From positions 1 through 64,000 of the forward strand of contig NZ_BOMB01000049.1 of NCBI RefSeq assembly GCF_016861975.1: a DNA stretch of 64,000 bases, given 5' to 3'. The notes beneath the pieces were generated by a model. That model ran no database searches and was not told where the DNA came from. It was given only the letters and a program-made list of their open reading frames with translations. This document shows positions 1 to 64,000 of this stretch, piece after piece (position 1 is the stretch's first letter; each line of letters opens with the position of its first letter). The stretch comes from Actinocatenispora rupis. GTDB lineage: Bacteria; Actinomycetota; Actinomycetes; Mycobacteriales; Micromonosporaceae. The position numbers and the translations under genes were made by a program.

Positions 1-98
1 GGGATCCCGACGGAACCGGCCGCCGGTGCCGGTGCCGGGCATCCGGTGCGGACCTCCGCCAACGCGGTCGTGCTCATCATGCCCGCCCGGCCGGGTCG

Positions 99-104
99 TA
101 GCAT
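99..104 (+). promoter_or_regulatory. -10 element of a leaderless promoter
   Basis: The hexamer TAGCAT ends 6 nt before the GTG start of the DUF1707 gene. This spacing places the transcription start at or next to the start codon, so the mRNA would be leaderless, as is common in actinobacteria. No convincing ribosome binding site lies before the GTG, which fits. Inferred from the sequence only. Confidence 0.45.
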
Positions 105-110
105 GGTGGC

Positions 111-677
111 GTGAGCGATGGCGGGAAGTCAGGGGAGGACCCGCGTCCGACCGGTCTGCGGATCGGTGACAAGGAGCGCGAGTCGGCGTTGTCGGCCCTG
201 GGCGAGCACATGTCCGCCGGCCGCCTCGACATCGACGAGTACGGTGACCGGTCCGCGAAGGTGACCGACGCGCGTACCCGGGACGATCTGTCGGCGTTGT
301 TCGACGACCTGCCGGCGCCACACCCGACGTTCGGTGAGCCGCCGGCCGAGCCCCCCGCCGTACCGGAGGACAGGTCGCCGGCCCGGCGCCCGCCCGGCGG
401 TACCGTCGTGCAGCGCGCCGCCGCAGGGTTCATGGGCGTGTCGTGGATCGTCGGCATCGGCCTGGCCGCCACCACGCACGTCTGGTGGCTGATCTTCCTG
501 CCGATCGCGCTGTCCGCGGTGTTCGGCTCGGTGTGGGGCCGGGGCTGGCAGCGCGACGTCGACGGCCGGGACCGCGACCGGCACCGCGACCGGGACCGGC
601 ACGGCCGGGGCGACTGGGGCCACCGTGACTGGGACCGCGGCGACCGCGACCGGCGCGACGGCCACCGCGACCACTGA
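111..677 (+). CDS. DUF1707 (SHOCT-like) membrane protein
   Basis: 188 aa. Residues about 15-68 match the DUF1707 domain common in actinobacteria (LRIGDKERE near the start, then SAGRLDIDEYGDR and a Leu-rich end before PAPHP). Residues about 112-150 form two hydrophobic segments, likely membrane spans. The C-terminal 40 residues are a low-complexity Arg/Asp/His/Gly tail (RDRDRH repeats). The GTG start is supported by a leaderless -10 element. DUF1707 has no known reaction; such proteins are usually small membrane-associated proteins of unknown role. The gene is alone, with no operon partner on either side in the window. Confidence 0.85.
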   Translation: MSDGGKSGEDPRPTGLRIGDKERESALSALGEHMSAGRLDIDEYGDRSAKVTDARTRDDLSALFDDLPAPHPTFGEPPAEPPAVPEDRSPARRPPGGTVVQRAAAGFMGVSWIVGIGLAATTHVWWLIFLPIALSAVFGSVWGRGWQRDVDGRDRDRHRDRDRHGRGDWGHRDWDRGDRDRRDGHRDH

Positions 678-1076
678 GCCGGGACCGTTGAGTCGGGAAC
701 CGCTGAGCCGGGACCGTTGAGCTTTGGTACCGCTGAGCTTTTGGTACGGCCGGGGCCGGCGGGGTGACGGCTTCACCCGCCGGTCCCGGCCCGTTCTGGC
801 AGGGGTGACCACCGGCGTACGTTGCGCCGACCGTCGCCCCTGGGTTCTTCCGTTCCCGTGCGGTACCGGGCTCGTGGATGCATCGTGCCTCGCGGGAGTT
901 GCGTGGGGACGGACTGGCTGTCCGTCACGTTCTTTCCCGTTCATCCGGTACGAAGCCGTGCCAAGCCGTGCCACCCCGCGCCGCCCCGTGCCGTCGTTCG
1001 GTGGTCACCGTCACAGCCATTAGTTAGCATGAAGTAACTAACCTTCTCCATGGGAAAGACCATGGGAGGTTCGTAC
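676..1076. other. Intergenic region with short tandem repeats and an operator
   Basis: No gene is supported here. The left part (676-740) holds a repeated 17-bp unit GAGCCGGGACCGTTGAG at 676-692 and 705-721 (29-bp period), followed by degenerate copies beginning GAGCTTT. The right part holds the palindrome at 1020-1041 and the ribosome binding site GGGAGG (1064-1069) of the MFS gene. Open frames in between have no recognisable protein signal. Confidence 0.5.
1020..1041. promoter_or_regulatory. Palindromic operator upstream of the MFS exporter
   Basis: Perfect inverted repeat TTAGTTA / TAACTAA with an 8-nt centre (GCATGAAG). It is A+T-rich in a G+C-rich background and sits about 35 bp before the MFS start. 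It is typical in form of a MarR or TetR operator; no regulator gene is adjacent, so the cognate repressor must be elsewhere. Function is inferred. Confidence 0.55.
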
Positions 1077-2813
1077 GTGTCCGAGGCGCCCGCCAGACCC
1101 GCCGCCAAGTCCCGCTCCGGCCGGTTCGACCGGGACCACCCGCACTACAAGTGGGTGGCCCTGTCGAACACCACGCTGGGCATGCTGCTCGCCACGATCA
1201 ACTCGTCGATCGTGCTGATCTCGCTGCCCGCGATCTTCAACGGCATCCACCTCAACCCGCTCGCCCCGGGCAACGTCAGCTACCTGCTGTGGATGCTGAT
1301 GGGCTTCCTGCTCGTCTCCGCCGTACTCGTGGTCTCGCTCGGCCGGCTCGGTGACCTCGTCGGCCGGGTCCGCATGTACAACCTGGGTTTCGTGGTGTTC
1401 ACCGTGTCGTCGGTGGCGCTCGCGCTCGATCCGCTCGACCAGGGGCCGGGCGCGCTGTGGCTGATCGGCTGGCGCGTGGTGCAGGCCGTCGGCGGCGCGA
1501 TGATCTTCGCGAACTCGACCGCGATCCTCACCGACGCGTTCCCGGCGCGGCAGCGCGGCACCGCGCTCGGCGTCAACCAGGTCGCCGCGATCGCCGGCTC
1601 GTTCATCGGGCTGGTACTCGGTGGGGTGCTCGCCGAGATCGACTGGAAGCTGGTGTTCTGGGTCAACGTGCCGCTCGGCATCATCGGCACCATCTGGTCG
1701 TACCGGTCGCTGCACGAGCTGGGTACGAAGACGAAGGGCAAGCTCGACTGGCCCGGCAACATCACGTTCGCGGTCGGGCTCGGCGTCCTGCTCGCCGCGA
1801 TCACGTACGGCATCCAGCCGTACGGTGGGCACACGACCGGCTGGACGAACCCCTGGGTACTCGCCGGGCTCATCGGCGGCGCCGCGCTGCTCATCGCGTT
1901 CTGCGTGATCGAGACGCGGGTGGCGGAGCCGATGTTCCACCTCGGCCTGTTCCGTAGCCGGGTGTTCGCCGGCGGCAGCCTCGCCGGCCTGCTGTCCGCG
2001 GTCGGCCGCGGCGGCCTGCAGTTCATGCTGATCATCTGGTTGCAGGGGATCTGGCTGCCGCTGCACGGCTACGACTACGAGTCGACGCCGCTGTGGGCCG
2101 GCATCTACCTGCTGCCGCTGACGCTCGGGTTCCTCGTCGCGGGGCCGATCTCGGGCGCGCTGTCCGACCGCTTCGGTACGAAGCTGTTCGCGGCGGTCGG
2201 GTTGCTGCTGACCGCGGCGACGTTCGTCGGGCTCGTACTGATCCCCGTCGACTTCCCGTACTGGCTGTTCGCGGTGATGGTGGCGCTCAACGGGCTCGGC
2301 TCCGGGCTGTTCTCGTCGCCGAACGCGTCGGCCGTGATGGGCGCCGTACCGGCGAACCAGCGGGGTGCGGCGGCCGGCATGCGCGGCACGTTCATGAACT
2401 CGGGTTCGGCGCTGTCCATCGGCGTGTTCTTCTCGCTGATGATCGTCGGCCTGGCGGCGAAGCTGCCGCAGGCGTTGACCACCGGCCTCACGCAGCAGGG
2501 CGTCGACCCGGCCGTCGCGGCGAAGGCCGGGCAGCTGCCGCCGGTCGGCAGCCTGTTCGCGGCGTTCCTCGGGTACAACCCGATCAAGACGCTGCTCGGC
2601 GACCAGATCTCCGGGCCCGGGGTGAACCGCGGGGCGTTGGAGGGCAAGGACTTCTTCCCGCACCTGATCGCCGGGCCGTTCCACTCGGGGCTGGTCGTGG
2701 TGTTCGTCGCGGCGGCGGCCATGATGGTCGTCGCGGCCGTCGCGTCGCTGCTCGGTGACCGCCGCGACCGGCGTACCGCGGCGGAGTCGGCGACCGGGGA
2801 GGCGGCGGCCTGA
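1077..2813 (+). CDS. MFS drug exporter, DHA2/EmrB-QacA type (14 TM)
   Basis: 578 aa. A proton-driven efflux transporter of the inner membrane. The sequence shows about 14 hydrophobic helices; the first-half motif GRLGDLVGR between TM2 and TM3 is MFS motif A, and the [14 protein letters not shown] stretch in TM5 matches the antiporter motif C of drug exporters. The C-terminus has an extended loop before TM14 ([11 protein letters not shown] onward), seen in this DHA2 subgroup. Start chosen at GTG 1077 because GGGAGG lies 7 nt upstream; in-frame ATGs at 1050 and 1062 lack a good site. Substrate cannot be told. Probably controlled through the palindrome at 1020-1041. Confidence 0.9.
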
Positions 2814-2976
2814 GCCGTCGCCGTGACTGTGGGGGAAACCCCACAACCGCCCCCCGATAACGGCGAAATCAAGGAAAACAGCGGGCTTTCGGCTTGCTCG
2901 TACGGTCACCGGCTTGCTAGACCCTTGGTACGCGAGGCGTACTCCTCGCGCCTGGGGAGGCGGTCGTGCGGTCGAC

Positions 2977-4308
2977 GTGTCGAGGGACGGGTCGGTGATC
3001 GGCCGGGCCCTGGGAGAGGGCGGATTCCTCGGCACGCTGCTGCGCGGCGGGGTGGCGGTCGTCGCCGTCGGCCCGCCCGTTCCCACCGAGGCGGCCGATC
3101 CCAAACCGGTACCGGCATGGCGGCGGGTCGCGATGCTGCTCGGCCCGTCCGCCGGGCCGGTCGGGCCGGACGCGCTGCTGCACCGCGCCGGACGGTACCT
3201 GCTCCTCGCGCCGGTCGCGTACCGGATGCTGGCGTTGCCGGTGCCCGTCGGCATGCTGCTTGCCGTGTACGGCGTGACCGGGCTGGGGCCTGTGGTTCCC
3301 GTCGCGGTGGCGCTCGGCGCGCTCAACCTGGCGATGATCGCGCTGGTCCTGACCCGTCCGGTGCTCTCCGACGGACGGCTGCGCGCGGCGCTGCTGGCCG
3401 ACCTGGTCGTCACCGTCGCCGCGAACGTCCTGGCCGCCGCGTCGGTACCGGGACCGCTGGACTCGCCGTACCACGACGTGTTCTGGGGGTACCTGGTCGG
3501 CACGGTGGTGCTGTGGGCGGGCGCCGCCGGCATCCACGCCAGCCTGTTCCCGCTGGCGCTGTCCGTACCGACGCAGGCGGCGATGAACTGGCTCAGTGAC
3601 ACCGGATCCGACTGGGTCGGCGCGCTGGGCCGGTTCGGTTGGCTGGCGCTGGCGGTGGTCCTCACCGCCCTCGTACTCGCGCTGTTCGGGATGGGCGTCC
3701 GGCTCGCGATGCTGGTCGGGATGCGCGCCGGTCGGCAGGCCGAACGCGCCCGCGTACTGCGCGGCATGCACGACACGGTGCTCCAGACGCTGGAGGCGAT
3801 GGCCCTGTCCGCCGGCCTCGACCACGCCGAACCGGCGGTCGCGCTGGCCGAACTGCGCGGCATGGCCCGCAGCCAGGCCGGGCTGCTGCGCCGCGCGCTC
3901 GGCGAGGAGACCGACCACGTCCAGCGCCAGTTCACCGACGACCTGGCCGAGGTGGTCGCCGAGGCCGTCGTCGACGGGCTGCCCACCGAACTCGTCGTCG
4001 CCGACGTCGACGAGTCCGGGCTGTGCGCCGCCCGCCGTACCGCGCTCCGCGATGCCGTACGCGAGGCGCTGCGCAACACCCGCAAGCACGCCGGCCGCTG
4101 CGACGCGCTGGTCCGCGTCGACGACGCCGACGGCGGCATCCGCGTCGTGGTACGCGATCACGGCCGCGGCTTCGTCGTCGACGAGGCCAGGTTGGGCTTC
4201 GGCCTGGCCGAGTCGGTCCGGGCCCGGCTCGCCGAGGTCGGCGGTACCGCGCACATCGAGTCGTGGCCCGGCCGCGGCACCCGGATCACCCTCTGGACAC
4301 CGCGATGA
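2977..4308 (+). CDS. Membrane sensor histidine kinase (NarL/HisKA_3 type)
   Basis: 443 aa. About six hydrophobic segments in the first 230 residues, then the dimerisation/phosphoacceptor helix with His in RGMHDTVLQTLE, and an HATPase_c domain: N box EALRNTRKHA, G boxes DHGRGF and GFGLAESV, ending GRGTRITLW. This is the architecture of kinases that pair with LuxR-type regulators. Its stop overlaps the start of the mycosin-like gene (ATGA), so the two are translationally coupled and belong to the type VII locus. No response regulator is adjacent; the orphan regulator at 20761-21438 is the best local partner (inference). Start uncertain: GTG 2977 or GTG 2995 (GAGGGA 7 nt upstream); a TTG start at 2914 is also in frame. 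Confidence 0.85.
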   Translation: MSRDGSVIGRALGEGGFLGTLLRGGVAVVAVGPPVPTEAADPKPVPAWRRVAMLLGPSAGPVGPDALLHRAGRYLLLAPVAYRMLALPVPVGMLLAVYGVTGLGPVVPVAVALGALNLAMIALVLTRPVLSDGRLRAALLADLVVTVAANVLAAASVPGPLDSPYHDVFWGYLVGTVVLWAGAAGIHASLFPLALSVPTQAAMNWLSDTGSDWVGALGRFGWLALAVVLTALVLALFGMGVRLAMLVGMRAGRQAERARVLRGMHDTVLQTLEAMALSAGLDHAEPAVALAELRGMARSQAGLLRRALGEETDHVQRQFTDDLAEVVAEAVVDGLPTELVVADVDESGLCAARRTALRDAVREALRNTRKHAGRCDALVRVDDADGGIRVVVRDHGRGFVVDEARLGFGLAESVRARLAEVGGTAHIESWPGRGTRITLWTPR

Positions 4309-5489
4309 GACGCCTCACCGCACTGCTCCTCGCCGCGGTCGCGGTGGCGACCGCCGTCGCCGCCCCCGTACCGGCGTGGGCCGAGGACCGCTGCGCCACG
4401 CCGGCCGGCGTGTACCGGGACGGGACGCCGTGGGCGCAGGAACTCCTTGCGCCGCAACGGGTCTGGCCGCTCACGACCGGCGCCGGGCAGACCGTCGCGG
4501 TGGTCGGTACCGGCGTCGATCCGGGCAACGCGCAGCTCGCCGGGCGCGTCTCCGGCAGCGAGACGTTCGGCCAGGTCGACAAGACCCACCCGGACTGCAA
4601 CGGCCGCGGTACGGTCGCCGCCGGCATGATCGCGGCCGTACCCCGGGGCAGCACCACGTTCTCCGGGCTGGCGCCCGGCGCGTCGATCCTGTCGCTGCAC
4701 TACACCGACGCCGCGGACGGCGACGCCGGCGGATCCGGCGGCGCGCCGAGCGCCGACCAGCTCGCCGCCGCGATCGACAGCGCGCGGCAGCACCACGCCG
4801 ACGTCGTCTGCGTCGCCGTACCCACGACCGAGGACAGCGGGCAGCTCCGGAAGGCGGTCGCCGCGGCCGTCGCCGCCGGCATCGTCGTCGTGTCCCCGGC
4901 CCTCATCGGCCAGAACGGCGGCGCCGCGGCCCGGTCGTACCCGACGTCGCTGCCCGGGGTACTCGGCGTGGCGTCCGTGGACCGCAACGGATCCGCGGTC
5001 TCCGGCGAGACCGGCGACTACCTCGACGTGTCGGCGCCGGGCGCGGACGTGGTCGGCACCGCGGCCGGCGCGGGCGGCCACGTCGGGCACAACTGGCCCG
5101 TCAACGACCCGGCCGCCGCCGCCGGGTACGCCGCCGCCACGGTGGCGCTGGTGCGGGCGTACCGGCCGGAGCTGACCACGGCGGCGGCGGTGGTGGACCG
5201 GATCGAGGCCACCGCCGACCGGGGCACCCAGTCCCACGACCCGCGCGTCGGACACGGCCTCATCGACCCGTACGCGGCGGTCACCGCCGAACTGCCCACC
5301 CATCGCGGTACGCCCCGGCCCAAGACCCGTACGGTGCAGGCCGCGGCGGTGACCACGCCGCACCTCGACCCGCACCGTACGCCGGTGGTCGTGATCGGGT
5401 TGGGCGCCGTGGCCGGAGCGATCGTGGCCACGCTGCTCGTCGCCGCGACCCGCCGCGCCCGCGCCAACGGCTTCCGCCCCCGCCGCTGA
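4305..5489 (+). CDS. Mycosin-like subtilase (S8) with replaced catalytic triad
   Basis: 394 aa. Signal peptide (MRRLTALLLAAVAVATAVAA, ends near PAWA), subtilase-like domain, Pro-rich linker and a C-terminal membrane helix (VVVIGLGAVAGAIVATLLVA) with a basic tail: the standard mycosin (MycP) plan of type VII systems, where MycP stabilises the channel and cleaves substrates. All three catalytic positions are changed: the Asp motif reads VAVVGTGVD (Asp to Gly), the His motif NGRGTVAAG (His to Arg), and the region matching GTSxAAP reads NDPAAAAGY (Ser missing). The oxyanion Asn region is also atypical (SPALIGQNGG). It is therefore probably a structural pseudoprotease. Start overlaps the kinase stop (ATGA). 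Confidence 0.85.
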   Translation: MRRLTALLLAAVAVATAVAAPVPAWAEDRCATPAGVYRDGTPWAQELLAPQRVWPLTTGAGQTVAVVGTGVDPGNAQLAGRVSGSETFGQVDKTHPDCNGRGTVAAGMIAAVPRGSTTFSGLAPGASILSLHYTDAADGDAGGSGGAPSADQLAAAIDSARQHHADVVCVAVPTTEDSGQLRKAVAAAVAAGIVVVSPALIGQNGGAAARSYPTSLPGVLGVASVDRNGSAVSGETGDYLDVSAPGADVVGTAAGAGGHVGHNWPVNDPAAAAGYAAATVALVRAYRPELTTAAAVVDRIEATADRGTQSHDPRVGHGLIDPYAAVTAELPTHRGTPRPKTRTVQAAAVTTPHLDPHRTPVVVIGLGAVAGAIVATLLVAATRRARANGFRPRR

Positions 5490-5538
5490 AAGTCCGCGCT
5501 CCTCCCGTCGAACGGGCGGATCCGGTGCGGCACAAGGG

Positions 5539-7167
5539 TTATCCGGTTGCGGCGTCGGTCTCGGTGAGTTGGCCGTCGGCGAGGTGCAGCCAGCGCGTCA
5601 CGCCGATGTCGGCGAGGAACCGCTCGTCGTGGCTGACCACCACGAACGCCCCCTCGTACGCGGTGAGCGCGCTCTCCAGCTGTGCGACGCTGGCGATGTC
5701 GAGGTTGTTGGTGGGTTCGTCGAGCAGCAGCAGTTGCGGCGCGGGCTCGGCGTACAGGACGCAGGCGAGGGTGGCGCGGAGCCGTTCGCCACCGGACAGC
5801 ACGCCGACCGGCAGGTCGGCGCGCGCGCCGCGGAACAGGAAGCGCGCCAACAGGTTCATCCGCCGGTCGCGCGGCAGGTCGGGTGCGGCGGCGGCCAGGT
5901 TCTCCAGCACCGTACGCGCGGGGTCGAGCAGGTCGAGGCGTTGCGACAGCGCGGCGATCCGCCCCTCCGCCCGCCGTACGGTGCCGTCGGTGGGGGTCAG
6001 CTCGCCGCCGACGACGCGCAGCAGCGTGGACTTGCCCGCACCGTTCGCCCCGGTGAGCGCGATCCGCTCGGGGCCCCGGACGGACAGGTCCAGGTCGCGG
6101 AACACGTACCGGTCGCCCTGTCGTACGGCGAGGCCGGTGCCCTCGAACAGGGTGCGGCCGGCCGGCACCGCCGTACCCGGCAGGGACAGGGTGATGGTGC
6201 GTTCGTCGCGCAGCGACCGTTCGGCCTGGTCGAGGCGGGTGCGCGCGGCGTCGAGCCGGGCCGAGTGCGTCTCGTTCGACCGGGCGGCCGACTCCTGCGC
6301 GCGCCGCTTCAGCCCGCCGGCCACGATCCGCGCCATGCCGGCGTTTCCGAGGTTGCGGGCCGCGTTGCCGGCGCGGCGCGCGGCGCGTTCCCGGGCCTGC
6401 TGCATCTCCCGTTTCTCCCGCTTGACCTCCTGCTCGGCGCTGCGGATGTGCCGTTCCGCGACGTCCCGTTCGGCCTGCAACGCCTCCTCGTACGCGGTGA
6501 AGTTGCCGCCGAACGTGCGCATCTCGCCGGGCGACAGTTCCGCGATGCGGTCCATCCCGTCGAGGAGTACCCGGTCGTGGCTGACGACCAGCAGGCAGCC
6601 GGACCACTCGGCGAGCACCGCGTACAGCCGGCGGCGGGCGGCCAGGTCCAGGTTGTTCGTGGGCTCGTCGAGCAGCAGTACGTCGGGCCGGGCGACGAGC
6701 TGTGCTGCCAGTCCCAGCGACACGACCTCGCCGCCGCTGAGCGTCGCCAGCCGCCGGTCGAACTCCACGTCGCCGAGCCCCAGCCGGTCCAGCTGCGCGC
6801 GGGTGCGTTCCTCCACGTCCCAGTCGGTACCGATGGTGGTGAAGTGCTCCTCGCTCGCGTCGCCCGCCTCGACGGCGGCCAGGGCCCGCACCACGGGCGC
6901 GATCCCGAGTACCTCGGCGACGGTCAGCTCGCCGTCGAACGTGAGCGTCTGCGGCAGGTACCCGACGACGCCCCGGGTCGTGACGCTGCCGCCGGTCGGC
7001 CGGTACTCGCCGACGAGCAGCTTCAGCAGCGTGCTCTTGCCGCTGCCGTTGGCGCCGACCAGCCCGGTACGCCCGGCGCCGACGGAGAAGGACAGGTCGC
7101 GGAACACCGGCGTACCGTCGGGCCAGGAAAAGGACAGACGGGAGGACACGACACTTGCGTCAACCAT
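5539..7167 (-). CDS. ABC-F family ribosome-associated ATPase
   Basis: 542 aa, two nucleotide-binding domains and no membrane segment. NBD1: Walker A GANGSGKST, signature LSGGE, Walker B LLLDEPTNNLD, switch His SHDR. A long charged linker (about residues 225-305, rich in Arg/Glu/Lys) is the P-site tRNA interaction motif of ABC-F proteins. NBD2: GANGAGKST, LSGGE, LLLDEPTNNLD, SHDE. Such proteins act on the ribosome, either in translation control or in antibiotic resistance; which one cannot be decided. The start at 7167 (MVDASVV) is preferred over an upstream in-frame start because GAGGT lies about 10 nt upstream. Convergent with the mycosin-like gene and not obviously part of the secretion system. 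Confidence 0.92.
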   Translation of the reverse strand: MVDASVVSSRLSFSWPDGTPVFRDLSFSVGAGRTGLVGANGSGKSTLLKLLVGEYRPTGGSVTTRGVVGYLPQTLTFDGELTVAEVLGIAPVVRALAAVEAGDASEEHFTTIGTDWDVEERTRAQLDRLGLGDVEFDRRLATLSGGEVVSLGLAAQLVARPDVLLLDEPTNNLDLAARRRLYAVLAEWSGCLLVVSHDRVLLDGMDRIAELSPGEMRTFGGNFTAYEEALQAERDVAERHIRSAEQEVKREKREMQQARERAARRAGNAARNLGNAGMARIVAGGLKRRAQESAARSNETHSARLDAARTRLDQAERSLRDERTITLSLPGTAVPAGRTLFEGTGLAVRQGDRYVFRDLDLSVRGPERIALTGANGAGKSTLLRVVGGELTPTDGTVRRAEGRIAALSQRLDLLDPARTVLENLAAAAPDLPRDRRMNLLARFLFRGARADLPVGVLSGGERLRATLACVLYAEPAPQLLLLDEPTNNLDIASVAQLESALTAYEGAFVVVSHDERFLADIGVTRWLHLADGQLTETDAATG

Positions 7168-7414
7168 GAGAAAGAGACCTCTGACGTGAGAATCAGGCAG
7201 CTCGACCGGCCGCCCGGCGGACACGGACGCACGACCGACAGACCTCGGGACGCTGCCGCGTCACCGGTCCGTCCTCCAGGCGGTCACCCGGAGATGCCGT
7301 CGTCACCCGCCATCTCAACTCCCATGTCCTACGACAGAGCCGCCGCAACCATACATCGCGGGTCCGGCGCCGTCACCGGAGATCCGCCGCTGTGAACGAC
7401 CACACGCCCCGCGG

Positions 7415-7771
7415 TCAGGCGCGGAAGCAGGGCGTCGACCCGCCGGCGACGACAGTACGGCCGGCGACGTGCACGCCCAGGTCGTACCCGTCCCGGCTCA
7501 ACTGCACCGCCTGCTCGCGCGGGGAGCTGCGGTCGACGACCCGCCACCCCGCCGGCCCGTACCCGGCGCGCAGCAGCCCGACCGGGTCCACGGTGTCCAC
7601 AGTGGACGCCCGCACGCTGTACTCCCAGCGGGTCGAGCGGGCGTCGCAGGACAGCGACACGTCCCGCGTCACCGAGCCCGTCCCGGCCGGTACGCCCAGC
7701 CGGGACAGGATGTCGCGGACGACGGTGCGCAGCACGTCCGCGGCGTCGGCGACCGTGGCGGGCGACGTCAC
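7415..7771 (-). CDS. Small conserved protein, possible partner/immunity of the T7SS hydrolase
   Basis: 118 aa, no recognised family. N-terminal helix (SPATVADAADVLRTVVRDIL), then a beta-rich part with two Cys (SLSCDA and the C-terminal TPCF) that could form a disulfide. No signal peptide or lipobox is visible. GTG start overlaps the stop of the hydrolase gene (GTGA at 7768-7771), so it is translated together with it and is last in the EccC-WXG operon. The position directly after a putative secreted enzyme suggests an immunity or chaperone role; this is inference only. The gene contains one copy of the iterated palindrome (7595-7607). Confidence 0.7.
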   Translation of the reverse strand: MTSPATVADAADVLRTVVRDILSRLGVPAGTGSVTRDVSLSCDARSTRWEYSVRASTVDTVDPVGLLRAGYGPAGWRVVDRSSPREQAVQLSRDGYDLGVHVAGRTVVAGGSTPCFRA

Positions 7772-9054
7772 GGCTGCGCCGGGGTGGTGGATCCGCCGGT
7801 GAACACGCCGTACATGTTCCACCATGCGTCCGAGTGGTACGTGAAGACGTCCGAGTGCGCCGACACGCCGTGCAGTTCCGAGCCGTCCGGGTAGTTGCCG
7901 GTCGCCAGGTCGACGGTGCCGGGGAACGTGTCCGGATCGGCGCCGTGCCCCAGGTTGCCCAGCTCCACCCCCTGCACGTACGAGATGGGGTCGCCGGGCG
8001 CGGTCATCGAGTACCGCTGGACGTCGGGCTGGGTGTCGTGCAGGTCGGTGGGGGACCAGTCGCCGTGCCCCATGCCCGCCGACTCGACCGACAGCACCCG
8101 GTCCGCGTCGAGCCCGTCGTGCTCGGCCAGGCCCACCACGGCCCCGCCGTACGAGTGGCCGGCGACGGTCACCTGGACGTCGTTGCCCGCGGCCGGGGAC
8201 GCCGCGATCTGGTCCCGCAGCTGGTGCGAGAAGTCGGCCAGCCGCGGCGCCAGGTCCTGCGAGTAGCTGGCCTGGGCGGCGTGCAGCAGGTTCGGCGGGA
8301 AGTCGCCGTCCTGCCAGGTCACCATCGCCAGCCCGCCGGTCGGGTCGGCGTCCACGAAGGACTTCGCCCGCTCGTACAGGCCCTGGTAGTTGTCCAGGTC
8401 GGCGAACGTACCGGGGACGAGTACGCCGACGTTCCTCGTGTCCGAGGAGATGTCGCCGACCAGCTCGACGATGCGCCCCTGCCCGCTCGGGTCGAAGTCG
8501 ATGATCTTCCGGTTGTCGTCCAGGATCGACTGGTACAGGTCGACGCGCTTCTGCGCCGACGCGATGTCGTCGTCCAGGTGGCCGTCGCCGTCGAACAGCC
8601 GGGCGAAGAAGTTCCGTTGCTGGTGCGCGGTCTCCTCGGCCTCCAGCTGGTCCAGGCGGGCCCGTTCCGCGGTCAGCGCGTCGCCGACCTTCTGCCGGTT
8701 CGCCGCGATCCGGTCCGCGAACGCGCCACCCGAGCCGGTGCCGTCCGCCCCCAACAGCGACCGGTACGCCGAGGCGGCGTCCGCGTCCCCGCCGAGGTAG
8801 TTCGCCGCGCTGGCGCGGAGTCCGGTCACCAGGGTCGACATCGACCGGCCGCCGTCCCGTACGGACGAGCCGACGGTGCCGAGCGCCGCGGAGTACGCCG
8901 ACTGGAGGGTGCCGGACTCGGTGAGCCCGCCGAACGCGCCGGCCGGCAGCGACCCGGAGAGTTCGCCGGTCAGGCCCGACAGGTCGGTGGCCCGGCCGGC
9001 GAACGACTCGGCGGCGCCGCTGAGCGCCTCCGGCCGGGCCAGGAAGCCGGTCAC
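7768..9054 (-). CDS. Type VII-associated alpha/beta hydrolase (DUF1023-like)
   Basis: 428 aa. N-terminal ~90 residues are Ala/Ser/Gly-rich helices like those of WXG100/ESX substrates (MTGFLARPEALSGAAESFAGR), followed by a coiled region and a hydrolase domain: nucleophile elbow GHSYGG, an Asp near SMTAPGDPISY and a C-terminal His in HSDVFTYHSDAWW form a plausible Ser-Asp-His triad. DUF1023 hydrolases are frequent type VII cargo or cargo-linked enzymes in actinobacteria. The reaction (esterase, lipase) is unknown. GTG start overlaps the preceding PPE-like gene (GTGA); its stop overlaps the next gene in the same way, showing tight coupling of three genes. Confidence 0.85.
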   Translation of the reverse strand: MTGFLARPEALSGAAESFAGRATDLSGLTGELSGSLPAGAFGGLTESGTLQSAYSAALGTVGSSVRDGGRSMSTLVTGLRASAANYLGGDADAASAYRSLLGADGTGSGGAFADRIAANRQKVGDALTAERARLDQLEAEETAHQQRNFFARLFDGDGHLDDDIASAQKRVDLYQSILDDNRKIIDFDPSGQGRIVELVGDISSDTRNVGVLVPGTFADLDNYQGLYERAKSFVDADPTGGLAMVTWQDGDFPPNLLHAAQASYSQDLAPRLADFSHQLRDQIAASPAAGNDVQVTVAGHSYGGAVVGLAEHDGLDADRVLSVESAGMGHGDWSPTDLHDTQPDVQRYSMTAPGDPISYVQGVELGNLGHGADPDTFPGTVDLATGNYPDGSELHGVSAHSDVFTYHSDAWWNMYGVFTGGSTTPAQP

Positions 9055-10259
9055 GGCGTGTCCTCGCCGATCACCGGCGGGGCGACGATCGCGGTCTCAC
9101 CCCACACGTTCTCGGTCTCCACCAGCCACGGCGGGATCCGCCGGCCGCCACCCATGTCGCCGGCGCCCATCGCGGCGCCCATCGGCATCATCGGCATCAT
9201 GCCCATGCCCCGGCCGGCGGTCGTGCCCGCCGCGGCGGCACCCGCGGTACCGAGCGACGCGGCGGCCGACGTACCCGTGGCGCCGCCGGACAGCGTGGCG
9301 CTCGCGGACGGATCCTCGCCCGTACCGCCACCGCCGCCGCCGAAGTCGCCGCCGCCACCGCCGCCGCCCGCCCCACCGGTACGGGGCAGCGCGCCGGTCT
9401 TCGCCGCCTTGCCGTCCTTGTCCTTGTCGCGCCGCATGAACCCGGGCAGCTTCGGCATCAGCCCGCCGAACCGGCCCGCCGACGCGGCCGACGCCGCCGC
9501 GAGTCCCGCCGTGAACATCCGCCCGAACAGCGGGCTGGTCCCGGCCGCCACCGCACCGGCGCCGACGAGTACCGGAAGGGTGGTGGGGACGCCGGAACCG
9601 GCAGCGGTGCCGAGCGAGGTGTTGAGGGCCGGCAGCGTGGTCGGCGTCGCGGTGGAGCCGTCCTGCGGTACCGACGGGGCGGGCGCGGCGTCCGGCGGGA
9701 CCGGCATCGACGAGTCGGCCGCCGTGTAGTGCCCGGCGAGCTGGCTCATCACCTGGACCGCCTGCTGGTGCGCGCCGTCCGCGGCCTGCGCCGCCGCCTG
9801 GTGGTCCTGTACGGCCTTGACCGCGTCGTTCTGCTTGCTGGCCAACGACTGTACGACGTCGGACGGCAGCGACGGGTCCAGCGACAGCGGGGTCGTGGCG
9901 AGTTGCACGGTGCTCGGCGACAGGTCCGGCACGCTCACCGGCTGCGGCATCTTGCGGCGCGCGTCCTCCAGCGCCTCCGCCGACGAGTACGTCAGGTCGC
10001 GCACGTCGTACGCGGTGTCGGCGACCTTGCGGATGCCCTTCGCCAGGTCGGTGATCATCGTGTGGTACTGCTGCGCCGCGCCACCGGACCACTTGTCGCT
10101 GAACGAATGGAGCTGCTTCTCCAGGTCGTTCGCCCGGTCGTGCAGCGATCCGCCGGTGGCGTCCCACGTACTGCCGGCGCCGCGGGCCGTCTTCGGATCC
10201 CCGGCGTACAGCATCGCGACGAGCTGCTGGTGGCTGTACTGGCTGAAGTCGGTGCCCAT
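9051..10259 (-). CDS. Long WXG100/PPE-like type VII protein
   Basis: 402 aa. N-terminal helical hairpin with the WXG-type turn KWSGGAAQQYH (about residues 57-67), then a helical region, an Ala/Gly stretch and a poly-Gly segment (GGAGGGGGGGDFGGGG). The C-terminus carries the conserved RRIPPWLVETENVWGE motif seen in long ESX-associated proteins of non-mycobacterial actinobacteria. Likely a secreted or cell-envelope substrate of the local system. The ATG follows the upstream gene by 1 nt and has GGAG 8 nt upstream; the stop overlaps the hydrolase start. Confidence 0.85.
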   Translation of the reverse strand: MGTDFSQYSHQQLVAMLYAGDPKTARGAGSTWDATGGSLHDRANDLEKQLHSFSDKWSGGAAQQYHTMITDLAKGIRKVADTAYDVRDLTYSSAEALEDARRKMPQPVSVPDLSPSTVQLATTPLSLDPSLPSDVVQSLASKQNDAVKAVQDHQAAAQAADGAHQQAVQVMSQLAGHYTAADSSMPVPPDAAPAPSVPQDGSTATPTTLPALNTSLGTAAGSGVPTTLPVLVGAGAVAAGTSPLFGRMFTAGLAAASAASAGRFGGLMPKLPGFMRRDKDKDGKAAKTGALPRTGGAGGGGGGGDFGGGGGGTGEDPSASATLSGGATGTSAAASLGTAGAAAAGTTAGRGMGMMPMMPMGAAMGAGDMGGGRRIPPWLVETENVWGETAIVAPPVIGEDTP

Positions 10260-10260
10260 G

Positions 10261-10596
10261 TCAGCAGCTCCTGTCGGACTGGGAGACGCCGAGCGCGGCG
10301 GCGATGTCCTGGTCGGTGCGCTCGTACCCGTCGGCGACGGTGTGCGTCACGTCGCCGGCGAACGCGATCGCCTCGCGGACGTTGCCGAGCAGGTCGTGCA
10401 TCTGCCGTACCGCGGACTGGTGGTGGTCGGACAGCGCGTGCGCCTCGCCGAAGTCGCCCAGCAGTACGGGATGGTTCCACAGCGAGCCGAGACCGTCGGT
10501 CGGCTTTCCGATGGCGTCGAGCTGCGTCTCCAGCTCGCGCGCGAAGTCCTTGAGGGACTGGAGATGTACGCGGAACGAATACTGGTCGTCGTGCAT
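10261..10596 (-). CDS. Small ESX-like helical protein
   Basis: 111 aa, predicted all-helical. An N-terminal helix (DDQYSFRVHLQSLKDFARELETQL) and a second long helix (SDHHQSAVRQMHDLLGNVREAIAFAGDV) are separated by a loop containing Trp (LGSLWNHPVLLGDFGEA), the place where WXG proteins have their turn. This fits an ESX-type small protein forming a hairpin or a heterodimer with the next product. Start ATG 10596 chosen because GGGAGC lies 4-9 nt upstream; a longer frame upstream lacks such a site. It is the first gene after the two hairpins that follow the WXG pair. Confidence 0.75.
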   Translation of the reverse strand: MHDDQYSFRVHLQSLKDFARELETQLDAIGKPTDGLGSLWNHPVLLGDFGEAHALSDHHQSAVRQMHDLLGNVREAIAFAGDVTHTVADGYERTDQDIAAALGVSQSDRSC

Positions 10597-10687
10597 GGCA
10601 GCTCCCGCTCGGAGGTCCTGACGGAATCGTCGTCGGGTCACGCGGTGGGGTCGCAGCCCCGCGGTGGGTCGCAGCCCCAAACGAATC

Positions 10688-10718
10688 GATCGCGCGGGGC
10701 TCGTGGCCCCGCGCGATC
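10688..10718 (-). terminator. Strong intercistronic hairpin (distal)
   Basis: Perfect 13-bp stem GATCGCGCGGGGC / GCCCCGCGCGATC with a 5-nt loop. With the neighbouring hairpin it lies between the WXG pair and the downstream genes of the same operon. It has no U run, so it may act as a partial terminator or as an RNA-stabilising barrier that leaves more WXG100 mRNA than downstream mRNA. Confidence 0.65.
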
Positions 10719-10722
10719 GGAG

Positions 10723-10763
10723 GTGCCGGCGGGCGGGTAGTAGGGAGGAATGCCCGCCGGCAC
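10723..10763 (-). terminator. Strong intercistronic hairpin (proximal)
   Basis: Perfect 12-bp stem GTGCCGGCGGGC / GCCCGCCGGCAC with an 17-nt loop, starting 6 nt after the stop codon of the WXG100 gene at 10770. Probable partial terminator or processing site; see the distal hairpin. Confidence 0.65.
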
Positions 10764-10769
10764 GATGGG

Positions 10770-11072
10770 CTACTGGAAGTAGCCCGCGTTCTTGTTCTCC
10801 AGCGCGAGCTGGATGTCGTGCGCCTCGTTGACCTTGCCGGAGAACTGACCGATCACGCCGACGATGTCGGCGATCGCGGACCGCAGGCGGGTCTCCGAGT
10901 TCTCGGCGGCCTGGCCGGCGGAGCTGCCCGACGCGTACCAGGTCTCCTTGATGGGGGCCAGGTGCTGGTGCAGCTGGTCCATGTAGTTGTCGAGCGCCTT
11001 CGCCTTGGCGAACAGCGAGTCCGCGCTGGCGCGCAGGGCACCGAACTCTACGTTGATGACATCGGCCGACAT
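10770..11072 (-). CDS. WXG100-family (ESAT-6-like) protein
   Basis: 100 aa, the standard length of the family. Two helices joined by a turn with Trp-Tyr-Ala-Ser-Gly (ETWYASGSSAGQAAE), in place of the WXG tripeptide. The C-terminal half has the amphipathic helix DIQLALEN. It should form an antiparallel heterodimer with the product of the gene 19 bp upstream and be exported by EccC. ATG start with an AGGAG-type site upstream. Immediately downstream lie two strong hairpins. Confidence 0.9.
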   Translation of the reverse strand: MSADVINVEFGALRASADSLFAKAKALDNYMDQLHQHLAPIKETWYASGSSAGQAAENSETRLRSAIADIVGVIGQFSGKVNEAHDIQLALENKNAGYFQ

Positions 11073-11091
11073 GGGTGACTCCTCGCGAAGA

Positions 11092-11448
11092 TCAGCCGGC
11101 TCCGCCGGACAGTCGGTTCAGGACACTGCCGCCGGCGCCGACGGCGCCGTTGAGGTTGCGGAACGAGTCGGAGACCGTCGCATCGCCACTGCCGTAGTTG
11201 TGGAAGCTCTGGTTCACCAGGTTCGACATGTTCTCCAGCTCGCGGCTGGCGACCTTCATGTCGTCCTGAAGCTTCGTGTGCAACTGCCAGAACGCGTTGG
11301 CCTGGTCACCGGCGTACCGGCTGAGCACCGATACGAGGTCGTTCTCCAGTTCGGCCATCGTCTTGGCCGCACCGGCCGCGGTCTCGTCGAACCCCTGGAC
11401 CGCCTTGGTCATGGCGGCGGAATCTGACTGGAATCCCGGACTACCCAC
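11092..11448 (-). CDS. WXG100-family (CFP-10-like) protein
   Basis: 118 aa, all-helical. The turn contains Trp (QANAFWQLHTKLQDDM) and the C-terminal tail is flexible (GAVGAGGSVLNRLSGGAG). Likely partner of the next gene in a WXG heterodimer. The GTG start at 11448 is chosen because AGGAGG lies 9 nt upstream, whereas the longer frame reaching 11529 has no such site and an unlike N-terminus (Cys/Arg-rich). The 113 bp separating it from eccC may contain an internal promoter. Confidence 0.85.
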   Translation of the reverse strand: MGSPGFQSDSAAMTKAVQGFDETAAGAAKTMAELENDLVSVLSRYAGDQANAFWQLHTKLQDDMKVASRELENMSNLVNQSFHNYGSGDATVSDSFRNLNGAVGAGGSVLNRLSGGAG

Positions 11449-11561
11449 GACGGGCCACCTCCTCTCGATCGCTTCTCGTTGTCTGCACAGAACCTTAGGG
11501 AAACTCGGTGATCCCATTGCACGGCACAAGTGCCGGACGCGCTACGGCCGAATTACCCACA

Positions 11562-14500
11562 TCAGCTCTTTTGCTCGTCCAACAGGGCGAGGTGGATCAG
11601 CTCGGCACCGGTCCGGCGGTTCACCAGGGTGCCGCGGCCGGGCGGCTGCGGGGACGCCTTGACGTCGCCCAGGAGTACGCCCTCGTCCTTGGTACCGGAC
11701 AGCAGCAGGCCGGGGCTGCCCAGCTCGCGTACGCGGCCCAGAACGGGCTCGTAGAGCGACTTCGAGGCGCCGCCGGAGTGCCGGGCGAGGACGAGGTGCA
11801 GGCCGATGTCGCGGGCCAGCGGCACGAACTCCAGCAGCGGCGCCAGCGGGTTGCGGCCGCCGACGGCGACCAGGTCGTAGTCGTCGACGAGGATGAACAG
11901 TTCGGGGCCGCTCCACCAGGACCGGTCGCGCAGCTGCTCGGGCGTCACGTCCGGGCCGGGCAGCCGGCCCTGCATCGCCTGCCGGATCTCGCCGACGACG
12001 CCGGTCAGCGTCGGCTCGGCCGCGGCGTACGACATGAGGTGGTCGCCGGCGACCGCGTCGAGCAGGCCGTGCCGGTAGTCGACGACGAGGACGGCCGCCT
12101 CGGCCGGCGTGTAGCGGGCCATGATGCCCTGGCCGATCATCCGCAGCAGGTTCGACTTGCCGGACTCGGTGTCGCCGAACACCAGGAAGTGCGGGTCGAC
12201 CGACAGGTCGATGCACACCGCGCCCAGGTCCGATTCCGCGATGCCGACGGGGATCGCGCGCCGCGGCAGGTTCGCCGGTACGGGCAGCTCGACGGCCGGC
12301 AGCACCGTCGGCAGCAGCCGTACCTGCGGGGCGCGCGGGCCGTTCCAGGACGCCGACACCCGCGACACGAGCGCCGCCGTACCGTCGGTGATGTCGTCCA
12401 CTGTGGACCGTCCGTCGATGCGCGGCAGCCCGGTCAGGAAGTGCAGCTTGTCGGCGGTCAGCCCGCGACCCGGCGCGCCCGACGGTACGTTCTGCGCGGC
12501 GCGGCGGTCGATCGCCGAGTCGGCCGGATCGCCCAGCCGCAGCTCGAACCGGGTACCGATGACGTCGCGCAGCTGCGGGCGTACCTCCATCCAGCGGTTG
12601 ACGGACAGCACCACGTGGATGCCGAAACCGAGGCCCCGTGCGGCGAGCGTGGTGATCGCCTGCTCCAGCGGCTCGTACTCCTGGCGGAGCGTCATCCAGC
12701 CGTCCACGAACAGGAACACGTCGCCGAACTCGCGGCCGTCCGGGTGCGGCAGCTCCCGCCGGCGCCGCCGGAACGTGGCCATCGAGTCGATCCGGTACTC
12801 CGCGAACAGCTTCTCCCGCTCGGTCAGCAGCGCGGTCAGTTCCGCGACGATGCGCCGGCAGCGTTCCGCGTCGAGCCGCGCCGCGGTACCGGAGACGTGT
12901 GGCAGGCCGGCCAGCGCGGACAGCCCGCCGCCGCCGAAGTCGAGGACGAAGAACTGCACCTCGGCCGGGGTGTGCGTGAGTGCCAGCGAGGCCAGCAGCG
13001 TACGCAGCAGCGTCGACTTGCCGGACTGCGGCGCCCCGGCCACGATCGCGTTTCCGGCCTGCCCGGACAGATCCGCCCACAGCAGGTCCCGCCGCTGCTC
13101 GAACGGCTTGTCCACCAACGCGACCGGTACGGTCAGGCGCCCGTTGCCGGCCCAGTTGACGGGGCACAGGCCGCGCACCGGGTCGCTGCCGAGCGGGGGG
13201 AGGAGCGCGTCGACGCTCGGCGGTTCAGCCAGCGGCGGCAGCCAGATCTGGTGCGCCTCCGGGCCGCGGCCCTCCAGCCGGGCCACCATCGCGCCGAGGA
13301 TCGTCTCGCCGATCGGTGTCGAGCCGGGGATCGCCGGTGTGGCAGGCGTTTCCACCTCCGCCTTCGGTTCGGGCACCCGCGCCAGCGTGTACGGCAGGGC
13401 CCGGCGTACGACGGCGGGGGCGGCGGTGCCGGAGCCGTCCAGCGGCGGCAGGTCGCCCGAGACGTACGCGGCCTTGAAACGGGTCAGCGTCGACGTGTCG
13501 ACCTTCAGGTACGCCGAGCCCGGCACCGGCGGCAGCTCGTACGCGTCCGGTACGCCGAGGACCGCGCGGCTCTCCGACGCGGAGAACGTGCGCAGACCCA
13601 CCCGGTACGACAGGTGCGAGTCGAGCCCGCGCAACCGGCCCTCCTCCAGCCGCTGCGACGCCAGCAGCAGGTGGATGCCGAGCGACCGGCCGAGCCGGCC
13701 GATCATCACGAACAGGTCGATGAACTCGGGCCGGCTGCTCAACAGTTCGGAGAACTCGTCGATGATCACCAGCAGGGACGGCAGCGGGCGCAGGTCGGCG
13801 CCGGCCTCCCGGGCCCGCTCGTAGTCGCGGACGGACGCGAAGTTGCCGGCGTCGCGCAGCAGTTCCTGCCGCCGTACCATCTCGCCGCGCAGCGCGTCCG
13901 CCATCCGGTCGACCAGCGGCAGCTCGTCGGCGAGGTTCGTGATGACCGCGCAGGTGTGCGGCAGCCCGGTCATCCCGGCGAACGTGGCGCCGCCCTTGAA
14001 GTCGATGAGCGCCAGGTTCAGCGTCTCGGACGAGTGCGTGACCGCGAGCCCGGCGACGAGCGTACGCAGCAGCTCGGACTTGCCGGACCCGGTCGCGCCG
14101 ATGACCAGGCCGTGCGGCCCCATGCCGTGCTCGGCGGACTCCTTCAGGTCCAGTTCGACGGGGCGGCCGTCGGGGTCGATGCCGAGCGGGATGCGCAGCC
14201 GGTCCCGCGGCGCCCGAGCCCGCCACGTGACGGCCGGGTCGATGCCGCGCGGGTCGCCCAGCCCGAGCAGGTCCGCCAGCCCGAACGTCGCGGACAGCGG
14301 CAGCTCGTCCCGCACCGGCGTGCCCGTGTACAGCGGGGTCATCAAGCGCGCCAACGCTTCCGCCGAACTCGCGTCGAGCCGGTCCACGTCCCCGGCGAAC
14401 GCGACGCCGTCGGCGGTGGCCATGCCGACCCGTCCGTCCGTCAGGATCAGCCCGAGTACGCCCGGCTCCGGGCCGGCCTCGTCGACCGTGCCGCCGATCT

Positions 14501-15527
14501 CCAGTACGGTGACGCCGGCGAGCCCGCCGTCCGGCGCCAGCCGGCTGTCCCCGTACGTGCGGCCGCCGTCGACGACCGCCACCACGTGCGGCAGCCCCAC
14601 CCCGGACGGGTGGCCGAACGGCGCCCGCTCGCCGAGATCGGTACCGATCAGGTCGGCCAGCGCGGTCATGTCGTCGGCGCACAGCCGGATCGGGCCGGCG
14701 GCGTCGGCCCGGCCGAGGTCGGCGGCGTGCGGCAGCCACTTCGTCCAGTCCCAGTCGGTCCAGCGGTCGCCGGCGGCGCAGATGCCGACGCGCAGGTCGT
14801 CCGGGGCGTGGAAGGTGGCGAGCTGGCCGAGCATGGCGCGGGCCAGGTCGAGGCAGGCGTCCCGGTCGCCGACCAGCGTGATCCGGTGGAACGAGCGCAA
14901 CGAGATCGCCACCGGCAGCCCCGACACCGTCGCGTACGCCCGGATGAAGTGCCGCAGCGACGTGGAGCAGACCGGGTCGAGGTCCTCCAGCGGCGCGGTC
15001 TGCGGCGCGCGCAGCGGCGTGGCGAGCCGTTGCGGGCCGGTACCGATGCGGACGCGGCCGAAGTCCCGGTCGCCGCGGGAACGTTCCCAGAGCCGTTCGG
15101 TGCCGACGACGGTCCACAGGTCGGCCGGGTCGGGTCCGCCCGCGAGCATCGCGTCCCGCTGTTTCGCCGCGACCTTCTGCACCTGGCCGCGCAGCCCGCC
15201 GAGGTACCGCAGGTAGTCCCGGCGTTCGTTGTTGATCTGGGCCTTCTTCGCCGCGCCACCACGGGAGAGCGACATGACGAGCATGCCGACCATGGCCCCC
15301 GCGTACAGCCCGCCGAAGACGTACGTCATGACGCCGCCGGACCGTCCGATGTAGACGAACGACATGGCGCCCATGCCGAGCATCATCGGCAGCATGAACA
15401 GCAGCTGCATGCCGCCCTGCCCGGTGCCCCGCGGCAGCACCGGCGGCGACTGCAAGGGGATCTCCCCGTTCGGCGGTTCGGGCAGCGCGAGCCGCCTGCC
15501 CCGGCGCCGTACCGTGTCGACGGTCAT
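11562..15527 (-). CDS. eccC: EccC: FtsK/SpoIIIE-type ATPase of the type VII secretion system
   Basis: 1321 aa; the motor of the secretion channel. Two N-terminal membrane helices (about residues 38-80), then three FtsK-type ATPase domains with Walker A motifs GATGSGKSE, GAPQSGKST and GDTESGKSN, and Walker B motifs LLVIIDEF, VFLFVDGW and LFILVDDY. The first domain has the full acidic pair (DE); the second (DG) lacks the second acid, as is usual for the degenerate EccC domains 2 and 3, which bind substrate signals. One polypeptide covers what mycobacterial ESX-1 splits into EccCa and EccCb. ATG 15527 has GAGGAG 7-12 nt upstream. Divergent from the 15675 gene over 147 bp, so the two operons probably share a promoter region. 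Confidence 0.95.
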   Translation of the reverse strand: MTVDTVRRRGRRLALPEPPNGEIPLQSPPVLPRGTGQGGMQLLFMLPMMLGMGAMSFVYIGRSGGVMTYVFGGLYAGAMVGMLVMSLSRGGAAKKAQINNERRDYLRYLGGLRGQVQKVAAKQRDAMLAGGPDPADLWTVVGTERLWERSRGDRDFGRVRIGTGPQRLATPLRAPQTAPLEDLDPVCSTSLRHFIRAYATVSGLPVAISLRSFHRITLVGDRDACLDLARAMLGQLATFHAPDDLRVGICAAGDRWTDWDWTKWLPHAADLGRADAAGPIRLCADDMTALADLIGTDLGERAPFGHPSGVGLPHVVAVVDGGRTYGDSRLAPDGGLAGVTVLEIGGTVDEAGPEPGVLGLILTDGRVGMATADGVAFAGDVDRLDASSAEALARLMTPLYTGTPVRDELPLSATFGLADLLGLGDPRGIDPAVTWRARAPRDRLRIPLGIDPDGRPVELDLKESAEHGMGPHGLVIGATGSGKSELLRTLVAGLAVTHSSETLNLALIDFKGGATFAGMTGLPHTCAVITNLADELPLVDRMADALRGEMVRRQELLRDAGNFASVRDYERAREAGADLRPLPSLLVIIDEFSELLSSRPEFIDLFVMIGRLGRSLGIHLLLASQRLEEGRLRGLDSHLSYRVGLRTFSASESRAVLGVPDAYELPPVPGSAYLKVDTSTLTRFKAAYVSGDLPPLDGSGTAAPAVVRRALPYTLARVPEPKAEVETPATPAIPGSTPIGETILGAMVARLEGRGPEAHQIWLPPLAEPPSVDALLPPLGSDPVRGLCPVNWAGNGRLTVPVALVDKPFEQRRDLLWADLSGQAGNAIVAGAPQSGKSTLLRTLLASLALTHTPAEVQFFVLDFGGGGLSALAGLPHVSGTAARLDAERCRRIVAELTALLTEREKLFAEYRIDSMATFRRRRRELPHPDGREFGDVFLFVDGWMTLRQEYEPLEQAITTLAARGLGFGIHVVLSVNRWMEVRPQLRDVIGTRFELRLGDPADSAIDRRAAQNVPSGAPGRGLTADKLHFLTGLPRIDGRSTVDDITDGTAALVSRVSASWNGPRAPQVRLLPTVLPAVELPVPANLPRRAIPVGIAESDLGAVCIDLSVDPHFLVFGDTESGKSNLLRMIGQGIMARYTPAEAAVLVVDYRHGLLDAVAGDHLMSYAAAEPTLTGVVGEIRQAMQGRLPGPDVTPEQLRDRSWWSGPELFILVDDYDLVAVGGRNPLAPLLEFVPLARDIGLHLVLARHSGGASKSLYEPVLGRVRELGSPGLLLSGTKDEGVLLGDVKASPQPPGRGTLVNRRTGAELIHLALLDEQKS

Positions 15528-15674
15528 CGCCCACTCCTCACGCGTACCTGCGGGTAGCCATCCTGCCCGGTCGCATTGCCCAGCCGTCAAGCCGGGACCA
15601 TGGGTACTTTTGCCGTTCATCGCGGCATCGCCACGCACCTACGATGTGGCCGACAGCAGAGGGAGGTGAGTGGG

Positions 15675-16412
15675 TTGGACGGTCAGTACGAGGCCCGGCC
15701 GGAGGCGATGCGCGCCGCAGTCGGCAACGTTTCGGGGATCCTCGTCCAGGCCATCACCACCCTGCTCGACCTTGAGTCGCTGCTCGTCGACCCGGCCTCG
15801 TTCGCTCAGCTCGGTGGCGCCGTCGCGACCGCCAACACCGAGCTGCAGGGCGAGCAGATCCGCGCCCTGCGGTCGCTGCTGGACCTGTTGCGGGACACCA
15901 ACGATTCGGTGCACCGCAGCGCGAACGACTACGACGAGGCCGACCGGAACCTCGCCACGTCGTACGGCGGTGGCACGTCGCCGTTGTGGCACTCCACGTC
16001 CGCCGCGGACCTCGCCGGGTTCGCGGTGACCGACAGCGCGGGGTCCCCCGGCACACCGCACTCGGTCGGGACGGTGCTCGACTACCTGGCACGTACCGGG
16101 ATGGGCGAGCTGGCGTACCGGCCGGTGCCGGCGGACGGGTTCGCCGACGCGGGCGGGTTCGCCGACTGGCTCGACGCCGATCCGGAGCACCAGTCCCGGC
16201 TCGGCGTCATCGGCGTGTACTCCGGCGAGTCACGGGGGCTCGCCGACGTACCAGCGATCCAGCGCGGGGACGTGGTCGTGGCCGGTTCGCTCGGCGACGG
16301 CCAGTCCCTGATCGGTGTGGCCGGCGGCGACGGCCAGCTCTACAACCACGGCCCGGTCGGGCCCGACCTCCCGTACGGCAGCCGGATTCGCGTGTACCGC
16401 CCGGTCGCCTGA
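15675..16412 (+). CDS. Type VII-locus protein with ESX-like N-terminus
   Basis: 245 aa, unrecognised as a whole. Residues 1-100 are long helices (EALRSLLDLLRDTNDSVHRSA-type repeats of Leu and Asp) like an LXG/WXG secretion domain. The C-terminal ~110 residues are a separate beta-rich domain (QRGDVVVAGSLGDGQSLIG, GDGQLYNHGPVG, RIRVYRPV) that resembles an NlpC/P60 or CHAP fold in pattern but lacks a visible catalytic Cys. TTG 15675 is chosen as start because GGAGGT lies 7 nt upstream; GTG 15666 overlaps that site. First gene of the rightward operon ending with eccD. Confidence 0.7.
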   Translation: MDGQYEARPEAMRAAVGNVSGILVQAITTLLDLESLLVDPASFAQLGGAVATANTELQGEQIRALRSLLDLLRDTNDSVHRSANDYDEADRNLATSYGGGTSPLWHSTSAADLAGFAVTDSAGSPGTPHSVGTVLDYLARTGMGELAYRPVPADGFADAGGFADWLDADPEHQSRLGVIGVYSGESRGLADVPAIQRGDVVVAGSLGDGQSLIGVAGGDGQLYNHGPVGPDLPYGSRIRVYRPVA

Positions 16413-16449
16413 CATTGACGTTGAACCAGTACCACGAGGGGTGTGTGTC

Positions 16450-17604
16450 GTGATCGCGTTCCCGAATTCCAGTGCGATGGACGCCACGGCCGCGGGCGGC
16501 GGACCCATCACCATGCTGCCGCGGATCGTCACCGGCCAGCCCGAGTCGATCCTGTCGCACGTGACGGACGTACTGGGCAAGGCGGCGAAGTTCGTGACCC
16601 TGCTGGAGGACCTCGACCGGGCGCGTCAGCAGCTCGGCCAGGTCTGGTCCGGCAAGGCGTCGGAGTCTGCGTTGCAGAAGATCTCCGACTCGCTCCAGCA
16701 GTTCGAGAAGATCATCAAGGCCATCCAGGACGGGGCGAAGCTGCTGGAGGAGGCGGCCCGGCTGGTCCAGGTGGTGCAGACGGCGTACAGGTCGATCGTG
16801 TCGTCGGTGAACCCGACGGTGGCGGCGCTCATGTCGAGCCACTGGACGCGGCCGGCGGCGCACGCGCTGTCGACGGCGGCCAGCTCGTCGCTGCGGACGT
16901 TCATCGAGTCGATCGCCGCGCTCATGAACGCGCTCGGCGTGACCAAGATCGGCACCGTACTGACGGACATCAGCGGCATCATCGGGGCGCTGGAAGGCTT
17001 GTTCGGCAAGGGATCCGACGGTTCGCCGCTGAACACCGGCTCGGTGTCGGGCACCCAGGTGACCGCGCCCGGCCAGGTGAACACGGTCGCGTCGTCGACC
17101 GGCCAGCAGGCCCTCACCGGCAACATCGGCACGCTGCCCACGATGAGCCCGCTGACCGGCGGTACGACGGCGGCCAGCGGCCTGTCCGGCCTGCTCGGCG
17201 TGCCCGGCCAGGCCACCAACGGGGTCACCTCCGGCCTCGGCGACTTCATGAACTACACGCCGGCCGCGCTCGGCGGTACGGCCGGGGCGGGGACGGGTGC
17301 CGGGATCGCCGTCGGTGACACGGACGCGTGGCTCCCGGTCGACCACGGCGGCAACGCCGACGCCGGCAGCGCCACCGGTACGGACACCGGCGCGACCGAC
17401 ACCGGCTCGACCGGTACGGACGCCGGGTCGGCGGGCGGGCACGAGACCACGATCACCGCGCACAAGGGCGATCTGACCGTCACCGTCACCACCGAGACCG
17501 ATCCGGGCCACGCCGGCGGGATCGACCTGGACGTGTCGTCCGGCGCCGACCACATCGTCGAGCACGTCGACATCGACGCCGCCGGCAAGGTCAGCGTGGG
17601 GTGA
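16450..17604 (+). CDS. Long WXG100-type substrate protein
   Basis: 384 aa. A helical N-terminal half with an exact WXG tripeptide (LGQVWSGKASESALQ, near residue 58) and a following long helix; hydrophobic helices around 115-190; then a Ser/Thr/Gly/Ala-rich linker with repeated TDTG/TGTD units, and a beta-rich C-terminal end (TITAHKGDLTVTVTTETD). This is the plan of a secreted PPE-like or ESX-linked surface protein. GTG 16450 has GAGGG 9 nt upstream; an earlier in-frame GTG at 16441 is too close to that site. The stop overlaps the next start (GTGA). Confidence 0.8.
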   Translation: MIAFPNSSAMDATAAGGGPITMLPRIVTGQPESILSHVTDVLGKAAKFVTLLEDLDRARQQLGQVWSGKASESALQKISDSLQQFEKIIKAIQDGAKLLEEAARLVQVVQTAYRSIVSSVNPTVAALMSSHWTRPAAHALSTAASSSLRTFIESIAALMNALGVTKIGTVLTDISGIIGALEGLFGKGSDGSPLNTGSVSGTQVTAPGQVNTVASSTGQQALTGNIGTLPTMSPLTGGTTAASGLSGLLGVPGQATNGVTSGLGDFMNYTPAALGGTAGAGTGAGIAVGDTDAWLPVDHGGNADAGSATGTDTGATDTGSTGTDAGSAGGHETTITAHKGDLTVTVTTETDPGHAGGIDLDVSSGADHIVEHVDIDAAGKVSVG

Positions 17605-18137
17605 GCGCGATGCTCGCCGGCAGTACCGTCGACCTGTCGGGCGTGCTGGGCACGCTGCGCGACAGGTACGCGGAGGTCCTGTTTGCCCACCGGCGCGCGG
17701 CCACCGGGGATCCGGTCGCGCTGCGCGCCGCGGGGCGTACGCACCACACGCAGGCGGACCGGATCGACGGCGCCGCAACGGATCTCGCCGACCGTACGCT
17801 GTCGGACGACTGGACCGGTCCGGCGGCCACCGCGTACCGGCAGTGGGCCGGTACGCTCGGCCGCGACCTCGCCGGCTGTTCGACGGTGTTGCGCCGCCAG
17901 TCCGACGTCCTGTCGGGCGCGGCGGACGCGCTGGAGTCGGCGGCGTCGGACATCGACCGGCTGCGCGGGGAGTTCGACCGGCAGTTCGCGTCGCTCGTCG
18001 CGTCCGCCGGTTCGGTACCCGTCGACCAGGTCGGCGCGGTCCTCACCAGCGCGCGGTCGCTCGGCGACGCGTACCTGACCGCCGCCGGTACGGTGAGCAC
18101 GGCACTCGGCCGGGCGCTCGGTGCGCTCGCGGCATGA
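17601..18137 (+). CDS. WXG100-type protein of the eccD operon
   Basis: 178 aa, all-helical. Contains Trp-Thr-Gly at the turn (SDDWTGPAATAYRQW), matching WXG, followed by the usual helix with Tyr and Trp. Longer than standard 100-residue members, with an extra C-terminal helical pair (RSLGDAYLTAAGTVSTALGRAL). Start GTG overlaps the stop of the preceding gene; ATG 17610 is an alternative. Presumed cargo or chaperone for the 16450 product. Confidence 0.8.
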   Translation: MSAMLAGSTVDLSGVLGTLRDRYAEVLFAHRRAATGDPVALRAAGRTHHTQADRIDGAATDLADRTLSDDWTGPAATAYRQWAGTLGRDLAGCSTVLRRQSDVLSGAADALESAASDIDRLRGEFDRQFASLVASAGSVPVDQVGAVLTSARSLGDAYLTAAGTVSTALGRALGALAA

Positions 18138-18153
18138 TTCCCCGGAGGCGTTC

Positions 18154-18462
18154 ATGAACACGGAGATCGACGACCTGCTCGCCCGGGTGCGTGAGCAGCA
18201 GGCCGAGGTGGAGCGGATCCAGAAGTCCGTCACCGAGTTGGAGATCACCGGCTACTCGCGGAACAACGAGGTGACGGTGAAGCTGCGCGGCACCGGGCGG
18301 TTCACCGAGGTGTCGATCGACCCGGACGTGGCCCGGCGGCTCGACGCGAACAGCCTCGGCGACGTGATCCTGGAAGCCGTCAACGACGGCCTGAAGCGGC
18401 TCGGCGAGGCCAGTACGGCGAAGTTCAAGCCGGTGCTGGACGCGTCCGGCACCGACCTCTGA
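18154..18462 (+). CDS. YbaB/EbfC-family protein linked to type VII secretion
   Basis: 102 aa. N-terminal coiled helix (DDLLARVREQQAEVERIQ), a central three-strand sheet (EVTVKLRGTGRFTEVSIDP) and a C-terminal helix: the YbaB fold. Housekeeping YbaB binds DNA next to dnaX/recR, but actinobacterial ESX loci carry relatives (EspL-like) that act as cytoplasmic stabilisers of substrates. Its place between a WXG gene and eccD supports the second role. ATG with GGAGG 6 nt upstream; 4 bp before eccD. Confidence 0.85.
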   Translation: MNTEIDDLLARVREQQAEVERIQKSVTELEITGYSRNNEVTVKLRGTGRFTEVSIDPDVARRLDANSLGDVILEAVNDGLKRLGEASTAKFKPVLDASGTDL

Positions 18463-18466
18463 CGCC

Positions 18467-19846
18467 ATGGCCGTGTCCTCGACGCCGCGCCGGGTCACCG
18501 TGGTCAGTCCACGGGCCCGGGTCGACGTGGCGCTCCCGGTGGAGAGCACGCTGGCCGAGTTGCTGCCGCAGCTCGTCGCGATGACCGGCGCCGAACTGCC
18601 CGAGCCGGCCCCCGCCGGTACGGTCAGCGGCTGGGCGCTGTCCCGGCTCGGCGCGCCCGCGTTCGAGTCGGGCCTGACCGTGGCCCGCGCTGGCGTACGC
18701 GACGGTGACGTGCTCTACCTGAACCCGCGTCGTACCCGGACGGCTCCGTTGCTGTTCGACGACGTGGTCGACGCGATCGCGTCCGCCGCCGAGCACAGCC
18801 CGACCGGGTGGCGGCGGCAAACGGCGCGGCAGGTGGCGCTGGGCGTGGCCGCGGTGGCGTTCGCGGGGCTGGCGGTGGCGGTCGCGCTGGCCGGGCCCGG
18901 CTGGCCGTGGTCGGCGATCGGGCCGGGCGCGCTGGCGCTGGCGCTCGCGGTCGGCGCCGGCGCGCTGTCCCGGGCGTACGGTGACTCGACGGCCGGGGCG
19001 GTCCTCGGCCTGGCCGGGGTGCCCGCCGCGGCGCTCGCCGGCCTCTTCCTGTTGCCCGGCAACGGATTCGGTACCGGTGCGGTCGCGCTCGGCCTGGCCT
19101 GCGTCACCGCGTACGCGGTGCTCGCCGCCGTCGCCGTGTCCGACCGGGTCGCGTGGTTCATCGGCGTGGCCGTTGCCGGCGCGTTCGGCTGCCTCGCCGC
19201 GACCCTCACCGTCCTCGTCGGCACCACCCCCGTACGCGGGGCCGCCGTCACCATCGCGCTCGCCGTCGCCGTCTGCCCGGCGCTGCCGATGATCGCGCTG
19301 CGGCTCGGCCGGCTGCCGCTGCCGCGCATCCCGTCCGACGTCGCCGCGTTCCGCGCCGAGGAGAACCCGGTGCTCGGGCGCGACGTCATCGACGAGACCG
19401 CCGCCGCCGAGGACGCGCTCAGCGGGCTCCTCGGCGCGCTCGCCGTCCTCGTGTGCGCCGGATCGACGGTGCTGCTGCTCGGCACCTCCCGGTACGGCTG
19501 GGCCGCCGCCGGCGTCGCCGGACTGGCGCTCGCCCTCCGCTCCCGGGCGTACGCGCTCGTCGCGCAGCGCGTCGTCCTGCTCGTCTTCGGCGTCGCCGTC
19601 CTCGCCGCCACCGCCGTACGGGTCGCGCTCGTCGGATCCCTCACCGTACGGCTCGTGCTGCTCGCCGTCATCGCCCTCGTCGCCGTCGGCTGCGCCGTCC
19701 ACGCCACCCGCGTCGTCGGCCGTGACCCCTCGCCGTACTGGTCCCGGCTGCTCGACGTCGTCGAGTTCCTGGCGCTCGTCGGCATCATCCCGCTCGCCGC
19801 GGCGGTGCTCGACGTGTACGCGCGGGTGCGCTCACTCGCCGGATAG
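18467..19846 (+). CDS. eccD: EccD: multi-span membrane channel subunit of type VII secretion
   Basis: 459 aa. N-terminal ubiquitin-like domain (about residues 8-88: RRVTVVSPRARVDVALPVES to DVLYLNP), then about 11 membrane helices, a cytosolic linker (PSDVAAFRAEENPVLGRDVIDET) and a final amphipathic end. This is the EccD plan; the protein forms the dimeric membrane vestibule of the channel around EccB, EccC and EccE. Last gene of the rightward operon; repeat copy A abuts its stop codon. Confidence 0.92.
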   Translation: MAVSSTPRRVTVVSPRARVDVALPVESTLAELLPQLVAMTGAELPEPAPAGTVSGWALSRLGAPAFESGLTVARAGVRDGDVLYLNPRRTRTAPLLFDDVVDAIASAAEHSPTGWRRQTARQVALGVAAVAFAGLAVAVALAGPGWPWSAIGPGALALALAVGAGALSRAYGDSTAGAVLGLAGVPAAALAGLFLLPGNGFGTGAVALGLACVTAYAVLAAVAVSDRVAWFIGVAVAGAFGCLAATLTVLVGTTPVRGAAVTIALAVAVCPALPMIALRLGRLPLPRIPSDVAAFRAEENPVLGRDVIDETAAAEDALSGLLGALAVLVCAGSTVLLLGTSRYGWAAAGVAGLALALRSRAYALVAQRVVLLVFGVAVLAATAVRVALVGSLTVRLVLLAVIALVAVGCAVHATRVVGRDPSPYWSRLLDVVEFLALVGIIPLAAAVLDVYARVRSLAG

Positions 19847-19848
19847 AT

Positions 19849-20282
19849 TTTGTACGCCAGCGTGCCTGTGCGGCTCGCTGGCGTACTGGTGTGACTCCAG
19901 CGGAAGCGCGTTCGCTGGCGTATTGGTGTGACTCCAGTCGCCGGGTGTTGCTTGCTCTCGTGCTGCCTGTTTCCCCGGTGTTCGCCGCCCCTGCCGGGGC
20001 TTGGGGGTGCGAGAGAGGACGCTGTCCTCTCTCGCGCTCTCTCCTGCCAAAGGGGGCGAAGCCCCCTTTGGAAACCCCCTGAAGTAGGCAGATGCTTTCG
20101 CGTTCGCCTCTCGTTGCCGACCCAAGTCCTTGTGCGCCAACCGGAGTTGGCTTCATTCACCGGCGTGCTGCTACCCCGAGAAGTAGGCGACCTCTTGACC
20201 AGCCGCGGTCACCGGTGTTCGCGGGTGATGCTCGTTGTCCCGCCCTCCCGCTACCCACGTGATGGTGGCGCCCTTCGGCGCC
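19849..20282 (-). repeat. Dispersed structured repeat, copy A (core only)
   Basis: About 434 bp almost identical (minus strand) to 24247-24677 and 48991-49424. It lies between the convergent genes eccD and FHA and abuts the eccD stop. Read on the minus strand it begins with GGCGCC-GAAG-GGCGCC (20267-20282), contains the 11-bp hairpin CCAAAGGGGGC / GCCCCCTTTGG (20047-20071), a 12-bp hairpin GCGAGAGAGGAC / GTCCTCTCTCGC, a GCCCC/GGGGC hairpin, a ~37-bp direct repeat (CTGGAGTCACACCA units) and a terminal inverted repeat GTACGCCAGCG / CGCTGGCGTAC. It lacks the 5' hairpin module of copies B and C. No coding function is supported. Confidence 0.9.
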
Positions 20283-20309
20283 TGCGGCGCCTCGGGTGCC
20301 GGGCGGGGG

Positions 20310-20732
20310 TCAGGGGTTGGTGATGAAGAGGAGGCGGAACTTGCCGATGCGGATCTCGTCGCCGTTGGTGAGGACGCCGGACTGGACGCGTTCGGAGTTG
20401 AGGTGGGTGCCGTTGAGGCTGCCGAGGTCCTTGACGAGGAACGTGGTGCCGTCGCGGTGGAACTCGGCGTGCCGGCGGGAGACGGTGACGTCGTCGAGGA
20501 AGATGTCGCCGTCGGGGTGCCGGCCGGCGGTGGTCACGTCGCGGTCGAGGAGGAAACGGGCGCCGGACTGGGCGCCGTCCCGGACCAGCAGCAACGCCAT
20601 GTACGGCGGCAGGGTGCTGGCGAGGGCTGCCGCGGACTCGACGCGCGGATCGTTGAGCATCTCCTGGAACGCTTCCAGGTCGAGCACCGAGGTGGCGTCC
20701 ATCAGCGGGCGCGTCTGGTCGGCAGTGGTCAT
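20310..20732 (-). CDS. FHA-domain protein (GarA-like)
   Basis: 140 aa. C-terminal FHA domain with the phospho-Thr binding residues in place: GRHPDGDIFLDD, SRRHAEF, LGSLNGTHLN and GDEIRIGKFRL. The N-terminal tail includes ATSVLDLEAF, similar in form to the TTSVFR kinase target motif of GarA/OdhI, so it may be phosphorylated and then bind its own FHA domain. Sits between eccD and the response regulator, 28 bp after the latter's stop. A role in signal relay for the secretion locus is inference; repeat copy A begins 27 bp after its stop. Confidence 0.85.
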   Translation of the reverse strand: MTTADQTRPLMDATSVLDLEAFQEMLNDPRVESAAALASTLPPYMALLLVRDGAQSGARFLLDRDVTTAGRHPDGDIFLDDVTVSRRHAEFHRDGTTFLVKDLGSLNGTHLNSERVQSGVLTNGDEIRIGKFRLLFITNP

Positions 20733-20760
20733 TCCGTCACCCTACCGCCGCAGCCGGACA

Positions 20761-21438
20761 TTATCCGCGGGGTGGCTGTCCCGGCTGCCGGACGGCAGGT
20801 TTGGGAACGATGCCGCGCCGGAACGCCTCGCCGGTCAGCTCGGCGCGGCGGCGGGCGCCGGTCTTCTCGCGGATCCGGTCCAGGTGCGACCGGACCGTGC
20901 GGACGCTGATCGACAGCGCGTCGGCGATGTCCTGGTCCCGCTCGCCCGCGGCGACCAGTCCGAGTACCTCGCGCTCCCGGTCGGACAGTTGCAACCGGGC
21001 CCCCGCGTACCGCTCGCGGGAGGAGTCGAGCAGGAACGACGCGAGCGTGGGCGACACGTAGCTGTTGCCGGCGGCGACCTCGCGGACCGCGCGCAGGATC
21101 TCGTCGGCGTCCGAGTTCTTCGTCAGGTACCCGCGGGCGCCGGCGGCCATCGCGGCGAGCACGTCCTCCTGGCTGCCGTGCGCGGACACCACGAGCACCT
21201 GGTGCCCGCGGCCGACCACGTCGACGACCGCCGCCGAGTCCTTCACCCCGGGCAGCCGCAGGTCGAGGATGACCACCCCACCCGGCTCCATCCGGTACGC
21301 CGCGAACTCCTCGACCGAACCGGCCGTCACGCCGACCGTCACGTCGGGCGCGTCGGCGAGCGCGCGCACCAGCGCCGCCCGGTACAGCGGATGGTCCTCG
21401 ATCACGCACACCACGATCTGCGCCACGGCCGTGTCCAT
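20761..21438 (-). CDS. LuxR/NarL-family response regulator
   Basis: 225 aa. Receiver domain with Asp pair (VCVIEDHPLYR), phospho-acceptor Asp in VVILDLRLPG, switch Ser in LVVSAHG and Lys in YLTKNSDADE; C-terminal LuxR HTH (LQLSDREREVLGLVAAGERDQDIADALSISVRTVRSHLDRIREKTG). Binds DNA as a dimer after phosphorylation. No kinase is adjacent; the HisKA_3-type kinase at 2977-4308 in the same locus is of the matching class. ATG 21438 follows GGGGGAGG; 8 bp downstream of eccB's stop, so probably one operon eccB-regulator-FHA. Confidence 0.92.
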   Translation of the reverse strand: MDTAVAQIVVCVIEDHPLYRAALVRALADAPDVTVGVTAGSVEEFAAYRMEPGGVVILDLRLPGVKDSAAVVDVVGRGHQVLVVSAHGSQEDVLAAMAAGARGYLTKNSDADEILRAVREVAAGNSYVSPTLASFLLDSSRERYAGARLQLSDREREVLGLVAAGERDQDIADALSISVRTVRSHLDRIREKTGARRRAELTGEAFRRGIVPKPAVRQPGQPPRG

Positions 21439-21446
21439 GCCTCCCC

Positions 21447-22817
21447 CTACGCCACCGCTGCCGCCGCCGTCGTCGACAGCGTCGGACCGGTCGGAAACAG
21501 TGCGAGCGTCGTGGTACGCAGGGACAGCGGGCGGGTCGCCCCGTATCCCAGTGCCTTGAGCGCCGCGTCGTCCGCGATCGGGAACCGTCGGCCCTGGTCG
21601 GTGATCAGGTACACCGTACCGGCGCGGACCAGCGCGGCGCGGCCCGGCGGCACGTACACCGCGTCGGCCGTACGGTCGTCGCCGCCGGTCGTCGGCACCG
21701 GCTTCGCGCCCGCCGGTACGGAGGACGCGGCGAGCATCAGCGTGGTCGGCGTGCCCGTCGCGCCGGTCGCGCACAACGCCACCTCGGCCCCGCCGGTCAG
21801 CGGCCGCAGCGCCCGGTCCGGGAAACCCTCGTCGTCCAGGCTGCCCCGTACGCTGTCGGCCAGGTCGGCCGCCGCGACCGGATGCGGCTTCGGCACCCCG
21901 TCCCGGTACGCCAGCTTGGCCTCCTTCGACGTGACCAGCAGTGTCGCCACGAACTCGGTCACCGGTCGCACCCGCCGCGCGCCCTCGACCACGTAGTACC
22001 GCGGGGCGCGGGAACCGATCGCGCCGGTGCTCAGCACCTCGCCGACCAGCGTCCGCTCGCCCCCGACCGTCGGCCCGGCCGACCCGTACGACAGGGCGGG
22101 GACGTCGAGGTCGGGGCCGAGCGGCACCGCGTCGACGAACGACCACGGCACCGCGACCGGATCACCGAAGCCGAGCGCCACCGCGGACGTCCGCGTCGTA
22201 CGGAAGCGGCGGCCCTGGGCCAACAGGTAGAGCTGGCGGCCCGGATCGCGCACCACCAGGCCGTCCGCGTCACCCAACGGCCTGCCCGAGGGACGCGCGC
22301 CGACCATGGCGGTGGTCGTCGGCGCCGAGTCCGCCGGGCCGCCGGACGGCCGCTGCGAGCACACCGTCCACGGGCCGGTCAGCAGGGATCCCTTGCCCGG
22401 CAACGCTTCCGGCGCCCCGGCGATGCCCAGCTCGGCCCCCCGCGGCGCCGCCGCCAGCGACTTCGCCGACACCGACGCGGTCGCCGAACCGTTGCCACCG
22501 GCCAACAGCCGGGCCGACGCGTAGTTCAGCATCGGGTGCAGGCGGCCGTCCGAGGCGAACACGTAACTCGCGCCGGTGTCCTTGTTCACCACCACCTGGC
22601 CGGTCTTGCGCCAGTCGCTGCTCGCGCCCGGCCGGACCAGCCCGTAGATGCCGAAACCGGCCGTCACCAACAGCGCGCCGGCCAACCCCAGTACGGTGCC
22701 CAGGATCAGCCGCCGGCTCGGCGACACCGGATGGTTGGCATCCCCCGAAACGAGCGCGGACACCAGCCTCCGGCGCAGGAACTGGTACGCCTGCACCTGA
22801 TCACGTTGTGTCCACAT
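21447..22817 (-). CDS. eccB: EccB: type VII secretion channel subunit
   Basis: 456 aa. Starts with the diagnostic cytosolic motif WTQRDQVQAYQFLRRRLVSALV, a single membrane helix (about residues 40-62), and a large extracytoplasmic part built of repeated EccB R domains (for example TDQGRRFPIADDAALKALGY and LLAQGRRFRTT-type repeats). Two Cys (WTVCSQRP and VALCATG) are placed like the conserved disulfide of EccB. EccB links channel protomers on the outer face. ATG 22817 is fixed by the family motif; the ribosome site is weak. Divergent from eccE over 102 bp. Confidence 0.93.
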   Translation of the reverse strand: MWTQRDQVQAYQFLRRRLVSALVSGDANHPVSPSRRLILGTVLGLAGALLVTAGFGIYGLVRPGASSDWRKTGQVVVNKDTGASYVFASDGRLHPMLNYASARLLAGGNGSATASVSAKSLAAAPRGAELGIAGAPEALPGKGSLLTGPWTVCSQRPSGGPADSAPTTTAMVGARPSGRPLGDADGLVVRDPGRQLYLLAQGRRFRTTRTSAVALGFGDPVAVPWSFVDAVPLGPDLDVPALSYGSAGPTVGGERTLVGEVLSTGAIGSRAPRYYVVEGARRVRPVTEFVATLLVTSKEAKLAYRDGVPKPHPVAAADLADSVRGSLDDEGFPDRALRPLTGGAEVALCATGATGTPTTLMLAASSVPAGAKPVPTTGGDDRTADAVYVPPGRAALVRAGTVYLITDQGRRFPIADDAALKALGYGATRPLSLRTTTLALFPTGPTLSTTAAAAVA

Positions 22818-22919
22818 CGCACACCCGGGAGATCTCGACGGCCGACCGGTACGCGGTGCACTATAAGCGGGCCCGCCGACACCCCGGCACCGTAGAAATA
22901 CCGACAGGGCGGTTTCCCA

Positions 22920-23981
22920 GTGGTCCACACCTCCACGCGCACGAAGCCGGCAGCCACCACCGTGCGCCATCGCCGACGCTTCCCGGTACGCCCCGGCCAG
23001 GTCGCCGTGTGGCAGCTCGCCGTCGTCGCCACCGTGCTCACCGACCCGACCCGCTGGCAGGGCATGGTCGTCGGTGGCGCCGGACTCGTCGCCGTCGGCC
23101 TCACCGCCCTGCCCTGGCGCGGCCGCTGGCTCTACCAGTGGGCCGGCACCGCGATCGCGTTCCGCGCCCGCCGTACGCCACCCGCGCCCGCCGGCGACCC
23201 CCTCGACGCCGTACTCCCCGGCCTGCGCGTGCACACCGTCGCCGACCGGGCCGGCAACCGTACCGGCGTCGCCGGCGACGGGCGCTGGTGGTCCGCCGTG
23301 CTGCGCGTCGGCCACGGCACCGACCCGCTGGCGCTCCTCGACCCGCTACGCAAGACGTACGACCGGGCCGACCTGCCGCCCGCCGCCGTCCAACTCGTCA
23401 CCTGGACCGTGCCCGTCCCCGACAGCGACCCCGTACGCACCACCTGGCTCGCCGTACGGTTCTCGCCCACCGCCTGCCCGGCCGCCGTCGAAGCACGCGG
23501 CGGCGGCGTACAAGGAGCGCTCAGCGCCACCGCCAACTGCGCCCTCGGCCTCGCCCGCGACCTCGCCGAAGCCGGCATCGACGCCACCGTCCTCGACGCG
23601 CCCGACCTCCGCGACGACCTCACCGTCGCCCTCGGCGCCACCCCCGACACCCCGGCCCGCGTCGTCGAACGCTGGCGCCACCAGGAAATCGGCACCGGCC
23701 GGCAGTCCACCTACCGGCCCAGTACCCGCGTCTCACCCCGCGAACTCCTCACCGCCGCCACCCCCGGCACCGCCGCCTTCACCACCACCTCACTCACCCT
23801 CACCCGCCCCGACACCTCCACCACCCCCGACCTCCGCCTCCTCCTCCGCATCGCCACCCCACCCGCCCAGACCCGCCTCACCCCCGACACCCCCGCCCGC
23901 GCCCTCCACCTCCCCCTCTACCGCCTCGACGGCACCCACGCCCCCGCCACAACCACCACCCTTCCTTTGGCTTTGCCGTGA
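22920..23981 (+). CDS. eccE: EccE-like type VII secretion subunit
   Basis: 353 aa. Basic N-terminus, two close membrane helices (GQVAVWQLAVVATVL and MVVGGAGLVAVGLTAL), then a cytosolic domain with HTVADRAGNRTGVAGDGRWW, matching EccE layout. EccE packs at the periphery of the channel. The C-terminal third is Pro/Thr-rich (TTTSLTLTRPDTSTTPD) and the protein is short for the family; the stop codon TGA (23979-23981) coincides with the first base of repeat copy B, so the C-terminus may have been altered by the repeat. GTG start, divergent from eccB. Confidence 0.8.
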   Translation: MVHTSTRTKPAATTVRHRRRFPVRPGQVAVWQLAVVATVLTDPTRWQGMVVGGAGLVAVGLTALPWRGRWLYQWAGTAIAFRARRTPPAPAGDPLDAVLPGLRVHTVADRAGNRTGVAGDGRWWSAVLRVGHGTDPLALLDPLRKTYDRADLPPAAVQLVTWTVPVPDSDPVRTTWLAVRFSPTACPAAVEARGGGVQGALSATANCALGLARDLAEAGIDATVLDAPDLRDDLTVALGATPDTPARVVERWRHQEIGTGRQSTYRPSTRVSPRELLTAATPGTAAFTTTSLTLTRPDTSTTPDLRLLLRIATPPAQTRLTPDTPARALHLPLYRLDGTHAPATTTTLPLALP

Positions 23982-24677
23982 CGCTGCGGCGGCCCCGTTT
24001 GGCTGCTGGCGGCGCCGGACCGAGACTTGTGTGCTGACGCACACGGCGCCTCGTCCCGGCTTGCCAGCAACCAAACGGGACTCGCCTCGCTCCCGTCCCC
24101 TCACATCACCGTTACTGCAAAAATCAAGCTATATAAAGGATGTCGCCGCCTGGCGCTGGCTTGATGGCCGGCGCACCGTTCCACCGACCCGGCGCCACTG
24201 CCGGAATCCGTTCCGCCGCACGGGAATGCACCGGGTGCGCCGCCTGGGCGCCGAAGGGCGCCACCATCACCCGGGTAGCGGGAGGGCGGGCAACGAGCAT
24301 CACCCGCGAACACCGGTGACCGCGGCTGGTCAAGTGGTCGCCTACTTTTTGGGGTAGCAGTACGCCGGTGAATGAAGCCGAGTCCGGTTGTCGCACAAGG
24401 ACTTGGGTCGGTGTCGAGAGGCGAACGCGAAAGCATCTGCCTACTTCAGGGGGTTTCCAAAGGGGGCTTCGCCCCCTGTGGCAGGAGAGAGCGCGAGAGA
24501 GGACAGGGTCCTCTCTCGCACCCCCATGCCCCGGCAGGGGCGCTCAGCACCGGGGAAAGATGCACCACAAGGACGACGCGAACGCGCACCATTGGAGTCG
24601 CACAAGACACCAGTGAACGCGCTCCGCTGGAGTCACACCAGTACGCCAGCGAGCCGCAAAGGCACGCTGGCGTACAA
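23981..24677 (+). repeat. Dispersed structured repeat, copy B (long form)
   Basis: About 697 bp. Contains the 5' module (23981-24246) shared only with copy C and the core (24247-24677) shared with copies A and C. It begins at the eccE stop codon and ends about 26 bp before the stop of the convergent esterase gene. Core hairpin CCAAAGGGGGC / GCCCCCTGTGG (24457-24481, one mismatch in this copy), hairpin GCGAGAGAGGAC / GTCCTCTCTCGC, and terminal inverted repeat GTACGCCAGCG (24641-24651) / CGCTGGCGTAC (24665-24675). No other gene is supported in this >700-bp stretch. Confidence 0.9.
23994..24079 (+). ncRNA. Covarying long hairpin of repeat copy B
   Basis: 86 nt. Outer 17-position stem: left arm CCCGTTTGGCTGCTGGC (23994-24010), right arm GCCAGCAACCAAACGGG (24063-24079), with one C-A mismatch. 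The inner part pairs again (GCCGG with CCGGC, then CGAG with CTCG) and ends in GTGTG / CACAC with loop CTGACG. The same fold forms in copy C with a different stem sequence. Supports a folded RNA; expression is unproven. Confidence 0.75.
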
Positions 24678-24703
24678 GGAAAGAAGCGCGGACCGCAGAA
24701 CGG

Positions 24704-25660
24704 TCAGAGCTTCAGCACCGACCGCACGAAGCGCAAGGCTTCGAGCGTCTGGTACCCGCCCCCGCCCTCGTGCTGGTTGTACGGGTAGACGTTGATGTTC
24801 TTGTCGCCGGCGTAGTGGTTGTAGGCGGCGTAGACGGTGGAGGGCGGGCAGGTGACGTCCATGAGGCCGACGGAGAAGAGCGCGGGCGCGGTGGCGCGCG
24901 CCGCGAAGTTCAGACCGTCCACATAGGACAGTGTGCGGAACACGTCCTCGACCCGGTCCCGGTGCGTCCGCAGGAACATCCAGATCTCCTGGTACGCGTT
25001 GCCTTCGACGACGTCCAGCGCCCGCCGGAAGTGACACAGCGACGGTACGTCGACGACGGCGCCGGCAAGCCCGTCGCAGAGTCCGGCGGCGGCGAGCGCC
25101 AGCGACCCGCCCTGGCTGCCGCCGGCGACGACGACCCGCGCCGGGTCGACGGCGGGATGCGCGCGGGCCGCGTCGACCGCCCGCACCGCATCCGTGTACA
25201 CCCGGCGGTAGTAGTAGTCGTGCGGGTCGAGGATGCCGCGCGTGATGGTCCCCGGCGTGACCGGGCCGGAGGATCCGACCGGGTCGCCGGTGGCGCCCGG
25301 CTGCAGCTTGCCGCCCTGCCCGCGGGTGTCCATGAGCAGGTGCACGTACCCGGCGTTCGCCCAGGTCAGCCACTCGAACGGGAAGCCCCGCCCGCCACCG
25401 TTGCCCAGGTACCCGACGACGCACGGCAGCGGCCCGTCCGCCCCGGCCGGTACGAGCAGCCAGCCGGCGACGGGGTGCCCGCCGTACCCGGGGAAGCGGA
25501 CGTCGTACACGTCGACGAGGGTGAGCCCCGCATCGTACGGAGTGCAGGTCGGCGCCTCGTCGTGGCTGCGCGCCTCGGCGAGGGTCTCCGCCCAGAACTC
25601 GGCGAAGTCGGCGGGTTCCTCCCGCTCCGGCAGGTACCCGACGAGGTCGGTGAGCGGCAT
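24704..25660 (-). CDS. Acetylxylan esterase / cephalosporin-C deacetylase (CE7 family)
   Basis: 318 aa, the normal length of carbohydrate esterase family 7. Alpha/beta hydrolase that removes acetyl groups from xylan, xylo-oligosaccharides or cephalosporins, typically in the cytoplasm. N-terminal FAEFWAETLAEA and DVRFPGYGGHPVAGWL, the conserved RGQGG (MDTRGQGG), nucleophile elbow GGSQGG, acid Asp in LMDVTCPPSTVYAAYNHY and base His in NQHEGGGGYQ are all present. ATG 25660 gives the family length; no clear ribosome site. Convergent with eccE, with repeat copy B between. Confidence 0.92.
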   Translation of the reverse strand: MPLTDLVGYLPEREEPADFAEFWAETLAEARSHDEAPTCTPYDAGLTLVDVYDVRFPGYGGHPVAGWLLVPAGADGPLPCVVGYLGNGGGRGFPFEWLTWANAGYVHLLMDTRGQGGKLQPGATGDPVGSSGPVTPGTITRGILDPHDYYYRRVYTDAVRAVDAARAHPAVDPARVVVAGGSQGGSLALAAAGLCDGLAGAVVDVPSLCHFRRALDVVEGNAYQEIWMFLRTHRDRVEDVFRTLSYVDGLNFAARATAPALFSVGLMDVTCPPSTVYAAYNHYAGDKNINVYPYNQHEGGGGYQTLEALRFVRSVLKL

Positions 25661-25761
25661 GTCGACGCGTGGCAACGGGGGCTCCTCGGTGCCGCCGGCG
25701 GCGCGGGGGCGGCGCACGGCGTGTCTCGGACGGTGGTGCGGCGCGACGCTGCGCTCGCGGA

Positions 25762-25903
25762 AACGGACTCACCGGCGTGCCACACCGCCCGCACGAACTC
25801 GCGGCAACGGACCCGCAGCGCGGCGGAACGGGCTCGCCGTGCGGTGCAACGGGCTCGCCGCGCCGCGGACCCTGGCTCACCGCGCGGAGCAACGGGCTCG
25901 CCG
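25762..25903. repeat. Short irregular direct repeats upstream of the esterase
   Basis: The 13-bp unit AACGGGCTCGCCG occurs exactly at 25827-25839, 25848-25860 and 25891-25903, with degenerate copies at 25762-25774 (AACGGACTCACCG) and around 25805. Spacing is uneven (21, 43 bp). They lie in the 278-bp gap between the esterase and the DUF3817 gene; no other feature is seen in this gap. Confidence 0.55.
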
Positions 25904-25938
25904 GTGGGGCCGCGCCGGGACGTGGCCCGGGCCGGATG

Positions 25939-26286
25939 CTACGCCCGAACCGCCTGCTCGGACCCGGCCCGCCGGGCCAGCTCGGCCCGTACCAGCTTGG
26001 TCGTACGGTGCTCGGCGACGAACGACACGATCGGGATCGTGCCGCACAGCATGACGAGGATCATCCGCCCGTACGGCCAGTCGAGCCGGCGCGCCAGGTC
26101 GAACGTCAGCACCAGGAACACCATGTACAGGAAGCCGTGCAGCGGGCCGACGATCGCGGAGACGATCGAGACGTGCGCGAGGTGGTTGAGCGGCACGCCG
26201 ATGCCGAACAGTACGACGAGCCCGATGCTCACGACGATCGCGATGATCCGGTACCGGGTCAGCGCCCCGGCCACTCCAGCGTCCAC
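25939..26286 (-). CDS. DUF3817 small integral membrane protein
   Basis: 115 aa, three hydrophobic helices. Matches DUF3817: LTRYRIIAIVVSIGLVVLFGIGVP, then GPLHGFLYMVFLVLTFDLARR and YGRMILVMLCGTIPIVSFVAEH. Proteins of this family are conserved in actinobacteria, of unknown function. GTG start, 3 bp after the stop of the upstream gene, so both are one operon. Confidence 0.88.
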   Translation of the reverse strand: MDAGVAGALTRYRIIAIVVSIGLVVLFGIGVPLNHLAHVSIVSAIVGPLHGFLYMVFLVLTFDLARRLDWPYGRMILVMLCGTIPIVSFVAEHRTTKLVRAELARRAGSEQAVRA

Positions 26287-26289
26287 GTG

Positions 26290-26724
26290 TCAGGATCCCT
26301 CGTACGTCGTCGGTCGGCCCGGGTAGTCCCGGCGGCTGCGGTGCGGGTTGGCGTTCTGCCAGGTGAGGTAGTCGTTGTAGGCGGCCAGCTCGGGGTCGTC
26401 GCGGGTGTCCTCGACGGGTGCCGCGCGCTCGACCCGGCGGATGCGCTCCGGTTCGGCGGGCGGGCGGGCGCCGGCGAGCACGGGCGCGGAGAGCCGCGTC
26501 GGCTGCTCCGGCTCGGTACGCCGGCGCTCGTCCCGGATGAGCTTGCCCCAGAACGCGACGGCGAACACCCCGAACACCGGCCACTCGAACGTGTAGCCCC
26601 AGCTCAGCGTGTTGCCCCCCTGGGCCCGGGTGAGCTGCCACCAGCACATGCCCAGGCACCCGCAGAACGCGAGCACCATGAGCGCGTGCAGCGCAAGCCA
26701 CCGGGGCGACAGGAACCGTCGCAT
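26290..26724 (-). CDS. Conserved actinobacterial membrane protein
   Basis: 144 aa. Two hydrophobic segments (WLALHALMVLAFCGCLGMCWWQL and TFEWPVFGVFAVAFWGKLI) separated by the conserved GGNTLSWGYTFEWP loop, then a charged cytosolic tail with ELAAYNDYLTWQNAN. Commonly found next to DUF3817 genes in actinobacteria; function unknown. The tail motif ELAAYNxYL also ends the CtaG-like protein at 30421-31368. Confidence 0.8.
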   Translation of the reverse strand: MRRFLSPRWLALHALMVLAFCGCLGMCWWQLTRAQGGNTLSWGYTFEWPVFGVFAVAFWGKLIRDERRRTEPEQPTRLSAPVLAGARPPAEPERIRRVERAAPVEDTRDDPELAAYNDYLTWQNANPHRSRRDYPGRPTTYEGS

Positions 26725-26758
26725 GGTGGTCAGCGTACCCGCGGCCCGGACCGACCTT

Positions 26759-27988
26759 CTACGCGACGTCGATCCACGAGCTGTCGATGTTGATCGTCAC
26801 CCCGCCGTACTTCTCGTCGTGCGCGCCGGAGTACTGCTTCATGCGGTGGTGGCTGGCCCAGTACGTCGCCGGGATGTCGGGGTCGCTGACGGTCGCCTTG
26901 TGGTCCCACTGCGCGAAGTCGATCGTGCCGGGCATCGTGTACCGGCCGGACGGGCGCGCGGCGACCAGGTCGTCGATGGCCGCGGCGCGGCTGGAGTACA
27001 CGCCGGAGCGGTAGTCGTGCGCGTGCAGCCCCTTCGTCCACGCCGACAGGTACGTGAGGACCGCGGTGGAGCAGGAACCGCCGCGCGGGTACCACTCCAT
27101 GTCGTTGACGACGATCGAGCCGTGCGCCATCCCGTACTGGCCGGCCTTGGCGGCGGCGTCGGCGGCGTCGGCGGTGCCCTGGCTGGCGGCCTTGCTGGCG
27201 GTGATCTTGAACGGTTCGTTCGAGCAGGGTGCCTGGCGGCCGACGTAGATGGGGAAGACGTGCCAGCCGCGGCCGGTCTGCCGGCTCACCCAGGACGGGC
27301 CGAGGTTGGGCTGGTCGGGGCAGCCGAGGTCACCGCCGCCGATGTACACGCCGACCGCCCGGTAGTCGGACCCGCTGCGCCATTTGTCCATGGTGGCCGA
27401 GGTGGGTGCCTGGCAGGCGTCGAAGCCCCAGCCGCGGTGCGTGCCCGGCACCATCGTGGTCGCCGCCTCCGCCGCCTCCGGCCGTACGGCGCGCCGCGGG
27501 GTGGCGCCCGCGGTGATCCTCGCCGTGGCCAGGATCGCCGACAGTTGCGCCGGATCCGTCCCGTACGTGGTGCTCAGCAGTACCCCGGCGGCCTCCAGCG
27601 CCCACCGCCCCCCGTGGTCGGTGGACGCCGGCGCCGCCTCCGGTGTCCCGTGCGGGACGACCGTCGTACCGGGTGGGACCGTGCCGGTCAGCGGTCGGAG
27701 GCTGATCGTCTCGGTGCGGCCGGTGACGCGCGGCGGGCAGCTCGCCCGTTCGCCGGGCGTACCGAGGTAGATGGCGTGCCGGTCGACGCGGGCACACGTG
27801 TCGGGCTGCTCGGCCAGGTCGATCACCGGCCACGACTCGGGCACCCGCAACGCCAGCCCCGCGTACTCGACGGCTCTGGTGCCGGGCGCGCCCCAGCCGG
27901 CGGTGCCGGCGAGACCCGTCGTCGCAACGAGGGTCAGGACCGTGATTCCCGCCCACCTGAAGCGTTGTCGCCCCGTACCGCGCCGCAC
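26759..27988 (-). CDS. Secreted DUF1906 glycoside-hydrolase-like protein
   Basis: 409 aa. Signal peptide (FRWAGITVLTLVATTGLAGTAG) and a C-terminal DUF1906 domain from about residue 185: GWGFDACQAPTSATMDKW, YIGGGDLGCP, FPIYVGRQAPC, VNDMEWYP, GVYSSRAAAIDDL and TIDFAQWDHKAT. The TIM-barrel-like domain resembles GH25-type enzymes acting on cell-wall polymers; the Asp/Glu of NDMEW is the probable active site. The N-terminal ~150 residues are unassigned. GTG 27988 has GGGGGGAGG 5 nt upstream. Divergent from the penicillin-binding protein gene. Confidence 0.88.
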   Translation of the reverse strand: MRRGTGRQRFRWAGITVLTLVATTGLAGTAGWGAPGTRAVEYAGLALRVPESWPVIDLAEQPDTCARVDRHAIYLGTPGERASCPPRVTGRTETISLRPLTGTVPPGTTVVPHGTPEAAPASTDHGGRWALEAAGVLLSTTYGTDPAQLSAILATARITAGATPRRAVRPEAAEAATTMVPGTHRGWGFDACQAPTSATMDKWRSGSDYRAVGVYIGGGDLGCPDQPNLGPSWVSRQTGRGWHVFPIYVGRQAPCSNEPFKITASKAASQGTADAADAAAKAGQYGMAHGSIVVNDMEWYPRGGSCSTAVLTYLSAWTKGLHAHDYRSGVYSSRAAAIDDLVAARPSGRYTMPGTIDFAQWDHKATVSDPDIPATYWASHHRMKQYSGAHDEKYGGVTINIDSSWIDVA

Positions 27989-28085
27989 GGCATCCTCCCC
28001 CCGTCGGACCCAGCGGGTGTCGCGGTGCTGGGCTGACGACAAAAGACCTATCACCCGCGTTACCGGCGAGGGGGGCGTTTCGGCA

Positions 28086-28135
28086 TATCACCGTCCGCAC
28101 AGGGGAAACGGCGATTATCACTATCCGCAGTGGGG
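28086..28135. promoter_or_regulatory. Two 20-bp direct repeats in a divergent promoter region
   Basis: TATCACCGTCCGCACAGGGG (28086-28105) and TATCACTATCCGCAGTGGGG (28116-28135) agree at 16 of 20 positions with a 30-bp period, close to three helical turns. They lie between the DUF1906 and PBP genes and are A+T-richer than the surroundings, so they look like a pair of binding sites for an activator or repressor. The regulator is unknown. Confidence 0.45.
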
Positions 28136-28159
28136 TGATTACCCGGTACTTGCCGGTTG

Positions 28160-28188
28160 CGGGCCTCCGGTCCGGTTCGGGGTAGCCT
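28160..28188 (+). promoter_or_regulatory. Promoter of the penicillin-binding protein gene
   Basis: -35 TTGCCG (28160-28165), 17-bp spacer, -10 TAGCCT (28183-28188), then 6 nt to the GTG start at 28195. The spacing implies a leaderless transcript. Based on pattern only. Confidence 0.5.
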
Positions 28189-28194
28189 CGCCGG

Positions 28195-30369
28195 GTGGCC
28201 CACCCCGACCGCGATCGGCATCCGCTGATCAACCTCGCGTACCTCGTGCTCGCCAGTGTCCTGGCGGGCGTCGTGTGCGCCGCCGTCGCCTTTCCCGCCG
28301 TCGGCACCACCGGGTACGCGGCGAAGGTGGGCTCGGACTCGTTCGAGGACCTGCCGACGAAGCTCACGATCCCGCCCTCCCCGCAGAACTCGTACCTCTA
28401 CGCGGCCGACGGCAGGACCGTGATCACCTCGTTCTACGAGGAGAACCGGCGCGACGTCACCCTCGACGAGATCCCCACCGTGATGCGGCACGCGATCGTC
28501 GCCGCCGAGGACAACCGGTTCTACGAGCACAAGGGCGTCGACGTGCGCGGCGTGCTGCGCTCGCTGGTCGCCAACAACACCGCTGGCGACGTGCAGCAGG
28601 GCGCCTCCACGCTGACCATGCAGTACGTGCGGAACGTGCTGGTCGAGTCCGCCGCGACGCCCAGCGAACGGCTCGCCGCGACCGCGCAGACCGCCGACCG
28701 CAAGATGCGCGAGATGCGGTACGCGCTGGCGCTCGAACAGAAGATGGGCAAGGACGAGATCCTCCGCCGGTACCTGAACATCGCCGCCTTCGGCAACCAG
28801 GCGTACGGGGTGTACGCGGCGAGCGAGCGGTACTTCTCGGTCCCGCCGCGGAAGCTGACGCTGGCCCAGGCGGCGTTGCTGGCCGGGCTGGTCAAGGAGC
28901 CCAGCGCGTACGACCCGACCCGGTCGGACCCGCGGCCGGCGACCGACCGCCGCAACTACGTACTGGACCGGATGGTGGCCCTGCACTACGTCTCGGCGGC
29001 GGACGCCGCGGCGGCGAAGAAGCAGGAGGTCCGGCTGCACCCCACCACCGTGCCGAACGGCTGCGTCGACGTGCCCGCGCGGCACCGCGACTGGGGTTTC
29101 TTCTGCGACTACTTCCTCACCTGGTGGCTGGGGCAGAAGCAGTTCGGCACGTCCAGCGCGGAGCGGATGAACCTGCTCAACCGCGGCGGGTACAAGGTGG
29201 TCACGACGCTGTCGCCGAAGGTGCAGGCGATCGCGCAGCACGAGGTGACCAGCCGCGTCTCCACGCACAACCCGTACGCGATCAACATGGCGGTGGTCCA
29301 GCCCGGTACCGGGAAGGTGCTGGCGATGGCGACCAACCGCAACTACAGCCTCGACACCTCGCACAACGGGCCGTCCACGCTGCACCACGGCCAGCGCGGC
29401 AACTACCCGAACACCACCAACCCGCTCATCTCCGGCGGCGGCGACATCGTCGGGTACCAGGCCGGTTCGACGTTCAAGATGTTCACGATGCTGGCGGCGT
29501 TGCAGGACGGGAAGAAGCTGGCCACGAACTTCCACGCGCCGGCCCGGTTCAAGACGCGGTACCCGGTGTCCGGCGCGGCGAGCTGCGGCGGCTACTGGTG
29601 CCCACGCAACGCCAACCCGTCGTGGATGGACGGCAACCGCACCATGTGGGACGGCTTCGGCCGCTCCGTCAACACGTACTTCGCGTGGCTGGAGCAGACC
29701 ATCGGCGCCGAGAAGGTGGTCCGGATGGCGGAGCGGCTCGGCATCAGGTTCCGCGCGCAGAACGACGCCGACCTGGCCCGGTACGGCGCGCACCAGTGGG
29801 GCGCGTTCACCCTCGGGGTTGCCGCGACCACCCCGCTCGACCTGGCCAACGCGTACGCGACCGTTGCGGCGGAAGGGAAGTACTGCACGCCCCGCAGCGT
29901 GTTGTCCGTCTCCGACCGGTACGGGAAGGCGGTGCCGGTGCGTACCGGGTCGTGCAGGCGGGTGATCAGCGCCGACGTGGCGCGGGCGGCGACGGACGCG
30001 GCGCGCTGCCCGGTCGGCCAGCAGGGCTACTACCGGAAGTGCAACGGCGGTACCGCGCCGAACGGGTTCGGTTCCGCGGTGGGGCGGCCGTTCGCCGGCA
30101 AGACCGGTACGACGGACAACACCGCGACCGCCACGTTCGCCGGCTTCACCCCGGACTACGCGGCGGCCGCGATCGCCGCCGACCCGGACACGCCGCAGCA
30201 CCTCGTCGGCGACGCGTACGCGGACAAGGTGGACTGGGCGGTCGGCAACACCATCCGCCGGGCGTCGTCCGGGATGCGGGTGCGCAACTTCGGCCGCCCG
30301 TCGGCGAAGATCGCCGGACACACCGGCAGCCCGCACAAGAAGCACAAGCCGCACCGCCGGCACCGGTGA
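28195..30369 (+). CDS. Class A penicillin-binding protein (transglycosylase-transpeptidase)
   Basis: 724 aa. Polymerises and cross-links peptidoglycan outside the membrane. One N-terminal membrane anchor (about residues 12-36), GT51 transglycosylase domain (catalytic Glu in AAEDNRFYEHKGVD, QGASTLTMQY, then KDEILRRYLN and AAFGNQAYGV), and a transpeptidase domain with SxxK (GSTFKMF), SxN (SVNTYF) and KTG (AGKTGTTDNT). A basic His/Lys-rich tail (HKKHKPHRRHR) ends the protein. GTG start fits the promoter at 28160-28188. Divergent from the DUF1906 cell-wall hydrolase-like gene. Confidence 0.95.
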   Translation: MAHPDRDRHPLINLAYLVLASVLAGVVCAAVAFPAVGTTGYAAKVGSDSFEDLPTKLTIPPSPQNSYLYAADGRTVITSFYEENRRDVTLDEIPTVMRHAIVAAEDNRFYEHKGVDVRGVLRSLVANNTAGDVQQGASTLTMQYVRNVLVESAATPSERLAATAQTADRKMREMRYALALEQKMGKDEILRRYLNIAAFGNQAYGVYAASERYFSVPPRKLTLAQAALLAGLVKEPSAYDPTRSDPRPATDRRNYVLDRMVALHYVSAADAAAAKKQEVRLHPTTVPNGCVDVPARHRDWGFFCDYFLTWWLGQKQFGTSSAERMNLLNRGGYKVVTTLSPKVQAIAQHEVTSRVSTHNPYAINMAVVQPGTGKVLAMATNRNYSLDTSHNGPSTLHHGQRGNYPNTTNPLISGGGDIVGYQAGSTFKMFTMLAALQDGKKLATNFHAPARFKTRYPVSGAASCGGYWCPRNANPSWMDGNRTMWDGFGRSVNTYFAWLEQTIGAEKVVRMAERLGIRFRAQNDADLARYGAHQWGAFTLGVAATTPLDLANAYATVAAEGKYCTPRSVLSVSDRYGKAVPVRTGSCRRVISADVARAATDAARCPVGQQGYYRKCNGGTAPNGFGSAVGRPFAGKTGTTDNTATATFAGFTPDYAAAAIAADPDTPQHLVGDAYADKVDWAVGNTIRRASSGMRVRNFGRPSAKIAGHTGSPHKKHKPHRRHR

Positions 30370-30420
30370 CCACCTGCCGTCCTGGCGGGGCGGCGCCGCG
30401 CGTACCGTGAGTGGCCGGGG

Positions 30421-31368
30421 GTGAGGGTCATGCCGGGAATGGGACACATGGGGCCGATGGAGGCGCCCACGTTCGCCCGGCTGCTCGCCCCGTCGGTCGA
30501 CTGGTTCTTCCTGGTCTGCTGCGTTCTCGCCGCCGTCGTCTACCTGTACGGGGTGGCCCGGCTGCGGCGGCGCGGCGACCACTGGCCGGTGCTGCGTACG
30601 GTCGTCTGGCTGGCCGGGTTGGTCACCATCCTCGCGGTCACCTGCACCGGCCTCGGGTCGTACGGGATGGCGCTGTTCAGCGTGCACATGACGCAGCACA
30701 TGGTGCTGAGCATGTTCTCGCCGATCCTGTTGCTGATGGCGGCGCCGATCACGCTGGCGCTGCGGGCGTTGCGGCCGGCGCCGCGCGGTCGCCGTGGCGC
30801 GCGGGAGATCCTGGTCGCGGTGCTGCGCTCGCGGGTGGCGCGGGTGCTCACCTCGCCGCTGGTCACCCTGCCGCTGTTCATCGCCAGCCTCTACGGGCTC
30901 TACTTCACGCCCCTGTTCGACGCCGCGATGAGCAACTGGTGGGGCCACCACTGGATGCTGGTGCACTTCCTGCTCGTCGGGCTGGCGTTCTTCTGGCCGA
31001 TCATGGGTACCGACCCGGCGCCGCACCGGCCGCCGCACGTGTTCCGGATGGTCGAGCTGTTCATCGCCATGCCGTTCCACGCGTTCTTCGGGATCGCGGT
31101 GATGCAGTCGGCGACGCTGATCACCCACACGTTCGCGCATCCGCCGCTGTTCTGGGGGATCCGGCCGCTGACCGACCAGCACACCGGTGGCGCGATCGCC
31201 TGGGCGTTCAGCGAGGCGCCGACCCTGCTGGTGCTCGGCGCCCTGTTCTACCAGTGGGTGCGGGACGAGGACCGCCGGGCCCGCCGCGCCGACCGTGCCG
31301 CGGACCGGGACGGGGACGCCGAGCTGGCCGCGTACAACGCGTATCTGACGCGCATCAACCAGCAGTGA
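30421..31368 (+). CDS. CtaG-type cytochrome c oxidase assembly membrane protein
   Basis: 315 aa with about seven membrane helices and the conserved His-rich motifs of caa3_CtaG: SVHMTQHMVLSM, WWGHHWMLVHF and MPFHAFFGIAVM. The family is thought to help copper insertion into cytochrome c oxidase. Met/His-rich N-terminus (MPGMGHMGPM) could bind copper. GTG 30421 is used; ATG 30430 or 30439 are possible starts. The C-terminal tail ELAAYNAYLTRIN is shared with the 26290 gene. Confidence 0.85.
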   Translation: MRVMPGMGHMGPMEAPTFARLLAPSVDWFFLVCCVLAAVVYLYGVARLRRRGDHWPVLRTVVWLAGLVTILAVTCTGLGSYGMALFSVHMTQHMVLSMFSPILLLMAAPITLALRALRPAPRGRRGAREILVAVLRSRVARVLTSPLVTLPLFIASLYGLYFTPLFDAAMSNWWGHHWMLVHFLLVGLAFFWPIMGTDPAPHRPPHVFRMVELFIAMPFHAFFGIAVMQSATLITHTFAHPPLFWGIRPLTDQHTGGAIAWAFSEAPTLLVLGALFYQWVRDEDRRARRADRAADRDGDAELAAYNAYLTRINQQ

Positions 31369-31416
31369 GGCCGATGCGGTCACGGGCTGGCCGCAGGTGG
31401 TGGCACGCTCGGACCC

Positions 31417-31923
31417 ATGGGCGAGAACGAAGTACTGCGGATGTTCCTGGCGGGTCAGCGCGCCGCGTTCCGGTCGATCGTGGACGGGCTGGACGAGCAG
31501 CAGGTACGCGCGGTGCCGTCGGCGAGTTCGATGTGCCTGGCCGTCCTGGTGAAGCACGCGATCGACGGCGAGGAGACGATGACCGGCCGGATCGCGGGCG
31601 ACCCGCCGGCGGACGACCCGGTCGCGCGCTGGCAGTCCGGGTGGCGGGTCGGCGACGACGAGACGTTGGCCGCGCTGCTGGCGCGCTGGGACACCGTGGC
31701 CGCGCGTACCGAGAAGGTGTTGGCGGCGGAGGACGACCTGGACCGGGAGGTGCCGCTGCCGGAGTCGGTGCGGCGGTGGATGCCGAACGAAGGCGCGTAC
31801 ACGGTGCGGTGGCTGGTGCTGCACGAGCTGGAGGAGCTGGCGCGGCACGCCGGGCACGGCGACATCATCCGGGAGTCGATCGACGGCGCCGTCGGATACC
31901 TCGGCAAGCAGCGTCCGGCCTGA
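31417..31923 (+). CDS. DinB-like (DUF664) four-helix protein
   Basis: 168 aa. Matches DUF664 of the DinB/YfiT superfamily: GQRAAFRSIVDGLDEQQVRAVPSASSMCL, VKHAIDGEETM with the first metal His, and a C-terminal VLHELEELARHAGHGDIIRESIDG with two His. Many actinobacterial members are mycothiol-dependent enzymes; the substrate here is unknown. A strong terminator follows at 31931-31968. Confidence 0.9.
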   Translation: MGENEVLRMFLAGQRAAFRSIVDGLDEQQVRAVPSASSMCLAVLVKHAIDGEETMTGRIAGDPPADDPVARWQSGWRVGDDETLAALLARWDTVAARTEKVLAAEDDLDREVPLPESVRRWMPNEGAYTVRWLVLHELEELARHAGHGDIIRESIDGAVGYLGKQRPA

Positions 31924-31930
31924 CGTACGT

Positions 31931-31968
31931 CGGCGGCCGGCAGGCGTGACACGCGCTGCCGGCCGCCG
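31931..31968 (+). terminator. Terminator hairpin after the DinB gene
   Basis: Perfect 13-bp stem CGGCGGCCGGCAG / CTGCCGGCCGCCG around a 12-nt loop that itself can pair (GCGTG/CACGC), beginning 7 bp after the stop codon. No U run, usual for high-G+C terminators. The remaining bases up to the rpf stop at 32092 show nothing further. Confidence 0.75.
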
Positions 31969-32091
31969 ATCGAGCGTGCGCGTCGGGGGGACGTCCGCGC
32001 ACGGTGCGCGCCACGGGCCGGGGGAGTACCCGGGCGTCGCACTCTGCTCCACGCTGCCGGCGGCGGGCCGGCGCGTACGGAGCAGGGTCGG

Positions 32092-32958
<867 letters not shown>

Positions 32959-33173
32959 TTAAGCACGGGGGCACCGCCGTGGCAAAGCCCGGACGCGTAC
33001 GGCGTGGGGCAGGCCACTCCCACAGCCGTGCAGGGGGCCGCAGACGGGACGCCCGGGCGGATACCGGTAGGCCCGGGAAACGGTACGGTTGACGGCTTTG
33101 CCGCGTGTGCGCACCATGACCGCGTTCACTTTCCGCGGTACCGATCGCGTACCGGGGACGGGGTGCGGCGACG

Positions 33174-35255
33174 ATGGTCGTCGTGTCGGCCACCGGTTCA
33201 CCCCGCGCGCAGCGCTGGACCGACCTCGTCGCCGCCGGGTACGACCGGATCGTCGCGTCGGACCCGGGTCTCGCCCGCCTCCGCCTCGCCCTCGGCGTAC
33301 TCGCCAGCGTGGCGCTGGCCGCGACGGTGCTGGCGCTGACCGGGTTCGCGCCGACCGCGGTGCTGCTGGGGGCGAGCATCGCGATGATCGCCTCGTCCGG
33401 TCCGGTACTGCCGACCCCGCGCAAGCAGGCGGCGGTGGTGGCGTTGACGATCGTTCCGGCGGTCGTGTCGTTGACGGTCAGTGCGCTGCTGTCCCCGTAC
33501 CGGATCGTTGCGGACCTGGTGTTCCTGGTCGTCATCTTCGTGGCGGTGTACATCCGCCGGATCCCGGACTACGGCTTCCCGCTGGGTTTCCCGGCGTTCA
33601 TGATGTTCTTCTTCGCGTCGTTCGTGCACGCGACGGTGGCGCAGCTGCCGATGCTCGTCCTCGCGGTGGCGATCGGCCTGGTGTGCTGCGCGCTGGTGCG
33701 GCTGGGGCTGCTGCGACCCCGCTCCACCCACACGTACGGGCGGGTCCGGCGCGGGTTCCAGGCCCGTCTCGCGCAGGTGCTGGACGGCGTGGTGGATCTG
33801 CTCGACGAGCCGGATCCGCGGCGGGCGGACCGGTTGCGGCGCCGGGTGGCGCGCATGCACGAGAGCGCGCTGATGGTGGAGGCGGAGCTGGACAGCCCGC
33901 TCGCCCCGCCGTACGCGGGGACGCACCAGCGGCGGGTGCTGACCGCCGAACTGGCCGCGGAACGGCTGGCCGCGGAGGCGCGTGCGCTGGCCGCCGATCC
34001 CGAGCTGTCCATAGTGGACAGACGCTGGGTACTCGGCCGGCTGACCCCGCTGGTGGCCCTGGTCCGCGCCGACCGCCGGCCGAACGCGCCGCGCTTCGCC
34101 GTACCGGAGTGGGCGGCCGAGCCGACCGCGGACGCCCCGCCCGCGCTGCACGCGATCCTGTGGTCCGCGGCCGATCTCGCCACCACGATCGCCCGCGCGC
34201 ACGAGGATCCCGCCCCGTCCGCCACCGGTGACGCGCCCGACGAGCAGGACGAGGATCCGTCTCCCCGGCCCGCGCCGCCGCCGGTGAGCGGGCTCGCCGG
34301 CAGGCTGCTTCCCAGTACGCGGCAGGCGATCCAGGCCACGCTCGCCTGCGCGCTCGCCATCCTCGCCGGCGAACTGCTGTCCCCGCAACGCTGGTACTGG
34401 GCGGTCATCGCCGCGTTCGTCGTGTTCGCCGGGACCAGTTCGGCCGGGGAGACCCTGATGAAGGGGTTCCGCCGGGTGGTCGGCACGCTCGTCGGCATCG
34501 TCACCGGGACGCTGGTGGCCATCCTCGTCACCGGCCACCTGCCGCTGGTCGTGGTGCTGCTGTTCGTGTGCATCTTCGCCGGCTTCTACCTGATGCCGAT
34601 CTCGTACAGCTCGATGGTCTTCTTCATCACCGTCATGCTCGGCCTGCTGTACAGCCTGCTCGGCACGTTCACCCCCACCCTCCTGGTACTCCGGCTGGAG
34701 GAGACCGCCATCGGCGCCGCGGCCGGCGCGCTCGCCGCCCTGCTCGTCCTGCCGACCAGTACCCGGACCGCGTTGCGTACGGCGACGGCGGACTTTCTGG
34801 ACCAGCTCGCCGGCTTCGTCGACGCGACCGCCGACTGCCTCGCCAACGGCGAACTCGTCGACCTCGTCGACGCCGCCCGCGACCTTGACGCCGCGCTCGA
34901 CGCGGTGCACCGGACCGCGGAACCGTTGCTGCACCGGGCAACCCCGCGCCGGGCCCGGCGTTCGGACACCCGGCACCTGGTCTCGCTGCTGGACCGGTGC
35001 GGGTACCACGCGCGGGCGGTTGCGGCACACGCCGAGCCGGCCGCGCTGCCCGCGGACGCCGCGCTCGTCCGGTTCACCGGCGAGGTGTCGGGCACGATCC
35101 GGGCGCTGCTGCCGGACGCGACGACCGCGCCGCCGGAGCGTACGACGGTGTGCCTGCCGGCGACGGTGGACCCGGACACCCGCGTGGTCCTGCGGCACCT
35201 GACCGATCTCGACACCACGATCCGCGCCGCCGTACCGACGTTGCGCCCGGCGTGA
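33174..35255 (+). CDS. FUSC-family membrane transporter-like protein
   Basis: 693 aa. Two membrane blocks of about five to six helices each (residues ~40-180 and ~385-520) separated by and followed by helical cytosolic regions: the layout of FUSC / aromatic-acid exporter (AaeB, YccS) proteins. The second block has RQAIQATLACALAILAGELLSPQRWYWAVIAAFVVF, the core FUSC signature with YWAV, and GTLVGIVTGT. Probably exports organic acids or other small compounds; substrate unknown. ATG 33174; GTG 33183 is an alternative. No partner genes. Confidence 0.85.
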   Translation: MVVVSATGSPRAQRWTDLVAAGYDRIVASDPGLARLRLALGVLASVALAATVLALTGFAPTAVLLGASIAMIASSGPVLPTPRKQAAVVALTIVPAVVSLTVSALLSPYRIVADLVFLVVIFVAVYIRRIPDYGFPLGFPAFMMFFFASFVHATVAQLPMLVLAVAIGLVCCALVRLGLLRPRSTHTYGRVRRGFQARLAQVLDGVVDLLDEPDPRRADRLRRRVARMHESALMVEAELDSPLAPPYAGTHQRRVLTAELAAERLAAEARALAADPELSIVDRRWVLGRLTPLVALVRADRRPNAPRFAVPEWAAEPTADAPPALHAILWSAADLATTIARAHEDPAPSATGDAPDEQDEDPSPRPAPPPVSGLAGRLLPSTRQAIQATLACALAILAGELLSPQRWYWAVIAAFVVFAGTSSAGETLMKGFRRVVGTLVGIVTGTLVAILVTGHLPLVVVLLFVCIFAGFYLMPISYSSMVFFITVMLGLLYSLLGTFTPTLLVLRLEETAIGAAAGALAALLVLPTSTRTALRTATADFLDQLAGFVDATADCLANGELVDLVDAARDLDAALDAVHRTAEPLLHRATPRRARRSDTRHLVSLLDRCGYHARAVAAHAEPAALPADAALVRFTGEVSGTIRALLPDATTAPPERTTVCLPATVDPDTRVVLRHLTDLDTTIRAAVPTLRPA

Positions 35256-35273
35256 CGGCACGCCGGCAAGGCG

Positions 35274-35303
35274 CTGGACGTACACCGGGGTCGGGGTTAT
35301 GGT
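35274..35303 (+). promoter_or_regulatory. Promoter of the threonine leader / ThrRS operon
   Basis: -35-like CTGGAC (35274-35279), 18-bp spacer and -10 TATGGT (35298-35303), then 7 nt to ATG 35311. The transcript would be leaderless for the leader peptide. Pattern-based. Confidence 0.45.
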
Positions 35304-35310
35304 CGTCGGC

Positions 35311-35376
35311 ATGAGCGCAGGACACCGCTGCACGACGACGACGCCGAGCATCCCGGCGTCCGTCGCGGTGACCTGA
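35311..35376 (+). CDS. Thr-rich leader peptide
   Basis: 21-codon reading frame with four consecutive ACG threonine codons at positions 8-11 and a fifth Thr as last residue; Arg-Cys precede the Thr run. It ends 16 bp before a strong hairpin and 90 bp before a threonyl-tRNA synthetase gene. This is the form of a ribosome-stalling attenuator: low charged tRNA-Thr would halt the ribosome on the Thr run and let transcription continue. An in-frame ATG at 35299 could add four residues. Too short for standard gene finding; function inferred from composition and context. Confidence 0.8.
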   Translation: MSAGHRCTTTTPSIPASVAVT

Positions 35377-35391
35377 GTTCACCCGCATCGA

Positions 35392-35432
35392 CACGACAGG
35401 CCCCGGGCAGCAGACCCGGGGCCTGTCTCGTG
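35392..35432 (+). terminator. Attenuator hairpin before the ThrRS gene
   Basis: Perfect 11-bp stem CAGGCCCCGGG (35397-35407) / CCCGGGGCCTG (35415-35425) with loop CAGCAGA, extended by CACGA (35392-35396) / TCGTG (35428-35432) across a 2-nt bulge. It lies between the Thr leader peptide and the synthetase gene. A U-poor 3' end is normal in such genomes. Confidence 0.8.
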
Positions 35433-35466
35433 TCCGGGTCGCCCGGTGCCGGAACGGAGACCCGCC

Positions 35467-36666
35467 ATGTCCGACCACCGCCAGCTCGGTCGCGCCCTCG
35501 ACCTGTTCGACACCGACCCGCTCGCCGGGCCCGGCCTGCCCCTGTGGCTGCCGGACGGTGCCGTGATCCGCGCCGAACTCGAACGCCTCGCCGCGGAGAC
35601 CGCCGAACGCGACGGCTGTCACCCCACCTACACCCCGGTCCTGGCCAAACGCGAGCTGTACGAACGGTCCGGGCACTGGGAGAAGTTCGCCGACGACATG
35701 TTTCCCGCGATGCGGGTCGGCGGCGAGGACTACGTGCTGCGCCCGGCGAACTGCCCGCACCACGCCCTCGTGTACGCCGCGCGCCAGCGCAGCGTCCGCG
35801 ACCTGCCGTACCGGGTGAACGAGCTGGGCAGCATGTTCCGCAGCGAGCTGTCCGGCGTGCTCACCGGCCTGTCCCGGGTACGCCAGATCAACCTCGACGA
35901 CACCCACGTGTTCTGCGCGCCGGAGCAGGTGCGCGACGAGATCGTGCGGGCGCTGCGCTCGATCGTCCGGGTGTACGGGATCCTCGGCGTCGACGTGGCG
36001 TACTTCCGGCTGTCGCGGCGGTCGGCCGAGGGCCGGTACCTCGGCGGTGACGAGCTGTGGCGGCAGGCCGAGGCGCAGCTCGCGGACGCGTTGGTCCACT
36101 GTGGACTGTCGTACCGGGAGGCGCCGGGGGAGGCCGCGTTCTACGGGCCGAAGATCGACGTGCAGGTGGTCGACCCGTCCGGGCGGGAGGAGACCCTGTC
36201 GACCGTGCAGCTCGACTTCAACCAGCCCGTCCGCTTCGACCTCTCGTACGTCGGGCACGACGGCGCGCGGCACCGTCCCGTCATGATCCACCGCGGCGTG
36301 GTGGGCGCGATGGAGCGGATCGTCGCGTACCTCCTGGAGAAGCACGACGGTGCCCTGCCGACCTGGCTGTCCCCGGTGCAGGCGGTCGTCCTGCCGGTCG
36401 CCGCGGCCCACCTGCCGTCCGCCGGGAAGCTGCTGGAGTCGTTGCGGGACAACGGGATCCGCGCCGAGCTGGCCGGACCGGAGGACACCCTCGGCGCCCG
36501 CGTACGCCGGGCCCGGGAGCGGCGCGTGCCGTACCAGGTGGTGGTGGGGGAGCGGGAGTGCGCGTCGGGCGGTGCCGCGGTACGGACCCGGGACGGCGCG
36601 CGACGCGACCTGGACCGGGCCGAGCTGATCGCCGAACTGCGGGCCCGCGTCGCGGACCGTACCTGA
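35467..36666 (+). CDS. thrS: Threonyl-tRNA synthetase lacking TGS and editing domains
   Basis: 399 aa, against about 640-690 for full ThrRS. It contains only the class II catalytic core and the C-terminal anticodon-binding domain (from about residue 300, VQAVVLPVAAAHLPSA). The three zinc ligands are kept: Cys in RPANCPHH, His in DDTHVFC and His in MIHRGVVGAMERI; also FYGPKIDVQ. It should charge tRNA-Thr but cannot clear Ser-tRNA-Thr in cis. Such short paralogs serve as backup or drug-resistant enzymes in other bacteria. ATG 35467 with GGAGA 8 nt upstream. Controlled by the Thr leader/attenuator. Contains one iterated palindrome (36094-36106). Confidence 0.9.
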   Translation: MSDHRQLGRALDLFDTDPLAGPGLPLWLPDGAVIRAELERLAAETAERDGCHPTYTPVLAKRELYERSGHWEKFADDMFPAMRVGGEDYVLRPANCPHHALVYAARQRSVRDLPYRVNELGSMFRSELSGVLTGLSRVRQINLDDTHVFCAPEQVRDEIVRALRSIVRVYGILGVDVAYFRLSRRSAEGRYLGGDELWRQAEAQLADALVHCGLSYREAPGEAAFYGPKIDVQVVDPSGREETLSTVQLDFNQPVRFDLSYVGHDGARHRPVMIHRGVVGAMERIVAYLLEKHDGALPTWLSPVQAVVLPVAAAHLPSAGKLLESLRDNGIRAELAGPEDTLGARVRRARERRVPYQVVVGERECASGGAAVRTRDGARRDLDRAELIAELRARVADRT

Positions 36667-36742
36667 GCGTCGGCGCCCGCCCGTCACCCGCGGCGCGGTT
36701 AACCGGTTCCGGGCGGGTGACGGCGGCTGGCACGATGATCGG

Positions 36743-38140
36743 GTGCTACTCACGATCACCACGACGCACGCACCCGCCACCGACCTGGGGTACCTGCTGG
36801 TCAAGCATCCGGACCGGGTGCACACCGTGACCACCTCGGTCGGCACCGCGCACGTGTTCTTCCCGGCGGCGGAGGAGCATCGGTGCACGGCGGCGCTGCT
36901 GCTGGAGGTGGCGCCGGAGAAGCTCGCCGGCCTGCGCGGCGGCGACCACTTCGCCCTCGGCCGGTACGTCAACGATCGGCCGTACGCGGCGACCTCGCTG
37001 CTCGCCGTCGCCCTCGCCAAGGCGTACTCGTCCGCGCTGCGCGGCGTCAGCAAGGACCGTCCGGAGCTGGCCGCGACGGCGATCCCGCTGGAGATCGGCG
37101 TACCGGCGCTGCCCGGACATCCGTTGGTGGAGCGGCTGTTCGGCCCGCTGGGCTGGGACGTGACGGTGCGCCCGGTGCCGCTGGCGCCCGAGTCCTGGGG
37201 CGACTCGCGGTACGGCACGGTCACCCTGCGCGGCACCCACCGCCTCGCCGACGCCCTCAACCACCTGTACGTGCTGCTGCCCGTACTCGACGGCGGCAAG
37301 CACTACTGGGTCGGCCCGGACGAGGTCGACAAGCTGATCCGGGCCGGGACCGGTTGGCTCGCCACGCATCCGGACCGCGCGCTCATCACCGACCGGTACC
37401 TGGCGCACCAGCGCGCGTTCACCCGTACGGCGAACCGGCTGCTGGACGACGATCCCGACCTGCTGGATCCCGACCGGCCCGCCGGCGACCAGCTCGACGC
37501 TCCACCGGCCGACACCCCGGATCCGGTGGTACGACTGGGAGAGCGGCGGCGCGACGCGGTGCTCGCCGCGCTGGCGGACACCGGGGCGAGCCGGGTGCTG
37601 GACCTCGGCTGCGGCTCCGGCGTACTGCTGGGCGCGCTGGCCGCCGACCCGCGGTACACGGAGGTGGTGGGGGCGGACGTGTCGGCGTCGGCGCTGGCGG
37701 CGGCCGAGCGGCGGCTGGAGCGGCTCGCGGACCGGCAGCGGGCCCGGATCACGTTGCGGCAGACCGCCCTCACGTACGCGGACGCCCGGCTCACCGGGTA
37801 CGACGCGGCGGTCCTGATGGAGGTCGTCGAGCACGTCGACGAGTCGCGGCTGCCGGCGCTGGCGCGCGCCGTGTTCGGCTCCGCCAGGCCCGGCGCCGTC
37901 GTCGTCACCACCCCGAACGTGGAGTACAACGTGCGCTATCCGGCGCTGGCCGCGGGCACGATGCGGCACACCGACCACCGGTTCGAGTGGACCCGCGCCG
38001 AGTTCGCGGACTGGGCGACGCGGGTCGCCGAGTCGTACGGGTACACGGTGGTGTTCCGGCCGGTCGGCGACGAGGACCCGGAGGTCGGGGCGCCGACCCA
38101 GCTCGCGCTGTTCACCCGCGTCGAGGGGGTGGCGGCATGA
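36743..38140 (+). CDS. hen1: Hen1: 3'-terminal RNA ribose 2'-O-methyltransferase
   Basis: 465 aa. Bacterial Hen1 marks the 3' end of cleaved RNA with a 2'-O-methyl group before ligation by Pnkp, preventing repeated cleavage at the same site. N-terminal Pnkp-activating/ligase-linked region (LLTITTTHAPATDLGYLLVKHPDRVH), C-terminal methyltransferase with SAM motif VLDLGCGSG and the Mg2+-binding EVVEHVDESRL with downstream His in MRHTDHRFEW. GTG start; CACGAT lies 6 nt upstream, suggesting a leaderless mRNA. The stop overlaps pnkp (ATGA). Confidence 0.93.
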   Translation: MLLTITTTHAPATDLGYLLVKHPDRVHTVTTSVGTAHVFFPAAEEHRCTAALLLEVAPEKLAGLRGGDHFALGRYVNDRPYAATSLLAVALAKAYSSALRGVSKDRPELAATAIPLEIGVPALPGHPLVERLFGPLGWDVTVRPVPLAPESWGDSRYGTVTLRGTHRLADALNHLYVLLPVLDGGKHYWVGPDEVDKLIRAGTGWLATHPDRALITDRYLAHQRAFTRTANRLLDDDPDLLDPDRPAGDQLDAPPADTPDPVVRLGERRRDAVLAALADTGASRVLDLGCGSGVLLGALAADPRYTEVVGADVSASALAAAERRLERLADRQRARITLRQTALTYADARLTGYDAAVLMEVVEHVDESRLPALARAVFGSARPGAVVVTTPNVEYNVRYPALAAGTMRHTDHRFEWTRAEFADWATRVAESYGYTVVFRPVGDEDPEVGAPTQLALFTRVEGVAA

Positions 38141-40647
38141 CGGAGATCGCGGTACCGGACCTGGCGCTGGTGGCGCTCGTCGGCGTGTCCGGCTCGGGCA
38201 AGTCGACGTTCGCGCGCACGCACTTCCGGCCGACGCAGGTGCTGTCCTCGGACGCGTTCCGGGCGATGGTCGCCGACGACGAGAACGACCAGTCCGCCTC
38301 GGCCGCCGCGTTCGACGCCCTCCACCACGTCGCCGGGCTGCGGCTGCGGGCCGGACGGCTGACCGTCGTCGACGCCACCAACACCCAGCGGTACGCGCGG
38401 GCCGAGCTGGTCCGCGTCGCCCGCGAGCACGACGTACTGCCGGTGGCGATCGTGCTGGACCTGCCGGAGCAGGTGTGCGCGGAGCGTACCGAGGCGCGGT
38501 CGGACCGGCACGTGAGCCGGCGGGTGCTGCGCCGGCAGCGGGACGAGCTGCGCCGCGGGCTGCGTGGCCTGCGCCGCGAGGGCTTCCGCAAGGTGTACGT
38601 GCTGAGCACGCCGGAGGAGGTCGACGCCGCCGTCGTCACGTACGAGAAGCAGTACAACGACCGGCGGGAGCTGACCGGGCCGTTCGACATCGTCGGTGAC
38701 GTGCACGGCTGCCGGGCCGAGCTGGAGTCGCTGCTGACTGGGCTCGGCTGGCGGATCGACCGCGACGCGGACGGCGCCGCGGTGGGCGCGTCGCACCCGG
38801 CCGGGCGTACCGCGGTGTTCGTGGGCGACCTGGTGGACCGCGGGCCGGACACGCCGGGGGTGCTGCGGCTGGTGATGGGCATGGTCGCCGCCGGCACCGC
38901 GCTGTCGGTGTGCGGCAACCACGAGCAGAAGCTGGCGCGCAAGCTCGCCGGCCGCGACGTCACCGTCCGGCACGGGCTGGAGACCACGCTCGCCCAGTTC
39001 GAGAAGCTGGATCCCGTTGCGGTACAAGGGTTCCACGAGTTCTGCGACGGGCTCGTCTCGCACTACGTGCTGGACGGTGGGCGCCTGGTCGTGGCGCACG
39101 CCGGCCTGAAGGAGGAGTACCAGGGGCGCTCGTCGGCCCGGGTCCGCTCGTTCTGCCTGTACGGGGAGACCACCGGCGAGACCGACGAGTACGGGCTGCC
39201 CGTGCGCTACCCGTGGGCGGCGGACTACCGCGGCGACGCGACCGTGGTGTACGGCCACACCCCGGTGCCCGAGCCGGAATGGCTCAACGACACGCTCTGC
39301 GTCGACACCGGCTGCGTGTTCGGCGGCAGCCTCACCGCCCTGCGGTACCCGGAGCGCGAGATCGTGTCCGTCCCCGCCGAGCGGGTCTGGTACGAGCCGG
39401 TCCGGCCGCTCGCGCCGCCGCCGCGGGAGGACGACCTGCTCGACGTGGCGGACGTGACGGGCCGCCGCCGCATCGACACCGGGTACGGCGCGGTCACCGT
39501 CGGCGCCGAGGAGTCCGCCGCCGCGCTGGAGGTACTGAGCCGGTTCGCCGTGGATCCGCGGCTGCTGCCGTGGCTGCCGCCGACCATGGCGCCGTGCTCG
39601 ACGTCCACTGTGGACGGATACCTGGAGTATCCGACGGAGGCGTTCGAGGACTACCGGAAGGCGGGCGTGACCCGGGTCGTGTGCGAGGAGAAGCACATGG
39701 GTTCGCGCGCGGTCGTGCTCGTCGGCCGGGACGACGACGCGTTCCCGGTGCCCGGCCCCGGCGCGCTCTACACCCGCACCGGCCGCTCCTTCTTCACCGA
39801 CGGTACCGGCGAGGCGCTGCTGCGCCGGGTGCGCGCCGCCGCGGCCGGACTGTTCGAGGAGCTGAGCACCCGGTGGCTGCTGCTCGACGCGGAACTGCTG
39901 CCGTGGTCGGCGAAGGCGGGCCAGCTGATCCGCGACGAGTACGCGCCGGTCGCCGCCGCGGCGGGTGCCGCGCTGCCCGCCGCGCTGTCCACAGTGGACG
40001 CCGCGGTGGCGCGCGGGCTGGACCTCGGCGCGCTCCGCGACCGGCTCGCCGCCCGAGCCGCGTCCGCCGCCGCGTACGCCGAGGTCTACCAGCGGTACTC
40101 CTGGCCCACCGACGGGCTGACCGGGCTGCGCCTCGCGCCCTTCGCCGTACTCGCCAGCGAGGGCGCCAGCCACGCCGGCCGCGACCACGGCTGGCAGCTC
40201 GACCGCGCCGACCGGCTCGCCGCCGCCGACCCCGAGCTGATCGCGAGCACCCGCCGGATCGTCGTCGACACCACCGATCCCGACTCGGTACGTGCCGGCA
40301 CGGACTGGTGGCTCGCGCTCACCGCCGCCGGCGGCGAGGGCATGGTCGTCAAGCCGTACCACGGACTGTCCACACCGGACGGTGGCCGGCAGGGCCAGCC
40401 CGGCATCAAGTGCCGTGGCCGGGAGTACCTGCGGATCATCTACGGGCCGGACTACACCGAGCCGGCGACGCTGGCCCGGCTGCGCGACCGCAAGCTCGGC
40501 CGCAAGCGTTCCCTCGCCTGGCGCGAGCACGTACTCGGGCTGGCCGCGCTGGACCGGCTCGCCGCCGGCGCCCCGCTGTACCGGGTGCACGAGGTCGTCG
40601 CCGCGATCCTCGCCTGCGAGTCCGAACCCGTCGACCCGCGTCTCTGA
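38137..40647 (+). CDS. pnkp: Pnkp: polynucleotide kinase-phosphatase-ligase (RNA repair)
   Basis: 836 aa. Three domains: 5'-kinase (GVSGSGKST, residues ~14-22), 2',3'-phosphatase of the metallophosphoesterase family (GDVHGC, GDLVDRG, GNHE, and YGHTPVPEP) and an adenylyltransferase/ligase domain with nucleotidyl Lys in EEKHMGSRAVV, plus MVVKPY (motif V). Together with Hen1 it heals and seals RNA cut by ribotoxins. Its ATG overlaps the hen1 stop. Contains two iterated palindromes (39603-39615 and 39987-39999). Confidence 0.95.
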   Translation: MTEIAVPDLALVALVGVSGSGKSTFARTHFRPTQVLSSDAFRAMVADDENDQSASAAAFDALHHVAGLRLRAGRLTVVDATNTQRYARAELVRVAREHDVLPVAIVLDLPEQVCAERTEARSDRHVSRRVLRRQRDELRRGLRGLRREGFRKVYVLSTPEEVDAAVVTYEKQYNDRRELTGPFDIVGDVHGCRAELESLLTGLGWRIDRDADGAAVGASHPAGRTAVFVGDLVDRGPDTPGVLRLVMGMVAAGTALSVCGNHEQKLARKLAGRDVTVRHGLETTLAQFEKLDPVAVQGFHEFCDGLVSHYVLDGGRLVVAHAGLKEEYQGRSSARVRSFCLYGETTGETDEYGLPVRYPWAADYRGDATVVYGHTPVPEPEWLNDTLCVDTGCVFGGSLTALRYPEREIVSVPAERVWYEPVRPLAPPPREDDLLDVADVTGRRRIDTGYGAVTVGAEESAAALEVLSRFAVDPRLLPWLPPTMAPCSTSTVDGYLEYPTEAFEDYRKAGVTRVVCEEKHMGSRAVVLVGRDDDAFPVPGPGALYTRTGRSFFTDGTGEALLRRVRAAAAGLFEELSTRWLLLDAELLPWSAKAGQLIRDEYAPVAAAAGAALPAALSTVDAAVARGLDLGALRDRLAARAASAAAYAEVYQRYSWPTDGLTGLRLAPFAVLASEGASHAGRDHGWQLDRADRLAAADPELIASTRRIVVDTTDPDSVRAGTDWWLALTAAGGEGMVVKPYHGLSTPDGGRQGQPGIKCRGREYLRIIYGPDYTEPATLARLRDRKLGRKRSLAWREHVLGLAALDRLAAGAPLYRVHEVVAAILACESEPVDPRL

Positions 40648-40800
40648 CCTGCGCCGGGGTCGGCGGCGCGTACCCGGGACGGTGCCGGCGGTGACCGCGG
40701 CGGCACCGCACCCGGCCGGCGGTCCGGTTCGGCCGCGTTCGTGACCGTACCGGTACCTGTCCGGTCCGCCGCGCGGTCCGCCGGCCGCCATGATCGAGAC

Positions 40801-41538
40801 GTGCGAGTACGCGGATACGCGCCCGGCGTGCCCTGCTGGGCGGAACTGACCTGCCCGGATCCGGAGAGCGGCGCCGCGTTCTACGGTGGCGTGTTCGGCT
40901 GGACGGCCTACGACGGCACGTTCCGGCGCGACGGGCTCGCGGTGGCGGGCGTACGCGCCGGCGAGCCCCGCTGGCTGCCGTACGTGTCGACCGAGGACGT
41001 GGCGGCGACCGCGGCGGCCGTGACCTCGGCCGGTGGTACCGCGGGCGAGGCGCGGAGCGACCCGCGGGGCGGCTACGCCGCGTGCGCCGATCCGTCCGGC
41101 GCGCGCTTCGGCGTACGGCAGCCGGGGACGCTGGCCGGCGCGCAGGTCGTCAACGAATTCGGCACCGTCCTGTGGGCCGACCTGGTCACCACGGACCTGG
41201 CCGCGGCCGACCCGTTCTACGCGGCGGTGTTCGGCTGGACGCGCCGCCCGATCGACTACGGCGACGGGTTCCTCTACCACGAGTGGGTCTCCGCCGGGCG
41301 TCCCGTGGCCGGTGGCCGCGAAATGGCCGCGCCGGAGCCGTTCCCGCCGCATTGGATGACCACGCTGCTGGTCGCTGACTGCGCCGACACGGTACGCCGG
41401 GCCGAGTCGCTGGGCGGCGCCGTCGCCCTCCCTCCCACCCCCGCCGCCGTCGGCACGTACGCGATGGTGGCGGACGCGCAGGGCGCGGCGTTCGGCGTGA
41501 TCGAGCTGATCCCGCGGTTCCTCGCCGACATGTCCTGA
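40801..41538 (+). CDS. VOC-family protein with two glyoxalase-like domains
   Basis: 245 aa. Two tandem vicinal-oxygen-chelate modules: PGVPCWAELTCPDPESGAAFYGGVFGWT and, after ~125 residues, GTVLWADLVTTDLAAADPFYAAVFGWT. Typical of the actinobacterial hydroxylase-type VOC proteins; substrate unknown. GTG 40801 is preferred because CATGAT lies exactly 6 nt upstream, as in other leaderless starts here; a longer frame from 40741 lacks VOC similarity in its extra part. Confidence 0.85.
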   Translation: MRVRGYAPGVPCWAELTCPDPESGAAFYGGVFGWTAYDGTFRRDGLAVAGVRAGEPRWLPYVSTEDVAATAAAVTSAGGTAGEARSDPRGGYAACADPSGARFGVRQPGTLAGAQVVNEFGTVLWADLVTTDLAAADPFYAAVFGWTRRPIDYGDGFLYHEWVSAGRPVAGGREMAAPEPFPPHWMTTLLVADCADTVRRAESLGGAVALPPTPAAVGTYAMVADAQGAAFGVIELIPRFLADMS

Positions 41539-41869
41539 CTCCCCGGGGCAGGTCTGTCCACAGTGGACGGTCCGGCCGGTCCGATCACCCCTGGCGTTCG
41601 CCTGGTACGACGGGGATCCAGCGGTCGTCCTCGCCGGCACCGGCCGGTGGCCGCGCGCTCCCGGCGTGCGTGGCGCGGAGCATCGGGCTCACGATGTCAC
41701 GAGGAGCCGGATGCTGGAGGCACCTCGCGCGGTCAGCGGGACGGGTCCGTACCTCGCCGCCCGAGCCGGCCGCGTCACGAGCGGCTGTTCACACGCTGGG
41801 TCTGGTGCGACCCGTCGCGTTGCTGGTGGCGGTGCTGCCCGCGATCCCGGCCGCGGTCGCCGCCCTGCT
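41539..41869. other. Intergenic gap with no supported gene
   Basis: 331 bp between the VOC and TetR genes (both stops face the gap). It holds one iterated palindrome GTCCACAGTGGAC (41556-41568). Open frames running rightward into the TetR gene are antisense and show no family signal. Confidence 0.5.
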
Positions 41870-42463
41870 CTACTCCTTCGGTACGGATGCGTGGCGGCTG
41901 GCCCGCACGGGTGGCAGGAAGACGGTGGCCGCCTCGTTGGCGAGCACGGTGGAGCGTGGCGCGTCGGGGTCGGTCTGTGCCAGGTGCGACAGTCCGAGGA
42001 TGGCCGCGTACGCGACTCGGGCGCGCGCCGCCGCCCGCGCGGACGGCAGGCCGAGTTCGCGATAGGTCGTGGCCAGCAGGTCCAGCCGCGCCTGGTCGAC
42101 GTGGCCGACCGCCTCCGCGACGCGCGGGTCGTTCCGGTCGCCGAGCAGGCTCAGGTGTACCGAGGGCACCAGCGGCCGGACGGACCGTACGACGGTGGTG
42201 AGCAGCTCGCGCAACCGGCGGGCCGGGTCGGTGATCGCGGCGAAGTCGGCCAGCCCGTCCTCGCAGTGGGTACGCCACTCGGCCAGTGCGGCGGCGATCA
42301 GCTCGTCGCGGTTGCGGTAGTGGGCGTAGAAGCTGCCCTTGGTGACGCCGAGCGTGCGCGCGAGCGGTTCGACCGCGACCGCGGCGAGCCCGCCGTCGGC
42401 GATCGCGGTCAGCGCGGCCCGCGCCCAGTCCCGGGCGGACAGCCGGGTCGACTCGTGAGGCAC
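41870..42463 (-). CDS. TetR-family repressor
   Basis: 197 aa. N-terminal HTH (LSARDWARAALTAIADGGLAAVAVEPLARTLGVTKGSFYAHYRNRDELIAAAL) in TetR form and a C-terminal ligand domain. Divergent from the cupin gene; the 32-bp palindrome between them is the obvious operator, so it probably controls itself and the cupin gene. GTG 42463 chosen by HTH position; the ribosome site is weak, and a longer frame upstream would run through the operator. Confidence 0.9.
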   Translation of the reverse strand: MPHESTRLSARDWARAALTAIADGGLAAVAVEPLARTLGVTKGSFYAHYRNRDELIAAALAEWRTHCEDGLADFAAITDPARRLRELLTTVVRSVRPLVPSVHLSLLGDRNDPRVAEAVGHVDQARLDLLATTYRELGLPSARAAARARVAYAAILGLSHLAQTDPDAPRSTVLANEAATVFLPPVRASRHASVPKE

Positions 42464-42508
42464 GCACAGCAGGGTACGCCGGCGTATTGACCTGCCTGCC
42501 GCACCGTG

Positions 42509-42540
42509 GATACGGTGGCGTATCAATACGCCACCGTATC
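42509..42540. promoter_or_regulatory. 32-bp perfect palindromic operator
   Basis: GATACGGTGGCGTAT (42509-42523), 2-nt centre CA, ATACGCCACCGTATC (42526-42540). It lies between the divergent TetR and cupin genes and ends just before the cupin ribosome site AAGGAG. A half site GGCGTATTGA also occurs at 42481-42490. Confidence 0.8.
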
Positions 42541-42551
42541 AAGGAGACGGG

Positions 42552-43100
42552 ATGGAGCACGCGCCGATTCGCCGGGTGGTCACCGGATGCGACTCCACGG
42601 GCCGGGGCCGCGTGGTCGACGACCGGGGCGTCGAGCCCATCACGTCCGAGCTGATGCCCGGCTGCGCGGCGTACCGGTTGTGGGGCCGCGACGAGCGACC
42701 CGTACTGCCCGACGACGGCGCGCCGCGCCCCGCCACCGCGTGGTACCCGCCGCCGGACGGGTCACGCTTCATGGTCAACACGATCCCGCCGGGCGAGCTG
42801 GTCCCGCCGCCGGACCTCGACACGGCCGCGGCCACGGCCCAGATCGAGCGGCAGATGCCGGGAGCGATGGCCGCCATGGACCCGGACGTCCCCGGCATGC
42901 ACACCACCGACAGCATCGACTACGTCATGGTCGTCGCCGGCGAGATCACGCTGGAACTCGACGACGGCGTACGCACGGTGCTGCGGGCCGGCGACGTCGT
43001 CGTCCAGCACGGCACCCGGCACGCCTGGCGCAACCACGGCACCGAGCCCTGCACCATCGTCGGCGTGGCCGTCGGCGCGGACCGCACCCGGCCCGCGTAG
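42552..43100 (+). CDS. Cupin-domain protein
   Basis: 182 aa. C-terminal cupin: GMHTTDSIDYVMVVAGEITLELDDG (motif 1, with His/Asp/Glu metal positions partly kept) and GDVVVQHGTRHAWRNHG (motif 2, His). The N-terminal half (ITSELMPGCAAYRLWGRDERP) is common to cupins beside TetR genes; the enzyme activity is unknown. ATG with AAGGAG 6 nt upstream; under the palindromic operator. Confidence 0.88.
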   Translation: MEHAPIRRVVTGCDSTGRGRVVDDRGVEPITSELMPGCAAYRLWGRDERPVLPDDGAPRPATAWYPPPDGSRFMVNTIPPGELVPPPDLDTAAATAQIERQMPGAMAAMDPDVPGMHTTDSIDYVMVVAGEITLELDDGVRTVLRAGDVVVQHGTRHAWRNHGTEPCTIVGVAVGADRTRPA

Positions 43101-43139
43101 CCCACGCCGCCAGCCGCGCGGGCGCGTCGCGGGACGGTC

Positions 43140-44357
43140 TCAGCGGGACGGGTTCGTTACCCGGGACAGGAACAACGGCTCCCCGGTACGCGTGTCCCGC
43201 ACCAGCATCAAGTACGGCCGGTCGAACCGCACCGGCAACGTCTCGACCGGCGCCGCCGTGTCGGTGATGCCGACCGCGGTCGCCGCCGCGGCCACCGTGC
43301 CCTTCTCCGCCACGTGCAGCGTCGCCCGGTGCGCCACGAACGCGATCGGCCCCGCGTTCGGCGCGATCCCGGAGAAGTCCGCACCGTCGTCGAACGCCGG
43401 GCCCATTCCCAGGCGCCGCAACGGATCCCGCAGATCCGTCGCGTAGTCCAGGTCCACCTTCGGCAGCGACAGGTCGATCCGGGTCGGGGTCAGCGCGGCC
43501 GACAGCGCGCCGAGCGTCGCCGCCGACGGTACGGTCGCGGCGCCGTCCGGCAGCAGCGCCACCATCTCCACCCGCTTCCCCCGGTACGGCAGCGCCACCG
43601 CGGTCCACCCGGCGCGCCGCGCGTACGCCACGGAGGTGCGTGCGGTGAGGTAGTGCGCGGTGACCTCGCCGCCCGGCGCGTGGAACGGGCCGGTCGCGGT
43701 GTCGTCCGGATCGAACGGCGTGGCCCACTTCGCGTTCAGGTACACCGCATCGGTGAGCAGCCAGCCGAGATCGCGCAGCTGACCGGCGTCCACCAGGTGC
43801 GGGACCTCGCCGCGGGTCTGCGCCGACACCGTCTCGTTGACCGTGTCCGCGCTGCCCGCCGGGTCGTCGCGCAACGGCACCTGCCGCACACCCGCGTCGT
43901 ACCCGGTGGCCAGCCGGTCCAGGTAACCCGGGGCGGTGCGCTCGTTGGGGTCCACCCACACCGTGTCCGAGGCGGCCACCTCCGGCAGCGCCCGCAGCCT
44001 CGCCGTACGGTCGCGCAGCCCGGCGAGCAGCGCGTTCCCGGTCGCGGGCAGGCACAGCCCATGGGCCAGCGCGGTCGCCGTCGCACCCCGAGCCCCCTGG
44101 TACGCCATGCCCAGGCCGGCCGCCACGCTGGCCGGTGAGAGCACCACGTTGCCGTGCTCGCGGGCGGTGAGCGCCGCCAGCAGTGACAACCCGAACCGGG
44201 TGTCGGCCGCGCCCGTCCCGACCCCGCGTACGTCGCCGACCGGCTGCGGCTCACCGCGCAGCAGCGGCGCGCCCGGCCGGTACCGCACCGAGCCCGTCAG
44301 TCCACCGGCGAGCAGGACCACCGCGATCAGGCCGGCGAACGCCGCACGCATCCTCAT
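43140..44357 (-). CDS. Serpin (serine protease inhibitor)
   Basis: 405 aa. N-terminal hydrophobic helix (FAGLIAVVLLAGGLTGSV), probably a signal or anchor, then a serpin fold: NVVLSPASVAAGLGMAYQGARGATATAL, LTDAVYLNAKWATPFDPDDT, and the reactive-centre-loop hinge EKGTVAAAATAVGI, ending PVRFDRPYLMLVRDTRTGEPLFLSRVTNP. Inhibits a serine (or cysteine) protease outside the cell by trapping it. Target unknown; a metalloprotease (snapalysin) gene lies nearby but is not a serpin target class. Confidence 0.93.
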   Translation of the reverse strand: MRMRAAFAGLIAVVLLAGGLTGSVRYRPGAPLLRGEPQPVGDVRGVGTGAADTRFGLSLLAALTAREHGNVVLSPASVAAGLGMAYQGARGATATALAHGLCLPATGNALLAGLRDRTARLRALPEVAASDTVWVDPNERTAPGYLDRLATGYDAGVRQVPLRDDPAGSADTVNETVSAQTRGEVPHLVDAGQLRDLGWLLTDAVYLNAKWATPFDPDDTATGPFHAPGGEVTAHYLTARTSVAYARRAGWTAVALPYRGKRVEMVALLPDGAATVPSAATLGALSAALTPTRIDLSLPKVDLDYATDLRDPLRRLGMGPAFDDGADFSGIAPNAGPIAFVAHRATLHVAEKGTVAAAATAVGITDTAAPVETLPVRFDRPYLMLVRDTRTGEPLFLSRVTNPSR

Positions 44358-44394
44358 GCGCGATTGGACGCGGCGCCCCGGCCCGCGGTTCCGG

Positions 44395-44895
44395 TCAGTT
44401 CATCCCGTGTACGCCGCCGCCGTCCGAGGACGCGCCGCCGCCGAACGGTACGGCCGAGTCGGACGGAGAGGGCGAGGACCACGGGTCCGACGGGGACGGC
44501 GAGGAGGGCGACGGGGACGGCGACCCGTTCGCGCAGGACCCCGAACCGTTGCGGTTGCCGTAGTGGTAGCCGCTGCCGCCGTGGTAGCGGTAGCCCGAGC
44601 CGGACCCGGATCCGCTGTCGTCGCCCTCGTCGGAGTTCGAGTGGTAGCCGGAGCCGCCGGAGTCGCTGTCGCCGTGGTAGCCGGAGCCGCCGCCCTCGCT
44701 GCCGCCGCCGTGCGACCCGCCACCGTGTGAACCGCCGTGCGAGCCGCCGCGGGCCAGGACGATCGTGTTCGGGCCGGGGCCGGCCATGGCGGCGCCGGTG
44801 CAGTCGTACGAGCTGCAGCCGGCCGCGGCGAACAGGCCGACGCCGGCCAGCGTCGCGGCGGCCGCGACGCCGGCGATTCGGATCATGGGGACCAT
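44395..44895 (-). CDS. His/Ser/Gly-rich lipoprotein
   Basis: 166 aa. Lipoprotein signal peptide with lipobox LFAAAGC (Cys about residue 27), then low-complexity sequence: GGSHGGGSHGGGSEGGG and repeated GSGYHGDSDSGG units, ending in SPSPSSPSPSDPW and a Gly-rich tail. His-rich repeats suggest metal binding at the cell surface; no family is recognised. ATG 44895 or ATG 44886. Same strand as the serpin and snapalysin genes. Confidence 0.7.
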   Translation of the reverse strand: MVPMIRIAGVAAAATLAGVGLFAAAGCSSYDCTGAAMAGPGPNTIVLARGGSHGGSHGGGSHGGGSEGGGSGYHGDSDSGGSGYHSNSDEGDDSGSGSGSGYRYHGGSGYHYGNRNGSGSCANGSPSPSPSSPSPSDPWSSPSPSDSAVPFGGGASSDGGGVHGMN

Positions 44896-44918
44896 GTGCG
44901 ACAGGGTAGGTGTGCGCT

Positions 44919-45476
44919 TCAACGCCGCCCGGTGGAGAAGCACCCCGCGTACGCCGCGGGCCGTACTTCCGTTGCGCCACCGGCGAAGTTGGCGTCGACC
45001 TGGGCCGCCTCGTCGGCGCTCGGGTGCGTCGTCTGGCAGTCGTACCCGGCGCTGTGGCCCGACATCAGGATCGAGCAGTCGCCGTCGTAGTTGTCGGGCA
45101 GGCCGTAGATGTGGCCGATCTCGTGCGCCGCGATCCGCGTCGGGTTGTACTGCGCGGCCTGGTCCAGGTCGAGGTAGATCTCGCCGGCGCCGAGCCCGTC
45201 GGGGATCGTGTACGACCCGCCGCCGTGCCCCTCGGAGATCGTGACGTCGGCCGGGCTGCCCGGCACCAGCCGTACGTTGGACACGCTGTCGTTCCAGATC
45301 TGTACGGCCTCGGTGATGTGGTCGGCCAGCTCGGGCGCCTGACCCGCGTCGTACGTGACGGTGGTGGCGGCGAGGTGGGGCGCGGACGCGGCGGCCGGCA
45401 GGGCTGCGGCGAGCGGCGCGGCGGCGAGCGCGAGGACGGCGGTGACGGCGAGACGGGCGAGGCGTCGTCGGAGCAT
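44919..45476 (-). CDS. Snapalysin-type secreted zinc metalloprotease (M7)
   Basis: 185 aa. Signal peptide, then TYDAGQAPELADHITEAVQIWNDSVSNVRL and the zinc site HEIGHIYGLPD (HExxHxxGxxD) followed by CSILMSG (Met-turn region). Small neutral protease secreted by actinomycetes. ATG 45476 with AAGGAG 6-7 nt upstream. 23 bp before the lipoprotein gene, so possibly co-transcribed. Confidence 0.93.
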   Translation of the reverse strand: MLRRRLARLAVTAVLALAAAPLAAALPAAASAPHLAATTVTYDAGQAPELADHITEAVQIWNDSVSNVRLVPGSPADVTISEGHGGGSYTIPDGLGAGEIYLDLDQAAQYNPTRIAAHEIGHIYGLPDNYDGDCSILMSGHSAGYDCQTTHPSADEAAQVDANFAGGATEVRPAAYAGCFSTGRR

Positions 45477-45691
45477 GACGGGACTCCTTTCGGTCTCCCG
45501 GCAGGTTATTGCCCCGGTTCGTCCGGGAACACCCCGTAAAGCCGCCATCGACGTAAAACCGCCCGACGTACTGGCCCGACCGCGCTCGGTGTCGTCCCGG
45601 CGCCGGCATCTAGAATCGCCGCAGACGTGCTGGCCGGCGCGCTGCCGCAGCCACGCGCACACCAGGAACCCGATCAGGTGGGACAGATCTC

Positions 45692-48661
45692 GTGTTGACG
45701 ATGCAGGACGCCCTGCTGGCCTTGCAGCGGTACTGGACCGACCGCGGCTGCATGATCGTGCAACCGTTCAACACCGAGGTCGGTGCCGGCACCATGAACC
45801 CGGCGACGATCCTGCGGGTCCTCGGCCCCGAGCCCTGGCACGTGGCGTACGTGGAGCCGAGCGTGCGGCCCGACGACTCGCGGTACGGGGAGAACCCGAA
45901 CCGGTTGCAGACGCACACCCAGTTCCAGGTGATCCTGAAGCCGGACCCGGGCAACCCGGTCGAGGTGTACCTGGGGTCGCTGGAGGCGCTGGGCATCGAC
46001 ATCCGCGCGCACGACGTGCGGTTCGTCGAGGACAACTGGGCCGCGCCCGCCCTCGGCGCCTGGGGGCTGGGCTGGGAGGTCTGGCTGGACGGCCTGGAGA
46101 TCACCCAGTTCACGTACTTCCAGCAGGCCGGTGGCCGGTCCGTCGAGCCGGTCTCCGTCGAGATCACGTACGGCATCGAGCGCATCCTGATGGCCCTGCA
46201 GAACGTCGGCCACTTCAAGGACATCGCGTACGCCGACGGCATCACGTACGGCGAGGTCTTCGGCCAGTCCGAGTACGAGATGTCGCGTTACTACCTGGAC
46301 GACGCGGACGTGTCGATCAACCAGGAGCTGTTCGAGGCGTACGCGACCGAGGCGCGCCGGATGCTGGACGCCCGGCTGCCCGTGCCCGCGCACGACTACG
46401 TGCTCAAGTGCTCGCACACGTTCAACGTGCTCGACGCGCGGGGCGCGATCTCCACCACCGAGCGGGCCCGCGCGTTCGGCCGGATGCGGGCGCTGGCCCG
46501 CGAGGTGTCCGCGCTGTGGGCCGAGCGCCGCGAGGAGCTGGGCTACCCGCTGGGCGTCGTGGCGCCGCCCGAGCCGGCCGTCCGGCCCGAGCTGCCGACC
46601 GTGACCGGCCCGCGCACCGTACTGTTCGAGATCGGTCTGGAGGAGCTGCCGCCGCACGAGGTGACGCAGCAGATCGCCGCGGTACGTACCGCGGTGACGG
46701 AGAAGCTGGCCGCCACCCGGCTCGCGCACGGCGCGGTCACCGTCGACGGCACCCCGCGGCGGATCGCCGTCCTGGTGGCCGACGTGGCAGACCGCGAGCC
46801 CGACGCGGAGAAGACGATGCGCGGGCCGAAGCTCGCCGCGGCGTACGACGCGGACGGCAAGCCGACGAAGGCCGCGCAGGGCTTCGCCCGCGGCCGCGGC
46901 GTACCGGTGGAGGCGTTGGAACGCATCGAGGTCGGCGGCGTCGAGCACGTCGGCGTCACCGTGCCCGAGCCCGGCCGCCCGGCCGCCGAGGTGCTGTCCG
47001 ACCTGTTCGCCGCCGTCGTCACCGAGCTGCGCGCCGACAAGAACATGCGCTGGCGCGACGGGAAGCTGTCGTTCACCCGGCCGATCCGCTGGCTGACCGC
47101 GCTGTACGGCGAGACCGCCGTGCCGGTGGCCGTGTCGTCCCTGCTCTCCGGCCGTACGACCAGGATCCGGCGCACCGCCGAGACCCCCGTGGTCGACGTA
47201 CCGTCGGCGGAGTCCTATGTGGACCTGCTGGCCTCGCACGGGATCACGCTCGGCGAGGCCGACCGGCGGGCCGCGATCGTCGCCCGCGCCGGCGAGCTCG
47301 CCACCGCCGCCGGCGGCGTCCTCGACGTCGACGGCGAGGCCGCCGTCATCGCCGAGGTCACCAACCTGGTCGAGGAGCCCAACCCGCTGGTCGGCTCGTT
47401 CGACCCCAAGTACCTGGAGCTGCCGCCGCAGATCCTCACCACGGTGATGCGCAAGCACCAGCGGTACCTGCCGGTCCGCGACGCCGACGGCACGCTGCTG
47501 CCGCACTTCGTCGCCGTCGCCAACGGCCCCATCGACACCGACGCCGTACGTGCCGGCAACGAGGCCGTGCTGCGCGCCCGGTACGAGGACGCCGCGTTCT
47601 TCTGGCGCGCCGACCTCAAGATCGCGCCCGTCGACATGAAGGCCGGACTGGCCAAGCTCACGTTCGCCGACAAGCTCGGCTCGATGGCCGACCGCGCCGA
47701 GCGGATCGCCGCCACCGCAACGGATCTGGCCCGCCTCGTCGACCTCGCCGACGCCGAACGGTCCACAGTGGACCGTGCCGGCGCGCTGGCCAAGTTCGAC
47801 CTCGCCTCCAGCATGGTCATCGAACTGTCCAGCCTCGCCGGCACCATGGCCCGCGAGTACGCCAAGCGCGCCGGCGAGACCGACGCCGTCGCCACCGCCC
47901 TGTACGAGATGGAACTGCCCCGCGGCGGCGGCGGCGACGTGCCCACCACCGTGCCCGGCGCGCTGCTCGCCCTCGCCGACCGGCTCGACCTGCTCACCGG
48001 CCTGTCCGCGGTCGGCGAGAAGGCCACCGGCAGCTCCGACCCGTTCGGGTTGCGCCGCGCCGCCGTCGGCGTCGTCACCATCCTCCGCGCCTTCCCGCAG
48101 CTCGCCCCCATCACGCTCACCGCCGGGCTGCGCGCCGCCGCCGCACACGCCGCCGTCGACGTCACCGACGAGGTCCTCGCCGACCTGCACGAGTTCCTCG
48201 TCCGCCGGTACGAGCAGCAGCTCACCGACGCCGGCCACGACCACCACCACATCGACGCCGTACTCCCGCTCGCCGACGCGCCAGCCCACGCCGACGCCAC
48301 CCTCGCCGAACTGGGCAAACTCGCCCACGACGACGACTTCGTCGACCTTGCCCAGGCCCTCGCCCGCGTCCGCCGCATCGTCCCCGCCGGCACCCCCGCC
48401 GCCTACGACCCCACCGCCCTCGTCGAACCCGCCGAACAGGCCCTCCACCGCGCCACCGCCGCCGTCGCCGTCGACCTCCCCGAACACCCCACCCTCGCCA
48501 CCTTCGTCCCCGTCGCCGGCGCTCTCACCACCCCCATCAACACCTTCTTCGACGACGTCCTCGTCATGGCCGAAGACCCCAACCTCCGAGCCTCCCGCCT
48601 CGGACTCCTGGCAACAATCCGAGACCTCGCAGCCCCCCTCCTCGACTGGTCTGCGCTGTAA
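45692..48661 (+). CDS. glyS: Glycyl-tRNA synthetase, fused alpha-beta type
   Basis: 989 aa. Residues 1-290 are the alpha (catalytic) chain: [46 protein letters not shown]; residues ~310-989 are the beta chain: [15 protein letters not shown]-like start, [33 protein letters not shown], and C-terminal [24 protein letters not shown]. Charges tRNA-Gly. Most actinobacteria use the unrelated alpha-2 enzyme, so this fused bacterial type is unusual. GTG 45692 used (ATG 45701 alternative). A -10-like TAGAAT lies near 45612. No T-box was seen. Repeat copy C begins 3 bp after the stop; the gene contains the palindrome at 47761-47773. Confidence 0.95.
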
Positions 48662-48664
48662 CGG

Positions 48665-49424
48665 ACGCTGCGGCGAACCGATTCGTCCGCTCGCGGCGCC
48701 GATCCGCAGCTTGTGTGCTGACGCACACGGCGCTGCGTCTCGGCTTGCGAGCGAACGAATCGGACTCGCCTCGCTCCCGTCCCCCCACATCACCGTTACT
48801 GCAAAAACCAAGCTGTACAAGGGATGTCGCCGCCCGGAGCTGGCTTGATGGCCGGCGCACCGTTCCACCGCCCCGACGCCACCGCCGGAATCCCTTCCGC
48901 CGCACGGGAATGCACCGGGCGCACCCCGTTGTCCCAGTGAGCGGGCCGTACGAGGGCGGCAGCGTCGAGTGTGGGTGTAGTACCGCGCTGGGCGCCGAAG
49001 GGCGCCACCATCACCCGGGTGGCGGGAGGGCGGGGCAACGAGCATCACCCGCGAACACCGGTGACTGTGGCTGGTCAAGAGGTCGCCTACTTTTCGGGGT
49101 AGCAGTACGCCGGTGAATGAGGCCAAGTCCGGTTGTCGCACAAGGACTTGGGTCGGTGTCGAGAGGCGAACGCGAAAGCATCTGCCTACTTCAGGGGGTT
49201 TCCAAAGGGGGCTTCGCCCCCTTTGGCAGGAGAGAGCGCGAGAGAGGACAGCGTCCTCTCTCGCACCCCCAAGCCCCGGCAGGGGCGGCGAACACCGGGG
49301 AAACAGACAGCACGAGAGCGAGGAACACCCGGCGACTGGAGTCACACATAGACGCCAGCGAACGCGCTTCCGCTGGAGTCACACCAGTACGCCAGCGAGC
49401 CGCAAAGGCACGCCGGCGTACAAA
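48665..49424 (+). repeat. Dispersed structured repeat, copy C (long form)
   Basis: About 760 bp. 5' module (48665-48990) as in copy B, with about 60 extra bp near 48920-48985, and core (48991-49424) as in copies A and B. It lies between glyS and the convergent acyltransferase, ending directly before the latter's terminator. Core hairpin CCAAAGGGGGC / GCCCCCTTTGG (49202-49226) and GCGAGAGAGGAC / GTCCTCTCTCGC (49238-49264). The terminal inverted repeat has one mismatch in this copy. No gene is supported in the stretch 48662-49465. Confidence 0.9.
48678..48763 (+). ncRNA. Covarying long hairpin of repeat copy C
   Basis: 86 nt, same fold as at 23994-24079 but with a different stem: CCGATTCGTCCGCTCGC (48678-48694) pairs with GCGAGCGAACGAATCGG (48747-48763), keeping the same C-A mismatch. 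The apical part GTGTG-CTGACG-CACAC is identical in both copies. Supports selection for structure; transcription is unproven. Confidence 0.75.
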
Positions 49425-49425
49425 A

Positions 49426-49460
49426 GGATTCGGGTCACGAGGAAACAGTGACCCGAATCC
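49426..49460 (-). terminator. Terminator hairpin after the acyltransferase gene
   Basis: Perfect 13-bp stem GGATTCGGGTCAC (49426-49438) / GTGACCCGAATCC (49448-49460) with a 9-nt loop, 5 bp after the acyltransferase stop on the minus strand. Repeat copy C ends at its edge. Confidence 0.8.
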
Positions 49461-49465
49461 GGGCC

Positions 49466-50656
49466 TCAACCGACGAGGGCGGGCACTCTGGCCCGCAGTA
49501 CGCCGCGGATCCGTGTCCAGGTGCGGGTGATGAGGTTGGCGAGTGGCCGGGAGAACCGGTTTTCGACGCCGACGTGGAGTGCCCAGGCGATGGCGCCGAC
49601 GCCGAGGAGTACGGCGGCGAGGACGAGGTAGCGGTTGATGCCCATGTCGCTGTGCAGCAGGTCGAGGGCGATGAATCCGATGTTCTCGTGGATGAGGTAG
49701 AGCGGGTAGGTGAGGCCGGCGAGGAACGCGACCTTGGCGGCGCCGGGGAGGGTGTAGCCGGACGAGATCGCGGCGAACACGGCGAAGATGGCGGTGACGA
49801 CGACGGCGATGACGATCGGCGAGTAGACGACGTCGTACTTGTCGGAGAGCGCGTTGAAGTAGTGGATGGCCCAGCGCCCGCAGCACAGGTAGGCGGCGCC
49901 GAGCGGCAGCACGTACTTCCATTTCCAGCCGTCGCGGGCGATCAGTGAGAACAGCATGCCGGCCACGAAGTACGGCGCCCAGGAGGGCACGAGCACGAGT
50001 TGCAGCCAGTCGGGCGCGGGAATGTACGCGTGCACCATGGACAGCGCGAGCCAGCCGAGGCAGAACCCGATGATCCGGTTGGTGGTGAGCCCGATCCGTA
50101 CGAACGCGAGCATGATCAGGTAGAACGCGAGTTCGATGGTGAGCGTCCAGTAGACGCCGTCGACGTAGTCGACCCCGTACGCCTCGGAGAACATGGACAG
50201 GTTCGTCGCCCACTGCGTGAACGACACGGTGAACCGGTCGGTCGGGTCGAACGCCATGACGACCGCGGTGAGCGTGCACGCGGTCCAGAACGCGGGGTAG
50301 AGCCGGCCGACCCGGGACGCCAGGAACGAGACGGCGGAACGGTTCCACGCGCTGTTGAGAATGACGAACCCGCTGATCACGAAGAACAGCGGGACGCCGA
50401 TGTTGCCGTAGTGGAAGACCCCGCCCGGGTCGCGGAACCCGGTGTCGGCCAGCACCGGATCCGTCGTACTCGACCGGAACAGGAAGTGGAACCCGACCAC
50501 GCCCACCGCCGCGAGCAGCCGCAGCAGGTCGACCTCGTGGTACCGCCGGCGGCCGCCGAACCCTCCGGCACGGCCGGACGCCGCCGCGGCGTCGGGACGG
50601 GAAGCGGGCGGGGCCGGGGGTGCGTCGGTGCGGCCGACGGTGGCGGGGGAGCTCAT
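49466..50656 (-). CDS. Acyltransferase-3 family membrane protein
   Basis: 396 aa. About ten membrane helices with family motifs: VDLLRLLAAVGVVGFHFLF (catalytic His), VPLFFVISGFVILNSAWNR, SRVGRLYPAFW and YPLYLIHENIGF. Transfers acyl groups to surface polysaccharides, lipids or antibiotics; substrate unknown. Pro/Ala-rich cytosolic N-terminus. ATG 50656 with AGGA 4-7 nt upstream; the longer frame upstream has no support. Confidence 0.92.
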   Translation of the reverse strand: MSSPATVGRTDAPPAPPASRPDAAAASGRAGGFGGRRRYHEVDLLRLLAAVGVVGFHFLFRSSTTDPVLADTGFRDPGGVFHYGNIGVPLFFVISGFVILNSAWNRSAVSFLASRVGRLYPAFWTACTLTAVVMAFDPTDRFTVSFTQWATNLSMFSEAYGVDYVDGVYWTLTIELAFYLIMLAFVRIGLTTNRIIGFCLGWLALSMVHAYIPAPDWLQLVLVPSWAPYFVAGMLFSLIARDGWKWKYVLPLGAAYLCCGRWAIHYFNALSDKYDVVYSPIVIAVVVTAIFAVFAAISSGYTLPGAAKVAFLAGLTYPLYLIHENIGFIALDLLHSDMGINRYLVLAAVLLGVGAIAWALHVGVENRFSRPLANLITRTWTRIRGVLRARVPALVG

Positions 50657-50866
50657 CGATCCTGTCGTACCCAACGAACCTGGAAAGAAACTGAGTACAT
50701 TTGGGGCGTTCCGGTGCATGACCTGTGCCTCCCGCGGCCCGACCGCTCCGGTGCGTGGCCGGTTTCACACACCTTCGTCCCGTCCGGGTACGCCCGATCC
50801 GGTGCCCCGCCGCCCCTCGTCTAGGCTCGGCGTACCTGAACGCCGTACACCTCAACGGGAGGATCC

Positions 50867-51274
50867 GTGTCCGAGCGCACGCTCGTACTGATCAAGCCGG
50901 ACGCCGTCCGGCGCGGCCTGGTCGGCGAGATCCTGGGCCGGCTGGAGCGCAAGGGCCTGGCCCTGGACGCGGTCGAGCTGCGCACGATGGACGCCGCCCT
51001 CGCCGACGCGCACTACGCCGAGCACGTCGACAAGCCGTTCTACCCGCCGCTCAAGGACTTCATGACCTCCGGCCCGCTCGTCGCCGCGGTCGTCTCCGGC
51101 GACGACGCCATCGCCGTCGTCCGGCTGCTCACCGGCCCGACCGACGGCCGGAAGGCGCCCGGCGGCACGATCCGCGGTGACTTCGGCCTCTCCAACCGGG
51201 AGAACCTGATCCACGCCTCCGACTCGGCCGCGTCCGCCGAGCGCGAGATCGCCCTCTGGTTCCCGAAGATCTGA
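50867..51274 (+). CDS. ndk: Nucleoside diphosphate kinase
   Basis: 135 aa, normal length. Transfers the gamma phosphate from ATP to NDPs. N-terminal [20 protein letters not shown], catalytic His in [20 protein letters not shown], and [11 protein letters not shown] start with GGGAGG 4 nt upstream; a TAGGCT -10-like element lies near 50823. Confidence 0.97.
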
Positions 51275-51327
51275 CCGGTTCTCCGGCTCTGACGCGTTCT
51301 GACAGGGCACCGTCCTAGCGTGGGGTC

Positions 51328-51813
51328 ATGCGATGGGACGAGTTCGAGAAGGCGTGCCCGGAGCTTGCCGGCCTGGCCCGGGAACGGTTCACCCGGGACC
51401 AGCTGGCGATACTGGGCACGCTCCGGTCCGACGGTTCGGTACGGATCAGCCCGTGCGAGGTCGACTTCGCCGCGGGTGACCTGCTGTTCGGCATGATGTG
51501 GGAGTCCCGCAAGGCACTCGACCTGATGCGGGACCCGCGCCTCACCGTGCACAGCGTTCCGCCGAACAAGGAGAACCCGGACGGCGACCTCAAGCTGTAC
51601 GGGACGGCCGTGCCGGTGACCGATCCGGACGCGCGCCGGGCGTTCGTCGACGCGATCGAGGCGCGCATCCAGTGGCACCCGCCCGGCGACTACCACCTGT
51701 ACGCGTTCGACGTGCAGCGGGCGTCGCACGTCCGGTTCTCGGACGCCGAGGGGATGCGGGTGTCCCGCTGGCGCCCCGGTACCGAGGTGGTGACCGAACT
51801 GCGGCCCGGGTAG
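51328..51813 (+). CDS. Pyridoxamine 5'-phosphate oxidase-like protein
   Basis: 161 aa. Split-barrel FMN/F420-binding fold: LAILGTLRSDGSVRISPCEVDFAAGDLLFGMMWESRKALDLMRDPR. Actinobacterial members use FMN, F420 or heme; which one is unclear. ATG 51328 is preceded by TAGCGT (51316-51321) with 6 nt spacing and no ribosome site, so a leaderless mRNA is likely. Confidence 0.87.
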   Translation: MRWDEFEKACPELAGLARERFTRDQLAILGTLRSDGSVRISPCEVDFAAGDLLFGMMWESRKALDLMRDPRLTVHSVPPNKENPDGDLKLYGTAVPVTDPDARRAFVDAIEARIQWHPPGDYHLYAFDVQRASHVRFSDAEGMRVSRWRPGTEVVTELRPG

Positions 51814-51876
51814 CGCGGCCGGCCGCCCGGGGCGTACCTGCCAGAATCGGTGGGCGGACGTCTTCAGGGAGGCAGG

Positions 51877-52695
51877 GTGCCGGAGGGGCACACGATCCAC
51901 CGGCTCGCCCGGGAACACCAGCGGCAGCTGCGCGGCCAGCGGGTACGGGTGACGAGCCCGCAGGGCAGGTTCGCGGCGGGTGCCGCGCTGCTCGACGGCG
52001 CCACGTTCACCGGCGCCGACGCGTACGGAAAGCACCTGTACCACCGGTACCGGACGGACGGCGGCGAGGTGCTGCGGCTGCACGTACACCTGGGGCTGGC
52101 GGGGAAGTTCTTCGGTGGGTCGGGTGCGGCGCCGGCTCCGACGGGCGCGGTCCGGGTCCGCATCGAGACCGGTGAGCGGTGGCTGGACCTGCGCGGGCCG
52201 ATGGCCTGCGAGCTGCACACCCCCGCCGACCAGAAGGCCCTGTACGGCCGGCTCGGCCCGGACCCGCTGCGGCCGGGCGCGGACGATTCGGCGGCGTACC
52301 AACGGATCCGGCGGTCGGTGGTGCCGGTGGGTCAGCTGCTGATGCAGCAGGAGGTCGTGGCCGGGGTCGGCAACATCTACCGGGCGGAGCTGCTGTTCCG
52401 GCACGCGGTCAGCCCGTACCGGCCGGGTCGGGAGCTGGCGGCGGACACCTGGGCGGCGATGTGGCCGGACCTGGTCGCGCTGATGCGCCGCGGCGTCCGC
52501 ACCGGCCGGATCGACACGGTACGGCCGGAGCACGAGCCGCGCGCCATGGGCCGCCCGCCGCGCGTCGACGCGCACGGCGGCGAGGTGTACGTCTACCGGC
52601 GCGCCGGCCAGCCCTGCCACGTCTGCGGTACTCCGGTGGCCACGGCGCCGATGGCCGCCCGCAACCTCTTCTGGTGCCCCACCTGCCAACCCTGA
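51877..52695 (+). CDS. Fpg/Nei-family DNA glycosylase (endonuclease VIII-like)
   Basis: 272 aa. N-terminal PEGHTIHRLA (after Met removal, catalytic Pro-Glu), Lys/His region GKHLYHRY and HVHLGLAGKFFGG, helix-two-turn-helix QQEVVAGVGNIYRAELLFRH and C-terminal zinc finger CHVCGTP with CPTC. Removes oxidised pyrimidines and cuts the abasic site. GTG 51877 with GGGAGG 4 nt upstream; this start puts Pro-Glu at the catalytic position. Confidence 0.95.
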   Translation: MPEGHTIHRLAREHQRQLRGQRVRVTSPQGRFAAGAALLDGATFTGADAYGKHLYHRYRTDGGEVLRLHVHLGLAGKFFGGSGAAPAPTGAVRVRIETGERWLDLRGPMACELHTPADQKALYGRLGPDPLRPGADDSAAYQRIRRSVVPVGQLLMQQEVVAGVGNIYRAELLFRHAVSPYRPGRELAADTWAAMWPDLVALMRRGVRTGRIDTVRPEHEPRAMGRPPRVDAHGGEVYVYRRAGQPCHVCGTPVATAPMAARNLFWCPTCQP

Positions 52696-52748
52696 GCCGG
52701 GGTGAGGCCGCGCACAAAGCCTCGCCGGGTACCGGGTGGTGTCGCAGG

Positions 52749-53384
52749 ATGCGGTGCGTGACAGTGCTTTCCGCGGTGGGGTCGTTCGCGGTGGTGGCCG
52801 GTCTGCTGACGCTGACGCCGGGCCTGGACACCGCGCTGGTGTTGCGTGCCGCGCTGCGCGAGGGGCGGGCGCGGGCGTTCGCGACGGCGCTCGGCGTCGG
52901 TACCGGCGCGCTGCTGTGGGGTGTCGCCGCCGCGGTGGGCGTCTCGGCGCTGCTGACCGCCTCGCACCTGGCGTACCTGGTGCTGCGGTACGCGGGCGCG
53001 GCGTACCTGGGGTGGCTCGGCGGGAAGATGCTCTGGTCGAGTTTCCGGACGCCGGCGGCGGACACGGTGCCGCCGCCGGCGACGGGCGGCGCCGGCCGGG
53101 CGTACGCGCGGGGCGTGTTGACGAACCTGCTGAACCCGAAGGTCGGCGTCTTCTACATCGCGCTGCTGCCGCAGTTCCTGCCGCCGCACACCGCGCACCT
53201 GCCGATGGGGCTGCTGCTCGCGGCGGTGCACGACGCGGAGGGCATGGTCTGGTTCACGGTGCTGATCTGCGTGGCCCGCCTGGCCCGCCGGGTACTCGAC
53301 CGCGTGGCCGTACGCCGGTGGATCGACCGGGTGACCGGCACCGTGCTCGTCGCGTTCGGCGTACGGCTGGCCGTGGAGCGCTGA
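52749..53384 (+). CDS. LysE/RhtB-family exporter
   Basis: 211 aa, six hydrophobic helices. LysE signature TLTPGLDTALVLRAALREGRARAFATALGVGTGALLW and RGVLTNLLNPKVGVFYIALLPQFL. Exports amino acids or related small molecules. ATG 52749; GTG 52758 is an alternative. The stop lies 1 bp before that of the convergent TetR gene. Confidence 0.9.
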   Translation: MRCVTVLSAVGSFAVVAGLLTLTPGLDTALVLRAALREGRARAFATALGVGTGALLWGVAAAVGVSALLTASHLAYLVLRYAGAAYLGWLGGKMLWSSFRTPAADTVPPPATGGAGRAYARGVLTNLLNPKVGVFYIALLPQFLPPHTAHLPMGLLLAAVHDAEGMVWFTVLICVARLARRVLDRVAVRRWIDRVTGTVLVAFGVRLAVER

Positions 53385-53385
53385 G

Positions 53386-54060
53386 TCACGTTCCGAGCAG
53401 GCCCGCGAGTACCCGGGGCAGGACGGAGCGGAACGGGTCGGCCGACGGCTGCCGGTCGCCCGACTCGGCGGCGAGCACGGCGGCGAGCTGCGGGAAGTCG
53501 CCCGTACCGGCGAGGTGCGTCAGGTACGTGGCCTGCCGCTGTGCGCCGGCCGGGTCGGCGCTCAGCTCGTGCTGGGTGAACTGCGCGGTCAGGCCCATGA
53601 GTACGCCGAAGAGTTCGAGCTTGGTCCGGGTGTCGGCGGGCTGGTCCGCCAGCACCCCCAGCACGTACTCCAGCACGAGGGCGCCGTGCGGCCCGAGGAC
53701 CGGACGGGCGGTGAGCAGTCCGGGCAGCCACGGGTGCCGGCGCATGATCGCGCGCGCCTGCTCGGCCACCGCGACGAGGTCGTCGATCGTCTCGCCGGTC
53801 GCCGGCCCGAGCCGGTACTCCGCGGCTGTCGCGTCGACCATCAGGTCGAGCAGCTCGTCGCGGGTGGCGACGTACCGGTAGAGGGAGCCGGGCCCGGTGC
53901 CGAGTTCGGCGGCGACCCGGCGCATGGAGACGGCGTCGAGGCCGTGGCGGTCGGCGAGGGCGAGCGCGGCGGTGGTGACCTGGGCTCGGCTGCGTTCGGC
54001 GGGTCGCCCGACGCCGGCGCGTTCCGGCCGGAGCCAGATCGTGTCGTCGCGTCCCGCCAT
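53386..54060 (-). CDS. TetR-family repressor
   Basis: 224 aa. HTH region RAQVTTAALALADRHGLDAVSMRRVAAELGTGPGSLYRYVATRDELLDLMVD and a TetR_C-type ligand domain. Divergent from an alpha/beta hydrolase gene; the two repeated TTTGCGAAC boxes between them are its likely operators. Confidence 0.92.
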   Translation of the reverse strand: MAGRDDTIWLRPERAGVGRPAERSRAQVTTAALALADRHGLDAVSMRRVAAELGTGPGSLYRYVATRDELLDLMVDATAAEYRLGPATGETIDDLVAVAEQARAIMRRHPWLPGLLTARPVLGPHGALVLEYVLGVLADQPADTRTKLELFGVLMGLTAQFTQHELSADPAGAQRQATYLTHLAGTGDFPQLAAVLAAESGDRQPSADPFRSVLPRVLAGLLGT

Positions 54061-54073
54061 GCCGGCCTCCTCG

Positions 54074-54130
54074 TTTGCGAACGCTGTCTGCGAACCCTGC
54101 TAGACTACTTTGCGAACGATGTTTGCGAAT
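54074..54130. promoter_or_regulatory. Two operator boxes between TetR and hydrolase genes
   Basis: TTTGCGAACGCTGTCTGCGAAC (54074-54095, given as its two halves around GCT) and a second copy at 54109-54130 (TTTGCGAACGAT then GTTTGCGAAT). Each contains GCGAAC-3 nt-GTYTGC, an imperfect inverted repeat; the copies are 35 bp apart. TAGACT (54101-54106) between them may be the hydrolase -10. Confidence 0.65.
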
Positions 54131-54140
54131 GGAGGTCGAC

Positions 54141-55043
54141 ATGGTGGAGCGGGCCCGCAACGGCGCGGTCGAGCTGGCGTACGAGGACCTCGGTGGTGCC
54201 GGCGGCGCACCGCTGCTGCTCGCCATGGGCCTCGGCACGTCCCGGTTCTGGTGGCCCGACGGGCTGGTCACCGAGCTGATCGCGCACGGCTTCCACGTCG
54301 TCTCGTACGACGAGCGCGACTCCGGCGAGTCGACCCGGCTGCCGCAGGCCGGTGGCGGGCACCCGGTTGTGTCGCTGTTCCGCCGCGGCGCCGGCTACAC
54401 CGGGGCCGACCTCGCCGACGACGCCGCCGCCGTACTGGACGCCCTCGGCTGGCGTTCCGCGCACGTGTTCGGGCACTCGATGGGCGGCGCGGTGGCCCAG
54501 GCGCTCGCGCTCCGGCACCCGACCCGGGTACGCAGCCTCACCAGTTCGGCCGCGCCGCCGATCGACGTGAGCGCGCTGCGCCGCGCCCGGTACGTACGGG
54601 CCCGGACGCTGCTGGCGTTCGTCCGGATGCGGTTCCCGGACGACGCGGACGGCGATCTCGCGCTCGGCCTCGCCGTCGCGCGGGCGCTCGCCTCACCCGC
54701 CAACCCCGCCGACGAGGCCGCCGTACGCGAGATGGTGGAACGGGACCGGCGGCACGGCATCCGCGGGTTCCGCGACCAGCAGGCGCAGAGCCGGCAGACC
54801 GCGGCGCGCTGGGACGGCGCACCGCTGCGCGACGTACGGGTGCCCACGCTGGTACTGCACGGTGCGGACGATCCGCTGATCCGGCCCGCCGCCGGCCGCG
54901 ACACCGCCGCCGCGATACCGGGGGCGCGGCTGGTCCTGCTGCCCGGCGTCGGCCACGACCTGCCGCCGTCGTCCTGGCCGACCGTCGCCGCCGAGGTACG
55001 TGCCCTCGCGGACCGCGCCGACGGCGCCGGCCGGGCGGCCTGA
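54141..55043 (+). CDS. Alpha/beta hydrolase
   Basis: 300 aa. DERDSGES after strand 4, nucleophile elbow GHSMGG, acid Asp in HGADDPLI and base His in GVGHDLPPS. Cytosolic; similar to esterases/haloperoxidase-like hydrolases controlled by TetR. ATG 54141 with GGAGG 5 nt upstream. Confidence 0.9.
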   Translation: MVERARNGAVELAYEDLGGAGGAPLLLAMGLGTSRFWWPDGLVTELIAHGFHVVSYDERDSGESTRLPQAGGGHPVVSLFRRGAGYTGADLADDAAAVLDALGWRSAHVFGHSMGGAVAQALALRHPTRVRSLTSSAAPPIDVSALRRARYVRARTLLAFVRMRFPDDADGDLALGLAVARALASPANPADEAAVREMVERDRRHGIRGFRDQQAQSRQTAARWDGAPLRDVRVPTLVLHGADDPLIRPAAGRDTAAAIPGARLVLLPGVGHDLPPSSWPTVAAEVRALADRADGAGRAA

Positions 55044-55068
55044 CCCCGCCTGGCGCGACGCCGGCCGG

Positions 55069-56601
55069 TCAGAGGTCGCGGAACGTCTCGATCTGCGCGC
55101 CGAGCAGGTTGAGCCGTTCCGCGAGCTGCTCGTACCCGCGGTTGATGACGTAGACGTTGCGCAGCACGGACGTGCCCTTCGCGGCGAGCATCGCGATGAG
55201 TACGACGACCGCGGGGCGCAGCGCCGGCGGGCAGATCACCTCGGTACCGGACCAGTGCGTCGGCCCCTCCACGTACACCCGGTGCGGGTCGAGGAGGGTG
55301 ACGCGGGCGCCGAGCTTGGTCAGTTCGGTGAGGTAGACGGCGCGGTTCTCGTACACCCAGTCGTGGATGAGGGTCTGGCCCTGCGCGGTCGCGGCGATCA
55401 GCGCGAAGAACGGCAGGTTGTCGATGTTCAGCCCGGGGAACGGCATCGGGTGGACCTTGTCCAGCGGCGCGTGCAGCCGCGACGGCCGGATGGTGAGGTC
55501 GGCGAGCCGGGTGTGCCCGTTCGCCGCCGCGTACTCCGGGGACCGGTCGTGGTCGAGGCCCATCTCCTCCAGCAGCGCCAGCTCGATCTCCAGGAACTCG
55601 ATCGGCACCCGGTTGACGGTGATCTCGGAGCCGGTGACCAGCGCGGCGGCGATCAGGCTCATCGCCTCGATCGGGTCCTCGCTCGGCGCGTAGTCCAGGT
55701 CCACGTCGATCTCCGGTACGCCGTGCACCGTGAGCGTCGTCGTCCCGATCCCGTCGATCCGTACGCCGAGGGCGGTGAGGTAGAAGCAGACGTCCTGGAC
55801 CATGTAGTTCGGGCTGGCGTTGCGGATGACGGTGACGCCGTCGCGCCGGGCGGCGGCCATCAGCGCGTTCTCGGTGACCGTGTCGCCGCGTTCGGTCAGG
55901 ACGACCGGGCGGGTCGGCGTGACGGACCGGTCCACGTCGGCGTGGTAGTACCCACCGGTGGCCTTGACCTCCAGGCCGAACGGCCGCAACGCGGTCATGT
56001 GCGGCTCGACGGTACGGGTGCCCAGGTCGCAGCCCCCCGCGTACGGCAGCTCGAAGGTGTCGTGGTCGTGCATCAGCGGCGCGAGGAACATGATGATGCT
56101 CCGCGTACGCCGGGCCGCCTCGACGTCCATCGCGGCGAGGTCGAGCCGGGCCGGCGGGACGATCTCCAGGTCGTTCTGCTCGTTGAGCCAGCGGGTCCGC
56201 ACGCCGATCGAGTTCAGGACCTCCAGGATCCGGTTGACCTCCTCGATCCGGGCGACCCGGCGCAGCGTGGTGCGGCCCTTGTTGAGCAGCGCGGCGCACA
56301 GCAGGCCGACCCCGGCGTTCTTGCTGGTCTTGACGTCGATGCTGCCGGACAGCCGGCGCCCGCCGACGACCCGCAGGTGCATCGGGCCGGAGTGACCCAG
56401 CGAGACGATCTCGGAGTCGAGCGCGTCGCTGATCCGGGTGAGCATGTCGAGGCTGAGGTTCTGCCCGCCCTGCTCGATCCGGTTGACCGCGCTCTGGCTG
56501 GTGCCCAACGCGGTCGCGAGCTGCGACTGGGTCCACCCGCGGTGCTTGCGGGAGTCGCGGATGAGCCGGCCGATGCGCTGCAGGTACTGGTCGTCGGGCA
56601 T
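55069..56601 (-). CDS. XRE helix-turn-helix fused to MurA-like enolpyruvyl transferase
   Basis: 510 aa. Residues ~5-65 are an XRE/Cro HTH (IGRLIRDSRKHRGWTQSQLATALGTSQSAVNRIEQG); residues ~75-505 are UDP-GlcNAc 1-carboxyvinyltransferase: TSKNAGVGLLCAALL (Lys-Asn), Cys loop GGCDLGTRTVEPH, YPTDPQ-equivalent PFPGLNIDNLPFFALIAATAQG, and NRAVYLTELTKLGA. The Cys of the PEP-binding loop is kept but its surroundings differ from MurA. Could link wall-precursor state to gene control. ATG 56601 follows TAGAGT by 7 nt (leaderless); GTG 56610 overlaps that box. Confidence 0.92.
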   Translation of the reverse strand: MPDDQYLQRIGRLIRDSRKHRGWTQSQLATALGTSQSAVNRIEQGGQNLSLDMLTRISDALDSEIVSLGHSGPMHLRVVGGRRLSGSIDVKTSKNAGVGLLCAALLNKGRTTLRRVARIEEVNRILEVLNSIGVRTRWLNEQNDLEIVPPARLDLAAMDVEAARRTRSIIMFLAPLMHDHDTFELPYAGGCDLGTRTVEPHMTALRPFGLEVKATGGYYHADVDRSVTPTRPVVLTERGDTVTENALMAAARRDGVTVIRNASPNYMVQDVCFYLTALGVRIDGIGTTTLTVHGVPEIDVDLDYAPSEDPIEAMSLIAAALVTGSEITVNRVPIEFLEIELALLEEMGLDHDRSPEYAAANGHTRLADLTIRPSRLHAPLDKVHPMPFPGLNIDNLPFFALIAATAQGQTLIHDWVYENRAVYLTELTKLGARVTLLDPHRVYVEGPTHWSGTEVICPPALRPAVVVLIAMLAAKGTSVLRNVYVINRGYEQLAERLNLLGAQIETFRDL

Positions 56602-56608
56602 GCCCGGC

Positions 56609-56614
56609 ACTCTA
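56609..56614 (-). promoter_or_regulatory. -10 element of the XRE-MurA gene
   Basis: TAGAGT on the minus strand, 7 nt before ATG 56601; implies a leaderless transcript and excludes the GTG at 56610 as start. Confidence 0.4.
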
Positions 56615-56696
56615 TCTCACACATGACGTTCGCATGATCGGAACCCGCGGGAAAAGCGGTGTGATCACGGACATCGGCAGTACTACGATCCGCCAC

Positions 56697-57572
56697 GTGA
56701 TGTCCACTCCGCGCTGGGAACGCGCCGCCAAGCTCGACCCGTCCGCGCTGACCGCCCGGGTCGTCGCCGCCACGGGAATCCCCTTCGAGTACGTCGGGCC
56801 GTGCGCCGGCGGTGAGGTCGGCGCCGGGTACGTGCGCTGGCCGGACGGCCACGACGCCGTACTGACCTGGGCGCCCGGCGTACCGGGGGCGCGGGTGGAG
56901 CAGATCGGCGGGATGCTCGACACGGCCCGCGCGCACGGCCTCCCCGTCCCGGCGTACGAGCTGGTGGTGGAGCTGCCGGGGGCGGTGGCGCTGGTGCAGC
57001 AGCGGTTGCCCGGCACGGTGCCGGACCGGCTGGACGAGCCGCTGGTGGACGCGATGCTCCGCGTACACGAGGGGTTCGGCGGGTTGCTCGCCGGCCGGGA
57101 CGACCTCCCCGCGCTGCGGCTGTACCTGCGCGAGCCCGGTCCCGGCTTCTGCCTGCACGAGCCCCTCGCCGGGTACGACCGGCGCACCGCGCGGCTGCTC
57201 CACTGGGTACGCGAGGTCGGGGTGACGGTGCCGGACGTCGTGGCCGGCGACGACCTGGTGCACGGCGACTTCCACTACGGCAACGTGCTCGTCGCGCCGG
57301 ACGGCAGCGTCGGCGGCGTCATCGACTGGGACGGCGCGTGCCGCGGCGACCAGCGGTTCGACCTGGTGACGTTGCGCTTCGCCGTACCGGGGGGCCGGCC
57401 CGATCTGGCCGCCCGGCTGGACGCCGAACTCGACGCCCGGCTGACCCCCGACGAGCTGCGCCCGTACTGGGCGTCGATGGCGTTGCGGCAGGTGGACTGG
57501 GCCATCCGGCACTACGGCGACGAGCTGGTCACGTACAACCTGGCGATCGCGGAGACCCGCCTGGCCGGGTGA
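56697..57572 (+). CDS. Aminoglycoside phosphotransferase-like (APH) kinase
   Basis: 291 aa. APH/choline-kinase fold: catalytic loop VHGDFHYGNVLVAPDGSVGGVIDWDGACRGDQRFDLVTL with Asp in HGDFHYGN and metal Asp in IDWD. Phosphorylates an unknown small molecule; not enough to claim antibiotic resistance. TACGAT lies 7 nt before GTG 56697; ATG 56700 is the alternative start. Divergent from the XRE-MurA gene over 95 bp. Confidence 0.85.
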   Translation: MMSTPRWERAAKLDPSALTARVVAATGIPFEYVGPCAGGEVGAGYVRWPDGHDAVLTWAPGVPGARVEQIGGMLDTARAHGLPVPAYELVVELPGAVALVQQRLPGTVPDRLDEPLVDAMLRVHEGFGGLLAGRDDLPALRLYLREPGPGFCLHEPLAGYDRRTARLLHWVREVGVTVPDVVAGDDLVHGDFHYGNVLVAPDGSVGGVIDWDGACRGDQRFDLVTLRFAVPGGRPDLAARLDAELDARLTPDELRPYWASMALRQVDWAIRHYGDELVTYNLAIAETRLAG

Positions 57573-57619
57573 GAAACCGGTTGCTGCGGCGGGCGGTCCC
57601 GCCGGTAGGGTGCCCGCTT

Positions 57620-58900
57620 GTGCCCGCCGACGACGTGACCAGCCAGGCATCACCCGGGACGAGTCGGGGTGGGCCGGTGCTGATCGGCGCGCTGGTCGTC
57701 GACTCGATCGGCGGCGGACTGCTGATGCCGCTGTCGATGGTGTTCTTCACCCGGCTGACCGACGTACCGCTGGCGCTGCTCGGCGTACTCATCAGCGTGT
57801 CGCAGGTGTTGACGCTGCCGATCCCGGTGTGGGCCGGCGCTCTCGTCGACCGGGTCGGTGCGCTGCCGGTGGTGGTGGGCGCACAACTGTTGCAGGGCCT
57901 GGGTTTCCTCGCGTACCCGCACGCGTCGGGTCCGGTCGGCATCTTCGCCGCGGTCACCGCCACCGGCTTCGGCGTACGGTTCTTCTGGTCGGCGGTGTTC
58001 ACCCTGCTGGCCGACTACGTCGACGGTCGCCCCGCGGCCGCGTCCGCCGGCAGGCGCGCCCCCACCAAGGACACCTGGTACGCGTGGTCCAACATGGCCC
58101 GTACGGCGGGGCTCGGGTTGGGCGGGCTGGCGACCGGGTTCGTGGTCGCCGACGGCCGCGCCGCCACGTACCGGATCGTGGCGTACCTGTCGGCGGCGTG
58201 CTTCTTCGCCGCGGCCGGCACGATCGGCGTGTTCGTCCGGGCGCCGCGGCTGGTGCACGACCAGGACGCCGGCGCCGGCGGGTACCGGGCGCTGCTGGCG
58301 GACCGGCCGTTCCTCGGGCTGATCGGCCTGAACGGCGTGTACGCGCTGTCCAGCATGATGCTCGGCCTGGCCCTGCCCACGTTCGTACTGACCGGGCTGC
58401 GCGGTCCGGGCTGGCTGACCTCGGCGCTGCTGGTCGGCAACACCGTCCTGATCTCGCTGCTCGGCGCCCCCGTCGTCCGGTACGTGGCCGGCTTCCGCCG
58501 TACCCGGTTGCTGGTGGCGGCGTCGGTGCTGTGGGCGGGCTGGGCGGCGCTGTTCGCCACGTTCGGGCCGGGGCACCTGGGTTGGGTGGTGCCGGGGATG
58601 GTCGTGGCGACGCTGCTGTTCACGGCGGCGGAGGCGGTGCACGCGCCCACGTCGCAGGCGCTTGCCGCGGCGGTCGCGCCGCCCCGGATCCGCGGCCGAT
58701 ACCTCGCGACCTTCCAGTACTCGTTCACGCTGGCCGGCATCGTCGGCCCCGCGTTCTTCGGCACCCTGTACGGGGTGCACCGGTCGTTGCCGTGGCTGGC
58801 GCTGGCCGGGCTGAACCTGGCGAGTGTCGGCGCGATGCTGGCGCTGGAACGGCGGCTGCCGGCCGCCGCGCTGCGCGCCCCGGCGACCGCCACGGCCTGA
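57620..58900 (+). CDS. MFS transporter (12 TM)
   Basis: 426 aa with 12 hydrophobic helices and a motif-A-like loop (WAGALVDRVGALPVV). Likely an exporter; substrate unknown. GTG 57620 is the only reasonable start near the first helix (GGPVLIGALVVDSIGGGLLMPL). Follows the APH gene by 47 bp, so possibly one operon. A bidirectional terminator follows. Confidence 0.87.
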   Translation: MPADDVTSQASPGTSRGGPVLIGALVVDSIGGGLLMPLSMVFFTRLTDVPLALLGVLISVSQVLTLPIPVWAGALVDRVGALPVVVGAQLLQGLGFLAYPHASGPVGIFAAVTATGFGVRFFWSAVFTLLADYVDGRPAAASAGRRAPTKDTWYAWSNMARTAGLGLGGLATGFVVADGRAATYRIVAYLSAACFFAAAGTIGVFVRAPRLVHDQDAGAGGYRALLADRPFLGLIGLNGVYALSSMMLGLALPTFVLTGLRGPGWLTSALLVGNTVLISLLGAPVVRYVAGFRRTRLLVAASVLWAGWAALFATFGPGHLGWVVPGMVVATLLFTAAEAVHAPTSQALAAAVAPPRIRGRYLATFQYSFTLAGIVGPAFFGTLYGVHRSLPWLALAGLNLASVGAMLALERRLPAAALRAPATATA

Positions 58901-58919
58901 GCCTTCCGTTGGTACGCAA

Positions 58920-58951
58920 GCGGTCCCGGCCGGCGCGCCGACCGGGACCGC
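58920..58951. terminator. Bidirectional terminator between MFS and eis
   Basis: Perfect 10-bp stem GCGGTCCCGG (58920-58929) / CCGGGACCGC (58942-58951) with an inner CGG/CCG pair, between the convergent MFS and Eis genes. Confidence 0.75.
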
Positions 58952-58976
58952 CCGTTACGTCCACAGTGGACGGTGG

Positions 58977-60200
58977 TCAGAAGATCTCGATGCCGACCGG
59001 CGCGCGCTCCCAGCCGAACGCGGTGGACACCGGCGCGAGCGCACCCGCCCGCAGTTCCCGTACGGCACCGGCGGCGGCGAGCGCGGACAGCGGCGTGCCA
59101 CCCAGGTACGCGGAGCCCAGGTCGGTGACCGACAGCGCCACGTCGGCCGGCGCGTCCGTCCGTACGCAGGTGGCACCGGCCGGCCCGGCCCGCAGGTGCC
59201 AGTGCCCGTCGTTGCCGGTGAGCAGGTCGTCGGTGACCGCGAGGACGGCGTCCACGTCGCTGGCGTACCGCCGGGCGGTGAGCGCGGCCGGCACGTCGAG
59301 CACCCGCAGCCACAGCCCGTCGCCGTACCGGGCGCCGAGCCGGCGCGCGTCGCTGACCAGGTGGTACAGCGGCTCGTCGACCGCCGCGAACTCGTACGTG
59401 AGGCGGCGGGTGAGGTCGATGTCGAACAGGTACCGCCACAGCGCGCGGTAGCCGGCGAGGTCGCCCGCCATCACCTCCTGGACGTGCACGACGCCGGCGG
59501 GCCCGGACGCGTCGCCGTTCCGGCCGATCCGGTACACGGCGTACCCGTCCGGGCCGTCGGGGCCCTCGTGCAGGATCGCGCGCAGTCCGGAGCGGCCCTG
59601 GCGCCAGTGCTCCAGGTCGGCCGCCCACATCCGCCACAGCGCCGGCGGCCGGGAGGACAGGCCGGGCCGCCCGACGCGGGCCGCCTCGTACACGGTGGAG
59701 AGGGTCTCGGTGGACTCCGCGTACTCGACCTCGCGCAGTTGGCCGGTCGTCTCCCCGGCGGGCACGCTCAGCTCGCGGGTGTCGGCGTCGTACGACAGGG
59801 TCGCGGTGGCGGCACCGTACCCGAAACGGCCGTAGATGACCGGTTCGCTGGCCCACAGGATCGCGACCGGCTCGTCGGTACCGGCGAGGTCGGTGAGCTG
59901 CCGGGTCATCATCCGGCGCAGCAGCCCGCGCCGCCGGTGCGTCCCGAGTACGGAGACGGCGGTGACGTGTGCGGCGGGCACCTCGCCCCCGGGTACGCCG
60001 AGCTGGCGGCGGGTCGAGAGGGTGGTTCCGACCACACCGTCTCTTTCGTGTACGGCGGCGAGGGTCCGGGGCGCCTCGAACAGGTCGCGTTCGAGCTTCG
60101 CCTCCTCCTCGTGGTGGTCCTTGCCGAACGCCTTCTCGAAGCACCGGGAGAACGGGTAGACCTCGTCCTCGGTGATCGGCCTGATGTCGTAGGAGTCCAT
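58977..60200 (-). CDS. eis: Eis-family N-acetyltransferase
   Basis: 407 aa, normal length for Eis. N-terminal GNAT domain (AVSVLGTHRRRGLLRRMMTRQL with the acetyl-CoA loop RRRGLL), a second GNAT-like domain, and a C-terminal SCP2-like region ending in a free carboxylate (VGIEIF) that acts as the general base in the family. Acetylates amines of aminoglycosides or other substrates; actual substrate unknown. ATG 60200. Confidence 0.93.
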   Translation of the reverse strand: MDSYDIRPITEDEVYPFSRCFEKAFGKDHHEEEAKLERDLFEAPRTLAAVHERDGVVGTTLSTRRQLGVPGGEVPAAHVTAVSVLGTHRRRGLLRRMMTRQLTDLAGTDEPVAILWASEPVIYGRFGYGAATATLSYDADTRELSVPAGETTGQLREVEYAESTETLSTVYEAARVGRPGLSSRPPALWRMWAADLEHWRQGRSGLRAILHEGPDGPDGYAVYRIGRNGDASGPAGVVHVQEVMAGDLAGYRALWRYLFDIDLTRRLTYEFAAVDEPLYHLVSDARRLGARYGDGLWLRVLDVPAALTARRYASDVDAVLAVTDDLLTGNDGHWHLRAGPAGATCVRTDAPADVALSVTDLGSAYLGGTPLSALAAAGAVRELRAGALAPVSTAFGWERAPVGIEIF

Positions 60201-60319
60201 CTGGCCTGTGTATCCCACGGGCGCCCGCGCCGCGCGCCGTTTTCCCCCGGACACCGGAGGTCCGGGGTCGAGCCGGCTGGCTACCCTCGACAGACAGGCG
60301 GTGCGTTGAGGGGGTAGGG

Positions 60320-62122
60320 GTGGCCGAACTGCTCGACCTGGTTTGTGGTCCGGCGAGCCCGTTGCCCGAGACCCACCAGCGGTACCGGTTGGTCCAGCAC
60401 ATCGCGTCCGGCGGGCAGGCCGAGGTGTTCCGGGCGGTCCGGCTGTCCGGCGGGGTGAGTTCGGCGCCGCTCACGGTCAAGGTCTTCCGGCTGAACGACT
60501 CGCGTCCACGCGCCGAGCAGTTGCGTTCGTGGGACAAGGGCGACGCGGTCCTGATGGACCTGAACAGCCGCGGCGTACCCGGCATCTGCCGCCGCGCCGA
60601 CGGTTTCTACGGCCCGCCGCCGCACCCGCCGGGGCAGCAGCCGCGCGGCGAGGCCGAGCCGTACCAGGTGCTCGACTACCTGCCGGGCCTCAACCTGCGG
60701 GAGTACGTGCAGCGCCGGGGTGCCGGGGCGGCCGGCGCGCTGGACGCCGTCGGCACGCTGGACACGCTGGTCCGTGCGCTGCTGGCGCTGCACCACCCGG
60801 CGGATCCGGGCGCGTCCCCGGTCGTGCACATGGACGTGAAGCCGTCGAACGTGCTGATCCTGCCGTCCGGCGAGGCCCGCCTGATCGACTTCACCGGCGC
60901 GCGCTACTTCCGCCCCGACCACATCACCACCATCGCGTACACCCGGGAGGCGGGCGGGCCGGAGGCGTTCAGCGGCCGGGTCGGCCCGGCGTACGACGTG
61001 CACGGCTTCGGCGCCGTGGCGTACTACATGGTCACCGGCGCGTTCCCGCGCAGCGAGTCGCCGGGCCAGCCGGGGCCGGGGGAGGCGCCGCTGCCGCCGT
61101 GGGCGACGCTGCGCCGCCATCCGGTACTGGACAGCCAGCCGGCGCTGCGGGACCACCTGCTCGCGCCGCTGGCCGACAACCCAGAGGACCGCCCCGGTAC
61201 GGAGGAGCTGACCGCGTGGACGGCCCGGCTCGCCGACCTGGTCGAGCGGTCGAACACGCCGGATCACGGGCTGTTCTGGGGCGTTTCCCGGTCGGCGCGG
61301 GTGGTCGGGCGGGCGGGCGTCCGGTCCGAGCCGGTCGCCCCGGCGGGCGGCGACTGGCAGCGGGTCGAGCGGTTGGAGCAGGAGGTCGTGGAGTTGCGCG
61401 CGGCCCTCGGCGACTCGCGCACGCGTACCGGTGGCGCGGCAGCGGCGGGTGCGGTCGCCGGTGCCGGTGCCGCCGCGCTGGCCGCCGACCGTCCACTGTG
61501 GCCGGACGCGCCGGCCGAGCCGGCCACCGTACGGACCGCGCCGGATGCCACGGTGCGTACGCCGACGGCGCCGCCGGTGGACCGGACCCGGGTGGCCGGG
61601 CCCGTACCGCCCGCGCCGCGCAACGAGCCGGGTACGCGCGTGATGGAGCCGTACCGGGCGCCGGAGCCGCAGCAGCGCGGTGTCGCGGCCGTACCGCAGG
61701 CGCCTCGGCGGCCGGACCACGACGACACCGGGAGCACGCCGCCGGAGGAGCCGGACCGGCCGATGCGTCCGCTGCCCGGCGCACGGATCGACACGCTGCG
61801 CCGCGGCATGGGGTTGTCGGTCACCGGTGCGCTGTTCTCGTTCGTGTGCTGGGGCATCTGGGCGATCGCCAACCGGAACGCGCAGTTCCTCAACAACCTG
61901 GTCATGTTCCTGCTGGTGCTCGCGATCGCGGTCGGCCTGTTCGCGCTGTGCCGGCTGGTGGGGCGGCTGGTGATCGAGGGGATGATGCACCGGTCCCGGG
62001 CCAGCGCCCGGCTGTCCCACCTGGCCGTCGGCATCTTCCTGGTCGTCACGGGCGTCAGCTTCGCGTCCCGGGTGAGCTGGATCAACTACGCGTACAACTG
62101 GATCGTCCAGCACGTACATTGA
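60320..62122 (+). CDS. Membrane-anchored Ser/Thr protein kinase (divergent)
   Basis: 600 aa. Kinase domain in residues ~20-310: Gly loop IASGGQAEVF, Lys in LTVKVF, catalytic loop VHMDVKPSN (HMD instead of HRD), metal motif DFTGAR (DFT instead of DFG). Followed by an Ala/Pro-rich linker (~350-480) and three membrane helices at the C-terminus. Key Lys and both Asp are kept, so it may be active, but it is a non-RD kinase. GTG start. 6 bp before pyrE, so one operon. Confidence 0.88.
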   Translation: MAELLDLVCGPASPLPETHQRYRLVQHIASGGQAEVFRAVRLSGGVSSAPLTVKVFRLNDSRPRAEQLRSWDKGDAVLMDLNSRGVPGICRRADGFYGPPPHPPGQQPRGEAEPYQVLDYLPGLNLREYVQRRGAGAAGALDAVGTLDTLVRALLALHHPADPGASPVVHMDVKPSNVLILPSGEARLIDFTGARYFRPDHITTIAYTREAGGPEAFSGRVGPAYDVHGFGAVAYYMVTGAFPRSESPGQPGPGEAPLPPWATLRRHPVLDSQPALRDHLLAPLADNPEDRPGTEELTAWTARLADLVERSNTPDHGLFWGVSRSARVVGRAGVRSEPVAPAGGDWQRVERLEQEVVELRAALGDSRTRTGGAAAAGAVAGAGAAALAADRPLWPDAPAEPATVRTAPDATVRTPTAPPVDRTRVAGPVPPAPRNEPGTRVMEPYRAPEPQQRGVAAVPQAPRRPDHDDTGSTPPEEPDRPMRPLPGARIDTLRRGMGLSVTGALFSFVCWGIWAIANRNAQFLNNLVMFLLVLAIAVGLFALCRLVGRLVIEGMMHRSRASARLSHLAVGIFLVVTGVSFASRVSWINYAYNWIVQHVH

Positions 62123-62128
62123 CCGGCG

Positions 62129-62653
62129 ATGGACACCGATCTCGCCGCCCGCATCCACCGCGCCGCCCACCTGACCGGCACGTTCCGGCTGCGTTCCGGC
62201 GTCACCACCGACGAGTACTTCGACAAGTACCGGTTCGAGTCGGATCCGGTGCTGTTGCGCGACGTGGGCGCCGCCGTGGCCGCGCTGGTACCGGACGGCG
62301 CGGACGCGCTCGCCGGTCTCGAACTCGGCGGCGTACCGGTGGCGGTCGTGGTCGCCCAGGTGACGGGGCTGCCGGCGCTGTTCGTCCGCAAGCGGGCCAA
62401 GGAGTACGGGACGTGCCGGCTCGCCGAGGGCGGCGAGGTCGCCGGGCGGCGGCTCGTCGTGGTGGAGGACGTGGTGACGTCCGGCGGTCAGATCCTCGCG
62501 TCGACCGCTGAGCTGCGCGCGCTCGGCGCCGTCGTGGACACCGCGGTGTGCGTGGTGGACCGCGAGTCCGGCGGGCGGGAAAGCCTTGCGGCGCAAGGGA
62601 TCGAGCTGCGCGCGGCGGTGACCGCGACGGAGCTGCGGGCTACCGCAGGTTGA
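62129..62653 (+). CDS. pyrE: Orotate phosphoribosyltransferase-like protein
   Basis: 174 aa. PRTase fold: YFDKYRFESDP, VRKRAKEYGT and the PRPP motif VVVEDVVTSGGQ. Normally makes OMP in pyrimidine synthesis; a PyrE paralog is possible because it sits alone beside a kinase gene. Its last 14 bp overlap the convergent GNAT gene. Confidence 0.88.
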   Translation: MDTDLAARIHRAAHLTGTFRLRSGVTTDEYFDKYRFESDPVLLRDVGAAVAALVPDGADALAGLELGGVPVAVVVAQVTGLPALFVRKRAKEYGTCRLAEGGEVAGRRLVVVEDVVTSGGQILASTAELRALGAVVDTAVCVVDRESGGRESLAAQGIELRAAVTATELRATAG

Positions 62654-63035
62654 GCAGCCCGGCGGCGGTTGGCCGGAAACCGCAGCGGGTGTAGAAGCCG
62701 GTGAGGTGCGCCTCGTAGTCGACGTGCAGCCACTCGACGTCCGCCGCGCGGGCCTGCCCGGCCGCGGCCCGTACCAGCCGGGTGCCGAGCCCGCCGCGCT
62801 GCTCGTCCGGGTGCACCGTGGTGTCCAGGACGAACGCGTGCCGCCCGCCGTCGCCCACCACGTTCACGAACCCGACCAGCCGACCCTCCCGGTACGCGGC
62901 GAGCCAGGTCAGGCTGCGCGCCAGGATCGGCGCCCACCGGGTGTCGCCCGACCCGCCCCAGGCCGCGGCGAACAGTTCGGCCATCGCCGCGTCGCTGAGC
63001 GCGGGACGGACCACGAGTACGGCGGGGTCGGTCAC
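62640..63035 (-). CDS. GNAT-family acetyltransferase
   Basis: 131 aa. Compact GNAT domain: VGFVNVVGDGGRHAFVLDTTVHPDEQRGGLGTRLVRAA, with acetyl-CoA motif RGGLGT, and the C-terminal FYTRCGFRPT. Substrate unknown. ATG 63035. Overlaps the 3' end of pyrE. Confidence 0.9.
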   Translation of the reverse strand: MTDPAVLVVRPALSDAAMAELFAAAWGGSGDTRWAPILARSLTWLAAYREGRLVGFVNVVGDGGRHAFVLDTTVHPDEQRGGLGTRLVRAAAGQARAADVEWLHVDYEAHLTGFYTRCGFRPTAAGLLNLR

Positions 63036-63063
63036 GCCGCGGATCCTGCCACAAGCGCCCGGG

Positions 63064-64000
63064 TCACGCGGCGACGCGGGCCGGGCGTACGAGGGCGTGG
63101 TGGAGGCCGTGGCCGAGGGCGAGGACGGCGGCGGTCGCCGCGCAGGTCAGCCACAGCGCGGGGGCGCCCGCGGCGAGCAGCCGGGCGCCGACCAGCGGCG
63201 CGACGACGGTGCCGACGCCCCAGGACAGTCCGTACACGGTGAGGACGCCGGCGGCGGCGTCGGGCGGTGCCATCCGGGACGCGACCGCCTGCTGGGTACC
63301 GAGCAGCAGCGCGCCGCTCGCGCCCTCCAGGGCGGCGCCCGCGACGAGGGCCGGCAGCGTACCCCAGGCCCAGCCGAGCAGGGCGGCGGTGAGCAGCGCG
63401 TACCCGGTGAGGAGCATGACGGGGGCGGCGACGCGCCTCTCCCAGCGGGCCACGAACCGCTGCGCGCCGATGGCCGCGGCGGCGGCGACCGCGAGCAGGC
63501 CGCCGGTGACGGACGGTGAGTGGCCGCCGGCCGCGACCGTCAGCGGCAGCATGAACACCACGACCATCAGCAGCGTCGCGGACACGCAGCCGACGCCGGT
63601 CCAGGCGAGCAGCCGGCCGGACACGGCGGCCCGCCACGTACCGCGGGACCGGGTGCGCGCGACGGCGGGCAGGCGCAGCAGGACGACCGCGGCGGCGACC
63701 AGGCTGGTACCGGCGTCGACGAGGAACAGCGCGCCGATGCTCCACCGGGACACGACCGCGGCGACGGCGCCCGCGGCGACACCCGCGACGGACAGCGCCG
63801 CCCAGAGCAGCGAGTAGCTGCCGGCCCGGCGTTCGGGTGGCACGCTCTGCGCGACGAGCCCCTGCGTCGCCGGTTCGACGATCTCGTACGCGAGGCCGAG
63901 GGCGACGGCGCCCACCGCCACGACCGGTACGGAGGGGCCGAGGGCGATGGCGGTCTGCGCGGCGGCACTGGCGACGAGACCGGTGAGCAGGGCGGGGCGG
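63064..64000 (-). CDS. MFS transporter, 5' end outside the window
   Basis: About 311 codons visible, open to the edge at 64000, so the N-terminal part is missing. Hydrophobic helices and loops such as VPPERRAGSYSLLWAALSVAGVAAG, LEGASGALLLGTQQAV and YGLSWGVGTVVAPLVGARLL fit the second part of an MFS exporter. Follows the GNAT gene's start by 28 bp on the same strand, possibly one operon. Confidence 0.85.
   Translation of the reverse strand, partial: RPALLTGLVASAAAQTAIALGPSVPVVAVGAVALGLAYEIVEPATQGLVAQSVPPERRAGSYSLLWAALSVAGVAAGAVAAVVSRWSIGALFLVDAGTSLVAAAVVLLRLPAVARTRSRGTWRAAVSGRLLAWTGVGCVSATLLMVVVFMLPLTVAAGGHSPSVTGGLLAVAAAAAIGAQRFVARWERRVAAPVMLLTGYALLTAALLGWAWGTLPALVAGAALEGASGALLLGTQQAVASRMAPPDAAAGVLTVYGLSWGVGTVVAPLVGARLLAAGAPALWLTCAATAAVLALGHGLHHALVRPARVAA

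What the first reader, a model, noticed from the sequence alone, without database searches (positions are those of the whole stretch)
23994..24079. Hairpin with nine compensated base pairs between two repeat copies
Aligning 23981-24090 with 48665-48774 gives the same length and 22 differences. Eighteen of them form nine pairs that keep base pairing in an 86-nt hairpin: stem positions 16/97, 17/96, 20/93, 22/91, 24/89 and 28/85 and inner positions 38/76, 43/71 and 44/70 (numbered from 23981). The apical hairpin GTGTG-CTGACG-CACAC and a C-A mismatch are unchanged. Flanks differ much less. Such covariation is hard to explain without selection on a fold. I know no named RNA family with this structure.
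Basis: seen in the sequence. Interest (0 to 1): 0.9.

Follow-up and report, generated by a model that had tools for sequence, protein, structure and literature searches.

The report
Mobile hairpin repeat shared across phyla
The two hairpins are copies of a small dispersed DNA repeat whose folded core is kept by paired mutations and recurs in bacteria of three phyla, often right behind stop codons and, in its best-preserved relatives, between transposon-like ends.

Summary
In detail: 22 differences, 18 forming nine compensated pairs. The pair belongs to a repeat family: 24 hairpin places in the window's genome. In 22 aligned copies 19 of 41 pairs have two-sided changes; 0 of 500 shuffles reach this. 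G.U and G.A pairs favour the strand antisense to the upstream gene, so that strand is the one kept foldable. A core with two inverted copies of one internal loop, CAAG/CGCCG, recurs in Actinomycetota, Betaproteobacteria and Bacillota bins. Rfam has no match. Long relatives (160-171 bp in 21 of 28 measured) have terminal inverted repeats beside TA, often CTAG; one empty/occupied pair shows insertion at a CTAG holding a TAG stop. A broken IS5-type element in the genus has nearly the same end. Best reading: MITE-like non-autonomous elements around a conserved structured core; ends differ between lineages, the core does not. The window copies are a short form without clear ends. What the core does is not shown. 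BRE of Betaproteobacteria may be a published branch; untested.

The parts
23980..24112 (-). Copy 1 of the hairpin element (whole model R1); the strand that folds best is minus
   Evidence: R1 match 1-133, 151.3 bits; R2 cross-phylum model 23990-24080, 82.9 bits. Both models were built with this copy.
48664..48796 (-). Copy 2 of the hairpin element (whole model R1)
   Evidence: R1 155.3 bits; R2 48674-48764, 84.8 bits. Both models were built with this copy.
24011..24013 (.). Copy 1, outer internal loop, left side (plus GGC; minus GCC)
   Evidence: minus-strand fold; minus GCC in 34 of 46 cross-phylum rows
24061..24062 (.). Copy 1, outer internal loop, right side (plus TT; minus AA)
   Evidence: minus AA in 46 of 46 rows
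24027..24028 (.). Copy 1, inner internal loop, left side (plus TT; minus AA)
   Evidence: minus AA in 46 of 46 rows
24045..24047 (.). Copy 1, inner internal loop, right side (plus GGC; minus GCC)
   Evidence: minus GCC in 45 of 46 rows
24029..24044 (-). Copy 1, apical hairpin GTGTGC-TGAC-GCACAC
   Evidence: stem conserved across phyla, but the search pattern required it
48695..48746 (-). Copy 2, from the left to the right side of the outer loop (same loops at 48695-48697/48745-48746 and 48711-48712/48729-48731)
   Evidence: same offsets as copy 1
22920..23981 (+). EccE (type VII secretion) gene; its TGA stop overlaps the foot of copy 1 by two bases
   Evidence: Pfam PF11203, 6.1e-24; ORF
45692..48661 (+). 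Glycyl-tRNA synthetase (alpha and beta) gene; stop two bases before copy 2
   Evidence: PF02091 and PF02092; ORF
24113..24241 (+). Flank shared by the two window copies beyond the hairpin (mate 48797-48925)
   Evidence: repeat D2, 87% identity over 23980-24241

Best explanation
The element is a short-form member of a family of miniature non-autonomous mobile elements built around a conserved structured core. Shown: it is dispersed, patchy and multi-copy; the stems covary; one strand is the one kept foldable; long relatives, some in the same genome, carry terminal inverted repeats beside TA or CTAG. Inferred: those relatives are moved in trans by IS5-type DDE transposases that cut at CTAG; CTAG is scarce in this genome and can be the end of a gene (..C TAG), and insertions inside genes are lost, so survivors sit at stop codons. 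Inferred, weaker: the core is kept because the folded antisense strand (single-stranded DNA during replication or repair, or RNA read through from the convergent side) is bound by a factor that sees the two CAAG/CGCCG loops as a two-fold-symmetric site, most likely a dimer; the hairpin also stands where two congeners have a short terminator-like hairpin and may do its work.
For: Copies: 24 of the 39 BLAST places in the own genome are the hairpin part. Patchy: R1 hits in 10 of 41 genomes, own included; R2 in 4 of 246 sampled genomes of the phylum, own included. At glyS, G001 and G003 have, by eye, a short plain hairpin after the stop instead. Ends: G002 copies AGGGTCTGTTTCG..CGAAACAGACCCT beside CTAG (44 exact sites in G002, 0 in G000); five G000 copies (L285-L289) with GGGCGTGTCT.. 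ends and G003 copies with AGGGCGTGTCTTC.. ends; Bacillota bin G289 and Actinomycetota bins G285 and G290 with other ends, again beside TA or CTAG. Empty site: G001 has one CTAG, G002 has CTAG-element-CTAG, at the end of the same gene. Stop codons: a coding-like frame ends in TAG at the element in 10 of 20 G002 copies by my threshold; CTAG 5 against 75.7 expected in the window. Helper: a PF13340 locus in G001 with end GAGCGTGTCTTCATAGG. Strand: G.T 59 vs A.C 5 of 894 cells; cross-phylum A.G 98 vs C.T 10 and G.T 64 vs A.C 25. Placement: 17 of 23 own-genome copies start 13 bp or less from the stop of a gene reading toward them; in 43 of 53 cross-phylum copies the left gene reads toward the element, at a median of 4 bp. 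Validation: 14 cores left out of the R2 alignment were all hit by R2 at 46.5 bits or more.
Against: The window copies have no clear terminal repeats or target duplication. No intact partner with identical ends was found; the G001 partner has lost its other end, and G002, with the freshest copies, has no PF13340 match. The ends differ between lineages while the core does not, which is odd for an ordinary MITE. Short palindromes with the same ends but without room for the core exist, so the core is not needed for that movement, if they moved on their own. Orientation looks balanced in G002 (TAG-ending frame on the left in 6 and on the right in 5 of 20, one copy in both) but biased in short forms, which insertion alone does not explain. 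Only one empty/occupied pair is clean; at a second locus G002 carries about 200 extra bases beside the element. No binding factor or transcript was tested.
Confidence: 0.72

Rival explanations
1. REP-type palindrome moved by a Y1 (RAYT) transposase through single-stranded DNA.
For: Extragenic, behind genes, strand-specific fold; head-to-head pairs in L084, L114, L092 and L407. Y1_Tnp is present in three copy-bearing genomes, G001, G002 and G019.
Against: Y1_Tnp is absent from seven other copy-bearing genomes (G000, G003, G007, G012, G020, G021, G034) and present in five without R1 hits (G011, G022, G023, G030, G035). Published tagged REPs are 20-40 bp with GTAG or CGTC ends (PMC3733652, abstract and CGTC section read).
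Confidence: 0.07
2. attC-like recombination site: bottom-strand hairpin behind a gene, used by a tyrosine recombinase.
For: Same anatomy: just behind stop codons, the antisense strand folds, stems vary, unpaired bases conserved.
Against: By eye no RYYYAAC/GTTRRRY ends (consensus recalled); the conserved part is the middle, not the ends; own-genome copies are dispersed, with one tandem pair; relatives have transposon-like ends. Integrase genes were not searched.
Confidence: 0.05
3. Ordinary transcription terminator or mRNA-end hairpin under selection, not a mobile element.
For: Position behind stops, often between convergent genes; stands where two congeners have a terminator-like hairpin at glyS.
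Against: No terminator-like site by the T-run criterion around copy 1; sequence-specific loops conserved across phyla; dispersed near-identical copies with inverted ends in a relative.
Confidence: 0.08
4. Neutral covariation: palindrome arms are copied onto each other by template switching, so double changes need no selection.
For: In 22 copies 55 compensated events against 21 one-sided ones that keep the pair and 26 steps to a non-pair; several G-C/C-G swaps have no intermediates.
Against: Arm copying would erase the invariant AA/GCC loops, the U.G kept in 21 of 22 copies and the G.A pairs; these persist.
Confidence: 0.15
5. Trans-acting small RNA or cis-regulatory RNA family encoded on the minus strand.
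For: Strand asymmetry and tandem G.A; BRE, a possible relative, overlaps an 80-nt transcript in Bordetella pertussis (PMC3110155, passages read).
Against: No sigma-70-type promoter-like site in 23900-24250 (other promoter types not covered); flanking genes of the two copies unrelated; no expression data here.
Confidence: 0.12

Closest known systems
MITEs of IS5-type insertion sequences (family name recalled; Pfam PF13340 DUF4096 found here)
   Same: Short, non-coding, terminal inverted repeats beside TA/CTAG in the long relatives, and an insertion sequence in the genus with a near-identical end
   Different: A structured core is conserved across phyla while the ends change; the window copies lack clear ends
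BRE, Beta-proteobacterial repeat element (Hot et al. 2011, PMC3110155; section 14 and passages read)
   Same: About 90 bp, 69% GC, multi-copy, tandem in places, mostly intergenic; reported from Azoarcus EbN1 and from Burkholderiales, and R2 finds copies in Azoarcus kin and Burkholderiales
   Different: Its sequences are in a figure and a supplement I could not read, so identity is untested; the parts read describe no fold and list only Betaproteobacteria
REP palindromes, GTAG/CGTC families (Di Nocera 2013, PMC3733652; abstract and CGTC section read)
   Same: Extragenic palindromes, predominantly behind genes, in many phyla
   Different: 20-40 bp with tagged ends; the GTAG kind is tied to RAYT transposases
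Integron attC sites (recalled)
   Same: Bottom-strand hairpin behind a gene with conserved unpaired bases
   Different: No attC ends seen by eye, no cassette array seen, middle rather than ends conserved

Membership tests
MITE of an IS5-type element | Terminal inverted repeats | tested here: inconclusive
   Met in relatives, including five copies of the window's own genome (L285-L289); not seen in the two window copies
MITE of an IS5-type element | TA or CTAG target repeated on both sides, with an empty site | tested here: inconclusive
   Met for one G002 copy against empty G001; a second locus is not clean; not shown for the window copies
MITE of an IS5-type element | Autonomous partner with matching ends | tested here: inconclusive
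   G001 PF13340 element end GAGCGTGTCTTCATAGG against GGGCGTGTCTTCATAGCC in L210; the partner's other end was not found, and G002 has no PF13340
REP/RAYT | Y1 transposase in copy-bearing genomes | tested here: not met
   Absent in 7 of the 10 copy-bearing genomes, own genome included
Integron attC | RYYYAAC / GTTRRRY ends and an integrase | not tested
   Ends judged by eye only; integrase not searched
Intrinsic terminator | GC-rich stem followed by a T-run | tested here: not met
   0 sites in 23900-24250; copy 2 not scanned
Any Rfam 15 family | Score above the gathering cut-off | tested here: not met
   Window and 8 other loci: no hit on a hairpin; E-value scan of 23900-24200 gave only two weak microRNA models
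BRE | Sequence match to published BRE copies | not testable with these tools
   Sequences only in figure and supplement

The most novel reading that the evidence does not exclude
The core is a mobile module in its own right: a structured single-stranded DNA or RNA, recognised as a two-fold-symmetric pair of CAAG/CGCCG loops by a conserved dimeric factor, that has repeatedly been captured between the ends of unrelated transposons and so spread over at least three phyla; a passenger of passengers that settles at stop codons.
Probability: 0.3. Interest if true: 0.88.

Novelty: new variant of a known kind. Interest (0 to 1): 0.72.

Why it matters
Miniature transposons are usually recognised by their ends; their insides are thought of as filler (general knowledge). 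Here the ends change and the inside is kept by paired mutations across phyla, with one strand singled out. That makes it testable whether such elements carry a selected folded module, what binds it, and whether a transposon passenger supplies 3' ends of host genes.

Tried and rejected
Y1/RAYT transposase as mover: no clear co-occurrence. Plasmids and phages: no match for the window copy, none for L357 in plasmids or L079 in phages; one weak match for L098 in a Burkholderia stagnalis replicon, where R2 finds a head-to-head pair. Viral contigs: 0 for the core pattern. Core inside PF13340 insertion sequences: two insignificant matches (E 0.34 and 0.43) in 13 loci. Pairing the solitary AGGGTCTGTTTCG ends into a full insertion sequence: none found in the loci examined; they are solo or truncated ends or short core-less palindromes; not all 44 sites were examined. 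Replication-strand bias in G002 was tallied by hand with an assumed origin and looked absent; I do not rely on it. Literature: searches listed nothing that I recognised as this core; apart from the two papers named I saw listings only, and most subscription journals are not held.

Rows dropped before counts: of 24 own-genome hairpin places, the tandem partial copy at G000:C7:193639 and the contig-end copy at G000:C14:1-120 were left out of the 22-row alignment. The 17 of 23 uses those 22 copies plus the contig-end copy. The R2 alignment holds 45 of the 59 cores printed plus L079; the 14 left out were mostly near-duplicates or odd ones, chosen by eye, and include three of the four Bacillota rows; R2 then hit all 14. 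Four of 69 pattern loci (L094, L111, L117, L132) were not given to because they looked unrelated; 63 of the 65 given had a hit (not L093, L099), partly by construction. One search used 61 loci; 53 had a gene call on both sides. The genes are ORFs picked by codon-position GC, not annotations. The pattern required the TT-GTGTGC and GCACAC-GG core and a CTTG, so conservation of these letters across phyla is partly built in; outer stems, G.A pairs and the left GCC are not. One search scored only 17 candidates per genome, so its prevalence is a lower bound. Counts include echoes of one palindrome on the other strand.

Full report
What was claimed and what is there. The hairpins fold better than all shuffles on either strand. 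The left flanks are unrelated because copy 1 follows the stop of an EccE gene and copy 2 the stop of a glycyl-tRNA synthetase gene; the right flanks are related (5 of 60 differences).

A repeat family in the genome. The window lies in a 7.8-Mb draft genome. A genome of the same genus, G001, has contigs of the same lengths as Actinocatenispora comari NUM-2625 (53,033, 77,443 and 98,857 bases), so the genus is taken to be Actinocatenispora. BLAST with the element and its tail finds 39 places in the own genome, 24 of them the hairpin part. I aligned 22 copies. In the minus-strand structure 96.1% of 894 cells are paired, 19 of 41 pairs show changes on both sides, and none of 500 shuffles reaches any of the five measures. 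Some pairs are split nearly evenly: G-C 13 / C-G 9, A-U 11 / G-C 10. On a FastTree tree from the same columns 55 compensated events are inferred, against a mean of 3 for random partners.

Which strand. Non-Watson-Crick pairs are lopsided. On the minus strand G.T occurs in 59 cells and A.C in 5; 32 of the 59 come from two pairs. In the cross-phylum set A.G occurs 98 times and C.T 10, G.T 64 and A.C 25. G.U and G.A pairs can hold a helix; their complements, C.A and C.U, hold it less well (general knowledge). So the strand antisense to the upstream gene is the one kept foldable. This holds for RNA and single-stranded DNA alike and does not choose between them.

Across phyla. The covariance model R1 hits 10 of 41 genomes: four of the genus, five of other genera in the family and one of another family. 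A pattern of the core, scanned over the species-genome collection, returned 69 stretches. Named isolates with a hit by the second model, R2, include Actinocatenispora comari, Allorhizocola rhizosphaerae, Aromatoleum toluolicum, Azoarcus sp. Aa7 and Azospira sp. I13; most others are metagenome bins of Solirubrobacterales, Thermoleophilia, Betaproteobacteria and Clostridia-type Bacillota. The 46-row alignment has 23 of 29 pairs with two-sided changes and a covariation score of 0.480 against 0.132 in shuffles. R2 finds 45, 43, 19, 13, 12, 7, 4, 2 and 1 matches in nine genomes reached through these loci; some may be echoes on the other strand. The Bacillota evidence rests on metagenome bins alone. 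The family is rare overall: 4 of 246 sampled genomes of the phylum, own included, a lower bound.

The core. Two internal loops are the same motif, CAAG opposite CGCCG, turned round: AA is invariant in both (46 of 46 rows), GCC is found in 34 and 45 of 46. In copy 1 they are 13 nt apart (11 pairs and a two-by-two mismatch), around an approximate two-fold axis. That geometry invites a dimeric binder; this is inference.

How it moves. In G002 most of 20 copies inspected lie between AGGGTCTGTTTCG and its complement, or variants of it, beside CTAG. Five copies of the window's own genome and the G003 copies have GGGCGTGTCT.. ends. In the Bacillota bin G289 the ends are GGGCCTGTTCCC or TAGC..TTTAACTT, in two copies of G290 AGTGTCCTGAGTCGTT, in G285 AGTGGTGTGACC, the last seen at contig ends only. 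Of 28 such copies measured by arm alignment in G000, G001, G003, G289 and G290, 21 span 160-171 bp; the rest are 76 (contig end), 150, 181, 195, 201, 209 and 243, several because the alignment ran into the flanks: two of these are 165 from end to end by pattern. At one locus G001 is empty with a CTAG that reads as the stop of the gene, and G002 has the element between two CTAGs; the window's genome has its own subfamily at the same gene end. A G001 element with a PF13340 transposase begins GAGCGTGTCTTCATAGG, close to GGGCGTGTCTTCATAGCC of a G002 copy; 'IS5-type' is my recalled name for it. CTAG is 15-fold depleted in the window, and 10 of 20 G002 copies sit at a TAG that ends a coding-like frame. 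This explains the placement at stop codons in long forms.

What it does not explain. Short forms of about 100-133 bp, like the window copies, mostly lack clear ends and are strongly oriented: in 43 of 53 the left gene reads toward them. G002 copies look balanced. Either one orientation survives better or the short form arrives in another way. At glyS two congeners have, by eye, a short terminator-like hairpin in its place, so a stand-in role is possible, though no T-run criterion is met at copy 1.

Selection or arm copying. Double changes outnumber single ones (55 to 21 kept and 26 broken), more than I would expect from stepwise mutation. Copying of one palindrome arm onto the other probably contributes. 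It would not keep unpaired loops, G.U or G.A. I therefore hold that both act.

Novelty. Nothing in Rfam 15 matches. The nearest lead in print is BRE of Betaproteobacteria (PMC3110155; section 14 and passages read), which could be one branch of this family; its sequences were out of reach. I file the finding as a new variant of a known kind: MITE-like, with a conserved structured inside.

Noticed in passing
window 24288-24576, 49033-49321, inverted 19848-20282: A second dispersed repeat (284-435 nt, 92-95% alike) lies beyond the hairpin in both copies and without it at 19848-20282; 15 of the 39 BLAST places in the genome are this tail part only.
   Followed up: partly
window 32734-32898 (-): c-di-AMP riboswitch (Rfam RF00379, 53.1 bits), the only Rfam hit above cut-off in the window.
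   Followed up: no
L055 (G007) 1279-1780: Tandem array of 4.5 units of 111 bp whose hairpins, by eye, carry the same TT/GGC loops with another apical stem (GCCTAC/GTAGGC).
   Followed up: partly
L080, L081, L086, L116: By eye, what look like the same two convergent genes in four Actinomycetota bins hold the element in opposite orientations inside similar outer stems, as if the core had flipped.
   Followed up: no
L131 and L140; L102 and L109: By eye, elements abut a tRNA-Ser-like 3' end (L131, L140) or a tRNA-like 5' end (L102, L109) with almost no spacer.
   Followed up: no
L084 707-796/812-901, L114 3974-4063/4079-4168, L092 6403-6494/6550-6657, L407 1494-1583/1616-1669: Head-to-head pairs of elements a short distance apart, reminiscent of REPIN organisation (recalled).
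   Followed up: no
window, whole: CTAG is strongly depleted: 5 sites against 75.7 expected.
   Followed up: partly
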